64,000 nt of DNA from Karstenula rhodostoma CBS 690.94. Lineage: Eukaryota; Ascomycota; Dothideomycetes; Pleosporales; Didymosphaeriaceae. Where the stretch lies: assembly GCA_010093485.1 (NCBI GenBank), contig MU001501.1, positions 1,865,312-1,929,311 of the forward strand, given 5' to 3'. Made by a program: the position numbers and the translations under genes. Position 1 is the stretch's first letter; each line of letters begins with the position of its first letter. Under the pieces are notes generated by a model. It did not search any database. It saw nothing but the letters and a program-made list of their open reading frames with translations, and was not told the origin of the DNA. Shown here piece by piece: positions 1-64,000 of this stretch.

Positions 1-1
1 C

Positions 2-697
2 GGCTTCCACGACGCGGGCGCCTGGGATAAAGACACCACGACGGGCGGCGCAGACGGCTCTCTCATGATGGACTTCGGCGAGATCGACCGCCCGGAGAAC
101 AACGGGCTACAATCCGTCCGCCTCCTCCTCCGCGAGGTCCAAGCCAAGTTCAAAGTCGGCTACGCAGACCTCGCCCAGTATGCCCATAACCACGCCACCA
201 TCTCGTGCCCCAAAGGCCCGCGCATCCGCACCTGGGTCGGACGCAAAGACGCGACAGGCGCCGCACCAACAGGTAAGCTGCCCGACGTGCACGACAGCCC
301 CGACAACCTCATCGCGCTCTTCGAACGCAAGGGCTTCTCCGCGCACGACCTGGCCGCCCTCGTCGGCGCGCACGCCGCGGCCAAGCAGCGCTTCGTCGAC
401 ACCTCCCAAGCGGGCAAACCCCTCGATACCACGCCCGGCGTGTGGGACGTCGAGTTCTACAACGACACTCTGCAGGAGCCGCAGAATCCGGATATCTTTG
501 TTCTCCCGAGCGACAAGAAGCTGAGCGTGCATCCGAAGATTCACGATGAGTGGTTGGAGTTTGTGGGGGATCAGCCGCATTGGAACGAGGATTATGCGAA
601 GGCGTATATAAGGATGAGCTTGCTTGGGGTGACGACGGCGGAGCTGAAGGGGTTGAAGGATTGTACGAGGACGTTGCCGAAGAAGACGAATAAGTAA
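2..697 (+). CDS. Class II heme peroxidase, 5'-partial
   Basis: This is the C-terminal part of a secreted-type fungal class II peroxidase of the plant peroxidase superfamily, which oxidises substrates with H2O2 through a heme. The frame is already open at base 2 and reads FHDAGAW, the distal-histidine helix, then GGADGSLM. The first ATG (65) is therefore internal and not the real start. Downstream, LVGAH carries the proximal heme-ligand histidine, followed by a D-T-T-P-G-x-W-D segment typical of the family. About 231 residues are visible, so roughly a third of the protein lies left of the window. No intron is needed in the visible part. Class assignment rests on motif spacing. Lignin, manganese or generic peroxidase cannot be told apart here because the Mn-site and tryptophan regions are not visible. 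Confidence 0.88.
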   Translation, partial: GFHDAGAWDKDTTTGGADGSLMMDFGEIDRPENNGLQSVRLLLREVQAKFKVGYADLAQYAHNHATISCPKGPRIRTWVGRKDATGAAPTGKLPDVHDSPDNLIALFERKGFSAHDLAALVGAHAAAKQRFVDTSQAGKPLDTTPGVWDVEFYNDTLQEPQNPDIFVLPSDKKLSVHPKIHDEWLEFVGDQPHWNEDYAKAYIRMSLLGVTTAELKGLKDCTRTLPKKTNK

Positions 698-1240
698 GGG
701 GGATGGGGAGGGGAGGGTGTAGTGGGCGGTTTATGAATAGACGATATACCACTTTATCATGCGATCCAAGGTCTTGGATATGCAATATAATATTTTACTT
801 CATGTCATTTGTCATCATGGGTATGCTGCGGGACATCACTGACATTTACACTGCGCATAGTTAACTCGATGGGTTCATGATCGTGAACTATTATTCGTAT
901 GTACCTCAAACTACATGCATTATGCAACCAATATCATTGGCTGATCGTGTTTGATCGCCACGGTTGCTTGGCTTGCTGCAGTGAACCAACCACACATGAC
1001 ATGTCGGGATCCCGGGGTCGTGAAAGACAATAGGGAGGCGCCCGCGAGGAGGAGGAGGGAGTGTTGGGGTGATCGATGGTGTGAGTCACGATGACCTCCA
1101 ACCTTGCAGTGTCCATAGCAGCGAGCCACGAACACTACCCAAAACCCCTACGCCTGGATATGCTCATCCCTGCTCATGTGACCTAATCGTAATCATAAGC
1201 ATCCGTCCTTCCCACCCGCACACGCACGAACAACACGCCC
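698..1240. other. Intergenic, convergent 3' flanks
   Basis: This stretch lies between the peroxidase stop and the 3' end of the minus-strand disordered-protein gene. It is moderately AT-rich just after the peroxidase and becomes pyrimidine-rich towards 1240. I see no RNA gene or conserved element. Confidence 0.6.
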
Positions 1241-2992
1241 TTACTCGTCCACAGCCCACGCCTTCCCATCACGCTCCTTGAACTCCTCTTCCACGCCACG
1301 CTTCTGCATCAACTTCAATGTCGCCCACCGACGTCCTCCCTTGTCTGCAGCTTTTGGTCCTGGTCCTACCTCCGAGCTCCGCTGCAGGTTCATGAAGTGC
1401 TGCTTGATCTGGTCATACGTACGGTGACGTACGAGAACTGCCTCCTCGCTCATGCGGCGGTAGGACCAGTTGTGCAGGTAGGCAGTGAGCAGGATCGCAT
1501 TATCGGCGCGAGAAGGGTGTGGTCCGCGGGTCTGGCGAGGTGCTCGGCGTGGTACTCGGGTTGTCGGGGCAGCCGAGGAGGGGTAGAAAGGGTGTCGTCC
1601 GCGGGACTTGCGTGATGCTCGGCGGGCTGCTGGAGTTGTCGGGGCAGCCGGGGCAGCCGGGGAAGCGGTAGTGGTGGCGGTGGTCACGGTCGCAGTGCGG
1701 TGGGAGTCTACGTGGGACTCTGGGAAGCTGTCGACTTCGGAAGCCGCTTCCGTTGCAGCGACAGGGACGGAGTTTTGCACGTTGTCGGTGCGCTTGAGTC
1801 GAAGGATTCCAGAACCGGACGCAGAACGCTTCGGGGATCCATTCGTCTCCTTGCGTGCAAGGGGAGACAGTGAGCGCTTGGTCTGAGGGACACGATCTGC
1901 AGGCTCCTCGTTCTTGGATGCCGGGAGAGAGGCCGGGAGAGAGCGCGGTGATGTCTTCTGAGGAGCGTGCTTCGTGAGCTTGCTCGGGTCGTCGTGCTTG
2001 AGGCGGAAGGTGCCACATGGCCCGTTGGGCGCAACAACGTATGGCAGAGGTGCTGGGCCGGTAAGAAGCACTGCATCCGGTGCTGAAGGCTGCATTAGCA
2101 AGGTGTTATCTTGCGTGTTCTGGCTTGGGTCGTGCTTACCTAAATTTTCGCTGCTGGTGTCGAAGCCCTTGAACTGCTCGCTGGCTTCCTTATTGATGGG
2201 TGTGATGCTCCAAGAGTCTTCATTTTCATCGAGTAGAGTACGCACTTCAACAGGAGACCAGCCCTTGAGGCGGACATCGAGACCGACGTCGCCTGGCAGG
2301 CTCTGCATGTGCCAGGGTAAGCCATTCTGGAGGACGGAGGCCTTGTGGTTCTGGACGCCCTCCTTGGCCAAGGTAAGGCCACGTGGGTTCTTGTCGAAGA
2401 AGACATCCATGGCGTTCTTCTCCAAGTCTGCAGAGGAACGGGGGCATGGGTCGACCGAAGTGGAGGCAGTGCCAGGAACTTCGCTCCTGTCAGCACGAGT
2501 ATTGCGAACTTCCTGCTCGTCGACAGGAGCGATATGCTTGGAGACGGAGGCGCTGGACGAGTTACCGATACCCGGAAGGGTCGGGGGCGACGAGTCTTCG
2601 GTCGGCATTTGGCCCATCGACAGATCGCCATCCTGCTCCCAGTTGTTGCGGACGTTTTCACTCAATTTGAAAGACTGCGGAGCGTTAATCGGGCTGTCGC
2701 GGAGTTTGCAGGATATAACTAGTACCTTATCAGTGACGCCACTAGAGCTAGGCATTGCGTCGTCTCCAGAGGACAGATTTTGAGTCTCAGGGCGAGGAGA
2801 ACCCGTCGATGCGGTAGTGACACGATGAGACATCGAGTCATTGGTCGAAGATGGATTTTGAAGCAGTTGGTGCATGGCGACCTGGCGAGGATGCATGCTT
2901 CCGTCGGGGGTGACGTTGGCACCCGGTCCACGTTGGTCACCTCCGAAGCACAGCTCAAAAGCTGTGTGCTGAACTGTAGGATTGTCGGACAT
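1241..2992 (-). CDS. Disordered protein with C-terminal SANT/Myb-like helix
   Basis: This is a single open frame of 583 codons. Residues 1-480 are low complexity, rich in Ser, Pro, Thr and Asp, and look intrinsically disordered. Around residues 455-500 an imperfect tandem unit occurs twice: TPAARRASRKSRGRHP, then a similar TTRVPRRAPRQTRGPHP. The C-terminal 85 residues are the only compact part. They contain a tryptophan-bearing helical segment ending in RTYDQIKQHF, which resembles SANT/Myb-like domains, and then a basic K/R/E tail. That points to a nuclear or chromatin role by inference only. No catalytic motif is visible. The start is the first ATG of the frame and no intron is required. I do not recognise a named orthologue. 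Confidence 0.7.
   Translation of the reverse strand: MSDNPTVQHTAFELCFGGDQRGPGANVTPDGSMHPRQVAMHQLLQNPSSTNDSMSHRVTTASTGSPRPETQNLSSGDDAMPSSSGVTDKVLVISCKLRDSPINAPQSFKLSENVRNNWEQDGDLSMGQMPTEDSSPPTLPGIGNSSSASVSKHIAPVDEQEVRNTRADRSEVPGTASTSVDPCPRSSADLEKNAMDVFFDKNPRGLTLAKEGVQNHKASVLQNGLPWHMQSLPGDVGLDVRLKGWSPVEVRTLLDENEDSWSITPINKEASEQFKGFDTSSENLGKHDPSQNTQDNTLLMQPSAPDAVLLTGPAPLPYVVAPNGPCGTFRLKHDDPSKLTKHAPQKTSPRSLPASLPASKNEEPADRVPQTKRSLSPLARKETNGSPKRSASGSGILRLKRTDNVQNSVPVAATEAASEVDSFPESHVDSHRTATVTTATTTASPAAPAAPTTPAARRASRKSRGRHPFYPSSAAPTTRVPRRAPRQTRGPHPSRADNAILLTAYLHNWSYRRMSEEAVLVRHRTYDQIKQHFMNLQRSSEVGPGPKAADKGGRRWATLKLMQKRGVEEEFKERDGKAWAVDE
1509..1650 (-). repeat. Imperfect tandem repeat inside a CDS
   Basis: Two adjacent diverged units of about 70 bp (each contains GTTGTCGGGGCAGCCG and a nearby GGTGCTCGG-like block) encode the duplicated basic R/P/T segment of the disordered protein. 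A short third CAGCCGGGG piece follows. The repeat keeps the frame. Confidence 0.6.
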
Positions 2993-4725
2993 GATTGTGG
3001 GTTCGAGTAACAGTATGGAGCTATTAACGGGGTCTACGAGCGTTCGTTGATGTTGTTAAACCTCAAATTCAGCGGGAGAAAATTTTCTGGAGCGCGTGAG
3101 TCGATGGTATAACGGGCTTGAAGGCCTCTTAAATCTTCGAGATGCAGATAAGTGTAGTAGACTCGAGCTCCTTAACTGTTGGAAGCAAGCTCTTCTCAAG
3201 TGCACGAGTCTGCGGGCTTGCAGAGCACCAGGTCAACTCGGTGCAAGTAGGTGAGGATGTGTTTTACTGCGAGAAAGGGAAGAGCTGTAGATGGAGCTTT
3301 CTCAAGTAATATGTGGGGCTAGTATGTGGCTCGGACTGAGGGATGGCGTGTGGTATTGGCCTGGTGATCGCGAACAGTCGATGGATTTTCAACGAGACAG
3401 TAAACAAACAAGTGTGATACCGCCATAATGATTTTGATAGAGTGGAAATAGCAAACGTGTATATAATCAATACTTTCTATTGTCTGTATCAGTGAAGCCT
3501 CCCGGATTGGTGCTGTGTACACGCGTAGCACGGTGTCTCTGAGCTGGAGGAGTGGGAGAACTTGGATAGCCACCTGTTCTTTCTTCTTTATGTATGCGTA
3601 TATTTATTTTCTAAAGAACTACTTCACGCGTGGGGAGGGAGGACCTTTTCTACATAACGTAGTAGATCCGTAAATAAGCTTGGATTTACCAGACGGACAG
3701 CACTTTGTGTATAACAACTCGTTTTCTCATTACTTTCCAACTTCATTGTCACCCATTCTAGTAATCGTGTGCATCCTGAGGCTCTAATATAGTCCATATT
3801 TCCCACACAGAGAAACGCACGCCCGAAGCGAGATTCGCCATGCCCTTCGAGCAGCTATTCTCGAAGGTTCTACGACCAACTTTTCGTGCACATGAAAGCA
3901 GGTCAGCGAAGCTAAACCATACTCACCGTATATTAATCCCCAGCTACGTTCAGAAAAGCCGAGTCCAGTCCGGATTCCTTAAGGCTGGGCTGGGACATCC
4001 GTTACGCATACATCGGAGTCTAGCCGGTCGCATCCAGAATTGCAATCCACATCAAAACCTCGGATATAGTTGGATGATTGAGTCTCATTAATGCAGTCGC
4101 CAAATTCAGAGAGCTTGAAAACCTTTACACTGATTTTGTGAACTGGATATCTTGGGTTTGGCAAGGTTTCTACAAACTAACCATCCTCATCTCTACTATC
4201 TACGGTAGTATGGAAGGTGTTTCCATCGATTGTCTTTTCTTCAAAACTACCCGATGGATGCAAACACGAAAACCAACGCCTACGGAGGCCAATAATGCAC
4301 AGACCGCTGTCTTCTCGCCACAGATGATTACTGCACGGCCTCTGGATAATTTTGATATACTTCTTTAATTGGCCACCGAGTTCCTTTACTGTGTTCTGCC
4401 GCGGCTTCCAGAAGCTTGCGAAGTATCATATTTGACTTCTTTAATTGGTGATGCTAGTGGAGCCATGACTGAGTAAGAAAAGCCCCCATCACTGCTTTCC
4501 TGGTCTCTAGAATAATGCGCTCCGACTCCACGAGTATGTATGTCTCATACGAAGCACATCTGCTTATTCTGTGCTTCACCCTCACCGATTTAGCCTTGTC
4601 ACAAGAATAGTTGTGGCCCCCAAGTAACCTTGCTAGTGCAGCGCTAATGCACTAGTGTATTGGTAATCTTAGACGCATGTTTTTACTTCTATCTCCCCGC
4701 ACCTCATCATTCCCATTGCCGCTCA
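2993..4725. other. Intergenic, 1.7 kb between divergent genes
   Basis: This is the shared upstream region of the minus-strand disordered-protein gene and the plus-strand HET gene. It holds only short open frames (for example at 3840-4091 and 4078-4368) without recognisable motifs. Composition is even. No RNA gene or repeat was recognised. Confidence 0.5.
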
Positions 4726-6801
4726 ATGTTCAGCACGATGGAGTCTCTGTACGACTCACTATCAACGCATGAGAATCCACACATACGGCTACTCACACTG
4801 CTATCGGCCAAATCTGAAGCTGGTCCCGTCTGCTGCACTATCGCCACATACGAGTTGAGGGGCGCACCTGCATTTGAAAGCCTGTCGTATTGCTGGGGAG
4901 ATGCCACCCAAACGCGACCCATCGAATGCAACAAGCGACCTTTCCCAGTTACAGAGAATCTCCACTCGGCGCTACAGCATCTTCGTTACCAGAGTGAGGA
5001 CCGTGTATTATGGATAGACGCAATATGTATCAATCAAGACGATCAGAAAGAGCGGTCGTCGCAGGTTGTCCTCATGCGCGACATTTACCGGCGCGCACAG
5101 CGCGTCCTGGTCTGGCTGGGACCAAGCGCAGACCACAGCGAGCTCGCGTACAGCACGTTGCAGCGACTGAGCGAGTACTGGCCGGAAATGCAGGAGCGCT
5201 GGGAACGCGACCCGACGAGCGCGCTCAAGCTCGGTCCGTATAGGAAGACATTGCAGCGCTTGTGCAAGCTACAAGGCGTGGCGCAAAGCGACGATATTGA
5301 GACCGACGAGCGGTTCCAGCTCCAACCGCGAGAGATCGCGGCCTTGCGCGCGGTGCTTGAGAGGCCTTGGTGGACGAGGCTCTGGGTCGTCCAGGAGGTT
5401 TGTGTGTCTACGGCTGTGACGATGATTTGTGGCCTTGGCACGATGTCTTGGAATGATCTTTCCTCGGGCTACGTCGTCGCGATGGGCGCGGGAGGAATGC
5501 TAGCGAGCGTTGGCAGCACGTCGTGGATGTCATGTTGCGTGGGTCTTTATGAACTGAAGTCAGCGTTCGACAGGATGCAGCAACAGACAAAAACTTCCGC
5601 GGGGATATCCGCTAATCCCGCATCCCTGCAGGGGTTCTTCCGGACGATTGATATGTTTCAGATGACGCGTACCACGGAGACTTTCAGGGTATCGGTACCC
5701 CATGATAAGATTTACGGCATCGTAGGACTTGTGGATTTGCACCCCGACGAGGAAGGTCTCTCGATCGTGCCAAATTACGAGCTTTCTGTGGTGGAGTGTT
5801 ATAAGAACGCGGCATTGACTATCATGAAACAGTCCGGTAGCTCGAGGTTGCTTGAGGAAGTTGTCTTTCACTGGGTGACAGATCGCCGTTTAGAAGGTCT
5901 TCCTTCATGGGTTCCGGACTGGGGCTACGACGCGAGCAGTAGTTGGGAAGGTGCCTCATGGGGCCCGGCGAGTCCGTTCGCGAAGCACCTAGCGATAGGA
6001 ATGATGTCACAGGTGATAGCGCGGAACGAGCTGCCTTTCCATGCGTGCCCGGAGAATGAGAGGTGTTATCCGAGGGTGGTGGATGAATCTGTACTTGTGC
6101 TCGAGGGCTGCCTCGTGGATACTGTGGCATCATCTGGCCAGGTCCTTAGCGGACGGCTAGAGGACGATGACGAGGAAAAATGGAGGCTTTTTGGCGAAGA
6201 ACGCATCCGCATGCCTTTTTTCCAACAGCTCTATCTTTTTGTCAACACGATTCTTCGCGTCAGCAGTTTTGTGACGGCTTTGCTGAGCTGGGAGAATTTA
6301 GCCTTTGCAGATCCGACGCACAAGACGAGGAGTGAGCAGGAGACTTTCAGTGAAGTCATCCAAACCGGCAATTACATTCAAAGCCTGGAAACCTCAATTG
6401 AAATATATGAGAAGAATTGGTGCTTGTTACTCACCTGGTTGCGTCGATTTGCATTTCTGGAAGTCTTTGGACGGGGTGTCGGGAGGCTTACAGTGCACAA
6501 CTTAGTTTTGGGGGTCGTTGCATATGTTTCTTTTATGAGATCAAGATCAAAGTCACATCTGGCAACGCTTACCAGTAGTGTGGACGAAAGGCTTGCACGA
6601 ACGACAAGCGGACGTCTGGCGAAGCTGCCGCGTACTGCTCGAGTTGGCGACAGCATTGCGCTGCTTCGCGGGGGCAAATACGCTTCTTTGATAAGACCGA
6701 AGGGCCACAGATGGGAGGTAATAGGGCCAGCGTATGTGGTTGGAATCATGCATGGCGAGGCGTGGCAGCAGAGTGCAATCAAAGAGATGGAATTCATTTG
6801 A
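4726..6801 (+). CDS. HET-domain (heterokaryon incompatibility) protein
   Basis: HET-domain proteins act in non-self recognition and fungal programmed cell death. This 691-residue protein has the complete domain near residues 50-195. FESLSYCWGD is followed by a PVTENL strand, then VLWIDAICINQDD, and then a MRDIYRRAQRVLVWLGP segment, all diagnostic HET blocks. The C-terminal part carries the usual family WVPDW motif (LPSWVPDWGYDAS) and a late GDSIALLRGG-type segment, as in many long HET proteins. The open frame extends upstream of 4726 only through a non-ATG codon. ATG 4726 is the first methionine and 4738 is an alternative four codons on. No intron is needed. It looks intact, unlike the broken HET gene near 19 kb. 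The partner or trigger cannot be inferred. Confidence 0.9.
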   Translation: MFSTMESLYDSLSTHENPHIRLLTLLSAKSEAGPVCCTIATYELRGAPAFESLSYCWGDATQTRPIECNKRPFPVTENLHSALQHLRYQSEDRVLWIDAICINQDDQKERSSQVVLMRDIYRRAQRVLVWLGPSADHSELAYSTLQRLSEYWPEMQERWERDPTSALKLGPYRKTLQRLCKLQGVAQSDDIETDERFQLQPREIAALRAVLERPWWTRLWVVQEVCVSTAVTMICGLGTMSWNDLSSGYVVAMGAGGMLASVGSTSWMSCCVGLYELKSAFDRMQQQTKTSAGISANPASLQGFFRTIDMFQMTRTTETFRVSVPHDKIYGIVGLVDLHPDEEGLSIVPNYELSVVECYKNAALTIMKQSGSSRLLEEVVFHWVTDRRLEGLPSWVPDWGYDASSSWEGASWGPASPFAKHLAIGMMSQVIARNELPFHACPENERCYPRVVDESVLVLEGCLVDTVASSGQVLSGRLEDDDEEKWRLFGEERIRMPFFQQLYLFVNTILRVSSFVTALLSWENLAFADPTHKTRSEQETFSEVIQTGNYIQSLETSIEIYEKNWCLLLTWLRRFAFLEVFGRGVGRLTVHNLVLGVVAYVSFMRSRSKSHLATLTSSVDERLARTTSGRLAKLPRTARVGDSIALLRGGKYASLIRPKGHRWEVIGPAYVVGIMHGEAWQQSAIKEMEFI

Positions 6802-6987
6802 GCGAAGAAAGATCAAATGTCCCACATAGATGTGGCGGCAGTGGAAAGGAGTCTTGGGTTTGAATTCGTGTCTCATGGGATCATAGATATAGGGTATCTA
6901 ATCCCCAACACCCAGGTGGGGCATACAAGACCTTCCTCCCATCATCATTAACCCCAGAACCTCCTCAATAGACGTAACTCATGCGCC

Positions 6988-8060
6988 CTACTCTGACAAG
7001 TTCAACATATTGAGAGACAAAGCCCACAACTTCTTCTCGCCCTCCGGATCGAAGGCGTGTGGTGCAACACCGACCGCCAATGTACCACCCTCGGGAATCG
7101 GACCAGCTTCCTGACAATCCTCCAGATAGACACCACCTTTACCTTCCCATTCTTTACCGAACGCAGCTGTCATGGTCGTGGCAGCGCCCTGGGCCGGGCT
7201 CTTGCCATACTTTTGCGCAGGCTCACTCGAACCCCACTGCTTCAACGTTTCTATGTCAACGTGGCGCTGTAGGCCAGTGGCAATACCACCGGGCATCAAA
7301 GAGAGGCCATGAAGACCCTTAGAACCGTATCGGCGCTCAATCTCGTTCGTCATCCAAATACAAGCTGTTTTCGCATTGCCGTATGCCTTCCACGCCTCAT
7401 ACTCACCATCAAGGTTAATGTTGTCGAGGACCACGGAGCTCATGTGATGACCGGCGGAAGAGACATTGACGACGCGGGATTGGAACTCGGGCGTAGAACT
7501 AGACAAGAGCGTTTGCTCGAGTAGCTTGTAGAGAAGGAAGTGACCGAGATAGTTGATTGCAAGCTGCGACTCGAAGTTATCCGCTGTTTTCGCCTCTGGG
7601 CATGCCATGATCCCCGCATTGTTGATCAAGACATTGAGCTGGGGGTTTGACTTGGACAGAAAGGTCTTGGCCGCAGTGCGGACGCTTTCCATTGAGCCAA
7701 TGTCCAGCTCAAGCAGCTCCACACGACCGGGTTCGAGGATCCCTTCCAGAGCTTGCTGCCCCTTTTCCAGGTCACGAACGCCTAGGTAAACTTTGCCACC
7801 AGTTGCGGCCAGCGCACGACTAGTTTCAATGCCAATTCCCCCAGACGACCCGGTGAGAAGAAAGACCTGGTTATGGTCACTCAAGTTCTCGTTTTAGCAG
7901 CAGAATTGCTCACCTTGTCCTTCATGGTGCCGACGCGGCCGTTGTCCTTGAGGATGTCAAGAGCTGTAGGCCGAGCGTCTCCCGGCCCATTTTGCTCTAA
8001 GAAGGCCTTCGTGTACTTGCCGTTCTTGCCGTGGTGATTGCTAATGAGCGGATTTGGCAT
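6988..8060 (-). CDS. Short-chain dehydrogenase/reductase, retinol-dehydrogenase-like
   Basis: This is an NAD(P)-dependent oxidoreductase of the SDR family, rebuilt from two exons (8060-7914 and 7866-6988) around a 47-nt intron (7913-7867, GTGAGC..CAG). The product is 341 residues. The Rossmann motif TGSSGGIG sits just after the splice junction, so the cofactor site depends on splicing. It is followed by an NNAG motif, a serine strand (VVNVSSAG) and the catalytic YGNAK (YxxxK). A 50-residue N-terminal extension precedes the fold, as in WW-domain-oxidoreductase-like fungal SDRs. The start is the ATG at 8060 (MPNPLIS). The neighbours at 8.6-14.8 kb are a zinc-cluster regulator, an acyltransferase and a P450 relic, consistent with a former metabolite cluster. 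The substrate is unknown. Confidence 0.88.
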
Positions 8061-8591
8061 TGTGGTAAACGAAATGATGATGCAGGGTAGCTGGAGGATT
8101 GACTTTGCGAGCCCGTGCTGGGAAGAAGGTGTAAGCCTGACTGTGCTTCGTGTCAAGGGCGGGGTAGGATCGTGAGGCGTAGTCGTCGATTAGCTTTAAC
8201 CCAATCGGGAAACGACTCTCGGCTAGCGCTGTCGTCCTTCAACAAAGGTTCTTATCCTTCTTCAACCTCGAGTTACTTGGTACCACCATCAATCAACTAA
8301 ATCGGCCTCGAACAGCCTTATGTCGGAACATGTCCCACTGGAGCATGTCGGTCGTAGACCCGTCGGGCAGATACCGGTTACGGAAAGGTGGCTCGCAGAT
8401 ACACAAGTAAGGGTCCTTTTTGATGATTACTGGATGCGGGGCTGGTATCCGATCATATGAAAAATGATCTCTCTGTTCTCGCCATGATTGACTGAACTGA
8501 CTGCACATACTGAACGAATAACTAAGCTCGATAACGAACGGGTACTCAATATGTATAGGCCCTGAAAGCCACTATTTAGGCTTTATACACC
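8061..8591. other. Intergenic
   Basis: This is the upstream flank of the SDR and the 3' flank of the zinc-cluster gene. Only short shadow frames are present and nothing was recognised. Confidence 0.5.
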
Positions 8592-9897
8592 TCATAATTT
8601 GCAAATATCCGATTCCACGTCCGAGGCCGTTCGTTGCATCTTGGTGGAGAGTTTCTCCAACCTGTGTTCCAGTTTTTCAAGGTTCTGAGCTTGTGCAAGA
8701 AGATTCATTGATATGGCAAGCTCACGAGTGCGAGAGACAAAGGTCAATGAATACTTCAACTGCAACTTAATAACAGCAGCTGATACGACTTTGAGTTCCT
8801 GCAAAGTCTGAACTTGAAACTCGCCCAATCGTATTGCGCTGTTGCGATCGAGACACTTGTCAAAAGAATCGGACTCGTCAAAATCCACATAATCATTTTG
8901 CGCCTTCACGCGGCAGACGAATGCCGCGATGATTGCCTCCGACAGGCTGGTGATCTTCTCGCCAATGATTTCAAGAAGTCCGAAAAATTTCTTACTGCAG
9001 TTGCAGATGCGAGATGTCAAGATTTCGTTGCTTGCTGCCGTTGTCCGACGCTGATATGACAACATAGCGTACATGTTGCTGGGACTGACGGATAGAATTT
9101 TTGACTCAATCTCAGCAAGGACCCGAAGGATGGATCCCCGACATTGGCAACTTGATAGGTCCGTGCTCGATCTGGCCCGGCTAAGACCTGTTGTGACAAC
9201 ATTGTCACTAGCCGCGGCGTCAGTGTTTTGGTGTGACTGCAAGGACGGCGAGGTGCGTGCATGACCGAAATCCATGAACGACGACTGGGCATCGGCGGAT
9301 GGAGGTTGAGATGCCTCGATGCCGCCTATGTCTTCCAGCATAAAAACGTTCGTCTGCATATCCTCTGGCTGGAGACCGGCGATGGTGCTGAAAATATCGT
9401 CAAGTTCATTTTTAGAATAGTCAGGCTCACCGCTGAATCTTGATCCCTGACGCAGGTCATTAAGATTCGAGGTGGTGGGCACTATCTCAGCCATTTCCCA
9501 CCCGTTGATCTCCTGGTCAACGCCGATATTGTTCAAAGCACTCGGATTGTTTCTGATGCCAGATGTCCCGCTGGTATCAGAGATGTTGGCTTGGGAATGT
9601 GGTGTTGACTTCGGGCGTGAGCTGTGATTGTCGGCAGCTGTTGGGTACGAGCATTTCAGTGCCTGGCTTCTGCAGCGATCGCAGCCAAACTTGTGTCCAC
9701 TGCAACGTAGCTAATGAGAGGAGTTATATTAGTGCACGCTCCGATGAATGAGAAGGCTTTACCTTTTTTAATCGGCAGCCTCCACAAGCGGAGTGGGAGA
9801 AGACGTATCCCCCTAGTTGGCTTGCAGCCTTTCCTTTAGCATGCTCGATAAATTCCACGGAGTCCTTCTCGGATCCGATTCTGAGAATCCCAAACAT
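8592..9897 (-). CDS. Zn(II)2Cys6 transcription factor, AflR-like
   Basis: This is a fungal binuclear zinc-cluster regulator, rebuilt from two exons (9897-9763 and 9710-8592) around a 52-nt intron (9762-9711, GTAAAG..TTAG). Splicing joins ACGGCRLKK to LRCSGHKFGCDRCRSQALKC and gives exactly C-x2-C-x6-C-x6-C-x2-C-x6-C. That is strong evidence for both the family and the junction. The product is 417 residues with the DNA-binding domain near residues 34-70. A serine-rich linker follows, then a C-terminal region with a C-Q-C-R segment, an S-x-x-C-N-C-S-K-K segment and long helices, in the style of AflR-type (Pfam AflR) regulators. The start is the ATG at 9897, in frame with the cysteines. As a pathway-specific regulator it would be expected to act on adjacent genes (SDR, acyltransferase, P450); this is inference from position. 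Confidence 0.88.
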
Positions 9898-10813
9898 CCT
9901 TGCCTGATAGAGGCAAGTGAGTTCAGCTCTTGGGGCGCTATAAATAAGAAGATACCCGAGCGTTTCCCTTTAGATTTGTGAGGCAGATGCTACTGTGCAG
10001 GCCTGGCACGGGTACGCGCGAGGTTGTAACGAATGTGTTGAAATACCGAGCGAGAGAAGCTACTCGGTGCGTCTATAAGGGTAAGGTCCCGCGCCGGGCG
10101 TATCCAAGAAAGCAATAAGAAGGCGTAGGTGGCGCAGCCGGATAAGTAAAGTCGCCAAATAGATGATAAACTTTATTTTTGCAAGCACCATTACCCGCGC
10201 GGCCCTTACGATAGCGGGGGGGCTAGTTCTTCCACCGAGCAGGGTCTTCGAGTTTTCATGGCGTCGCTGTGTCTGCTTACAACTATTTCGGGTGCCACCC
10301 TTGAAAGGCAAATCTGCGACTCAAAATAGCACCAGTCCGACCATGCGAAGTCGTTACCTTTACCTTTACAAGCGGCGATTCGGCGTCGTTGGATGAGTAA
10401 CTCGAGCTACGTAGGTCCCGGATGTGAATCCTCATCGCAGCAGATTCATGCAACTCAAAGCGTCTTTTAGCTCTACTAGCGACAATGCAAACGGTTTTCC
10501 CTGTTCCCAACGCGACCATGTCTCCGAGGTCTGATCTCGTATCGGTCTGTAATCTGGCCCCTAAACGCAAATACGTACTCTCATTCGTCGTCTTTGCAGC
10601 AGTAAGTCCTTTGCCATTGATCAATGACCATATGCTTCAGATTTCACTTAGCCAAAGACACCAGCACCATCAATCAAGAAATAGCGAGGTCAATGAGTTT
10701 TTGAAAACACAATAGCTGACTGGTAGTTGGTTTTGGTCCAGTTTTCACGTAGATACATGCGTATATGGACTGACTAGCCCGTGACCGACTTACAAAGGGA
10801 ACTATCAAATTGG
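9898..10813. other. Intergenic, 0.9 kb
   Basis: This is the upstream region of the zinc-cluster gene and the 3' flank of the acyltransferase. Short open frames on both strands lack recognisable motifs. No clear TATA element was seen. Confidence 0.5.
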
Positions 10814-12223
10814 CTATCCATAAGCTGCAAATCTAGTAAACTCTGCATCACTACAAAGCCGTTTGGTATGGCCTTCCTCCATCGAAGTAATCAATTGCAC
10901 GACCCCATCCTTTGGCGGTAAAATGCAACAGAGACTTTCAAATTGTCGGTCTGGAATGCGGAAGAACTCCGTCTTGCCAAGTGGGCCCCAGTCAAGCCTA
11001 TAGAAAGGCAGATCAACCCAAGAGGTAACGTACAGGTCCGGCCCCAGATTTTCGTTAGCGTACTTGATTGTTTGGCAGTCCGGATGAGTCGCAGCCAGTC
11101 CAACGGCAGCTTTCAGCAATGTTTCGTTTCGAGCCGTGGTGATCGTCTCTCTGATTTTGATCGCAATCTCACCAAGATGTGTGCTTTCACTTGCTATCAT
11201 ATCGATCGGTAGCTCCGTAAAGCAATGGAAAAGACAGTTGCCAATGTAATTTGGTGATATGGAAAGGGCCTTCCTGCCATCAAGTGCCACCACCACGTTT
11301 GACTTGCGGGTTGGAGTCTCATCTTCCGTTATCAATGATGTAAAGCGAGCTCTCATGGTATGTCGCCACAAAAATGCCACCAAAGCATCGTTTGTCGACA
11401 CCCACGCTCCGCTTTGACTCGGCCGTGCCATAGCTTTGATCTCTGCTAGAGCATCCGAACTGAACGAGAACATACTCGAGATGATTGGTGGCTTCCTCAC
11501 TGAAAGCAGAGAAGGGATAAAATCGGGCCAGCGAAAATCATTGACGCCCCTGAACTCAAGGCAGTTGAGTGACCAAAGCATTGGGTCGCTTTCCAGGTCT
11601 TCGAATTTGTACTGCTCTTTCAAAATTTGAAAATCGAGGACGTCTGCTATTCCTCTCGAGCCGGTACGGTCCCTCGCTAGGTCAACACCATTTCTGAGAT
11701 CAACAGTCCCATTGCAGTGCTCTGAGAACCTTGCAATGATGCGTCCAGCTCCATATGCGTTAGGTTTAGGGAAGCAAAAGGCCAAAACTAGCCCGCCGTA
11801 GATAAAGTTGGCTTGCACCGACATGACTTTGCGTGTCTCCCCAATCCCAGCAGTCAGGGGTGCTAACAAGTTCGCATCCAGCTTGTGTGGCGGCATGCCA
11901 GCGTCCTTCAGATCGTGATATGTCCCCCTCCATTTGCAACCCGGGTCTGTGAGATTGTTGAACACGATGCGAAGGTCTTCGAAGGGATTCGGTATGTCGA
12001 GGATAAGATGGCCTTTGCGGACACTGCTTTCTAAATCCCTTTGGACTGTACCAGTGAGGTATGGGCGCTCTGCCGCCAGCGAGGTCAGGGACATTTGCAA
12101 GAGTTCGGACGTGCTCGCCATGCTATCGCTGCTAACAGGAAAGCAAAGTAAATAGCAGTAATAAAATGCTGGAAGCATTTCATCCAGCGCACTGAGCTTT
12201 CGATGTTGTTGTAGCTCATACAT
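10814..12223 (-). CDS. BAHD/trichothecene-acetyltransferase-like protein with lost HxxxD motif
   Basis: The fold signature is that of the plant/fungal acyl-CoA-dependent acyltransferase family. The protein opens with LSALDEMLP, has a mid-protein YGGLVLAFC strand, a WVSTNDALVAFLWR segment, an ISPNYIGNC segment, and ends with LDWGPLG, the counterpart of the family DFGWG loop. At the catalytic position the usual H-H-x-x-x-D-G is replaced by P-K-P-N-A-Y-G, so both the catalytic histidine and the aspartate are absent. The surrounding sequence (AFCF before, GAGRIIARFSEHC after) aligns normally, so this is a substitution and not a shifted frame. The longest open frame starts with a non-ATG codon at 12259. 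I chose the first ATG at 12223, giving 469 residues. It may be catalytically dead or have a changed role. Confidence 0.82.
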   Translation of the reverse strand: MYELQQHRKLSALDEMLPAFYYCYLLCFPVSSDSMASTSELLQMSLTSLAAERPYLTGTVQRDLESSVRKGHLILDIPNPFEDLRIVFNNLTDPGCKWRGTYHDLKDAGMPPHKLDANLLAPLTAGIGETRKVMSVQANFIYGGLVLAFCFPKPNAYGAGRIIARFSEHCNGTVDLRNGVDLARDRTGSRGIADVLDFQILKEQYKFEDLESDPMLWSLNCLEFRGVNDFRWPDFIPSLLSVRKPPIISSMFSFSSDALAEIKAMARPSQSGAWVSTNDALVAFLWRHTMRARFTSLITEDETPTRKSNVVVALDGRKALSISPNYIGNCLFHCFTELPIDMIASESTHLGEIAIKIRETITTARNETLLKAAVGLAATHPDCQTIKYANENLGPDLYVTSWVDLPFYRLDWGPLGKTEFFRIPDRQFESLCCILPPKDGVVQLITSMEEGHTKRLCSDAEFTRFAAYG

Positions 12224-13576
12224 CTTGTTCAGCAATTGGGGAGATGTGAAAGAGGGCAAATATTATGCCAGACAGGTCAGATCTTGCAGTACTGAAGAAG
12301 CAAGCAGGGAGTTTCTCGAACTCTCAACAAAGACAGTTTTGTCGAGCAGTGAAGTAAAGCGGACATAACGATGACCGGATGCGATTAAGTACTTTCTAGA
12401 CTTCCATTCACGTGATCTGCATTTCCCGAAACAGCTAGGTTTCGTCTAAGACGGGAAAATGGCGGATATCTAGTTTGGGAGTCGTGGTCGGTCTCTCCTA
12501 TTATGAGAGAATGACACCTCCCTATATCTGTACTGCACCTAAAGCTTGCGTGTCCCTCTTCGGTAAGAAAATTCAAAGACGGGTCCACAGAGCAATCCAT
12601 TTTCCAGAATCATGGCACCCAATCACGGTGCCGTCTGTTAGACTGTATATCGCCTATGTGCACCAGACGCGGTAGGGGTTAGGGTCTTTCGTAGGGGACT
12701 TCCCTTCTTAGCATTGCTTAAGCATGGAACGGCGGAACTGGGCGCTCGTTGCTCTGGTACCCTACCCCAAGCTTTCATCTATTATGGCTGCATCAACGAG
12801 TTAATAGGGTCCGGGTTGGACCGATCGATGCGCAACGGGACTACTATCGCAAGTTTCGAACGAAGTTCACATCTCAGCGCTAGTCAATAACCTTCCATTT
12901 CCTAATCAGGGCATGAGCCGGACTATGTAAGCTCGCCTAATCAGGGCATGGGCCGGACTACTTTCACGGCTAGGCTAGGTAAGCTCGGGAGAAATCCAGC
13001 TAGCACTAGCACGTGACGCAGCCTGATGTGTTCAGCGTCCGTCCTTTCAGGAGATTATGTACTAACAGTGAATCAATGTACCAGGAGTGGATCCATCTGC
13101 ATCGCGATATAGTCCTTTTGACTCTTGGTACGCTGATCCGGAGCTCTCGTTTGGGCATGTTCAATGCGTAGTTTGGGCCGACAACCGAAAAGCTCGAATC
13201 GCTGTCCAGCACTCCCCTCTTCGCGCAAATCCCCGCCAAGTTGAATTATTATTGCACGAAGAGCGGTCTGGAGAGAAAATCCAGCTGTCAGCCTGCACGC
13301 TCAGCTTGATCCATCCACCAGAGAGCTTCACTTCCTTGGCTACTCTCCGCACTGTGCACGCGTCCAAATTTCGTCTGGGCTCTTTTTAACACTTTAAAAG
13401 CCTTTCAAATTGGTATACTACGTGGGGCAAGCTATTTGAATCGGTGTACAGGATTGGTACCTCTACATGCGTTGCGCCTCGACAACCGCCAAATTCCCCG
13501 CTCCACAGCTTGACGACGAGACCGGACCAATCGAACTCGTAGCTTTGGATAAGGCAATTAAGGAATGATTTCAGAA
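12224..13576. other. Intergenic, 1.3 kb
   Basis: This is the upstream flank of the acyltransferase and the region before the P450 relic. It contains a 25-bp direct repeat (listed separately) and an open frame at 13087-13389 that I could not link to any family. Confidence 0.5.
12901..12960. repeat. Direct repeat, 25 bp, two copies
   Basis: A 25-bp unit starting CCTAATCAGGGCATG occurs at 12901-12925 and 12936-12960 with one mismatch. A GTAAGCTCG block follows the first copy and recurs about 20 bases after the second. Its function is unknown. Confidence 0.8.
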
Positions 13577-14772
13577 TGTACGTGTGAGCCGACTCAGTTC
13601 ATGCAAGAACTAAAGGCTCTACCGGACATTATGCTCAATCTGGATAACGAGATTAACGAGGTACGTCTATAAGCGCGGTTAAGCATTGCGGTAGATAATA
13701 ATAGTTCAGCGGTTCCTATCCGAATACAGCCTATCCACGACGACGTCTGTAGGTAGAAAGATCTAGACTGTGGTAAACAATATCAAGAACGAGCTCACAA
13801 AAACTCGGTAAGCTGACCTATACTGCTGCGTCTTTGATGTGGCTAAAGCTTTACAGGTAATATGATAGGCGATATACATAAAGAAGTCGTGTACTCCTTC
13901 CAAGGATCGTTTCCACCTTGCGACGGTAAGACTCGGTGAGACTGGACTGGGGAATACCTAGATTTCATCATCGAGTTCACACTAAACGTTTTCTTTGCCG
14001 TACCTGAAATCCGGGCATATCCGCAGCTACTTCGTTGGACCTCACGATATCTCAACACCAAAGTCCGAGCAGTGCACAAATCCCTGGCTACCATGAGACG
14101 CTTGGTGGCGCCAATTATCACCGACACGAAACGGCAGCTTGAAAAGGGAACCGGGCCCCACAATATGTGTGCATGAAACATCGCGAATAGAAACCAAAAA
14201 GAACGAGGTAGTCTTAATTTCAGGCGCAGATGCAGCTAGCGACGAGTATGGCAGCCATTCACACCACTTCGATGACAATTACGAACGCAGTTTTCGACTT
14301 GGCCGCCCGGCCAAAGCTGCGCAAGATGGACTCGTTTCTCAAGGAGTCCCACCGCCTTAGTCCGATATCACAACTCAACATGCGCTGGAAAATCGACCAA
14401 CCTATCACTCTCCACGACAGAACTGTACTGCAACCGAGAGTGCATATCGCTTTCCCTTTACACCAAATCTCAAACGATGAAGATTTGTGGGGCACTCCAA
14501 GCTAGTTCGACGGCTCCAGATCCTAGACGCTTAGGGACCTGCCAGAGAACGAGTCCAAGTACCAGTTCATGGGGACTGGGGCGAATTACTTGGGCTCTGG
14601 CTATAGCGTGCATGTGTGCCCAGGTCGAGATTTTGCTGCGAACGAGATTAAGATTATAGTTATATACTTGATCGACAGCTTTGACATCGAGTTCAAAGGG
14701 GATGTAGGGTTATCTGACAGTTTGTGGACACCGGGAGGCTACCATTCTAATCCAAGTGTGCGTCTGCTCTAA
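13577..14772 (+). pseudogene. Cytochrome P450 pseudogene
   Basis: Fragments of one P450 lie in the correct order. QFMQELKALPD is at 13600-13632. An EVVYSF segment follows beyond intron-like gaps. LVAPIITDTKRQLE is near 14106-14147. The I-helix-like AIHTTSM is near 14254, and the K-helix KMDSFLKESHRLSP (ExxR) is near 14322. The heme-cysteine segment CPGRDFAANEIKI is at 14619-14657. DLAARP runs directly into KLRKMDSFLKE, so about 25 residues that normally separate them are missing. A TAG stop lies in the loop at about 14524, between FDGSRS and TLRDLPEN, and the heme loop has two extra residues before its cysteine. The part upstream of 14150 also seems shortened. It therefore cannot encode a working P450. 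The family resembles those in fungal metabolite clusters. Confidence 0.8.
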
Positions 14773-15499
14773 TAAAGACGTCTAAAGGCCCGAAAAAGGT
14801 TCACGTTTGCAGTATCTCGGCTTCACTCTCCGAGATATATGTGAGGGAAGTTGGACCTTCGAGTGATTCCGTGCCGTGGGCAGTGAGGAAGAAAACGACG
14901 CTAGGTCGAGGGAGTTGAACGGTTGGGCGTCTGGCAGATGGAGGATAGTCTACATTTGGCAGGAAAATAGAAAACCGAGCAAAGGATATGGATCTGGAAG
15001 GTAAGTTAGCACATATGAACCCTCAAAACCGACTAGAGAACTTCTTTAACCGATAATGGTACCAAATCTTAACTTCTGCAATCTTAGGTCCATCGATATC
15101 GTGGGGTTCTCTGTTCTGTAAGCACTAGGTGTGCTCGAGGTAAGAGTACAGCGACATAGTCAGAGCCTCAGCTTCTTATTGTGACGCTTTGATGCCATCA
15201 GCGAGGCGCTAGTAATCTACCAATCGCAGGACCCTCGCTACGCAAGCCCGCCTACACGCTCCCAGGATCATCACCTCTCGTGACTCACCTGTACTCCCCT
15301 TCAGTTGATTCAACATGAGGCGTTGGTCCCGCGAGCGAAGAGCTAGCAAATCATCACTCCGCTCTCTATACATAAGCCCGCCTCCAGGTTCCCAGGGATT
15401 GCCACCTCTCTCGACACACCCACAGCCACCTTCAAGCGGACAAATCACTTCAGCGACTCAAACAAACCAGACAACACTCGTCTTCTCCAGGAAGACCAA
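14773..15499. other. Region upstream of secreted-protein frame, with diverged duplication
   Basis: Bases 15244-15303 and 15373-15432 are an imperfect direct repeat (both begin AAGCCCGCCT and share CCCAGG and CACCTCTC blocks). Some differences are C-to-T. No other element was recognised. Confidence 0.5.
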
Positions 15500-15951
15500 A
15501 TACGCTTCTTCGCCTTCCTGGCGGCGCTTGCCCTTGCGGCCTTCACCACCGCCGTCCCGGTTGACGACACCGCCACCGCCAAGTTCATCACTCTCGACGA
15601 CAAGGTTGACGTCTCCCCGACGTCCCCACTCCTCGCGCCCCGCTCCTGCCGCTTACCTGAATATATCCTCGTCACCTTCGACAACCACAAGCAGGTCAGC
15701 TTGAACAACGTCAAGTGCGTCGACGTAGGTCGGCCGGTTATCGGGGTGCTGGTTGGCGAGTGCTGGTGCGCACTTTGGGCGTAAGTACAACCCCGTCGAC
15801 CGAGGTGTTGAGAGCGGTGCTGATGGTATTTAGGAAGCCGGGCTGCCGCGATTTCATCCAGCTGCACTACCCGTGTCCTGGCGTCATCACCGACTTCAAG
15901 AAGCCGGTCAAGTCCATCTCTTGCGGTGGATGGGCTGGTGGTAAGGCTTAG
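15500..15951 (+). CDS. Small cysteine-rich secreted protein, start not resolved
   Basis: Two exons (to 15780, then 15834-15951) join across a 53-nt intron (15781-15833, GTAAGT..TTTAG). Exon 1 opens with a clear signal-peptide core (IRFFAFLAALALAAFTTAV) ending at an A-V-P-like cleavage region. The mature part of about 110 residues has seven or so cysteines (SCR, KCV, ECWCA, GCR, YPCP, SISCGG), as expected for a disulfide-stabilised extracellular protein. The frame continues upstream to a TAG near 15350 without any ATG. The gene therefore uses an unrecognised upstream exon, has lost its start codon, or begins at a non-ATG codon. Coordinates given start at the signal-peptide core. I do not recognise a named family. 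An effector or antimicrobial role is only a possibility. Confidence 0.55.
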
Positions 15952-16611
15952 AGGCGGGTTCCTGGGGTGAGATGAACGATTGAATGGCGGTTGGTCATTT
16001 AGACTGGCATGGTATCTACATTGAGCAGATGCTGATGGCGGAATTGTGCTTCATGATGGAGTTCATGCTGTCAAGATGGTTCCCGTCTATTAGAATGTAG
16101 TGCACGGGCATGTGCTGACTGATGTATGGTATATATACTCAGCACTATCCCTGGCTTAGACAATGTAATCAACCATCCCATCTGTCATGAGCCCTCTATG
16201 GCTGCGCCAACTTCAACACCGTAGAGACGGCTTTTCTGGACTTGGCTGGGATGATACATGTCACATATACGAAATGAGGCAAAATTGTAACTAAATGTGT
16301 TTCACTGTATCTGCTTGGCAATCAACATATTGTCAGGTGCGTGGTGTGAAGGTGAAGGAAGTCAGTGTGCGCGGAAGGATGGACCCCGCGTGCGCGACGC
16401 GCCTGCCTTGACACTTAAACCCGCGCTAAGTCCGGGTGCGCGCCATCGCCACTCGTGCCTGGTCTCTTCACCCCATCACTCCTCGGAGTACGCTCTTTTG
16501 CTCGGGGACCCAGTGCCCTCGTATTTCTCGTACGCAGCCACTCCCAACACCTATCAGCATATCGAACGCGTACAACAAACTACGCAACCTGCGCATGCGC
16601 GCGCTTCCACC
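15952..16611. other. Intergenic, 0.66 kb
   Basis: This holds the 3' flank of the secreted-protein gene and the upstream region of the WLM protease. A TATATATAC-like run is present near 16130. No RNA gene was seen. Confidence 0.5.
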
Positions 16612-17994
16612 ATGCCTCTCGGTTTCGAGCGCATCAACGAACGCACGCAGCGCCCAAATGCGCACATCAACTTCATCCGGCCGCTGCCCGGCCCGTCCGC
16701 GAAGACTGCCGAAGAGATCCTCAGCCGGGTCGCCGCCGTCTGCTACCCGTTCATGAAGTCGAACATGATCCTCGTCCAAGCTCTCGAGGAGTTTCCCTTC
16801 AATCGCGAATTCGTCGGTCGCAACTTCAACGCCGGCGAGGTCGTACAACTCGTCCTCCGGGACCGGAACGGCATGTGGCTGCCGCAACGAATGGTCGAGA
16901 TGGTCATGGTCCACGAGCTCGCGCACTGCAAGCAGATGAACCATTCGCCTGCTTTCTGGAAAGTGAGGAACGCGTATGCGGACGACTTGAGGGCGCTTTG
17001 GGTAAAGGGATATACCGGCGAGGGCATATGGGGACGCGGCAGGAACCTGGACACGGGCGCATTGCAGCAGGAGGATAGGGATCCCGGCGACATGCCCGAA
17101 CACGTCTGCGGCGGAACATACGGCCGGCGGTCTTCCAAGAAGAGGCGACGGGGCGGCGAAACCAAGCAGGTCTTCACGTATGCGGAGCGCAAGCAGCGCC
17201 GTATCTTGAAGAAGTTTGGCGCTGGCGGCCAGTCCTTGGGTTCGGATGAGGACACCAAGGTCAAGCTCGAGGGCGGCGTCACGAAGAAGGGCAAGCCTAG
17301 AGTGGCCGGTAGCGCACGCGGTCGAGAACTACGCGCTGCTGCAGCACTGGCGCGGTTTGATACAGCCAAGCAGGAGCAAGTCGACGTGAAGGAAGAGGTA
17401 CCCTCCGACAGCGAGACAGAAGACGATGAGATTGAATTCGTTGAGGGTAGTGCTGCTATCGATGTGGACGGCAAGGAGATGACCGACGACAAAGGCCGCG
17501 CGCTCGTCAAGATCTGCGAAGACGAAGACACAAGAGACGGCGATGCCCAGCGCGAGATGGACGAGTTGCACGTGTTGACCAGGCCGGACCCAAACCCGAA
17601 GAAACCGGCAAACTCATCACGCACCAGAAAAATGCCGTCCCCCTCCTCGGCGGGCTCTGCAGAACCCATAAAGCCGGTGTCCATCAAGTCAAACTCTGTC
17701 TCAAGGCATCCCACCAATGCAAAGTCGTCCGCCCAGGTCATCCACATGGACGAGATACACAAGCGACGTCTAGCACGATCTCCGGAACCTCGCCCTCCGC
17801 CCGCGACCATCACGTGCGCAGTGTGCTCGCTCGAAAACGAAGTCGGCTCTTTGACGTGCGTGGCGTGCGCCCACGTCCTGAATCCCCGTATGGATTCAAA
17901 TCACTGGAGTTGTAAAAGTGCCGCGTGTAAAGGTAACAGCTACATCAACGCAGGGGATGTAGGACGGTGCGGGGTTTGTGGTGCTTCGAAGTAA
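16612..17994 (+). CDS. WLM-domain metalloprotease, Wss1/SPRTN-like
   Basis: Wss1-family proteases cleave DNA-protein crosslinks and act with Cdc48/p97 and SUMO in the nucleus. This 460-residue protein starts at ATG 16612 (MPLGFERINERT). The WLM domain follows (about residues 8-200), with the zinc-binding catalytic motif HELAHCKQMNH (HExxHxxxxxH) near residue 100. Next comes a basic stretch, then KFGAGGQSLG, which matches the SHP box that binds Cdc48. An acidic DDEIEFVE segment could be a SUMO-interacting motif. The C terminus has RanBP2-like zinc-finger cysteines (ITCAVCSLEN, LTCVACAHVLNP) and a second CKSAACK..CGVCG group. The whole layout (protease, SHP, SIM, zinc finger) fits Wss1. The open frame upstream of 16612 has no ATG. 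No intron is needed. Confidence 0.9.
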   Translation: MPLGFERINERTQRPNAHINFIRPLPGPSAKTAEEILSRVAAVCYPFMKSNMILVQALEEFPFNREFVGRNFNAGEVVQLVLRDRNGMWLPQRMVEMVMVHELAHCKQMNHSPAFWKVRNAYADDLRALWVKGYTGEGIWGRGRNLDTGALQQEDRDPGDMPEHVCGGTYGRRSSKKRRRGGETKQVFTYAERKQRRILKKFGAGGQSLGSDEDTKVKLEGGVTKKGKPRVAGSARGRELRAAAALARFDTAKQEQVDVKEEVPSDSETEDDEIEFVEGSAAIDVDGKEMTDDKGRALVKICEDEDTRDGDAQREMDELHVLTRPDPNPKKPANSSRTRKMPSPSSAGSAEPIKPVSIKSNSVSRHPTNAKSSAQVIHMDEIHKRRLARSPEPRPPPATITCAVCSLENEVGSLTCVACAHVLNPRMDSNHWSCKSAACKGNSYINAGDVGRCGVCGASK

Positions 17995-18811
17995 CTTTTC
18001 GACGCGAATGGGTGTTTTGTAGTAGATCGGAGTTTTATACCCAATGTGAGCATTTCTTGGCTGGCCGCGATTCTCTTCCTATTTCCTTCACGTGAGCTGA
18101 ACGGTCGTTCCTGCTTGTCTATTATTGGCGGGTCATGTGCAGCCCGTCTACCTTCGCTCTCACGACCCGTCTTCCCCCTGTCCCCAGCGGCATATCTCCG
18201 TCACACTCCTAGCTCTGCCTCTTTTATGCTTTTGCTTTCATCTCCGGCAATTTTCATGGCCTTGCGCTTCGCTTAGGTCACTCTGCGCAGGCAAGCTTCT
18301 CGATGATACAATATACAAGCACGGGCGACGACTATGGACTGTATCCGCGAAGTCTGACACTTCGGAAGTTACAGGAAAGAATTGAACTAGCACACGAACC
18401 GAGGCTCATAGGCGTGGACCCCCTTGGAGCTTTTGTGAGCGAGGTCAAGGACTCGTTCGCGACATTTGGACGTTCAGAAATCCGGGACAGGGGCCGACTT
18501 TCAGTATGCACATCTCTCGAACACGTGCTCGCTCACTATCGATGCTTTTCTGCAAGACTTGATACGTGATTGTTTGCTGTTTTGATGGATCTTCACACAC
18601 CCCGTCACCACCTCGGATGACCTCACTCACACTCTTGACCACATAGAGCTCGGTAAAGGTCTTGGTGTATGTTTCCAACTCAATCAGGGCGAAACAGGGG
18701 GAGGTGCACCCACCATTTAATACGACTCAGATTTAGTCGTGTCGGATGATCTCTGGATGACTTCCCCTGCTTCCAACAGGAGTACTGATTCCGCAGAGCT
18801 CGAGGAGAAAG
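17995..18811. other. Intergenic, with unassigned small frame
   Basis: This is the 3' flank of the WLM gene. A frame at 18303-18569 codes 88 residues with no recognised motif. It could be the 5' remnant of the broken HET gene that follows, but nothing in it proves that. Confidence 0.4.
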
Positions 18812-19857
18812 ATGCGAGAGTCAAGGTTATCACCATACAAGGTTGTGGATATTGGAGCACAGTTTTCCATCCGAAGTGTCAAGATCCATTGGACGGAAGA
18901 GGGGGAAACTGGCGACTACGTTACCCTGTCATACTGCTGGAATGAACGGTGGTCGCTCGCTACCACAACGACGACTCAAGGTTTCACCGTCAGTACCCTT
19001 ACTTCCAATAAGCCGAAAGAGATCCTCGGCGCTATTGACCTGGTCCGCAGGCTTGGCCTGAGATTCCCATGGGTGGACGTGCTATGCATTATTCAGTGTG
19101 CTCCTGAAGACGGGACGCGAGATATCAGCAAGATGGCGCAGGCTTATCAATCAAGGGGCTATTGTGACTGTTTCCGCCGCCGGCGTGAGGAGCATCTATA
19201 ATCCGGCTATGTGCAGCAGCCTCATACCTACTCCAATGTGAAAGATGCAATCTAATTAAGCGTGTGTAAGTCTCCAAAGCCACTTGAGATGATATTCGTA
19301 TAGCTCCAGGGACATATATACCATCATAGCAAACCCCTGTATGATCAAATCCGGCAATATAAGCAAGCCACGGCTAAACTGCTCAAAGTGACTGTCGGTA
19401 CGCGTGGGAATGGTATCCCGAAAATGATACCATATATGATTCAATGCTGACATGTTGCGAAAGGGACACTACGATGGCCTGTTTTTGATCGAAAAGTGCT
19501 TCTTTCTGGTACACAGGGTCTCTGGTGGACCTGCTCATCATAAGAATGTTCCGACAGCTCGAACACTTCCACACACTCTGACTTGAGATTCTACGGAACC
19601 ATCTCTTGATGACGGCTGTCAGTCGCCATTCTTAAGTCGCCTTACATTCATGGCGTTCCATGGTCCGCGGCTACACACGTCGATTCCTGACTGTCCCCTC
19701 AGACGAGCTACCCGCCATAGCAGGTATCACAACAGATTACGTCAAGCACTTTGCTGGCGCCTATCTTACTTGCCTCTGGGGGTTTACGTTCGTTTCAGAA
19801 CTCATGTGGATTTCCAGTCGCTCAGACATAACACGCCCTATGGACTTGATGTAGCTT
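18812..19857 (+). pseudogene. HET-domain gene remnant
   Basis: The first part reads as a HET domain: DYVTLSYCWNE, a TT-rich strand, AIDLVRRLGLRFPWVDVLCIIQ, then DISKMAQAYQS. At about 19150-19165 the reading frame shifts by one. The continuation AIVTVSAAGVRSIYN, the next expected HET block, is in another frame. About 400 bases later a third frame (19660-19854) resumes the family's C-terminal region with LPAIAGIT, a long helix and FVSELMW. The middle region between 19250 and 19650 gives no HET-like reading and is probably decayed. The relic is a different HET gene from the intact copy at 4.7 kb, since the domain sequences differ greatly. Confidence 0.78.
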
Positions 19858-20561
19858 CGCGCTCCTGCCTTTTCGCTGCTAACGACCTATTAATCTCCGC
19901 AAAGTATAGATGCTCACTGGAGAGGACATACAGTGGCATGAGTCTTAAGAAAGACGAGAGAGCACAATTCTATACACAGGGCTGCAATAGCTAAACGCCA
20001 GGTTAGTCATCATCTGAATATTCAATCAGCAGACAAAAGCACTGCGCCTGTGGTATCCCCGTACTCGAGTGCAGCTCTCCAAGACCGAAAACCTTTGTTT
20101 GTTTTCCATCCCAAACCCTCCCATGAGACAATCACAAACAGTCGGCAGAGTAGAGTATATGTAGCGCCCTCAGTCCATAGAGAATCCATCATCCGATTTA
20201 ACCTCAAAATCAAGTCCTCACTAAGAAAACACACAGTTCGTACAGTGCTTAAGGTCTGATGAAGTCACTCAAGCACGGCATGGGGTTGATTTCTGACTGG
20301 GAGATATCTACTCGTGCCCGCGGCGCCTATACTCACCCGCGCTTCAGGGGTTCAATTTATTTTCAACTTCAATGAAGAGACCCAGTCACTGACAAAATTT
20401 TCGGGTAGCCCGTGTATCAGCTATCAATCTGTGCACCGGTCCCTCGGAGTTTTGCTGTATATAATGCACACCGTCACCTCTCCCTCTCCTGTCCACCCAC
20501 GCATGAGAACACATCTTGACAGCCCCTACTGTACCCATCTTGCGACCCCATACCGCTGATC
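19858..20561. other. Intergenic, promoter region of the metalloprotease
   Basis: No gene was recognised. It contains the TATA element at 20458-20464. Confidence 0.5.
20458..20464 (+). promoter_or_regulatory. TATA box of the metalloprotease gene
   Basis: TATATAA lies 98 bases before the ATG at 20562, followed by a pyrimidine-rich CTCTCCCTCTCC stretch typical of fungal start regions. Confidence 0.55.
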
Positions 20562-21879
20562 ATGATGAACCCTCTCGTTCACATCCTCGCACTTGCTGCC
20601 ACGATACAGCTCGTCCTTGCGTTCAACTCCCCTCTCTATCACATCCATAACACCACCACCACCACCAACAGGGACCCCATGCTCCCTCCCACGACAACCC
20701 ACGACAACCACACCAAGCGCTACGCAGAGTGTAAGCTTCCACAAGAAGTCACAAGCCACGCCCTCCACTAACACACCACCCTCCCAGACATAACATCAGG
20801 CCACAGCATGAACCTCCGTGTCTCGGCCTGGCCCCCCCGCCGCGCCCTCTGGCACATCGACTCCGGCTACCTCCGCACAATCCCCTACTGTTTCGTCGAC
20901 CAGCGCAGCTACGAAAAAATCGGCGGCTCGGGCCGTTTCTGCAAGATCCTCGGCGCGCTCAACGTCTGGGCTGATGCCCTCAACGGCGGCGCAGACGCCA
21001 CCAGCGGGCATTGCCTGGGCTTCCGCTTCCCGACGGCGACGGAGGGCTTCTGCTGTACCAACTACCGCTACGGGGCGGAGAACCAGCCGCGCAGCGAGGG
21101 GGACTTCGAGTGCGATTGGGATCACGCGACGTGGCCGAGCGATACACTCGCGGTGCATTGGGTGGATGCGATGAAGGCCGGGGGCATCGCGGCGTCTGCT
21201 ACGATCGGGTACGTGAGGACTGCGGATCTGGGCCAGCGGCCGGGAAGGCATTGGATGCGGGTTAGCGACGACGCTACGTCGGGGGATATCGCGCATGAGT
21301 TTGGGCACGGTAAGTCGTTCATGCGGCAATCAACCCCATGCCGCACAAAGCTAACCTGCCATCTCGATAGTCCTGGGCATGGCCCACGAGCACCAACGCT
21401 GGGACCGCGACGACCACGTCGAGTTCCGCTGCGCCAACCTCGTCGGCATGACGGACATCATCAACCGCTTCCGCGTCGCTGAAAAAAAGGACTACGCCGC
21501 TGCGTCCAAGGCGCTGTGCGAGGACCAGCTGACTGCGGAGAAGTGGTTCGCGCCTAGTGCTGAATACGTCAAGGGCGCGGGGCTGGACGTCGCTACGAAG
21601 CCGATCTTCGACGGGCCCGGGGGGTTCGATATGGACTCCATCATGTTGTATGATTCGTACTCGTTTTCCGAGGCGGGGGATCAGGTTGGGGTTGGCAGCG
21701 CTGTGATTGTGGCAGTTGAGAGGGATGCCGAGGGGAACAAGGTGCCTGGGAGCGAGAGGATGATCACACGGAATACGAACCCGAGTCCGAGGGATGTGGA
21801 GTTTGTGAAGGCGTTCTATCCATGGGATGAGGATAAGCACCAGGAATGGAAGAAACTGCATCCGGGGGGGAGGAAGTAG
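20562..21879 (+). CDS. Secreted astacin-like (M12A) zinc metalloprotease
   Basis: Three exons (20562-20730, 20788-21309, 21371-21879) join across introns of 57 and 61 nt (GTAAGC..CAG and GTAAGT..TAG) to give 399 residues. The N terminus is a signal peptide (MMNPLVHILALAATIQLVLA) with a Ser/Thr/His-rich propeptide ending near KRYAEY. The second intron interrupts the zinc motif itself: HEFGH before it and VLGMAHEHQRWDR after it. Together they give HExxHxxGxxHExxR, the astacin/metzincin signature, with the distal W-D-R. A Met-turn follows as SIMLYDSYSF, with the tyrosine that ligands zinc in astacins. Several cysteines (YCF, FCK, HCL, FCCTNY) suggest disulfides. The clean splice of this motif fixes the gene model. 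It is expected to act outside the cell on proteins. Substrates are unknown. Confidence 0.9.
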
Positions 21880-22768
21880 GGGTACGGACACCACGCGTAG
21901 AGGAGCTCTTCTATAGACCGGAGGACTAGATCAATCAGTAATAAAATGGTTGCGAATAACCGATGCTAGAAGCGAAGATGATGCTTGCATGCTCATACCA
22001 CGGATACACCACTGTCCACTGCGGTTCGGCGCTAGGTCCCTTACGTACAAGGACTGGAGGATTCCAAGACCAGAAAAGCGCCCGAAAGAGTGAGTGATGT
22101 ATCAGTATTTATTTTGGCATGGCACGACAGCCCGTCGTTTTCCGTTCCGAATAAATTGAGCTGAGCTGACCCTCCGCGGATAAATATACCACATGTAATC
22201 AGTAGAATCAACGTCTCCATTGGTATCTTAGGCAACAGAGGGGTGCCAACGGGAGCGTCAAGGCACCAAGGAACCATGCGTATTCTTTCCGGGAAGGCTA
22301 AGAAATACGGCGTCGCCAAGGTCGATGAGGGCGCCGTGTCACTCGGATTGAGTTGAGCCACCAGACTGTGTACATGAGATCAGCCGCCGCGGGCTTGGTA
22401 TTCACTGCACGCGGCCCATGTGGTCGAAGGGTGAATGGAGGGACGTCTGCCCGCTTAACAGGTGATGCAATTGCGATATCGGTCAAATGTCGCATGCACA
22501 CCCATACTCTCAGCAACCAGCTTACCACCATGGTCCAGCGCAATGTGGGGGGCACACACGGGGTTAATGGCTGCAAGCAATAACTAGTTAGCGGGGAAGC
22601 CACGCAGCGAGATGCGGGAAAGAAAGACATCTATATTCTATCGCTTACGAGCGTGCCATTGCGGCGATTTCGAGAGAACCGCCCTTTTCGCTGCCCATCA
22701 CGGAGACCATCCTCATGGAAACCCTGCCTGGGGTACCTTGCTAGCTCCCACACTTCCCCGGATTTCCT
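21880..22768. other. Intergenic, convergent 3' flanks, 0.9 kb
   Basis: This lies between the metalloprotease and ADE12 stops. No gene or repeat was recognised. Open frames here are short and without motifs. Confidence 0.5.
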
Positions 22769-24155
22769 CTACCGCGAAATCATGTGATCTCTCGCCGGCC
22801 CAACGCCAATCCACCGCACCGGCACATCAATGAACTTCTCAATGTACTCAATGTACTTCCTCGCATTCTCGGGCAAATCCCCCCACGTCTTCACGCCCGT
22901 CGTAGCCGTCTTCCAGCCCGGCAGCGTCTCGTAGTGCACCTCGACCTTGCTCAAGATCTCCATATCAGCGGGGAAGTACTCGAGCGGCTGCCCGTTGTAC
23001 GAGTAGCTCGTCGCAACCTTGAGCTCGTCGAAGTCGTCGAGGACATCTAGCTTGGTCAGGTTGATGGCCGTGTAGTCGTTGCACGCATGGCTGTGCTTGA
23101 CGACGACCAGATCCAGCCACCCGCAGCGCCGCTTCCGGCCGGTGGTGACGCCGACCTCGTGGCCCACCTGCTGCAGCTTCTCGCCGTCGGCGTTGAGCTG
23201 CTCCGTCGGGAACGGGCCCGAGCCCACGCGCGTGGTGTAGGCTTTTACGACGCCGATGACCTCGCGGATGGAGCGCCAACCGAGGGTCAGCCCCGTCAGG
23301 ACGCCGCCGAGCCCGGTGTTGGAGGAGGTCACGAAGGGGTAGGTGCCGTGGTCGATGTCGAGCATGATGGCGTTGGCGCCTTCGACGAGGATGGGGGTTT
23401 TCTTGTCCTTTGCAGACGCGAGGAGCGGGACTTGGTCGACGACGTAGTCTTGGAGCTGGGTGCGGTAGCCCTGGGATTGTTAGTGGGGGATGGAGGCCCT
23501 GTGGTGCACAGGATGCCCTGCACACACGCTGAATGCGGGCTTGTGTATAGGGCACCCAGAGCCTCCACGGGAAATTGAGCAGCCGGCGCACCTTGTATCG
23601 CTTGATCTCCTCCTCGACGTCGTACTGCAGCAGGTCGCCGAAGCGCTTCTTGTAGCCGTCGGCCAGCCGGCGCACGCCCGCCTCGAACTTTTCCTCGTTG
23701 AAGATGTCGCACATGCGCATGCCGCTGCGGGTCATCTTGGTGCTGTAGGTTGGGCCGATGCCCTTCTTGGTGGTGCCGATCAGCCCGCCGCCGAGCTCGA
23801 CCTCCTCGAGCCCGTCGACCAGCTGGTGCACGTCGAAGACGACCTGGGCGCGGTCGCTGATGTAGATGCGGCCATCCGTCTTCAGGCCCTTGGCGTGGAG
23901 CGCGGCGAGTTCCTTGAAGAAGCTCGGCACGTGCACAACGCAGCCGCTGCCGATGAGGTTGATGCAGCCCGGGTTCACGAGGCCCGAGGGCAGGATGTGG
24001 AAGTCGTAGGTGACGCCGTCGACGACGATGGTGTGGCCGGCATTGTTACCGCCCTGGGCGCGGCAGCACAGCTTAGACGAGTGGGCGAGGATGTCGGCGA
24101 GCTTGCCCTTCCCTTCGTCGCCCCATTGAGCGCCTAGGACAACGGTGACGGACAT
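22769..24155 (-). CDS. ADE12: Adenylosuccinate synthase
   Basis: This enzyme joins IMP and aspartate using GTP, the first committed step from IMP to AMP. Two exons (24155-23592 and 23470-22769) flank a 121-nt intron (23591-23471, GTGCGC..CCCAG, with CTAAC before the end) and give 421 residues, the usual length. Family motifs occur in order: [14 protein letters not shown] (P-loop and catalytic Asp), [10 protein letters not shown] with the catalytic His, [23 protein letters not shown], then in exon 2 [44 protein letters not shown] and [16 protein letters not shown]. The C terminus is [12 protein letters not shown]. Everything expected is present. This is a single-copy housekeeping gene and a good marker for phylogenetic placement of the contig. 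Confidence 0.97.
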
Positions 24156-25194
24156 GTTCGAAGAAAGACGAAGAGCGCGGGCGGGGCGCGGGAATGGTTT
24201 TGACTGCCCATCATACGTCCCAAGCCGAGCCGGCGCGGGGACTCACTGGTTGCCCAATGAAAATGTTTGCGCCGTGCGCGCTGGGAGTGAAAGACGCAAC
24301 GGACTGGCCGCGAACGGCCTTGTTGCCCCTCACTGTGGGCTCAGATATTCTCGCTGACTACCCAGTGCATCTCGACAATTTCAATAGAGCGATTGAGCCT
24401 CGGGGCCCCTTCCATCTCAGCGTTGAGGCTCAAGAGGGGCATCTTTTGCTCCGCGGTGGTGACATGTGCCCCGCCCCCACCATCGCTGGCCTGACACCAT
24501 GTCGCACATTTTGCAGCCGGCTGGGCGGCCAATGGGAGCCCGAGGATTGGCGTTACGTAACCCTCTGCACATCGGCCATGTCCAACCTTCACCTTCAACA
24601 TGTCTCGCCGAAGTTTGATCGTCCCGTTTTAATTCTAGTGATAAAGCACTCCTTTGGACCTCTCGCGCGTGGACTCGTGGCGAGCAGTGTCCAGTCAATC
24701 ACTTACCACGTGACCTGACTTTCACTTCCCACGTGACAAAATGCTCATGTAGATGAACAGGAAATACCCTTCCAGGACATCTCTTCCTAGGTTCATATCC
24801 ATCTCTGGGTACGATCCGGCGCGCTTCAACTTGTGGAAGATGGGGATGCGGAACACCGTGCTATCCCCAGGTTAGCGTTATCGAAGACGTTACGTTGACT
24901 ACACCAATCTCTTAAAGCAAGGTATAGAGCCCTTCCATGTCCAATCCGTCTCCGACCACGACGGCCCGTCCTTCCTCGGCGTAAGTTCCCCGATGCTATT
25001 CTCACGGTGTGAGTAACATTCGGCGCAGACGAAGAGCCCCATAATATACTAGACTCCACCAAATTCCGACTTATATCCGAGTCGGTTTCGCGTAGCTCAT
25101 CCACTCTCATGGTATCATACGAGCACACAGTCACACCAGTCACGTATCCAAATGGTCGTCGACGCTTATAATTCCTTCGCATGCTATCAAAAAA
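24156..25194. other. Intergenic upstream of ADE12, 1 kb
   Basis: This contains a GGACTCAC element near 24238 (core GACTCA, as in Gcn4/CPC1 sites), 80-90 bases before the ADE12 ATG, and the paired CACGTG boxes listed separately. No gene was recognised. Confidence 0.45.
24707..24735. promoter_or_regulatory. Paired CACGTG (E-box) elements
   Basis: CACGTGAC occurs at 24707-24714 and again at 24730-24737, the two sites spaced 23 bases apart. CACGTG is the core bound by fungal bHLH factors (Cbf1/Pho4 type). They sit about 550 bases upstream of ADE12 and beyond the 3' end of the acetylesterase, so ADE12 is the likelier target. Unproven. Confidence 0.35.
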
Positions 25195-26040
25195 CTACCA
25201 CACAGTAGGGTTGCCAGCCTTCAAATACGACGCAATGGGCGTCGTCCCATTCAACTTCAACTTGATCGCCTGCGCGAAAGCCTGCGCCGACAGATCAGCC
25301 CCAGCCGGGCTCGTATGGGTGTGGTCATTGGGATAGAGCGCGTTCGTCTTCGCATTGCCCAACTTCTTGTACGCATTGAGCACAGCCTGGAAGTGGTCGA
25401 CAAAGGAGCCACCGGTGCCGATCTCCTTGCCCGCCTGTGCAGCGTACGCAACGAACCTGGGCGCCGCCGTGCTGAACGAGCCACCTTCCCACGCGTTGTT
25501 CGGCGTCTGGCTGCTGACGACCACAGTCGCGCCTTTGGCGATGTAGGTCTTTGCGGCCGCTTTGACGTAGTGCCCGAAGGTGTACACGGTCGAGCCGTCT
25601 TTTCCGGATTTGCACGTTTCCTCGCCCGTACCAGGGCAATCGCTGCGGCTGTTGTCTGTGGCGGAAGTCGGTGAGCCGCCGTCGTTGTGGCCGAATTCGA
25701 TGACAACGATGTCTCCCGACTTCACAAGGTTTGCGATCTCGGTGAAGCGGCCTTCGTTCGTGTAGCTGCGGGCTGAGCGGCCTCCGACGGCTTTGTTGAC
25801 TACGGGCACAGTGACATATTTGCTCAGGTATTGACCCCAGCCTGTTTTGAATCAGCTCAAAGTGCATGAATAGAGAGCAACAATGTTACCGTCAGTAGAA
25901 CCGTCGTTGGCGCCCTTGCTGGCCATGGTACTATCGCCAGCAAGGTAGATTGTTGGTGTGGCTCTCTTCTCCATCATTGGAGTGGCCAGCGCGGTGAGCG
26001 CGAATGAGGCCGCAACGCACAGCTCCGAGGGGAACTTCAT
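25195..26040 (-). CDS. Rhamnogalacturonan acetylesterase (CE12, SGNH hydrolase)
   Basis: This secreted enzyme removes acetyl groups from rhamnogalacturonan I of plant pectin. Two exons (26040-25890 and 25841-25195) flank a 48-nt intron (25889-25842, GTAACA..ACAG) and give 265 residues. A signal peptide (MKFPSELCVAASFALTALA) precedes the SGNH blocks: IYLAGDSTMA with the nucleophile Ser, the glycine block AVGGRSARSYTNEGR, IEFGHNDGG with the Asn, and NDHTHTSPAGAD with the Asp and His of the catalytic triad. The intron lies between block I and the glycine block. All catalytic residues are present. It indicates growth on plant cell walls. A TATA element lies about 95 bases upstream. Confidence 0.94.
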
Positions 26041-26961
26041 TTTGCGGATGTGTAAATTGAGAATTTAGCGGTCAAGCACTGGGTTCTGTGACGAGCTGGG
26101 GAGTACCATATTGACAGGTCCCGGAGCGAAAGTATATATAGGAGGTCGTTGCAGTCTTCGTGATATTGCGTGTTCGCGCTAGTATTGACGTACATTGGTT
26201 CGAGGACGGAAAAATAATGGAGAAGCCGGTGGGAGGCACCACCCATCCCTGCCAGTCCATTTAAATCCCGTGCACGTCTAGTATGGCTATGCGCCTCCAA
26301 TTACAACAGTCCTTGGTTATAGTCAATGCAGCGAATCACCAACATGGCATCGGATAACTGCTGATTAGGTTAGAGGATAAAGTGAACCAGGTCTTTGCTC
26401 ACTATTCTCTTGGCGATTTCCCATTTTAGTGACTTGGATTAGGAGAGAGACAACCTCACGTGTGGAACTTTCGGCATAATCTTCAGCGATAAAGTCTTCT
26501 GTATGCCGGAACAATTGGTGTCTGGCATGCGCATCTTTCGGGAAAACTCTCTCATTTAGTACCATAATGTATCCCCTCAAATGCTATATGAAGCCTCCGT
26601 TCGGCCGATGATGCACGAGTCGCGACTAGTAGTTGTAGGGACCGGATTTGGCTGGGGCTTTTTCCATGCCTACGAGCGCGCCCTGGCGAGTTCCCGCGCA
26701 ACCCTGGACAGGAACGAACAACTTCGGTGCTTATTGTTCCGCAAGAATAGCGTCGTGGTGGAAGCATGCCACGTGCCATTTTTGGGTTTAGGATAGATTG
26801 CCGGAGAGATCACGCTACCCCGCAATCGTCGCGAGAGCCGATTCATCTCCGCTAGCGCGGTCCTTCGCTTCTAGGCTCTAGGACGGTTTATTTCCATCAC
26901 TCAACGTGCCTTGACTTGTGCCTTTTTCGATGGTTTTGATTTTGTCTTAAGCATGCTAGTG
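26041..26961. other. Upstream flank of the acetylesterase, 0.9 kb
   Basis: Apart from the TATA element this holds only short frames without motifs. Confidence 0.5.
26133..26140 (-). promoter_or_regulatory. TATA box of the acetylesterase gene
   Basis: TATATATA lies about 95 bases upstream of the acetylesterase ATG at 26040, at the same distance as in the other secreted-enzyme genes here. Confidence 0.5.
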
Positions 26962-27282
26962 TTTCACTGGAGGATCAAACGGTTGCGGAACCGAAGACGG
27001 ATGCTGGCCGTGCAACTGCGGTCGCGACACCAAGTCCTAACAATCTATGGGGTGGTTTTCTGATTGTTGACTCGAACTACAAAGTAGTGTCCCGTAAAGT
27101 GATAGACAAACATGGACTGACTGCCGTCCAAACGTGATACAAAAGGAAGCGTTCTAACAATCTATAGTACAATGTCAGGGAAGCTCCCCTTGAAACACCT
27201 TGCCATCTTGTCTTGTTCATTCGCGTACTCGATAAAACAGTCTGGTCCCACGATGACCGCGCATTGGTCGCCCCATTTATCC
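26962..27282 (+). repeat. Dispersed repeat copy A, with 105-bp insertion
   Basis: This is a degenerate copy of the element at 30492-30683. Shared blocks include TTTCACTGGAGG, CCGTGCAACTGCGGTCGCG, ACAATGTCAGGGAAG and GGTCGCCCCAT. Copy A is interrupted by 105 bases (27049-27153) flanked by a 12-bp direct repeat, CTAACAATCTAT, at 27037-27048 and 27154-27165. This resembles a target-site duplication around a small insertion. Copy B has a single AACGATTTAT at the same point. No coding domain was recognised. Confidence 0.7.
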
Positions 27283-27287
27283 ACTAA

Positions 27288-27780
27288 TTATGAATGCTTC
27301 CTCTTAGAACCGCCGGACTTGGACATTGCAAGCTTACGATGAGCTTTCTTGGGAATTTTTTTATGCGTTGTCTTCTTAAGGGTCTTCTTCTTAGGGGTCT
27401 TCCTCTTAGGGGTCTTCTTCGTAGGGGTCTTCTTGGGCTTTAACTCGCAAGCCTCACCCTGTGTTCCCTTTGCTCCTTAGCTCCTTTAACCCCCTTGGCT
27501 TCCTTTGCTGCCGGAACTTCGCCGCGCCTGCACCTCCTGGTGGACCTCTTCCGGTGGATGACGGGATAATCACAACTCTCTCGTTTGACAAGAGGAGTGG
27601 CAGAAGAGATACTTGCATCGAAGACCTCGGGATTGGAAGCAAGACCTCGACGTTGGGACCGGCGACGGCATCGACCGTAGGTTCTAGAAGCATTTCTGTC
27701 GCCTCTTCTGTAGCCGTTGATGTACCGGATATTTCCATGGATAACCTCGATGGCCATGACGTCTTGTACACTGCGAGCAT
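27288..27780 (-). pseudogene. Frameshifted gene with lysine-rich KKTP tail
   Basis: An ATG frame (27780-27454, 108 codons) reads MLAVYKTSWPSRL and becomes basic near its end (FRQQRKPRGLKELRSKGN). One base out of frame, and overlapping it, a stop-to-stop frame (27476-27288) continues with repeated KKTP units (KPKKTPTKKTPKRKTPKKK) and ends in GGSKRKHS. The two halves look like one protein broken by a single indel near 27460-27476. The tail resembles histone H1-like or nucleolar lysine-rich tails by composition only. The TAGGGGTCTTCTTC unit that encodes it is a short tandem repeat. The family is unknown. It may instead be two unrelated frames. Confidence 0.4.
27371..27438 (+). repeat. Short tandem repeat, 15-bp unit
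   Basis: About four and a half copies of a 15-bp unit resembling GTCTTCTTCTTAGGG. On the minus strand it codes the repeated K-K-T-P-K motif. Confidence 0.75.
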
Positions 27781-27840
27781 TAGGCATTATATAACGGATT
27801 GCCGTGACGTCGCCACTGTGCATCCGCGATTAGAGTCGCG

Positions 27841-27985
27841 GGATTTCATATATATAGATATAGGATTCTCTTCCTAATATCTGGTCTTCTAGAGCTCTAA
27901 AGACTATAATAGCTCTAGTAACAGTAAGTTCTATAGCTGCGGACGCAGCCTCGCTATTGTCCTTTACTTTATCCTTATTAAAATG
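27841..27985. other. Small AT-rich, RIP-like patch
   Basis: This short stretch is dominated by TA steps (CTATAATAGCTCTAGTAAC-like sequence), the same texture as the large island after 39.4 kb. It sits directly beside the small secreted protein gene. It may be a fragment of a RIP-mutated element. Confidence 0.45.
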
Positions 27986-28357
27986 TTAGTACAATAAGTG
28001 ATTGGTGTCTAGGGCGTTAAACAAGCTGTCGAAGTTATGGTAGGCTCGATTGTAACTAATGAAGGTCTTAACCTGATTTGATGAACTGCCACTGTAGAAG
28101 ATGTATAAGTTGGGATGGAAATGTCTCCGGAGATATCCCATGTATTGTGATTGGGTGATTGTTGGTTTTGTACGGAAGTTCCTGAACTGCGCATAAGGAT
28201 CCGTTCGTGCTTCCAAGGTGGTAGTAGTGGTGTCCACGCGGTCACCCGACACTGTGTCACTTGGCACAGGTGAGGCGATCGCAATGTTCCATAGCGAGAG
28301 GAGAAGGGAGAAGATGGATATCAGCTTCAGCCAGCCAAAACGGGTTGTAGACGCCAT
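27986..28357 (-). CDS. Small secreted protein, unknown family
   Basis: This is a single open frame of 123 residues from an ATG at 28357. The N terminus is a clear signal peptide: basic start (TTRFGWLK), hydrophobic core (LISIFSLLLSLWNIAIA), and an A-S-P cleavage region near residue 29. A Thr-rich stretch and LEAR follow and could be a short propeptide. The mature part, about 75 residues, is rich in Tyr, Phe, Asn and Ser and has no cysteine, so it is not a disulfide-stabilised effector type. The gene is flanked by a RIP-like patch on one side and repeat fragments nearby, a setting typical of fast-evolving secreted proteins. I do not recognise a family. An effector role is a guess. Confidence 0.65.
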   Translation of the reverse strand: MASTTRFGWLKLISIFSLLLSLWNIAIASPVPSDTVSGDRVDTTTTTLEARTDPYAQFRNFRTKPTITQSQYMGYLRRHFHPNLYIFYSGSSSNQVKTFISYNRAYHNFDSLFNALDTNHLLY

Positions 28358-29409
28358 GATCCCAAAAGACGTGCGTCAATGATAAACTCTGTAAAACACT
28401 CGCAAGTTGTCGGGAGTGGCGGACAGCGTGGAATGATCGAAAGAAAGTAATCGAAACAAAGTGATCGGAAGAGACTGTTCAAAAGAAAGCTCTGAAGAGA
28501 CTGTTGGAAAACGAATGAAGGGAAGCAGATTTTTAGAGAAAAGATTGAAAGCACTGTACTGATGTGGAATAGGAATTGCCGTGAAGTTTATTTCTCTTTA
28601 TATGATGTATATGCAAAAAGCACAGAGTATTGTTTTGATGAAGGATTCATGGTTGATAGGATTTCCGTATCAAAAGCCCGTAGACTCACAAGGACAAGCT
28701 GCGTCGATAGACGCGGGGTTTAGGAACTCCGGCTCCTCGCAAGCTCTCGCAAATATCTTGGGGCCATTGCTTGTGCTTTTTCCGGATCGAGTGCCAGGTG
28801 TTTCGCAAGAGAAACGAGATTTGGACAAAGTGCTTTGCGGCGTTTGAATCACCATTGGGTGACCGGACTTCCAGTGCTGCGAACGGTGTTGACGGCCGTG
28901 GGGTAGAGACCCAAATCGATCGCCAAGGCTATGGTTGCGGAATTAGCGAGTACCAATCAGGAAGCTTATACGGTCTCCGAGACTGTCGTATTGGGTTTGT
29001 ATCGCATGGCGCAGCGTCCGGACTTCGCATTACAGAGCCCTTTGTCCACAATGCATCCAAGCTTCGCATTGACCCAAGGGGCTAGGACACTTCTCTTTGA
29101 GTTTAATACGGTGATTAAACAAGGGCAGCATCATCAAGCGACCTGACCCTCGGATATGTGCACCAATGAGGCTGCCATCATCAAATGGAGAATAACCGGC
29201 GCTGGAGGGGCATCAGGCGACCCCCACATGACTAAGGAAACACCTACGCCAAAAATTACAAACGTGACCCACGTGAGACCCCACTTCTATGTTTATCTTG
29301 ATTACTAAAAAGGAGCTGCGGCCGGATATCTTTGTTCATCATCAACCTTGACCCATCGTCGCGACAGCAGCGCGATCATCGCCATCCACATCACCACCAC
29401 CACATAGCT
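28358..29409. other. Intergenic, 1 kb
   Basis: Open frames at 28581-28847 and 28931-29146 are short (88 and 71 codons) and lack recognisable motifs. They could be remnants of a decayed gene. No repeat copy was recognised here. Confidence 0.45.
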
Positions 29410-30357
29410 ATGACGTTGACCCAGTCAGATCTCAAGAACGATTCCTACTTCTACTTCTCATCCAGAAACCTGGGGGACTTGCTCATAGGCGACGAGGACG
29501 TCGCCCAGCCTCTTATGGAAGCAAGTACATCTGGTAACAACTTGGCCTTGCAAACCTTGCTATCGGAACCGCAATGGAGCGAGATTATACTCGACAAACA
29601 GCACGTTATCTACGAGGAGACAGATCCGAAAGCGGATCCAACCAATGCGCGCGAAGTTCGCCAAGTGTTCGCAAGGCAGATGTCGAATTTCGAGCGTGCT
29701 TTCGAAGCAGCGGCTCTCAAAGGCCACGCTGACGCCGTCTCCACACTACTTGCCTTTGCAAAACAAAACGGCATTAATGACGCTTCTTTTACACGACGTT
29801 TAGCTAAAAAAATAATCGGCCGTGGTCACTACCCTGTAATCATTGCCATTGCATCCGCAGACCCAGACTTTGTTAACTCAGATATCGGTCACGGTTGGTT
29901 ACCACTCTACGAGGCTGCAAGGCTAGGAAAAACCGCCATAGTCGCTGTACTACTTGACTATGGGGCAGATCCACTGCGCCTTCCAACGAGAGTAATTTAT
30001 AAGTTTAAGTCGACTCTCATGTCTTATGCTGCAAAGGCCCCAGGTCCACAGATGACTGAGCTGTTGCTGAAACGTGGTGTGCCCATTACTGGCACGGGTG
30101 CGTTGCATAGCGCAGCCTTTGTTGGTGAGATTGACACCATGCGCCTCCTTATCCAGCATGGCGACGCTGCGGGGCTGAACGAGACCCTTTCCAACTACGA
30201 AGACTGGACACCAATGCATTTCGCCGCACTTCGTGGCAGGGTTGATGCCATAAAGCTACTGGAGCAGAGTGGTGCACGCTCTGATTTAACGGATAAGAAA
30301 GGGAGGACAGCTGCGGAACTACTGAAGTTCACCCAAGCTGGAGGTCGAATAATCTAG
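29410..30357 (+). CDS. Ankyrin-repeat protein
   Basis: This is a 315-residue cytosolic protein made mostly of ankyrin repeats, which mediate protein binding. The first ATG is at 29410 (MTLTQSDL). The open frame upstream has only a non-ATG codon. Repeat-like units are visible: FEAAALKGHADAVSTLLAFA near residue 105, PLYEAARLGKTAIVAVLLDYGADP near 165, a degenerate unit with SYAAKAPGPQMTELLLKRGVP, then LHSAAFVGEIDTMRLLIQHG, and the clearest, WTPMHFAALRGRVDAIKLLEQSGA near 280, ending with KGRTAAELL. The residue positions A-A and LL match the consensus. No other domain is attached. Its partner is unknown. A dispersed-repeat copy begins about 130 bases after its stop. Confidence 0.85.
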   Translation: MTLTQSDLKNDSYFYFSSRNLGDLLIGDEDVAQPLMEASTSGNNLALQTLLSEPQWSEIILDKQHVIYEETDPKADPTNAREVRQVFARQMSNFERAFEAAALKGHADAVSTLLAFAKQNGINDASFTRRLAKKIIGRGHYPVIIAIASADPDFVNSDIGHGWLPLYEAARLGKTAIVAVLLDYGADPLRLPTRVIYKFKSTLMSYAAKAPGPQMTELLLKRGVPITGTGALHSAAFVGEIDTMRLLIQHGDAAGLNETLSNYEDWTPMHFAALRGRVDAIKLLEQSGARSDLTDKKGRTAAELLKFTQAGGRII

Positions 30358-31346
30358 CGTGGCAAGGGGAATCGGCCAGTTGATGACGGTTGGAGCCTTT
30401 TACAGAGTAGGAGATATACCAAGGCGCTTTGTATCCTCTTCAGAATCATGGTGGTTAGTAAGGGAATCGAAATATACGCGAGATAACTCGATTTCACTGG
30501 AGGCCCGAACGGTTGTGGACCGAAGATGGATGCTAGCCGTGCAACTGCGGTCGCGCCACCAAGTCCGAACGATAACGATTTATGGTACAATGTCAGGGAA
30601 GCGCCCCTTGAAACCTTTTGCCATCTTGTCTTTTTCATTTATGTCTTATGAGGATTGCGAATCGGTCGCCCCATGTATCCAAGAGCAGCCAAAGTCTCCT
30701 TTCTCGCCCAAGTCTTCGCGTGTGGAATTCAAACTTGTCGCCATACCTGCGCGTAGTGCTTCCACCGGCTTCGGTGGCAATATTTGTAAGAATGCGCCGT
30801 CTTACACTTCTATTCACGAAACAGTCGATCGCTAGCCTCGAAGATACCTCTTTGCGATCCGATAATCAACGGCGATGGGAGACCGCCACAACTCACTCCC
30901 ATGTCGGTGATGAAGATGGGGGTTTTCACGATGAGTTCAACTTATAATTGTGCTTTTACCATCGTGCATCGCACAAGCTCTGACGCAACGTCTACGACCA
31001 CCGTAGCCGTTTTGTGTATTTAGTAGCATAGCTGCTAATCAAACCACTATTTACGATCGGAGAGTGTCTTATCGGTCCTTTGAGGGGGCGCAACAGGCCC
31101 GTGAGCGATAACATTTCCACCTGATATACCAGGAGTTCTTTTACGATCAAAGCTAGATGTGAGGTTTGGAGAATCCTCCCCGGCTAGATTGATTATATCC
31201 TATCGCGACTTTTGGGATTACTACAGCCTTGGAGTGGGTTCGTTAGGCATCAGCGTGCTGGATTCTTTGTATTATGCTATGCTTCTGAGTGTAAATTCCA
31301 GGCCCACCAACATTGTCCTAGTGCCCTTGCAAAATTGACCACTCGC
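30358..31346. other. Intergenic with repeat copy B
   Basis: This holds the dispersed repeat copy at 30492-30683. Frames through it (30359-30835) show no family motif. The remainder, to 31346, is unassigned. Confidence 0.5.
30492..30683 (+). repeat. Dispersed repeat copy B, uninterrupted
   Basis: This is the same element as at 26962-27282 and in the same orientation, without the 105-bp insertion. Differences between the copies include both C/T and G/A changes, consistent with old divergence or mild RIP. The true ends of the element cannot be set from two copies. Confidence 0.7.
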
Positions 31347-33347
31347 TCAAAACTCGTCTACCCAAGCTTTCATTTGGCTGATAGCTGCTGCTTGTGCCGC
31401 TGCAACAGGGGGGTAGACGTTATTGGTTAGGATGAGATCGTTGCAATGCCTCGAGCCGGCGATAAGGATAGCGGGCGTCTCCTCAGTTCCGTTGAACTGT
31501 CCACCGGGTCTGAATTCTGAAGCAACCGACCCTGAACGCCAGGGGTCAAACTCCCCATTCACATACAACAAACGTGGGGCATCCGTGTTGAACCATCCGT
31601 CTGTACGTTTGTTGACATAGTCTTCACGGACACCCAGCGCACTGCGGAAGGTATTATTTCCCTCAGTTGGGAAATACAGGGAGCATTGCCGCTGATAGTA
31701 CTCGGCTGTCGCCAGCCGACTCATAACCGTCGGGATACCCTCAGGTGCGCCGCTATGAACCCTCGTGTCAGACTTGCGAACGACAGATAATGACGGACAT
31801 CCACTTACCCTTGCCAGTAGAATAGAGGCTCGTTGCACGTCATCCAGATCCATGGCCGGTCTGCGGCATTATCAGGCGTCCAGTCGTTGAATATCTCCCA
31901 CGAGCTGTTGTAGCTGTCGAAACACTGCACGTTGAGCTCCCCGGACCAGTCGTCGTATCCGTATGACTCACAATCTAGGTTTTAATTGTCAGTATTCGCA
32001 GATAGTCACCACGTAGTTGGGAAATGTGAGGAGCGTCTGAGCTTACATCCGGGCAGGTAATTGGTCGTGAACCAAGCCGCAAAATTCGGCAATGCCTTGC
32101 TCAGACCAACGCCCTTGTCACTATGCCCAGTCGTGTAATTATTACTAGAATTACCATTGACGCCTTCGATTGCGTCGCACATCTGGTAGAATTGAGAATA
32201 ACCAGAGTAGAATTGAATGCTCTGCCACGCCCAGATAGGGGACGAGATAGCGACGGCAGCATCATCATCGTGTTCGAGATCTTGTAGCAGGAACTGTTGC
32301 ATTAGTGCCGCTCTCTCCTCCTCCGTGCCGTTGGTGAAAATGGAATCGACATGATCAACTATCGCCTCATAGTCGAGGCTGCAGTTCTTGGGCATTCCCT
32401 AGTGGATTCGGTCAGCAACTGTGAGACAATTGTTCTGGTACTGCGCTTGAACACACCTGCTGAATTGGGTAGTAATACTGCCAATAGTCGTAGATAGCCT
32501 CTACAGGGGCACTGGTAGAGTGATATGCCCAGAAGGTCCCAGGAGAAAGCTGCGATATGGTGAATCTTCTTCATGGACCGATCGAAATCCTTCTTACCTT
32601 TTCGATCCAAGCTGCCAGAGAACCGGAATATGACCCGCCGACCCAGATCCATGGCTATCTCAAAGTCAAAGATCGTCCTTTGAACACGCAAGCTTGTCAT
32701 ACGTACCGCTTGATTAGCATGAGAGGAGTTAGTGGCGTCAAATGGAATGGGAGCGTGTCGTGCAAAGTTGACAAAGTCATCAACCGATTGTTGGAGGGTG
32801 AGATATTGTAAACAGGACGTAGTCTGGTTGTCGCACGGACTAGAAGCACCCCAGTATCGATCTATCTTGTTGGTCAGCAAGTAGCACCAGATATCAGGTT
32901 AGTATGGGATGCTTTACGTTCGATCAAGATGACAGCGCCATTGATAGCGGTGGCAAGAGCGCCTGTCAGAGTACGTGGTGTAAGATAACCAGTGTATCCT
33001 GCTGCTGCCGCTTCGCCAGGCGTGAATATCACTACCTGGTAGATCTGAATCAGCTTCCGTTTATTGATACAAGCACTGACCGATCATACTGGAGAACCGG
33101 GTCCACCCCAACTGGTAGCGTTATACCAGAATGATGTGGAAAAGGTGCCCTTCGATGGGTCGTTGTGATCGATCGGCTGTCGAAAGGTTCCATTGCCCAC
33201 AAGAGGGACGGCATCGTCAACCAATGTGCTTTCTTCGTCTGCAGTGAGACCCATGCGTGGGATTTGCCCCATAAGAGGAAGCATGCCATGGGCTACCTGG
33301 AGCAAGCTCAAGGCCGTGGCCACGAAATGAGGACTTGCGACTCTCAT
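31347..33347 (-). CDS. Secreted serine peptidase, family S28
   Basis: S28 peptidases (lysosomal Pro-X carboxypeptidase / DPP-II type) cleave after proline at protein ends. Eight exons join across seven introns of 47-72 nt: 33347-33090, 33035-32918, 32861-32707, 32654-32598, 32549-32457, 32398-32047, 31974-31809, 31761-31347. The total is 1614 nt, or 537 residues. An N-terminal signal peptide ends near VAHG. Splicing rebuilds VILIEHRYWGASSP (exon 2/3), QYLTLQQSVDDF, and PWIWVGGSYSG (exon 3/4), which carries the nucleophile Ser. The Asp lies in NGEFDPWRSG and the His in AGSRHCNDL, both in exon 8. Several N-x-S/T sites fit a secreted glycoprotein. Frame closure across all junctions supports the model. 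No defect was seen. Confidence 0.9.
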
Positions 33348-33438
33348 GATGACTTTCGCTGTTTACAATCACCGCTGAAACGGGCGTCAAGGGAACCCGA
33401 GAAAAGTAGATGTGTTGCACTGCTTCATGCCATGCAAG

Positions 33439-33446
33439 TATATAAT
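33439..33446 (-). promoter_or_regulatory. TATA-like box of the S28 peptidase gene
   Basis: A TATTATATA-like element on the minus strand lies about 95 bases upstream of the ATG at 33347. Confidence 0.45.
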
Positions 33447-33967
33447 ACTCCCCCACCCTTGTCCTCGCCTTTGATGTGCAATAGCTAAGCTGGGTTCCAG
33501 CACTTAGTGCAGAAGCTTGGAGTTGTTTGAGGTGCTTACCAAGAGTAAATTGCGTCGGCTTCTAGATCTTTGGTGGGACTGAAAACTGTGGCTTGCTCTC
33601 TAATCGCCCAATCACCACATAATAAGCGATTGAGTATATGCGATGAGAAGTAATGCCGATCGGCAGTTCGAAAAGTGCGGATAAGCATTTTATGGATCTG
33701 GCCATGGGCTTGCCTAGCGAAGGCTAGGGACGGATCTCGACTAGGCCGAAACGGTAAGGTGACTTGAGCTTGCTTGTCGAGCGGTTATCGTGAACGTTCG
33801 ACGTAACTGACCCCTCTTTAATACTTTATCATGGATAGATAATTGGATAAGGCCTCAAGAGATCGACTGAAGCTAGTAGGAAGAGTGAACTTGGTGGGCC
33901 TCTCTGTGTTGCACGCCCTAGATAACACCCCTGTCAGAAGCGATAACCGGCCTTACACCCTCCCATG

Positions 33968-34057
33968 AGGTTCGGGTGCATTGTGCGGCTGGAATTTTCT
34001 CCTTGTAAAAGACCTCAAAAAGGTCCGATCTCCCAACCACGGTATGCACCCGAACCT
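33968..34057. repeat. Inverted repeat, 14-bp perfect arms
   Basis: AGGTTCGGGTGCAT at 33968-33981 is perfectly complementary to ATGCACCCGAACCT at 34044-34057. The 62-base loop contains a smaller hairpin, GACCT-CAAAA-AGGTC. This could be a miniature element, a paired regulator site or a structured RNA. It stands in the promoter region of the SDR at 34.7 kb. Confidence 0.75.
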
Positions 34058-34715
34058 GCCAGGGGGGGGGGTGTATTACCTGATGCGGCTACTGCACTGT
34101 AATGCAGCTCTCTCCGATATATTCGGAAAACATGCCAACTGGCATGTCGTGCGAGTGTACTCTTCCGCAACAGTAAGCGAGTTGCAAGCCGACATTGAGT
34201 CCGCAATGCCCTATTACCGTAGCGACATGCACGTGGTCCAATATCCTGAGCCTATCGTAGCGTGCAATTTGATCGATGTCTACAGCTCTTGCAGAACATA
34301 TGTAGTGTCCCTACTGGAACCGGTTGATATACTATTGAAATCTTACAGGACTCCAATTCTCACAGACCTCATTTTTTGTTGGCTTTTCGTAAGATCGATC
34401 TCAGCATATGTAAGAAATTACAATTCGAGATATTTTACGAGACGACCCTGGGATTAGCCGTATATATCGCGGTCATAATTTTGCGCTGGCCTCTTCTTCC
34501 GGAGCCATCAGACAGGTGTTGCGTTTGTAGGCGTGCTACTCGGGATTGACGGCGAAGGTCCCTTTTAGGAAAGATCCGTCTGTAGCTTATGCATGTTACG
34601 TCCGCGTGACGACCTTTATCAACAACACATCACGGTTTGTTTCGGAAGCCCTCTTGAATTATTTTTTCACGAACTACCCTTGCATAAAACCAAGCAGTCC
34701 ATCTCAAGCTGCAGA

Positions 34716-35630
34716 ATGGCCGATACAGATTGGGGATCCGGGGGAGCGCCGTCTTTCACCAAAATCCTATTCTCCGACGTGTACCCGGCCATCGACCCCA
34801 GCAATACTACTCTGCCGACCGGCTTCTCAGTATGTGTTATCGGTGCATCGCGGGGCATCGGAGCTGGTATAGCCACCAGTTACGCCAAAGCTGGCGCATC
34901 CCTCATCATCCTCGCCGGCCGGCGGACGAGCGGTCTGGAGGATGTATCGCAGCAGTGCAAGCAAGTTGGCAAAGTGAAAGACATGCAAGTACAGGTGGTA
35001 CGGTGTGACCTGACGATCCCATCCGAGGTCGAATCCATCGCGAACCAGACGCGTAAAATCTGCCCTGGCGGCCTCGACGTGCTGGCGCTTAATTCCGGGG
35101 TCACCGAGTTCGTGGCCAAAATCATCGATACGCCGACGGAGCAAATCCTCAACACGACGGCCGTTAACTACGTGGGGACTTTTCTCGTCGCCAAACACTT
35201 CGTGCCATTGCTGCTGGGCAAGGATAAGGGGGCGAAGATGTTCGCCGTCGTGGGCAGTATGGCCTCGCTGCTTGTGCGTGGCCCGATTGCGAATGCGCAG
35301 TACTGCGTCAGCAAGACGGCACAGTTGAGGTTGGTGGAGCTGCTACATGAGGAATGCCATGTTGCACAGGGACTGCACGTGTTCTGCGCCCATCCGGGGG
35401 CTGTCGCTAGTGAACAGAGTATTGCCAAGTCCCCAGAAGTGTTCAAGCCGTTCTTGACGGATAGTGCTGAACTTTGCGGGTCCTTTTTTGTGTGGCTGGC
35501 TGCACGAGGCGAGGATGTTTCATGGTTGAGTGGCAGGCTACTGAGTGCTACATGGGATGTGATTGAGCTTGCGAGGAGGAAGGATGAGATCATTGCGAAT
35601 GACATGCTGAAGTTGAAACTTGTATTGTGA
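34716..35630 (+). CDS. Short-chain dehydrogenase/reductase
   Basis: This is a single-exon SDR of 304 residues. The first methionine that leads directly into the fold is ATG 34716 (MADTDWGSGG); the longer open frame upstream is without family features. The cofactor motif is GASRGIGAGIA, followed by AGRR, which suggests NADP preference. A CDLT segment binds adenine. The usual NNAG is NSG here (LALNSGV). The catalytic Ser lies in VVGSMAS and the Tyr/Lys in YCVSK (YxxxK). C-terminal to this is the HPGAV loop. All catalytic residues are present. The nearest genes are the S28 peptidase and the FAD oxidase. No substrate can be deduced. Confidence 0.88.
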   Translation: MADTDWGSGGAPSFTKILFSDVYPAIDPSNTTLPTGFSVCVIGASRGIGAGIATSYAKAGASLIILAGRRTSGLEDVSQQCKQVGKVKDMQVQVVRCDLTIPSEVESIANQTRKICPGGLDVLALNSGVTEFVAKIIDTPTEQILNTTAVNYVGTFLVAKHFVPLLLGKDKGAKMFAVVGSMASLLVRGPIANAQYCVSKTAQLRLVELLHEECHVAQGLHVFCAHPGAVASEQSIAKSPEVFKPFLTDSAELCGSFFVWLAARGEDVSWLSGRLLSATWDVIELARRKDEIIANDMLKLKLVL

Positions 35631-36044
35631 TGAGTGAAAAGATAACAGATCAAGGATACACGCTTCGTTGGGGGAAGCATCCGAACATATAATTTCATAA
35701 ATCCACTTTAATTGAGTCCGGCTTCGTCTGCCGAGTGTTCCTGGTTGAGGGTACTCGTATGAATCAACACAAACCCGCTCCGTCACAAGCCAGACTTTTA
35801 TAGGTTGCAAATTTAGATAAACTCATTAATGGGAAGTAAGGTTGATACCTAACAGCGGGAGCTCGATGGTCTAATACATACATCTAACCGATTAACAAGC
35901 AAAACATTGCACACAATTGAGGGTTTAGCCCTCCTAGAGATTGCTCCCGGTGTCTCCTAACGCCTGCACCCAGATTGGAAAGAAAGAGGAAAATTAGATG
36001 GCAACGTAGTCCAATAGCGTACAATACTATAATGCAGTAAGAAA
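35631..36044. other. Intergenic, convergent 3' flanks
   Basis: About 0.4 kb between the SDR stop and the end of the FAD oxidase gene. Nothing was recognised. Confidence 0.5.
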
Positions 36045-37861
36045 TCAATCAAGTTTGAAGCCACCCGGCAGCAACTTCTGAAAAACGTGTTTAGGGTCTG
36101 TCAAGTTGTTAGCTGAAAGCAAAGGCAGGCATTGAAGGGGAAATGTCATGATCAGAGCTTGTCATAGTTACACATACCATAGCGGTCACGGATCTGCTTC
36201 AGTTTCTTCAATGAACTGCCGTTCTTGCCATACGTCTTGAAAGGTTTCTCGCTAATGTCCGCGTCGTTGATATAGACTACCGGGTAGTACAGTCCCTTGG
36301 TCTTGCTCTTCTTCACGAGAGTATCGAGGAAATAATGGGTGTACTTGTAGACCAACGCGTCGTCCTCCTCGCGGTCCCAAGCAGATCCAAGCAGATTCAC
36401 TACAAGACAAGAAAAGGATTGGTTAGCAGGCACAAAGTGACCATTCATCGAGGTAGAATCTTACTGAGAATGCCTTGATTTCCTGGTTCGAAATCCATGG
36501 CGTCTCCACCGCTTGCTCGAGCCGTCTCGAGGAAGCGCTTGCTAAGGAGTTGGGGGCTCATGGTAAGGGTGAGGTTCTGGACATTTGCCAGCTCAGGCGT
36601 CTCTTTCAGGGTCTCCCAGAAAGTCTCGTTGGTCAGGCGAACAGATTGTGGACCGGCCTTGGTCCCGATGGCCATGAAGAGTTGTCTGCGTAGAGAGGAA
36701 TGATTTTAGCAACCGGGAATACATGTAGCACGAGTGAATTTACCTTTGGTTACGATCACCGGTGGCGATTGTCGCTCCCAACGCCGACGCCAGTGTATCG
36801 TGAATTCCATTTGTTGTCGTGAGGGTAGGGATTCGAGAAAAGTTCGCAAACGCAGCAGGGTTAGCATCCGATCCAACACGGTATCCAATAACCAAAGGAT
36901 TGATAGCTCCCGTAGCGGGAATAACCTGGATGGATGGAGTTATGGCCGAATCGATATCGTCGGAGCCGCCGCCAATAACCGAGTAACTCGCTGCAGCGTC
37001 CATGATTTCGGAAAGATGTCGACCCTCATACGACGACTGTCCTCCATATATTTGACCCAAGGGGAACGTTTTCAGATCCCACCGAGTGACAATACCAAAA
37101 TTGCTCGACCCGCCCTTCAAGGCCCAGAAAAGATCCGAGTTCTTGTGGGCATTGGCGTTTACAATAGTGCTATTCGCCAGCACAATCTCGACGTTGGCGA
37201 TGTTGTTGCTAGCCCAGCCATATCGGGACCCGAAAAAGCTAATGCCACCACCAAGGAGCAAGCCAGAAACACCAACCGGCGCGAAACGACCGCCAACCAC
37301 GCCAAGACCAAGGGAATTGATCCAGCGATAAACCTCCAGCCATCTCAGCCCCGGCCCGATTTGGGCAACAGTGCGATCCTGGGTAAGCTGCATCGCGTTA
37401 AGGTTGGTCAGGGAAAATAGAACACCATTGTCGATATTCGCTGCACCAGGGACGGGCATGTGACCTCCGCCACGAACGGCGAACTTGGTGTTGTACTTAA
37501 CAACGATGGCTAAGCCGCCGGAGACGTCCTCTTTGTTGGCAGGCTCAAACACGCAGCTAGGCCAGAGCTGGGCGGCTTTAGACCAGTTTTCTAAATAAAT
37601 CCGTCAATATATGTCATGGTGTAGTAGTTGCGAAGATTACTGACCCTCTGAGACCGTTTCTTATTGCTGGTTTCCCTGTAGTGCAACTTTGCGACCATAT
37701 TTCTGCTTGAGTGTCTGGCAGGTCTTAACAACGGCCGGGTTTGGCTTGGTCAAAGACAAGGAAGTATCATTGGAATTCGCTCTCTCTATCGCCAGAGCAG
37801 AAGCCCCTGGGGTGAAACTAGCAAGGAAGCAGATACTGTTGACCAGTGATCGTCGAACCAT
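36045..37861 (-). pseudogene. Berberine-bridge-type FAD oxidase with one in-frame TAA
   Basis: Five exons (37861-37645, 37590-36744, 36685-36465, 36399-36178, 36097-36045) with introns of 54, 58, 65 and 80 nt total 1560 nt (519 residues). A signal peptide (SLVNSICFLASFTPGASA) leads. The PCMH-type FAD domain has RGGGHMPVPGAANIDNGV with the flavin-linking His, GVSGLLLGGGISF and ALKGGSSNFGIVTRWDL. The C-terminal BBE region is rebuilt by splicing as QIRDRYDPKHVFQKLLPGGFKLD. Exon 1 contains TAA (37663-37661) between GNQQ and ETVSEENWSKAAQLWP, where homologues read through. All else, including every splice site, is intact. Either a recent nonsense mutation has killed the gene or the base is a sequencing error. 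No alternative intron that avoids the TAA is convincing. A CDS is otherwise a fair description. Confidence 0.8.
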
Positions 37862-37962
37862 GATGTTACAAAGATAGTAGTTCTCGCCAAAAATAGGGAA
37901 AAGACTTCTGAGAGCAGAGGGTCTTCAGAAAGCCCAGAAGGATACTCAGTGTATACAGGTGA

Positions 37963-37968
37963 TTTATA
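37963..37968 (-). promoter_or_regulatory. TATA box of the FAD oxidase gene
   Basis: TATAAA on the minus strand lies about 102 bases upstream of the ATG at 37861. Confidence 0.45.
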
Positions 37969-38109
37969 TTCAGGATAAAGCACGATGAGATCCGACTTTA
38001 TAACAAACCGGCGCTGGCTCTTACGAAATCATGAGGAGCGTGTCTCGCCGTGTTATCAACGAGGCAGACGACATGTTCGCCTAGGATCTGTCCATGATAC
38101 AGTCATGAC

Positions 38110-38197
38110 CACGATAGCGAAGCCTCAATCCCACGACAGCGACGCCTCAATCCCACGACAAAGACGCCTCAATCTCACAATAGAGACGCCTCAATTC
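38110..38197 (+). repeat. Tandem repeat, 22-bp unit, four copies
   Basis: Four adjacent units begin CACGA or CACAA and contain GACGCCTCAATC (GAAGCCTCAATC in the first). Copies differ mostly by C/T and G/A exchanges. The function is unknown. Confidence 0.85.
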
Positions 38198-40712
38198 CTA
38201 CACGAATCCTTTTCGAATCCTTCTCGTTGATGGTGGCAATTGCACAGACAAATACATTTCAAGTGAAACATATGCCCTGGTCAGCTTACGAGGGCTGAAT
38301 AGTTCAGCTAGCTCGCCCAAAATGACACATAACAAGCTACAATATGCGGAAGGGGTTGAGAGCTAAGGTTGATGAGAAGCGGTTCGATAAGTGAGAGACC
38401 AGACTCGGGTTTCGAAGTATCATAGGTTACATGGGAACTGGGGCAGTTTTTGCCCCTAAAGCCGCCCCGAATGTTTTCAAAGCGCCGACCGTATAGCTGC
38501 ACACTTATCGGCAGCTGAAATATTCTCGATGGATTTGATTATGAGCGGATTCTTATTATTGACATGAATACAAGATGTTCGAAGAGACAATGGACACATA
38601 CCGTGATTCTTGGCATGGTTATTTCTCCAGGAAATGCGGCCCAGGCGATGAGCTGCTTAGATCTGCGGAATAGATCTGCTGTTTGTTGGGCCTGGTAATA
38701 CCGGCGATGCGGCTCGCACGTGGAGCGGCTCAAACCTGAACTTTGGGTCGGTAGCGATGGCGACGGCGTGTCTTGATGAGTGGCTTAGACAAGGGTGGGG
38801 GTGCAACTCAGCTGCAGTTACCGTCTTGAATCTAAATTTAGGAATCAATTTCCGTGGACATTTCAGATCAGATTGCTGACAAAAGATGACATGTGATTGT
38901 AAAATACCATTGGAAGGCCAACGCGCAGCGGTAAATGCCTCCTATGACTTTCAGGTTCGTAATGAGTTCTAAGAAGCGGGATCCATGTTCGATAATGGTC
39001 TGGAATCCGGGTTAGCGGGATGTCAGCATGCAGGCACGGACTGTACAAAGCTTTTCAATATGTAGCGTAAGTCATGCGCTCCTCATCCCTGGGTTTGCTG
39101 AAGAAAAAAAACAATATGGAAGGGGGGGCGGTCGAGAATCTCTAGAGATAATTACAACATATGTGTGACCGTCGTTAAACGAACTATCACATATCTCCGA
39201 CGGACTGTAGGAAGGCTGAATTTCACAGTTGTATTATGTCGAACCAGGGTTAGAGAGGGCACACACTCGAGACGAAATTGAATCGCTTATTAAGAACCGG
39301 AGTAGACCTAATTCGTCACTTTACTCATACAGATAGCAAAGCCAAGCTTTAACGAGAATACGGTTTAACCCTCTAGGTAGAGTACCGCTATCTCGCTATC
39401 TCACCTAAGGAATACTTAGTAATTATTAACTATAACGTGACTATTACAGTGGAATATAATTACTAAATATAATTCCAGGAATTAAATAAATATATATAAG
39501 AATATTTTCTAAAGAATTACTAATTTTTATACCTAAGTAAAAGGAGACTATATAGAGGAGTGGCTAAGAAAGTTATAGTATCTTAAGGGTTATCTTCTAA
39601 AGCTTTATCTCTTTAGCCTTATTATATATATAGTCCTTATACCCTAATAGAGTAGGTATAAAGATTATTTTATCTTTACTCGCTACTATATAGTCCTCTA
39701 GGTATTTCCTACCCTTACCCTTCTACTCCTTACCTATAGTAGTAAGGATAGTAGTTATAGCTCCTTATTCTTAACTCTTTACCTACTTAAATAAGACTAG
39801 GTATTACTTAAAAGTCTTAATTATTTCTAGTAGCGTGTACTATACTAAGTTAGTATTAATAATACTACCTAGTATTAGGTTAAGAGTATAGAGACCCTTA
39901 GTATTAAAATTCTAATTAATATAGTTAATATAGTAGATCTAGATAAGCTTAGACTAACTATATAAAATAATAGGGTTATAAAACTTTTCTAAGTTAAAGT
40001 TATTCTAAATAATCTTAGATAATTAATATCTAGAGCTAGAAATATTTACTAGCCTAGACTAGAATTTAGGCGTTAATAATTTAATTAAGACGTCCTTAAG
40101 TAACTAGAATAGTAGGAAGTAGCTAAAGTAGTTTATAGTAAATTATATCTCGAATTTATTCTTACTTACCTTATATATTAGAATAATTATAATATTAGTA
40201 TTATAGATAAGAATATTAAGCTAGTTTAACTTCTCTAGAAAAAATATAGTATAAGAGTATATAGATTTATAGCTAGTAATATTAAGTTTAATAAGTTTAA
40301 TATAGCTAAACTTAAGGTATAACTTATATACTTCCTTACCTTTCTTAATATTATAGATAGCCAGGAATACCTTAGTACCTATAATAGTAAGAGCGCGGCC
40401 CGTTTTAATACTAATACCTAATAAGGTACTAGTTATAAGGAAAACTTTATTATTTAAAATACCCTTAAGACCCTTATTTTTAATAATCTAGAGGGTAGTA
40501 GAATAAGTATTACTAGAACTATTTACTTTAGTATAGGCCTATATATATAGGTCTCCTTACTTTAGGGCCCTAAGTAGGAAAATAATAGCCCGTATATTTA
40601 CTAAAGTAAAAAAATACCTAGGCCTAAATTAAAAAAAAAAATTTTAGTTACTAAAATATACTAAGATCTTATATAATACCTAGACCCTAAAGTAAAAAAA
40701 TTTAATAATAAG

Positions 40713-40935
40713 NNNNNNNNNNNNNNNNNNNNNNNNNNNNNNNNNNNNNNNNNNNNNNNNNNNNNNNNNNNNNNNNNNNNNNNNNNNNNNNNNNNNNNNN
40801 NNNNNNNNNNNNNNNNNNNNNNNNNNNNNNNNNNNNNNNNNNNNNNNNNNNNNNNNNNNNNNNNNNNNNNNNNNNNNNNNNNNNNNNNNNNNNNNNNNNN
40901 NNNNNNNNNNNNNNNNNNNNNNNNNNNNNNNNNNN
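40713..40935. other. Assembly gap (223 N), flanked by a direct repeat
   Basis: The sequence just before the gap (TTACTAAAATATACTAAGAT and onward, starting near 40647) recurs immediately after it at 40936 with very few differences over about 45 bases. The gap therefore sits inside or between repeat copies, and its real size is uncertain. Confidence 0.95.
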
Positions 40936-43900
40936 TTACTAAAATATACTAAGATCTTATATAATACCTAGATCCTAAAATAAAAAAAAAAAATCTTTAT
41001 TTATATAAAACTATATTATATTCTATAGACTTCTTATATTTAATACTATTTAATATTATTCTATAGTAATAGATATAATATAGAATTAGTTTATATAAAA
41101 ATAGGGCCTATATAATAATTCTAATATAAAAAAGTACTATATTATAATATTTTATTTTATTTTATAGAATACTAAATTAGTTTCTAGAAATATCCTATAT
41201 TTAATATTATTTAATATAATTCTATAGTAATTTATATATTATATAATATATAAAAGGCTAATTAAATTAAGAATATAATATAAATAATAATACTTAATCT
41301 ATTTTTATCTATATTAAGTTATATAATAGTATTATAGCCTAATAAAGACTATTATATTTTACTAATAACTTATTTTTATATTTAGTATATTATTATATTA
41401 CTCTTAGCCTTAATTAAGAGTATCCTATTATTATTTATAATAAATAAAGTAAGGAAGTAAACTATTATAGTAGAGCTTCTATATAGCCGGCTAAACCTTA
41501 GGGCTATATATTACCTAATTAGAATAGAGGATTTTAGACTTCCTATTAGCTAAAAAAAGGCATTTTATATATTCTAATTAGTCCTTAAAACGCGATATAA
41601 TAATATTTCCCTAAATATTAATATAACTAATATATTATCTATAACTACTCTAGCTATAGAATATTAAACTTAGCTATATATTTCTAAATATTTATCTAGT
41701 ATATAATTCTTCTTTAGGTATTAGTCTAGCCTAATACTAACTAATACTTTAAAAACTAAAAACCTCTTTTTTAATTTAATTTAACTTTATCCTTTATCTA
41801 TCCTTTTACTATAACGCTATTATAATACTTAACTTTAATAATACTCCTAGTAGTTTTATACTATCTCCTTTATCTACCTTAATATCCTCTAAGATATTCT
41901 ATATCTATAGAATACTATCTATATCTTTTATTTCTATAGCGCTTCCTAATACCTTCTAATAGAGTAAAAGTCCTTCTAGTACTAAAGCGCCTATTATATA
42001 TAATATAGATATACTTATCTAGGATAATATTATAGCTATAATAGATAGAATAAAGTATAGATATCCCTTCTTATTATTATTTTAACTAATATTAATAGGG
42101 ATTTATAGGTATTATTATCCCCTAAATTTATCTATCCTAAAGTTATAATACTATATCCTTCTATATTAAAAAGTATACTATTATCCTATATATCTTTACT
42201 AGCTAACCTACTATATTCTACTATAGATACTATATAATACTCTCTTTATAATACCTTACTTCCTTATTAGTATACTTTTCTTAAGTACTATATAATTATT
42301 ATAGGATAGTATTAATAGTATAAGGAGTATTTTAATAATCCTAATTAGAAGTATATCCTCTTTTATAAGGTTCTAGAGCTCTAGAAATAGGCTAAGTGGC
42401 GCCTTTATAAGGCTAAGTAATTTAAGTCTATTATAGAAGATATTATTTTCCCCTTTTTCTAAGATTATATAGATAATAGTAAATAAAAGTATTTCCTCCT
42501 ATAATAGATTATATTTCTAAATTAGTATAAAATAAACTTTTAAAGTAGATTAGTTATACCCTACCTCTTTTTTTTTATATATATCCTTATCTAATACCTA
42601 GACTAATACCTACTTTATAGACGCGTTTTTATATTATACTACCTATTCTAGCTATATATTATCTCTCTATTAATTAGTAATAGTAGGCTAGAAATCTATA
42701 CTACTCTACTATAAATATAGTTATCTACTTAATCTAGTTTTTAATATCTTTATAAATAGAAAATTAAAGAAACGCTATATATATTATAGATAAAAATATT
42801 CTCTACTAACTCCTATTATACCTCTTTCTAAATACTATATTATTAATAGGCCTACTAATATTATAACTTAATTATATTCTATACCTTATACTCTATTATC
42901 TTTACTAAGTCTTTTATAACTCTTTACCCTAATAAGACTAACCCTATAAAAGTTATTTTAGAATAGTTATTATTTATTATATAAGGCCTATTAGATCCCT
43001 CTTCTAATATTCTCTTCTAAACTAAATATAATATAATTAATACTATATACTCCTTTACTATTATATATAGAGGATTTAGATATAAGATCTATTTAATTTA
43101 TAATAGTATAAATACCTATCTAGCCTACTCCTATATCCCTAGGTCTATAGATATTAGGTAAGGTATTAGACTTTACCTCCTCTAATAGTCCTGTACCTAA
43201 TTATAGTAATAAAAGTAGTAGGAATAAATTTAGTAGTAGGGACCTCTTTATAGAGGACTTTATAACTACTAAAGACTAAATATATTAGTAGAATTCTCCT
43301 ATTTAGTAATCTTTAGATCCTATAAACCTAGACTATCTATAGGAATCTATACTTCTACCTAAAAAATTAAACTATATATTAGTATTCTATTAGGAGCTTA
43401 AGAATATTTAGATAAGTATTTACTTTATTTATAATTACTAGTAGTTTAACCTCTATATTATCTAGAGAGAGTATAATAACTACTATTAGAATTAAATAAA
43501 GAATAATAGACTAGATTTTATTCTATTATATAGGAGTAGGAATAATATAGACTTAGGGCCTTTATCTTTATTATTACTACCTTTTATTAATATAGAAGAA
43601 TATCTACTTACTTAGATCTAAATTATTATAGAGATATATACTTATAGGGGGGCCTAATACTATTATTATAGCTATATCTATAACTTTACTATTAATATAG
43701 TAATACCTTTTTCTTAACTTCTATAGTTTCCTTAAGAGGTTAAGATTATTATCCTAAAGCCTGCCTAGACTAAGGGGGATAACCTAGATTAGATTAATTA
43801 CTAATTTAAAAAGGACTACTATATATATTATTCTATTATATAGTAGTGGCTTCTATTCCTAGTTACCTATTATTCTAGCTACTAAGATATTACTATTAAC

Positions 43901-44326
43901 TATAAGACTCTTATATCCCTTCTTATTAATAGTTTTATTAAATAGTAACTAGAGGTCCTTTATCTTAGTTCTAAAGACTCTAGTTCTAGTTAAATAACTA
44001 ATACTATACCTAATACCTCCTTTAGCTAGTAGTCTTATCCTTTAAATATAGGTAGTATACTACCTAGTACTACTTCTATATAAGGAGAAGGTAAGAGTAT
44101 ATATAGTAGTAATAAAGAGGCTAGTACTAAGGATAATATATATAAAAATAAGGATAAGCCTCTAGAGGTTTTAGTTATATCTAATTTAGATATAGCTACC
44201 CCTAAATTTAAATCTCTTTAGAACTAAATTTATTTTTATACTAGCTATATTTACCTCTCTATAGGAGCTATTTATCTAATATTAATTACTAAGTTTACTA
44301 GAAGTATTTATTACCTAAGTCTTATA

Positions 44327-47300
44327 TTCCCTTTACTATACTCTACTAGTATAGGTAATTATAATAAGCCTTATCTATAAGAAATTAATTTTATTATCTA
44401 TATATATTACCTTCTTTATTATAAAGATAGATATTTTACTCGCTATTCTTAATTTTAGTTTACTCTATTTAATATAATAATATAAAAGGTATCTATAATA
44501 TAGGCTAGTTTTATAGCTAGGTAAGGTATTAATAGTCTTCTATTATAGGCTAAGGATATTTAGGCTACCTTTTTAGGGCCTAATTAAGGAGTATTACTAA
44601 TTAACTCTATTATTTATATAGGTGCCTAGCTCTAGGGAATATAGCTATACTAGTAATAAGAAGGTAGGAAGCTTAATACTATAGTAAGTTATTATAACCT
44701 TAACTACCTAATACCTACCTAATACTTTCTAGATTAAGTAGTTAAAAAGCCCTACCTTATTTATTACTTTCTTTACTACTAATAATTTTTAGTATAATCT
44801 CCTCTGGTTTATACTATAATTTAAGGAGTAGTAGGTAGTAATCTCGAATATATAGAGGAGACTTACTTAGGACTTTCTAAAAGAATATTCTTATATTATA
44901 GCTTACTATTTCTATATTTAATTTATTATATTTAAAAAGTATATTCTTATCCCTCTTTTTAATATCTAGGACTTCTAGGATCGCTATAAATAGTAGGGGT
45001 ATAGGAGTACCTATAACTATAGGCTCTACTATATTAGTAATACTCTAGATCTAGACCTAGAATTAGACCCTTTAGCTATAGAGGCTAATATTAAATACCT
45101 GGCCTAATACTAGTCTAATACTATTTTAGTAACCTATTCTAAACTAATATAATCTAATAGTACTATTATTTTAATTAATACTATAATACTATTATTACTT
45201 CCTTTTATAGAAATAAAGTTTAATAACTAGAAACTATTATTAATTCTTACCTAGTATTATATATACTAATATATTTCTAATTACTATCTTTAGAAGAATA
45301 CTACTATAGGAGAGGAAACCTATAGATTTAGGGCTTCTTAGCCTACTTATTTATACCCTACTTTTATTATTCCCCCTAGGAAGCAATATAGACGCTTTAA
45401 ACCTATCTATAATTATATATAACTTAACCCTTTCTATCCTATATTAGTATTAGGCTAGAGGGCTAATACTAATATCTAAGTCTATACTAGTATAGCTAGT
45501 ATAGCTTAGTATATTAGTATATATACCTTAAAGGCTAAAAAATATACTATTTCCTATATAAACCTTATAGTATCTATTCTTCCCTACCTAAATAAAAATT
45601 ATACTCTTACTTTATTTATATCTAAGCTTATAAATAAAATAATTAGGGAAAGAGACTATTTAGTCTAAGAAGTTATATATATACTATTTAGCCTTCTACT
45701 TATATAGTCTATATAGGTTATAATAAATATTAATTACTAGCCTAAAAAAGTATAGTCTACTATATTCTTTTTTTATTAAGTCTAATAGATAAATAAGGAA
45801 GAGCTTAATTCTAATAGTACTTTATTCTAGAGTAGAAAGTTAATACTCTAGAGATATAAGGAACGCCTATCTATACTTAATAGCCTTTACTATATTAACT
45901 TCCTTCTATATTTTAATTATAAGAGTAAGATCCCCTCTAGGTAATCTAGGGCTAAACTATATATCCTATTCTATTATCTACAGTACTCTTTTATATTAGA
46001 TCTAGCCTACTTTTATTATATTAAGCTTATACTTTATTATCCCTTCTAGTATATAGACGATATTTATAACTTTTAGGGGTAGTTATTTAAGACTAATATT
46101 AAGGCCTATTACTATTATTATATATATTATACTTATAAGTATATTAATTATTATAGAGATAATCTTAATTAGGTAGAGGTAGAGGACCTAGAACTTAAAG
46201 AAATACCTATTTAAGACTAATTTAAGTTAGATAAGCTAGTAGCTCGAGGACCTACTATTAATAGTAAACTAGTTAACTAAGATATACTAGGGTCTAGGCC
46301 TATTAACTATACTAAGGACTAGGGTACTAAGAAATATAATAACTACTAGGACCTAAGTAGTTTAACCTACTAGAAGTAGTTAATCTAGGAGTATCCTATT
46401 ACTAGAGTAGAATAACCTAATACTAACCCTAATACTCTAGCTACTTAATAAAGGATTACCTTTAATATAGTAATAAATTATTTTAAGGTAATCCTTAGTA
46501 GGAGGGTATTACTATAGCTTCTTATTAATCTTAATAGGAAAGCTAGCACTGGTAAAACCTATATTATTAAAATAATTTTAACTTACTTTAATTAACTAGC
46601 TAAGGAAGTAGGTATACTATCTTCTATTATCTAATCTATACCTACTAGAGTTACTATATTTCTAATTAATAGCTAAATAATTAATAGCCTTTTCTAGATT
46701 CTAATTATATATATAGGAGGGATTATACTACTACTATCTACTACTACTCTATAGTAGTTATAGTTTACTTTCTCCTCTATATACTATCTTATTATTAATA
46801 AGAAGTCTATAGTTAGTCTTAATATACTAGCTTAGATTAATACCTAACTTAACGAGATCTATTCTTAATTTATATACCTCCCTTTTACTAGCTTAAATAT
46901 TATTATATCTAGAAACTTTTACTAGTTACTACCTATTACCTAGCGACCTTTATATAATCTATTACTAAGTAAAGGACCTATTAATACCTATATAAAGTAG
47001 CTCTACTAGTAATTCTTAAAGACTATTATTCTTAATACTATTTAACGCTAATAAGGAGATAGTAAGGCTAACTTTTAGAATACCCTCTTATAACTTTAAG
47101 TTAATAAAAGTACTTAGTAGGACTAGTTACTATTCTAAACTCGTTATAGGGCTATTCTTTTAGATTTAGAGATAGATACTTTTTATAATTCTATATACCT
47201 CTATACTAAGTGCTATAAGGTTAATATAATTAATTATAATTATTTTTAGAACTAATACTAGCTAGTATTAGCCTACTATACTAAATATAATAACTCTATA

Positions 47301-47700
47301 TATATAATAATACTATTAATAGAAGCTAGTAATCTAGAAAGTAAACTTCTTCTTTCTATTAGTACTAAAGTTATATTTCTAGCTAATATTTAGACTAAGT
47401 ATAGTCTTATTAATAGAGCTATTAGCGAGGTTAATAATATTATATAGTATCTAGCTACTATAGACTATATAAAGGAACCCCTTTTAATTATTCTTACTAC
47501 CTTTAATTAGTATATAGGGCCTAGTCTATATATTATAAAGGTAAGTAAGGTAACTATACCTATTTTCTCTATATCTCGCGAGTTCCTTTATAACTAGATA
47601 GTTATTATATAGGTCTAGTTTCCTTTCTACTTAGTATAGGCTATTATAGTATATAAGTCCTAAGGTCTTAGTCTTACTTTAGCTAGGATACTTATATCTA
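44327..47700 (+). mobile_element. RIP-mutated Helitron, Rep-helicase relic
   Basis: Helitrons are rolling-circle transposons encoding an HUH endonuclease fused to a Pif1 helicase. Reading through C-to-T and G-to-A changes, the order of domains is complete. The N-terminal Helitron domain (44327-44480) ends in a relic of GRFARHPRFRF. The Rep core starts PTLFITF (44751). The HUH motif, expected as RGSTHNHG, now reads R-S-T-Y-N-Y-R (TAT AAC TAT at 45012-45020), after a relic of DRYEWQ. The helicase P-loop reads KASTGKTYIIK (46539-46571). Next are relics of APTGVAAF (46638), IIDEKSM (46791-46811), RDFYQLPP (about 46914), GAKVMLLANIWT (about 47370) and AITVHKSQGL (47640). From 44748 to 47690 all motifs lie in one frame, so decay is by transitions, not indels. 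The element's ends were not found. Confidence 0.88.
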
Positions 47701-49570
47701 GAGAGAAGGACTTTATTACTAGTTTACTATATATTACCCTATTATATATATAGAGTATTAAAGGCTTTATATTTAAGACTTCTTTTTCTTTCTAGTATCT
47801 AAGGTCTAAAGATAGGAAATATATAAAGATAAAAAAGAAGAATAAATAATAGAGGTTAAATTAGTTATTTTTATATTTAGAGACTATCTTCTAACTATTA
47901 TAAGGCCTAATACCTTTTAGTATACCTAATACTATACCTTCTACTAATTTATTATTTAGTCCTTATCCTTAGTACTATAAAGTATATCTATAATCTAATC
48001 TATATTATTAGGTAGATTCTCCTTATTACTAAATACTATATCTAGAATATAAGTAGCCTTTTTATTAGTAAATCTACTTACTCTAAATATATAGTCCCTA
48101 ACTTATTAGTAATACCTAATACTATAGCTAATACTTTATTTATAAAGTAGAGTATAGTGTATACTTTTTATATAGACTAGGAAGTAATAGAGTAATACCC
48201 TCTTTATATATATTCTAGTATACTATATAGACTATAAATTAGTGGAAAAAACTAGTAAATTAGGTTATATAGAATAGACTAATAAGTACCCTCTCCTATT
48301 TAGACTATAGAATTATAAATAGTAGGTAAATAATTCTTAAAGTCTTATATATAGAGAGATATTATATAGCTAATAAGGTTACCTTATATAGTATATAGTA
48401 CTATATTAAATTAGTTAAGAATACTATAGTTTAAATAGGAACTTATCTTTATATTCTTTTAAGCTAATATCCTCTTTACTAGAATTAGATTCTAAACTTA
48501 TATATCTAATCTAGCTAGTATCTACTTAATCTATATTTAGTAGATATTAGTAAGGTATTAGTTTTAGAATACTTATATACTTATAAATAGGAGATCTTTA
48601 TCCTATAGGTTATTAAGAAAGGTTTTAAGACCCTGGTAAAAATAGTTCTATTTCTAGTATAGAGTTTTAAAGTATTTAGTAGTCTTATCCCTTATAATAA
48701 TCTAGGTATTAAGCGTAGCTATATTCTTAATACTAATTTTAGTATTAAAAACTTCTTACCTAAAGGCCTTCTAGTCTACTTTAACTTTTTCTTTCTTATT
48801 TCTCTCGAGAATAGTAGATAGGTTAAGTAATTACTAGTCTAAAGTCTTTAATAATAAGGCTCTAGTATTAGTTAAGGTATTAGGTAGTTAGGTAGATACT
48901 AGTATTATTAGAGTTAAAGTAGGGAAACTAGAGATATTAAAATACCGAACTTACTTCTTTATAAACTACTTAGCCTTAATTTTACTAATATTTTAACTAG
49001 TACGGGCTGCTATCTTATAGTACTAAGTAGTTCTAGTATTAAAGCTATTAAATATATTAGTATTTAATACTATTTAATACTTCTTTAACTTACTATATTA
49101 TATTATATATATTATTTAACTAGATATATAACTACTTTAGTATATTAGGCTAGTCTCTTATTAGTAGCTAATTAATAATTAGCTATATAGCTAGTAGGAA
49201 GGTATTCTTCTAGAACTTAGAGTAATATATATTATCTACTATTTTATCGCGCTCTATAGTAAGCTCTTTACTAGTCTTTTTTATTTAAGTAGCTATATTT
49301 TTCTTTATACTTTTATTTAAAAAGTACTCTCTAGTACCTTTATACTACTTAATATTAGGTAGGTCTACTATAGTAGAGGTATTAGGTAAGTATTAGGTAT
49401 AAAGTAATAGGTAGATATTAGGTATAGGATAAGTAACTATATAGTTCTATAATATAGAGTGTAGAAAAAAGGTAATAAAGGTAAATAGAAGAAGTTATTA
49501 ATAAATATTATAAGTAGACCTTATATAATTAAACCCTACTATTATATACCTATCTATTAAGTACTTATAT

Positions 49571-49916
49571 TATAAATACTAAGGCGCCTTTACTTACTTA
49601 AGTAAAGGTAAATACGCCTTATCTAAAAGTAGGAATATTCTATTACTTTTTTTACTATATAGACTAATACTATCTAATACCCTATATATACTTAAGATAG
49701 CTTAAATATATTAAGTTTTTATAAAGTTAGAATATATTTACTTTTTATTCTTACTATAAATACTAAGGCGCCTTTATAACTTACTTACTAAAGTAAAGGT
49801 AAATATATTTTACCTAAAAGTAGGAATATTCTATTGCTTTTTTTACTATATAGACTAATACTATCTAATACCCTATATATACTTATAATAGCTTAAATAG
49901 GTTAAGTTTTTATAAA
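49571..49916. repeat. Tandem pair, about 160-bp units
   Basis: Copies at 49571-49725 and 49755-49916 (period 184) share TATAAATACTAAGGCGCCTT at the start and TTAAGTTTTTATAAA at the end. They lie between the Helitron helicase and the H3-like relic. Confidence 0.85.
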
Positions 49917-50135
49917 TATAGAGCTCTTTTTCTAATTTATTATCTTTTACCTTTACTTTTTTCTAGTTTACTTTTACTTATATTATATATATATACTAAG
50001 TAAGCCTATTATATAATCTATATAAGTACTATAGTTTCTATTCTTTTACTCTCTCTCTTCTTTACCTTAACACTATAAACTATTAACCCTCTTTAATTAA
50101 TTCTACCTATAAATAATCTCTATAAATTTACTAGT

Positions 50136-50790
50136 ATAGTACCACGTAGAAAAATTAAGCCTTTATACCCTATTAGTGGTAAGGGTAAGGATAAGGCTAA
50201 GACTTAAGGTAAGTTAGATATTAGTTCTAAGTATTAGCCTTATACTTATATATTATAGCTAGTCTATCTAGTTATCTAATAGCTACTAAAACCCCTTATA
50301 AGACTACTACTTCTAGTTTACCTACTAAGGCTTAGTAATCTACTCTAATTACTAGTAGTATTAAGAAGCCTTACTACTATAAATTTAGTAGTAAGTATAG
50401 TACTAGTATTAGACTAGTATTAGGCTAATATTCTCTAGCTATAGCTCTTTATAAGATCTACTAATTCTAGAAGAATACTAACCTACTTATCCCTAAGCTA
50501 CTATTCTAGTGCCTAGTAAGGGAGGTAATTATTAATTATAGTATTTTCTACTCTACCTACTATACTCTTCCTAAGACTATTAATAAAGACCTAGTCTATA
50601 GCCTTTACTTCTAGTCTAGTACTATTATAGCTCTTTAAAAAGCCTCTAAGGCCTTTCTAGTTTATTTCTTTAAGTATAAGTACTAGTTTTAGTATTAGGC
50701 TCTATTATATTTATTAACTAAATTTAGATATACTACTAGCCTATATCTATACTAAACGTGTTACTATTATAAAGTATAATATCTAGTATA
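50136..50790 (+). pseudogene. Histone H3 / CENP-A-like gene relic, RIP-mutated
   Basis: In the frame of 50471 the text reads ALYKIY*F*KNTNLLIPKL, then LF*CLVREV. This is H3 (alpha-N and alpha-1: EIRRFQKSTDLLI-KLPFQRLVRE) with TAA/TAG for Gln, AAG for Glu, CTA for Pro and TGC for Arg. About 29 codons on comes F*SSTIIAL*KASKAFLVYFF, the counterpart of QSSAIMALQEASEAYLVGLF. After an intron-like 54 nt (50674-50727, GTATAAG..TTAACTAA..TTTAG), in another frame, DILLAYIYTKRVTIIKYNI (from 50727) matches DTNLCAIHAKRVTIMPKDI. A basic N terminus may start at ATA 50136 (VPRRKIKP). The loop before QSS is about 18 residues longer than in H3; CenH3 loops are also longer. A single-base frame offset remains across the putative intron. 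It cannot make a protein now. Confidence 0.78.
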
Positions 50791-51330
50791 TTTACTAATT
50801 TACTAGGGTAATTAGTCCTTACTAGAATATACTATTTTAGTTTACCTAGTGCTAGACTTATATATAAGTATTAGACTAGGTATTAGAACTAATACCTCTA
50901 TTTACTAATTATATTTTAGGGTACTTATATATAAAGAATAAAGTTTATAGTAGTAATAGGTTTTTATTAATTAGATTTTTAAGGAAAATACCGCTCTCTA
51001 GGGTTTAGTAGGTAATTCAGTACTACCTTAATAGTAGTATAATACTAGGTAAAATACCTCTTTAGTATAATTAGGTAGTTCTGGCCTATTTAGCCCTATT
51101 AACTATACTCTCTTAAATTCTTTTTTTTTCTATACTATAATTCTTATATAGTTACTATATACTTTCTCTTTTATCTTTATAGGTAATAAGGGTTCGTTAT
51201 AAATATACTAATTTAGTTTATATAGATTAGTAATATATTTTATAGATAGCTTTTAAGAAATTATATTAATTAAATAAGGGAAATTCTTAGTAATTACTAG
51301 AATAATATACCTTACTAGTTCTAATATCTA

Positions 51331-51440
51331 TCTAATTAAAAGCTATTAACTTAGACTTAATTTAATTAAGTACTAGATATATATCTACCTAATTAAAAGC
51401 TATTAATCTAGACTTAATTCTATTAAATACTAGATACTTA
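51331..51440. repeat. Tandem pair, 57-bp period
   Basis: Two copies of a unit containing CTAATTAAAAGCTATTAA and AGACTTAATT lie at 51331 and 51388. Confidence 0.8.
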
Positions 51441-51810
51441 TAGTATAAATTAGTTTAAAGTAAAAACTAAAATTTTTATTACTTTTATCTATAATATTAT
51501 ATAAATAGCTTTTAAAGAAGCCCTATAATATTTTTTATAGTTAATTTTATAATATCTAGTTAACTACTAATAAAAGTCTTAGAGACTATTAACTTAAATA
51601 ATAAAATATATTCTAGCTATATTAATAAAATTCTACCCTATAATATATAGTTTATAAGTATAGCTAAAATAGTATTTATATCTATATAATTTAGTTATAT
51701 TACCTAAGTATATAGAAGATAATAGACTTAATAATTAATAAAACCTTCTAGCTTTAAAGTTAATAGTTAAATTATCTATTTTAACTATAGTTTAACTATA
51801 ATAACCTTAT

Positions 51811-52198
51811 ATTATTAGATAGTATTTAATATTAAATTATATTATTTAATATTAACTAATAGATAGCTCTAAAAACCTCTTAGAATATTAAACTCTAGTT
51901 TTAACTATATATAAAGTAAAATTATACCTCTCTAACTTATACTACCCCTATAATATATAATCTTAGTAGGTATTTATAATAGTATTAATTCTAGTAGAAA
52001 CTACTAGTAAAATACTAGTTAGTATTATTAAATAGTATTTAATATTAAATTATATTATTTAATATTAATTAATAGGTAGCTCTAAAAACCTCTTAGAGTA
52101 TTAAACTCTAGTTTTAACTATATATAAAGTAGAATTATACCTCCCTAGCTTATACTATCTCTAAGATATATAATCTTAGTAGATATTTATAATAGTAA
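51811..52198. repeat. Tandem pair, about 174-bp units, period 213
   Basis: Copies at 51811-51984 and 52024-52198 share AGTATTTAATATTAAATTAT at the start and TATATAATCTTAGTAG near the end, separated by about 39 bases. Both are RIP-mutated, so duplication or transposition preceded mutation. Confidence 0.85.
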
Positions 52199-55182
52199 CT
52201 ATTTATTTAATAAGCTTATTAGATTCTTACCTACTATAAGGGAGGAGATAAGTATAAAACTATAAGTAATAAATAATAAAACTACTAAATATAGTAAATA
52301 GTAATTACCTTTAATTCTTATATAAATATCTACTTAATAAGTAATAGAACTATTAAGTATAATAAATAATAAGTCTTTATAGATATATATAAAATTATAA
52401 TTCTATAAAATACTAAGATATAGCTTTTCTATAATAATTTAGATAAGTTATAATCTATATATAAAATTATATACTATATAATTATATATAAAAAAAAAGA
52501 CTAGTTTATATAAATATATAGAATATAGTAGTATTTAATCCTATTTTCTAGTAATTAATATAATATTAGATTAGTTATAGATAAAACCTTAGATAATAAA
52601 TCTAAAATAAAATTATATTACTTATAACTAATTATTCTACTAGATTTTATATAAAATAAAACTATTTTATATTATACTATAGTATTTAATATTATTTAAT
52701 ATTATCCTCTAGTAATAGATATAATATTATATTAGTTCCTAATATATTTATAAATAGTAAGTCTAAAATAAAATAAAAAATACTTTTAGTTATTATATAT
52801 AATTATATTAAAAATAAGAATATATACTATTTATAGTTATTTAATATAATTATATATAAATTAATATAAAATTAGATTAGTAGAACTCTATATTTTTACC
52901 CTAAAGGAAAAAAAAAAAAAAAAATATTATTTTTAACTATTTTATTATACTTTATATAATATTTAATTAGTTTCTACTAATTTTTAGTATTTAATTCTAC
53001 CTTCTTAGCTTTTTCTATAGGGGTAGTAGGGGTATTATTAATAGTACTATTCTATATAGTATACTTCTTACTTTTTTTAAATATATTTAATATTATTTAA
53101 TAATATTTAAAGTAAACTAGAATTAAATAATAGTAGATAGTAAAATACTATATTTAGTACTTATAAAATAAAGTAAAATAGTATAACTATTAAAGGGTTA
53201 AGACTTATACTTAATTTATTATACTACTAGTATCTATCTTTTTATTATTATTATCTTAATCTAATAGATATAGAGTATTATTAGATAATTTACCTAGAAA
53301 AATAATATTATTTAAGTTAAGGTCTTACTAGTTATATCTTATTATAGTAGTCCTTATTATATTAAGGCTATTAAAGACTATTTTCTAAAAAATCCTTTTA
53401 CCCTTATAAAGAATAGGTACTTTCTACTCCCTTTTATATATAGTTAGAGAAGGTATTAATTAAATCTATAATAATTCTAGTAGTACTATAATTTAGTAAT
53501 AGTTTAAATATATACCTTAATTTTATATTAATATTATTTAAATATTATTATATCTATTTATAGATCTCTAGTACTATTACTATTAAATAATAACTTATTA
53601 TTTAGATATAGTTATTTTTATTTATAGCGCTCTAGAGATATCTTTACTACTAGTATATATATAGCTAGAGATAATAGATATAGCTTTATTAGTACTTAAA
53701 AAGCTAGCTACTAATATAATAATATCTAGATTTTTAATAAATCCCTATATAGGTTACTTTAATAAGCTTAATATTATCTAGATTTTCTAATTAAAAAATA
53801 ATACTAAATAGATTATAGAATAATAAATTAAGAAGTATTAGAACTAATAAATATATAAATATAATATTAAAACTAAAATTTACTATTAGGGTTTAGTCTA
53901 GACTAAAAGTTAAAACTTAATTCTAAATAAATATTATTATATTTTCTAGTAGATATATAAGAGCTAACTAGACTTAGTAAATAATTTTTTTAAATTACTC
54001 TAGAGAGCTATATATAATAAAGGGGACTTTTAAAATATTAAAATTTAGTTTTTACCTTAGAAATTTTTATACTTTAAACTATATTTTTATATTTATAGCT
54101 TAGTTATAAGGTAATATAAGTATACTAGCTAATTTATAAATTACTAATATATACTAACTTAATAAAAACTATATTTAATTAGTATCTAATTATTTCTATA
54201 GTAAGATTTACTATAACTTATAGTAAATAATATCTATAAGTACTACTAGTATAAGGTATATAAATATAAGAGGTAATTTTACTATTTATAAATAATTTAT
54301 TAAATAATTATTCTTCTAAAATCTTATACTTAAATAGTATAAATAAATATCTTTTATATATATATACTAATAGAATTATATTATTAGACTACTAAATAGC
54401 TAGTAATTCTAAAGACTAAACTAAGCTATAAGTATTCTATATAAAATAAATTAATTATACTATAGTATATATAATACTATTACTAAATTTAACTTATAAT
54501 TTATAAAAAAAATAGTAGTATTAGAACTTAGTTATAGAAACTATAGTTATTTTAGTTACTACTATTAACTCTATTTAACCCTAAGTAGAATACTAACTTA
54601 TAGAGAATAATACTATTTAATACTATTTTATATTATTTAAGGTTAGCTAATATAAAATAATATTAGATTATATAAAACTCTATATAATAGCCCTATATTA
54701 TATATTATCTAATTTTAAAATATTAATAAAAATATTTTTATTAATTAAGCTATACTCCTTATTATTTCTTAGTAGTTACCCTACCTTCTCTATATACTAG
54801 ATATTAAGATTCCTTATTAAGTAGTCTAGAATCTAGGTAAAGAAATTAGTAATAATATTAATAAAATACTTTAGGCCTATACTACCTCTATATCTAGAAC
54901 TAAGTAGTTTCTAGTAAATTTTAGTAGTTTTACTAGTTTTATAAGTATTAAGTCTTAGCTTTATCTATATATAATATTAAATATAGAGTAGAATTATACC
55001 TTCCCTAAAATATATAATTTTTATAAATATTTTATCTTTAGCTCTAATTCTAGTATAAACTACTAGCTAATTTATAAAAAGATAGATCTACTATTTATAT
55101 TAATAGTATTTAAATAATATAATTTAGGCCTTATTATACTAACTTATAGAAATAAATACTATTTACTATTAAATAATATCTT

Positions 55183-55463
55183 ATTCTAAAATAAAAGAAA
55201 ATTACTTTAGACTATTTTATTTCTATTTATATAAAATCTAAATAGACTATATAATCTAATAGAATTTAATACTATTTAGTAGTATTTTTTAATAACTACT
55301 ATAACTTAGGTTAAATTTATAGGGTATTTAGTAGAGTAATTCTAAAGTAAAAGAAAATTACTTTAGACTATTTTACTCCTATTTACACGAAATCTAAGTA
55401 GGCTATATAATCTAATAGTATATAATACTATTTAAAAGTATTTCTTAATAACTTTTATAAACT
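55183..55463. repeat. Tandem pair, period 156
   Basis: Copies from 55183 and 55339 share AAAGAAAATTACTTTAGACT and AGTATTT..TTAATAAC. The second copy keeps more C and G (TTTACACGAAATC), so the copies were mutated to different extents. Confidence 0.85.
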
Positions 55464-55905
55464 AGATTAAAAAATATTATACTACTATTAGTTTTAATTA
55501 AAAGTACTTTAGAGAAAATAAATAAATTCTAGTTAATATAATCTAGATTATTAAGCTTATTACTAAGGTTCCTATTATAATCTAATTAAAATAATTAGAT
55601 TATATATATAGTATATTATACTACTAGAATAGTTAAACTATATTTTCTAATATATCTCTACTAATTAAGTAATATCCTAGACCTTTAATAGTATAATAGT
55701 TATTTAAGAGAAAGATAAATAACCTACTATATTTAAATATATATTTAAATTTAGTATTACTAAATTAGTATACTTACTAGATTTATCTAAAAAATAAAAT
55801 ATTAAGTTTATAATCTAATTTATAAATTATCTATATTTACTCTAGTTTATACCTATAATAATACTATTATATTATCTCCCTTATTAATATTATTATTTCT
55901 ATATT

Positions 55906-55932
55906 TTATTATTATTATTATTATTATTATTA
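55906..55932. repeat. TTA microsatellite
   Basis: Nine perfect TTA units inside the AT-rich island. Confidence 0.95.
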
Positions 55933-58900
55933 TACTATTTATCTATAAACCCTATATTATATTCTTTTAAATCTACTTTTATATTCTAACTATATACTAT
56001 TTTACTACTATTTTTCTAGCTACTATATATAGTTAGTATCTATACTTATAAAATTAGTAGAAAAATTTATAAAAAAAAGTTAATAGGGTTTATTTTATTT
56101 CTATCTCTAAGCTCTAATAAGAATATAAAACTAGAAGATATTTATATTTATTTTATATATACTAGAAATAATATTTTTATTCTTTATAATAATACTATAA
56201 TATCTCTATTATAATCCCTTATAAGCTTAGCCTATTAACTAATTAACTTCTATATTAATTACTTCTTAATCTACTTATTAGATATATATTCCCTAGATAT
56301 TAAAATAAAAATACTAACTAAACTAAATATTATTTTAATTATATTCTACTTTACTTTTTAGTTTAATATATTTCTAAATATTCTTTATATATCCTTATTA
56401 TAACTTTTATTAGATATCCTTTTAAGGTTTTTAGTAAAGATAATTTTAAATAGTACCTTTTTTATAATATTTCTATAGTTCCTTTTATATACTCTAGTCT
56501 CTTACTTCTAACTATAAAATCTTTTTATTAATCTAATAAAGTACTTATATAACTAATCTAGTATCTACTATTAGTATATAAATTTAGTAATACTATTTAT
56601 TTATATTTTCTATATATTAAAAAACTAAAATTAAAAATTAAATATCTTATTATTTAATAGAATATTCTACTATTACTTTTTATTAATACTATTTATTAGA
56701 GTACTAGGGGATATATTCTAGTAGTAGGATAAAGCTAATATAGAATTTAATACTCTACTTTAAAATAAAATATCCTTATTTACTAGAATTTTAAATAACT
56801 TTCTTTTATAGTAATATTATCGCGCCTATATAAGTCTAATTATTTACTAATTATAGAAGGTATCTATAGATCTAATTACTATATCTTTACTAATAAACTT
56901 AATAACTATATTAATTCTAATACTAGACTATTTATAGTAATAGGATTTATACTAATATTTTTTATTTAATTTACTATTAGATACCTCTATATACTTCTAG
57001 TTCTATAAATTTATAATAGTATTAATTAGACTATAATTTAAATTATTAACTAGTGCCTTATTTATAACTAGTATATCCTTTTTAGTAGTATACTTCCTCT
57101 TTCTCTATAGTATTATAGAGTATCCCTTAATTATCTTAAATTATTATTCTTATTATTATTAGCTAAGCTTATCTCCTTTCTATTCCCTCTTTTTTTTAAA
57201 TTATTTATTACTATTATTTTTTTATATCTATTTATCTTCTAGTCTAGTTATATCTTTATTCTATTAATCTAGATTTTAATATATTATATTAACTATTTTC
57301 TTTATTTTAGTTTTAGAAATATTAGTAATTATCTAATATAGTATATTTTTTAATATTTATATAACTAATATACTTATCTAGCTAAAGCTATCCTTTTCTA
57401 TAATATATATATATAAATATATATTCTAGATTTTATTATATATTACTAGTATAATATTATATTTATTACTTAACTCCCTATTTATTACCTCTACTAGCTA
57501 TAGCTATAAGAGGCTAGTAAGGGTATAAAGAGAAACTATAATAATAGTTAAATTTAAAAAATAGTTATAGTTATAGTTAGGAGTATAAAAAAAAAGGTAG
57601 TAAAAAAAAAAGAATATAAGCTTCTAAAGGAAAGAAAAAACTAGCCCCTAAACTATATAAAATTACTAAGTTAATTTTAATTCTATAGTTAAATCTAAAT
57701 CTTCCTTAATATAACTACCCCTCTAATCTAACTATAATTTCTAGAATATTTTCTATTAATTTTAGAATTTTTATTAATTTTTATCTTTCTCTATTATTAT
57801 AAGTATTAACTATTCTATATTATATAAAACCTTATTTATATTAATATAAAATATAGTTTTATTATTTATATATACTATTACTATTATATCCTTCTATTAG
57901 ATATTAAATTATATTTTAGATTTAAAATCTATAAGAATATATCTATTTAGTAATATAAAGAGGTATAGAAACTTATAAATAATAAATATATATAGCTCTA
58001 TTTATTATAGAATAATATAATTTAGTTAATTATTTTATTTACTACTTTTCCTATAGCTATTAGTAATATAGTATTATTAATACTAAGTCTTAAGTATAAT
58101 ACCTATAGAATAATATTTAGGGGGGAGATAATAAATATAATTAAAAATATAAAAAACTACCTCTATATAATATATAGGGTTAGAAGTTATAACTTTAATA
58201 TAAATATTTATACTACTACTATTAATATATAAATAATCTATTATTAGGCTATATTTTTATAATATCTCTAACTAAATAGATAAGGATTATAATATTTTAA
58301 AGTATAATACCCTATACTTTAATTCTATATATCTCCCTTAGTAATATATATTAAAAATAAAGAGGAAGGCTAGTTTATAAAAATAGATATAGAGATAAAT
58401 ATAGAGAAGGAAAAGAAAAACTAATATATACTATATACTATAACTATTATTTACTATACTATAATAGATTAGTTTATATTATAGATTAATTAAGTATAAA
58501 AGAAACTAAATAAGAATATTATTTATTAGTATAATAAGGTATTATCTATTATTAAGTATATTATAAACCCCTTTCTTAAATATATAAAATTCTATAAAGT
58601 TATTAGTAATATAGAGTAGAATATAGTATAGAATTATATATATTTAGCTATCTAAATATATCTAAGGCTTACTCTTCTATAGAGTACTATAAAAAGTATA
58701 TTTTAGATTTAATAGAATATAGTTATATATAGTATCTCCTACTAGACCTATATATAGGTTATATAGGAATATCTAAACTATATATCTATAATACCCCTTA
58801 TATATTACTAAGACTTTTTAGACTATTATTATAATATAATATTATCTATATTTACTTTTTTTTATTAAGTATTTAAAGTAGGTCTAAACTATTTACTAAT

Positions 58901-60960
58901 ACTAAAAATATTAAAGATAATAGAAAAGGTATAAAAAGATATTTATATATATTTAATAAAAGTAAATAGCCCTATTACTATAACCTTAGCTATAACTTAT
59001 AATTACTAAACTCTAGCTCTTTTAGAATAAATATACTATAAGTTCTAGTTAATATTTATATAATAAACTACTAATAGAAATAATTTTAATCTAGTTATTA
59101 TAATAGTAATTATATTTATTACTCTAGACCTATAAAAGTTTAATTTTAAATAGATATATAACTTTATTATAGATATATCTATACTAAAGAAATACTACTA
59201 TTTTATAGTATATTAGTACTTTTAGAAAATAATTATAACGTGGCTAGAAGAGGGAGATAAAGAGAAGAAAGAAGGAGATAAAAAAAAAAAAAAGAGAAAT
59301 AAAAAAAAGGAAAAAAAAGATAAAAAGAAGAATATAAAAGCTATTATAGTAGCCCTAGCTATAGATAATAAAATAAATAATACTAGTTTAATAGTAAAAA
59401 AGACTATACTATTTAATAATACCTCTATTACTAATATAAAGATACTAGTTAATAAAGGAAATATTCTAATTATCTTATAGAACTATAGCTAAAAGGTTAA
59501 TTAGGAATTAAGGAATTTTATTTATATTTACTTTAGTACTAAATTCTATACCCCTATATTCTAGTTTATTACTATAAAATATTACCTTAGTACCTTTTAA
59601 TATAGGGATATAGTATAGAGTTTTATATAGTAAAATAATAATAATATTATTATTTATAATATTAAAATATTATTTAAAAAGTATAAGAATATAATATAGA
59701 TATTAGTTTAAAAGATAGAGATATTATTTATTAATATTATTAACTATAATAGTATTATATTCCTATTATTAATTCCCTAGAATAAGATACTATATAACTT
59801 AAGTATTTAAAATAAGAGTTACTCCCCTTTTAAGCTAAATAGCCTATTTTTTAATAAGTAGTAAAACTATATAATTAAATAGGCCTTTACTACTATTAAT
59901 ACTAGTAAAGTAAAAATAATATCTAATAATCTAAATAACTATATTAGTATAGATAAGTATAGTATAAAAATAGGTATCTTTTTAATATCTATTATTTCTT
60001 TCTCTCTTAACTTACTTATTATAGATATAAGTCTTCCTTAATACTATTTTTCTATTTATTTACTTTACTAGTAGATAGCCTATATATTTAATAGAGTTAC
60101 TAAATATTATATATAAAAACTTATTTACTAATAATATTAGTAATCTATTTTTATTTCTAGACTTTATTATAATTATACCTTACTACTATAAGGGTTATAA
60201 TAAAAATAAGACTATCTATATAATATATTATTATTTTTTATAATATATTAACTCTCTTTTTATTTAGTATATATAGCTTATTTATCTATTCTACTAGTTT
60301 ATTACTATAATTATATTTACTAATAGTCTAGTAGTATTATATTACTATTATATATATAGCTATTATTTCTAGAGTAATAAAATAGAATATAGGTAAAAGA
60401 ATAGTTAATAATTTACTATATTTTTTAACTATATAATATAATAGATTATAGGGCTAAATATTAATATATTAATACTCTAGTATCTAATAATTACCTTTTA
60501 ATATTAGTAGAATAAGGAGGTATCTCTATTCTATAGTAAAAAGATACTAATAGAAAAATAAATAAAAATAACCTAAAAAAAAAAGTATAATAAAAACTAT
60601 AAAATATAAATAAAATATATACCTACTATTATAATAGTAGTATATATTAAAGAGATATAGTATATTTTTATATAAATATTTAACTATAATTAATCTAATA
60701 TCTATATATATATCTTTTATAAATAGTATAATTACTTTAACTTTAATATAAATAACTTTAATATATAAGAAAATACTAAAGAAAAAAAGAAAAAAAGTAG
60801 TAATAGTAGTATAGACTAGCTAGTAGAATATATTACCTTATATAGCTTAGTAAATATATATAAACTATTTAGTAATAATACTTTTAAGGACTAAATACTA
60901 TAGCTAGAGAGTAAATAAATACTAGTTTTACTATTTAAAGGGATTAGTATAGTAGTCTAT

Positions 60961-61815
60961 ATTATATTTACTAGTACTAGTAAAATAAATAAATATCTAT
61001 TACTTATTATTACTCTAGAAAATAATTATAAATAAACTATAGTTATTACTCTATTTATTACTATATAGAATAATATTATAAGTAAGTATTATAAGCTAAA
61101 AATTTATATTAGTATATTTAGAATAAAATAGTTTTATAAATCTATATATATTATTATTACTATATTTAAATATATTAATATAAATATTTTTAAAAACTTT
61201 ATATACTAGTAGTATATAAATAATAAGCTAGAGTATTTAATACTAGATAAATATTACTATATTCTATTTCCTAATTACTAGTATTATAAAAATCTACTTA
61301 ACCTCTATACTCTAAACTAATTTAGTATACTAATATTTCTACTCTTAGCTACTATTCTATTTAACTAGTAAGTATAAATATATAGTATACTAGTATTTAA
61401 TAAGTATATAGAGGTTATATAGAAACCTACTATCTATCCTAATCTATTCTATTAAGCTATTAAACTAATAAAGAAATAGACTATAATATTAATAATAATA
61501 TTTTATATCTAGTATAAGCTATAGTAATACTATAAGATTATTATCTTTATTAGTAGTTATATAATCTATAAGGACCTCTATACTAATATAAGTAAATATA
61601 AAAAGTTATTTATATATTATAAAAAAATAATAATTAAAAAAAAGAAGGTAATATAGAATATATTTAATAAGTATAAGGAAGATATTATTTTTACTATAAA
61701 TATATTTACTACTAGGGCTAACCTTATTAATATAGATATAGTTATCTATTTTAGAATATTTAATAATAGTATTAACTAGAAATAAAAATCTAGATAGGTA
61801 GAATATAATAGAAAG
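60961..61815 (+). pseudogene. RecQ-type helicase relic, RIP-mutated
   Basis: Helicase motifs occur in one frame. Motif I reads FTSTSKINK (60967-60993), from FTGTGKTNK with Gly-to-Ser and Thr-to-Ile changes. Motif II reads LDKYY (61243-61257), from a D-E-C-H box, with GAA to AAA, TGT to TAT and CAC to TAC. A LLLATI stretch (motif III, TAT/SAT-like) follows about 40 codons on. Motif V/VI reads TRANLINIDIVIYF..K*KSR* (61711-61796), from TGANLVNVDTVIHFG..EQESGR. Motif I to VI spans about 270 codons, as in the RecQ core. Fungal RecQ-like genes of this kind are often the telomere-linked helicases or part of repeated elements. A lysine-rich purine tract near 59.2 kb could belong to its N-terminal region, but I could not trace the frame back that far. 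Confidence 0.75.
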
Positions 61816-64000
61816 CTAGCTATTATATATATTATATATAGTAATAATATATATATTTATATAAATAAGTTTAATAGTTATATAAAGTAAGTTATAAATA
61901 AAATAATATTTCTAAATTCTAATAAATCTATTTATATTTATATTATATTTAACTAATATTTTAATAGGTAAATAAACTATATTATATATAAATTTAAAAA
62001 GTTTCTATATAGTTTTTATACTCCTTTTATTTTAAGTATTCTATTATATAGGTTTAGAACTAATATACCTAATATATCCTTATTAGTCTAAATATTAATA
62101 CTAATTTTTCTTTTAATATATACCTTTTTATTTATATAAGTTATAACTCTTTTATAAGTTATACCCTTCTTTATATTAATACTTTTATTTACTTTTATTT
62201 TATTATTAGTATATATATATATAGTCTCTATTACTACCTCTTCTATTCTAAATAAATATAATAACCTACTTTATAGTAAATATATATAAGAATTTTTTTT
62301 TTTTCTTTTTTTTTTATATTATAGTACTACTAATATAGTAAATAGAACCTAGTTTTTCTTCTCTAGTACTTACCCCTACTAATATAAAAATAAAAGTAGT
62401 ATATATAATTTAAAAATATAAGGATATATATAATAGAGTAATCTAATATATTTATAATATAAAAAAAATACTTAAATAGATTTATTATATAGTTTATTTC
62501 TAGTATATAGATTTCTACTCTATATATTTTATAGTAGGCTAATTTTTTAATTATACTAAAGGGTTCTATAGAGGCCTACTATAGGGTAACTATATCTACT
62601 TACTATATAACTAAATAAATAATAAAGCCCTATTATATTATTATTATTTATACCTATTTTTACTATATTTATATAATTACTAGTAAGATAAAGATAGTAT
62701 ATTCTTTAATAGGTAAAATAATTATACTATATACTAATATTAATATATACTATAAAATTTCTAAATAGTACTCTAAATAGTATATAACCTTACTAAAATA
62801 TTATAACTAGAATATATATCCCTAGCTAATTATAATAAATTAAAAATAATAAATTTTATTATATACTTTTTATAATTTATATCTCTATATTTTTATAGTT
62901 ATATTAGTTAGATACTATTAGACCTATTATAGTTTTATAAAATCTACTTTTTATTAGACTTATAATAATAGCTACTAGTAGTAGAAAAGTAAAAATAGAT
63001 ATATAAATTTAAAATAAAAAGAAATAAAGACCTAACTTAACTAAAATTAAAACTAGATAGTAGTATATTTTAAATTTATAATAATACTAAAATATTTATT
63101 TATAAACCCCCTTTTATATATAGTATATATCTTTATATATACTAGTAAAAGAAAATAATTTAAACTATTAAAAATCTATTTATATAAAATACTATCTAGG
63201 TATAGAATTCTATATATAACTTTAAAACTAAGTAATATTCTATATAAAAGGCCTTTTATTAATAGGGGTATATTACCTTTACTATTAGGGTTAGTATTTC
63301 TTCTTTATTAGAGAGTAATTAATTTTTAGTAGGTAATAAATAAGGTCGTGTATATACTATTAAATATTTTAAGTACTAGAGAAAAAAGCTAATAGTAAGT
63401 TAGATTAAAGTTATAAAGAACTCTTAATACTTTAAAATTCTTAATTAAGTAGTAAATAGGGAGTATAAATAATATTTAATAGAGATAATATAAATTTTAT
63501 ATAATATAATAAAATATTTTATAGCTAAGTCTAGTAATAGTTTTATTTAAGAAATAAATAACTTTTTTTTAGGGATTTTTTTAATTAGTAGTAATAGTAG
63601 TCTATATACTTTCTATTATCTATTAAAATATTTATACTTTTACTTTATATACTAAAATTATTTATAAATTAATAGTTTTCTAGTTAGCTTATTATAATAG
63701 ATATTACTACTAGTTTAATAATATAATACTATTAATTAAAAATATAAATCCTTTCTATTTTAACTATAAGTAGAGTAAATATAATATAAAAATATACTAA
63801 GTTTTAGGGATAATAGAATTTATATTAGGTTTATAGTAATTATTTTAATAACTATAGAGTAATAAAAATATAGAAAAAAATAATATAAATTCTAGATTTA
63901 AATAACTACTTAGAATAGGTTTATAATATAGTATTCCCTTATATAATATATTATATATATATTAACTAGACTCTACTAATATAGTATATAAGCTAGTATA

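What the first reader, a model, noticed from the sequence alone, without database searches (positions are those of the whole stretch)
50136..50790. Histone H3 / CENP-A-like gene relic inside a RIP-mutated repeat island
Seen: three separate H3 blocks in order on the plus strand (relics of LLIPKLPFQRLVREV, of QSSTIIALQEASEAFLV and of HTKRVTIM), with every key mismatch explained by C-to-T or G-to-A. There is a plausible 54-nt intron with a TTAACTAA branch-like site, and the loop between alpha-1 and alpha-2 is about 18 residues longer than in canonical H3. Known: RIP attacks duplicated sequence, so this H3-like gene existed in at least two copies when mutated, whereas core histones are normally protected single or few-copy genes. 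Inference: an H3 variant was carried or multiplied by a mobile element, possibly the Helitron whose helicase ends 2.4 kb upstream, or a duplicated centromeric H3 decayed here. A transposon-borne histone variant could influence chromatin at its insertion sites.
Basis: partly seen in the sequence, partly recalled or inferred. Interest (0 to 1): 0.86.

Follow-up and report, generated by a model that had tools for sequence, protein, structure and literature searches.

The report
Transposon carrying its own histone gene
The decayed histone H3 gene is real and belongs to a rolling-circle transposon (a Helitron) that multiplied it in this fungal genome before the copies were mutated to death, an unusual case of a mobile element carrying a nearly whole chromatin-protein gene.

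Summary
Window 50136-50807 (+) is a RIP-decayed histone H3 gene (best copy: Pfam Histone E=3.8e-13; six-copy profile: PDB H3 E=4.1e-20). It lies in a 9,816-bp repeat, 41428-51243, found at dozens of places. The repeat looks like a Helitron: relics of Rep and Pif1-type helicase (both Pfam hits below curated cut-offs), ends like fungal Helitron2-type elements, and short deletion derivatives sharing both ends. All 19 end pairs spaced 9.6-10 kb contain the H3 gene. Of 413 variable columns among 30 copies, 399 are C/T or A/G only, so the copies were nearly identical before RIP.

The gene stems from canonical H3 rather than CENP-A: alignment score 86.2 against 53.2, and a phase-1 intron shared with host H3 but not host CenH3. 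It has a longer loop 1, a changed tail and, as aligned, Q or R at K27. Codon evidence hints at selection on one block only; what the protein did is inference. Precedent: broken H4/H1 fragments in a Culex Helentron (PMC4067079). Relatives in other fungi could not be searched.

The parts
41428..51243 (+). Complete Helitron-like element (about 9.8 kb), RIP-decayed
   Evidence: Left end shared by 4 of 4 fetched upstream stretches; right end within 51242-51268 in 28 of 30 copies
41428..41443 (+). 5' terminus, short palindrome TTATTAT..ATAATAA
   Evidence: degenerate 33-base end pattern: 76 hits with up to 2 mismatches, 0 for the reversed control
44736..45008 (+). Rep (HUH-type) part of the RepHel relic
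   Evidence: Mapped from copy L052: PF14214 E=0.0013, 19.5 bits, below its cut-off of 28.9; HUH-like motif read by eye
46230..47780 (+). Pif1-type helicase part of the RepHel relic
   Evidence: Copy L052: PF05970 E=8.4e-5, below its cut-off, PDB Pif1-type helicases 1.2e-8; window copy 6.9e-4
49551..49922 (+). Tandem duplication upstream of the H3 gene, possibly promoter region (inference)
   Evidence: 142-nt copies 49590-49731 and 49781-49922, 91% identical, and 42-nt copies at 49551 and 49735
50136..50208 (+). Possible exon 1: basic, Gly/Lys-rich N-terminal extension (alternative start at 50279)
   Evidence: GTAAGT donor follows, and the join restores the frame; inferred
50283..50390 (+). Exon with the H3 tail, including the K36 region KKPHRYKP
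50391..50438 (+). 48-nt intron, phase 1 in the same Thr codon as a 53-nt intron of host H3
50439..50675 (+). Exon with alphaN, alpha1, lengthened loop 1, alpha2
50676..50727 (+). Inferred 52-nt intron, donor taken to be mutated
50728..50807 (+). Exon with the end of loop 2 and alpha3 (homology ends about here)
51209..51241 (+). 3' terminus ending ATATATTTT
   Evidence: 33-base end pattern: 62 hits with up to 2 mismatches, 0 for the reversed control

Best explanation
The feature is an accessory gene of an autonomous Helitron2-type rolling-circle transposon: an intron-containing histone H3 variant, acquired as genomic DNA from a fungal canonical H3 gene, since diverged (longer loop 1, altered and perhaps extended tail, K27 replaced) and copied with the element in a burst. 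Shown: H3 homology over nearly the whole protein; presence in all 19 full-length end pairs; decayed Rep and helicase; Helitron-type ends; short derivatives without it; RIP decay of all 47 places found. Inferred: the gene was intact and expressed during the burst, and its protein entered nucleosomes with host H4 and helped the element, for example by giving its replicative intermediate chromatin that host silencing marks could use less well. RIP then killed the copies.
For: H3 identity. Integral to the element: 30 copies align over 1,344 columns with 4 single-base internal gaps in 3 copies; 19 of 19 end pairs at 9.6-10 kb hold H3; 24 of 40 left ends have H3 at 8-9.5 kb. Genomic capture: intron position and phase shared with host H3. 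Helitron. No stop that RIP could not explain. Constraint on alphaN-alpha1: 5 of 80 transversions at codon positions 1+2 against 10 of 40 at position 3, p=0.0066.
Against: All 47 places found carry stops, so expression cannot be shown. Outside the chosen block transversions look neutral (27 of 136 against 15 of 68), and over all 108 codons the contrast is only p=0.088; the block was chosen after seeing the data and the host branch adds to position 3. Short derivatives spread without the gene, so it is not needed in cis. Both Pfam hits to RepHel are below curated cut-offs. A benefit to the element is not demonstrated.
Confidence: 0.55

Rival explanations
1. Passenger: the Helitron captured a complete H3 gene, for example by 3' end bypass, and merely carried it; the product did nothing for the element.
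For: Helitrons capture genes, and end bypass adds 3' flanking DNA (PMC5148889, passages); the gene lies between the helicase and the 3' end as that predicts. Most of the gene shows no codon-position constraint. Short derivatives lack it.
Against: It has diverged far from any canonical H3 (26 of 108 aligned columns incompatible with host H3 even allowing RIP), yet keeps an open frame apart from RIP-type stops, splice sites, and a conserved alphaN-alpha1 block.
Confidence: 0.38
2. A duplicated centromeric H3 (CenH3/CENP-A) of the host decayed in a repeat island.
For: Loop 1 is longer than in H3 and the tail may be extended, both CenH3-like traits; three columns fit only CenH3.
Against: Score 53.2 against 86.2 for H3; of 22 columns that tell them apart, 9 fit only H3. 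The tail has the H3 K36 region; the KPG-T intron is absent from host CenH3. Host CenH3 sits elsewhere with readable exons.
Confidence: 0.04
3. Chance resemblance in AT-rich sequence, no histone at all.
For: The sequence is about 24% GC with extreme dinucleotide bias, where weak matches are easy to imagine.
Against: shuffled references reach at most 14.3 against 86.2; homology runs in order across exons with an intron at the host gene's position.
Confidence: 0.01

Closest known systems
FoHeli1/FoHeli2 non-canonical Helitrons (Helitron2 variant) of Fusarium oxysporum, PMC5148889 (sections 6 and 13 and passages read)
   Same: 5' hairpin, 3' end ATATTTT followed by A (27 of 28 readable copies here), RepHel, RIP decay reported for F. 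solani copies
   Different: About 9.8 kb against about 5-6 kb; carries an H3 gene; the paper's main text has no occurrence of 'histone'
Culex Helentron-Cq-32A with histone gene fragments, PMC4067079 (sections 11, 12 and 16 read)
   Same: A rolling-circle transposon that captured histone sequence and multiplied it (eight copies)
   Different: [quoted passage not shown] here a nearly whole H3 gene with introns and no non-RIP stop
Phytophthora proto-Helentron with a SET-domain gene, PMC4067079 section 11
   Same: A Helitron relative carrying a chromatin-related gene
   Different: An enzyme domain related to histone H3 methyltransferases, not a histone; oomycete host
Canonical histone H3 of the same genome (L001)
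   Same: Fold, KKPHRYKP tail region, alphaN-alpha1 block (36 of 40 columns compatible), phase-1 intron in the same Thr codon
   Different: The element's gene has about 18 extra loop-1 residues, a rebuilt tail, Q or R at K27 as aligned, and an inferred extra intron near the end

Membership tests
Helitron (Helitron2-like) | RepHel: Rep (HUH) joined to a Pif1-type helicase | tested here: met
   Both domains found in order on copy L052: PF14214 E=0.0013 and PF05970 E=8.4e-5, both below curated cut-offs; PDB Pif1-type helicases 1.2e-8
Helitron (Helitron2-like) | 5' hairpin and fixed 3' end (ATATTTT in FoHeli1/2) | tested here: met
   compared with PMC5148889 section 6
Helitron (Helitron2-like) | Asymmetric terminal inverted repeat | tested here: inconclusive
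   Best match 9 bp of A/T only; RIP and AT-richness blur it
Helitron (Helitron2-like) | No target-site duplication | tested here: met
   By eye in 5 copies with both flanks at hand (window and 4 others): no repeated flank seen; no empty site tested
Helitron (Helitron2-like) | FoHeli1/2 target between TNAT and A | tested here: inconclusive
   3' side A in 27 of 28; 5' side TNAT in only 1 of 5
Helitron (Helitron2-like) | Non-autonomous derivatives sharing both ends | tested here: met
   7 end pairs under 4 kb, 2 sequenced stretches compared
Histone H3 | Histone fold family PF00125 | tested here: met
   E=3.8e-13, above cut-off, on one copy
Histone H3 | H3-type tail and alphaN-alpha1 sequence | tested here: met
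   the tail ahead of residue 25 was matched by eye only
Histone H3 | Canonical loop-1 length | tested here: not met
   About 18 residues longer in 30 of 30 translated copies; hence a variant, not canonical H3
CenH3 (CENP-A) | Longer loop 1 | tested here: met
CenH3 (CENP-A) | Tail without H3-type sequence; closer to host CenH3 than to H3 | tested here: not met
   H3 K36 region present; 86.2 against 53.2
CenH3 (CENP-A) | Centromeric localisation | not testable with these tools
   All copies found are decayed; no chromatin data
Functional histone variant | Expression and incorporation into nucleosomes | not testable with these tools
   All 47 places found carry stops

The most novel reading that the evidence does not exclude
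A rolling-circle transposon encoded its own histone H3 variant as a working tool: a nucleosome protein with a changed loop 1 and a tail lacking K27, made to package or shield the element's DNA from host silencing. That would be a transposon counter-defence acting through the nucleosome itself.
Probability: 0.33. Interest if true: 0.86.

Novelty: new variant of a known kind. Interest (0 to 1): 0.62.

Why it matters
Helitrons are known to pick up genes, and one mosquito Helentron holds broken histone fragments. A nearly full-length H3 variant amplified inside an apparently autonomous Helitron makes a question testable: can transposons use histones of their own against chromatin silencing? It also shows a route by which a core-histone-type gene becomes multi-copy and exposed to RIP.

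Tried and rejected
CenH3 origin: rejected on score and intron. Loop-1 insertion as an unseen intron: the donor would be GTAGCT and no phase-keeping YAG acceptor was seen (by eye), so coding is likelier. Pfam scans of the whole element and of window pieces found no family over its cut-off (in one search only a weak DUF6570 hit, E=0.083, besides the spliced H3 copy); a less decayed copy was needed. NCBIfam: nothing. PF14214 over the own genome gave nothing, but its controls were silent too, so that says nothing. Relatives in viral contigs: none. An older 3' end upstream of H3 as a trace of end bypass: none recognisable. Similarity between host H3 locus flanks and the element: none at E<=1. Polymorphism of stop codons as a coding test: uninformative (4 of 12 in frame; 1 of 12 and 3 of 25 in the other frames; but 6 of 18, 2 of 16 and 5 of 12 in the stretch behind the gene). 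Literature. The species was not identified.

Full report
The last 25 kb are a RIP-mutated, AT-rich island: CA+TG dinucleotides fall from 135.9 per kb in window 1-39000 to 2.8 in the element and 0.3 in 52000-64000.

The histone relic is real. The window's own sequence at 50420-50690, stops read as X, hits PDB histone H3 at E=6.3e-6. A copy elsewhere in the genome that has decayed less, spliced by me, hits Pfam Histone at 3.8e-13 with 50.2 bits against a cut-off of 26.4. A profile of six of 30 translated copies hits canonical H3 chains at 4.1e-20, in two stretches separated by the lengthened loop 1. To allow for RIP without repairing anything, I asked for each codon which residues are compatible with C-to-T and G-to-A change, using 30 copies, and aligned these sets to the two H3-type proteins of the same genome. 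Host H3: score 86.2, 82 of 108 columns compatible; shuffled references at most 14.3 and 13.7 in two sets of 60. Host CenH3: 53.2, 68 of 98, shuffles at most 13.1 (the first run had a wrong prefix on the CenH3 string and gave 52.3). Of 22 aligned columns where H3 and CenH3 differ, 9 fit only H3, 3 only CenH3, 4 both and 6 neither.

Gene structure also points to canonical H3. Host H3 has a 53-nt intron in phase 1 of the Thr codon after KPG; the relic has a 48-nt intron with a GTAAGT donor at the same place; host CenH3 reads through there without one. A second intron near the end (50676-50727) is needed to keep frame, with its donor inferred to be mutated. RIP has erased the letter that would decide (position 50281 is A in 30 of 30 copies). 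Loop 1 is about 18 residues longer than in H3 in all 30 translated copies. As aligned, K27 is replaced by Q or R, while the K36 region is kept.

The relic belongs to a transposon. A search with 49900-51300 found 40 long matches at 87-100% identity; 94 candidates were seen and only 40 scored, so this is a lower bound. The right end lies at 51242-51268 in 28 of 30 copies with flanks. Four of four fetched upstream stretches match the window from exactly 41428. Thus the element is 41428-51243. Thirty copies align over 1,344 columns with 4 single-base internal gaps in 3 copies, some copies being cut at the ends; 399 of 413 variable columns are C/T or A/G only. They were nearly identical when RIP struck. 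A protein search lists 94 matches at 47 places (merged by hand), each with stop codons.

The element is a Helitron by its relics. On copy L052, Pfam finds Helitron_like_N (E=0.0013) and PIF1 (8.4e-5), both under the curated cut-offs, and PDB finds Pif1-type helicases at 1.2e-8; the window copy itself reaches 6.9e-4. Rep precedes helicase. The ends (5' hairpin; 3' ATATATTTT followed by A in 27 of 28 readable copies) match FoHeli1/2 of Fusarium as described in PMC5148889, of which I read sections 6 and 13 and passages. The 5' target TNAT is seen in only 1 of 5 copies and the asymmetric inverted repeat is inconclusive. Degenerate end patterns occur 76 and 62 times, reversed controls 0. Pairing them on the same strand: 30 of 76 five-prime ends have no three-prime end within 30 kb; 19 pair at 9.6-10 kb and all 19 contain H3; 14 pair further apart with H3 and 5 without; 7 pair under 4 kb without H3; 1 pairs at 4-9.6 kb without. 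By another route, of 40 left ends 24 have H3 at 8-9.5 kb, 10 at 9.5-25 kb, 1 nearer and 5 none. Two short copies join the first 1.8-2.1 kb, with small inserts, to the last 100 bp: non-autonomous derivatives that spread without their own RepHel or H3.

Was the histone useful? Transversions cannot come from RIP. Against host H3 they fall on codon positions 1, 2 and 3 as 15, 17 and 25 in 108 codons. In the 40-codon alphaN-alpha1 block it is 5 of 80 at positions 1+2 against 10 of 40 at position 3 (p=0.0066); elsewhere 27 of 136 against 15 of 68. This suggests selection on the block and none visible elsewhere, but the block was chosen after the fact, the host branch adds to position 3, and over all codons the contrast is p=0.088. 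I therefore rate the accessory-gene reading and the passenger reading not far apart.

Mechanism offered (inference): the protein pairs with host H4, enters nucleosomes on the element or its intermediate, and its changed tail weakens silencing through K27. Only the sequence changes are shown.

[quoted passage not shown] section 11 reports a SET-domain gene in a Phytophthora relative; section 16 discusses captured genes that may serve the element. The word 'histone' does not occur in the main text of PMC4289320 or PMC5148889. Nine paper searches listed no H3-carrying Helitron (listings, long ones shown in part); subscription papers and repeat databases were not searched. The protein database was off, so the spread among fungi is unknown. 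I class this as a new variant of a known kind.

Noticed in passing
window 52000-64000: RIP is nearly saturated: 0.3 CA+TG per kb and 16% GC. The window's end is the contig end, and the last 400 bases show no telomere-type repeat by eye.
   Followed up: partly
L053 (G000:C2:1741800-1744200), L054 (G000:C11:877300-879830): Short internally deleted derivatives of the Helitron that keep its first 1.8-2.1 kb and last 100 bp and lack RepHel and H3; 7 end pairs under 4 kb in all.
   Followed up: partly
L012 and L025, right flanks: The 3' terminal stretch is repeated in tandem at a 61-bp step in two copies, perhaps a trace of rolling-circle termination.
   Followed up: no
L052 (G000:C6:77500-86100): One copy is much less RIP-mutated than the window copy (21.5 against 2.8 CA+TG per kb), so copies differ in RIP exposure or age.
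   Followed up: partly
window 49551-49922: Tandem duplication with a step of about 184-191 bp upstream of the H3 gene within the element.
   Followed up: no
L016, L027, L029 and L037, sequence next to the element: Some copies abut other stretches of the same element or repeats also found elsewhere in the window, which suggests nested insertions.
   Followed up: no
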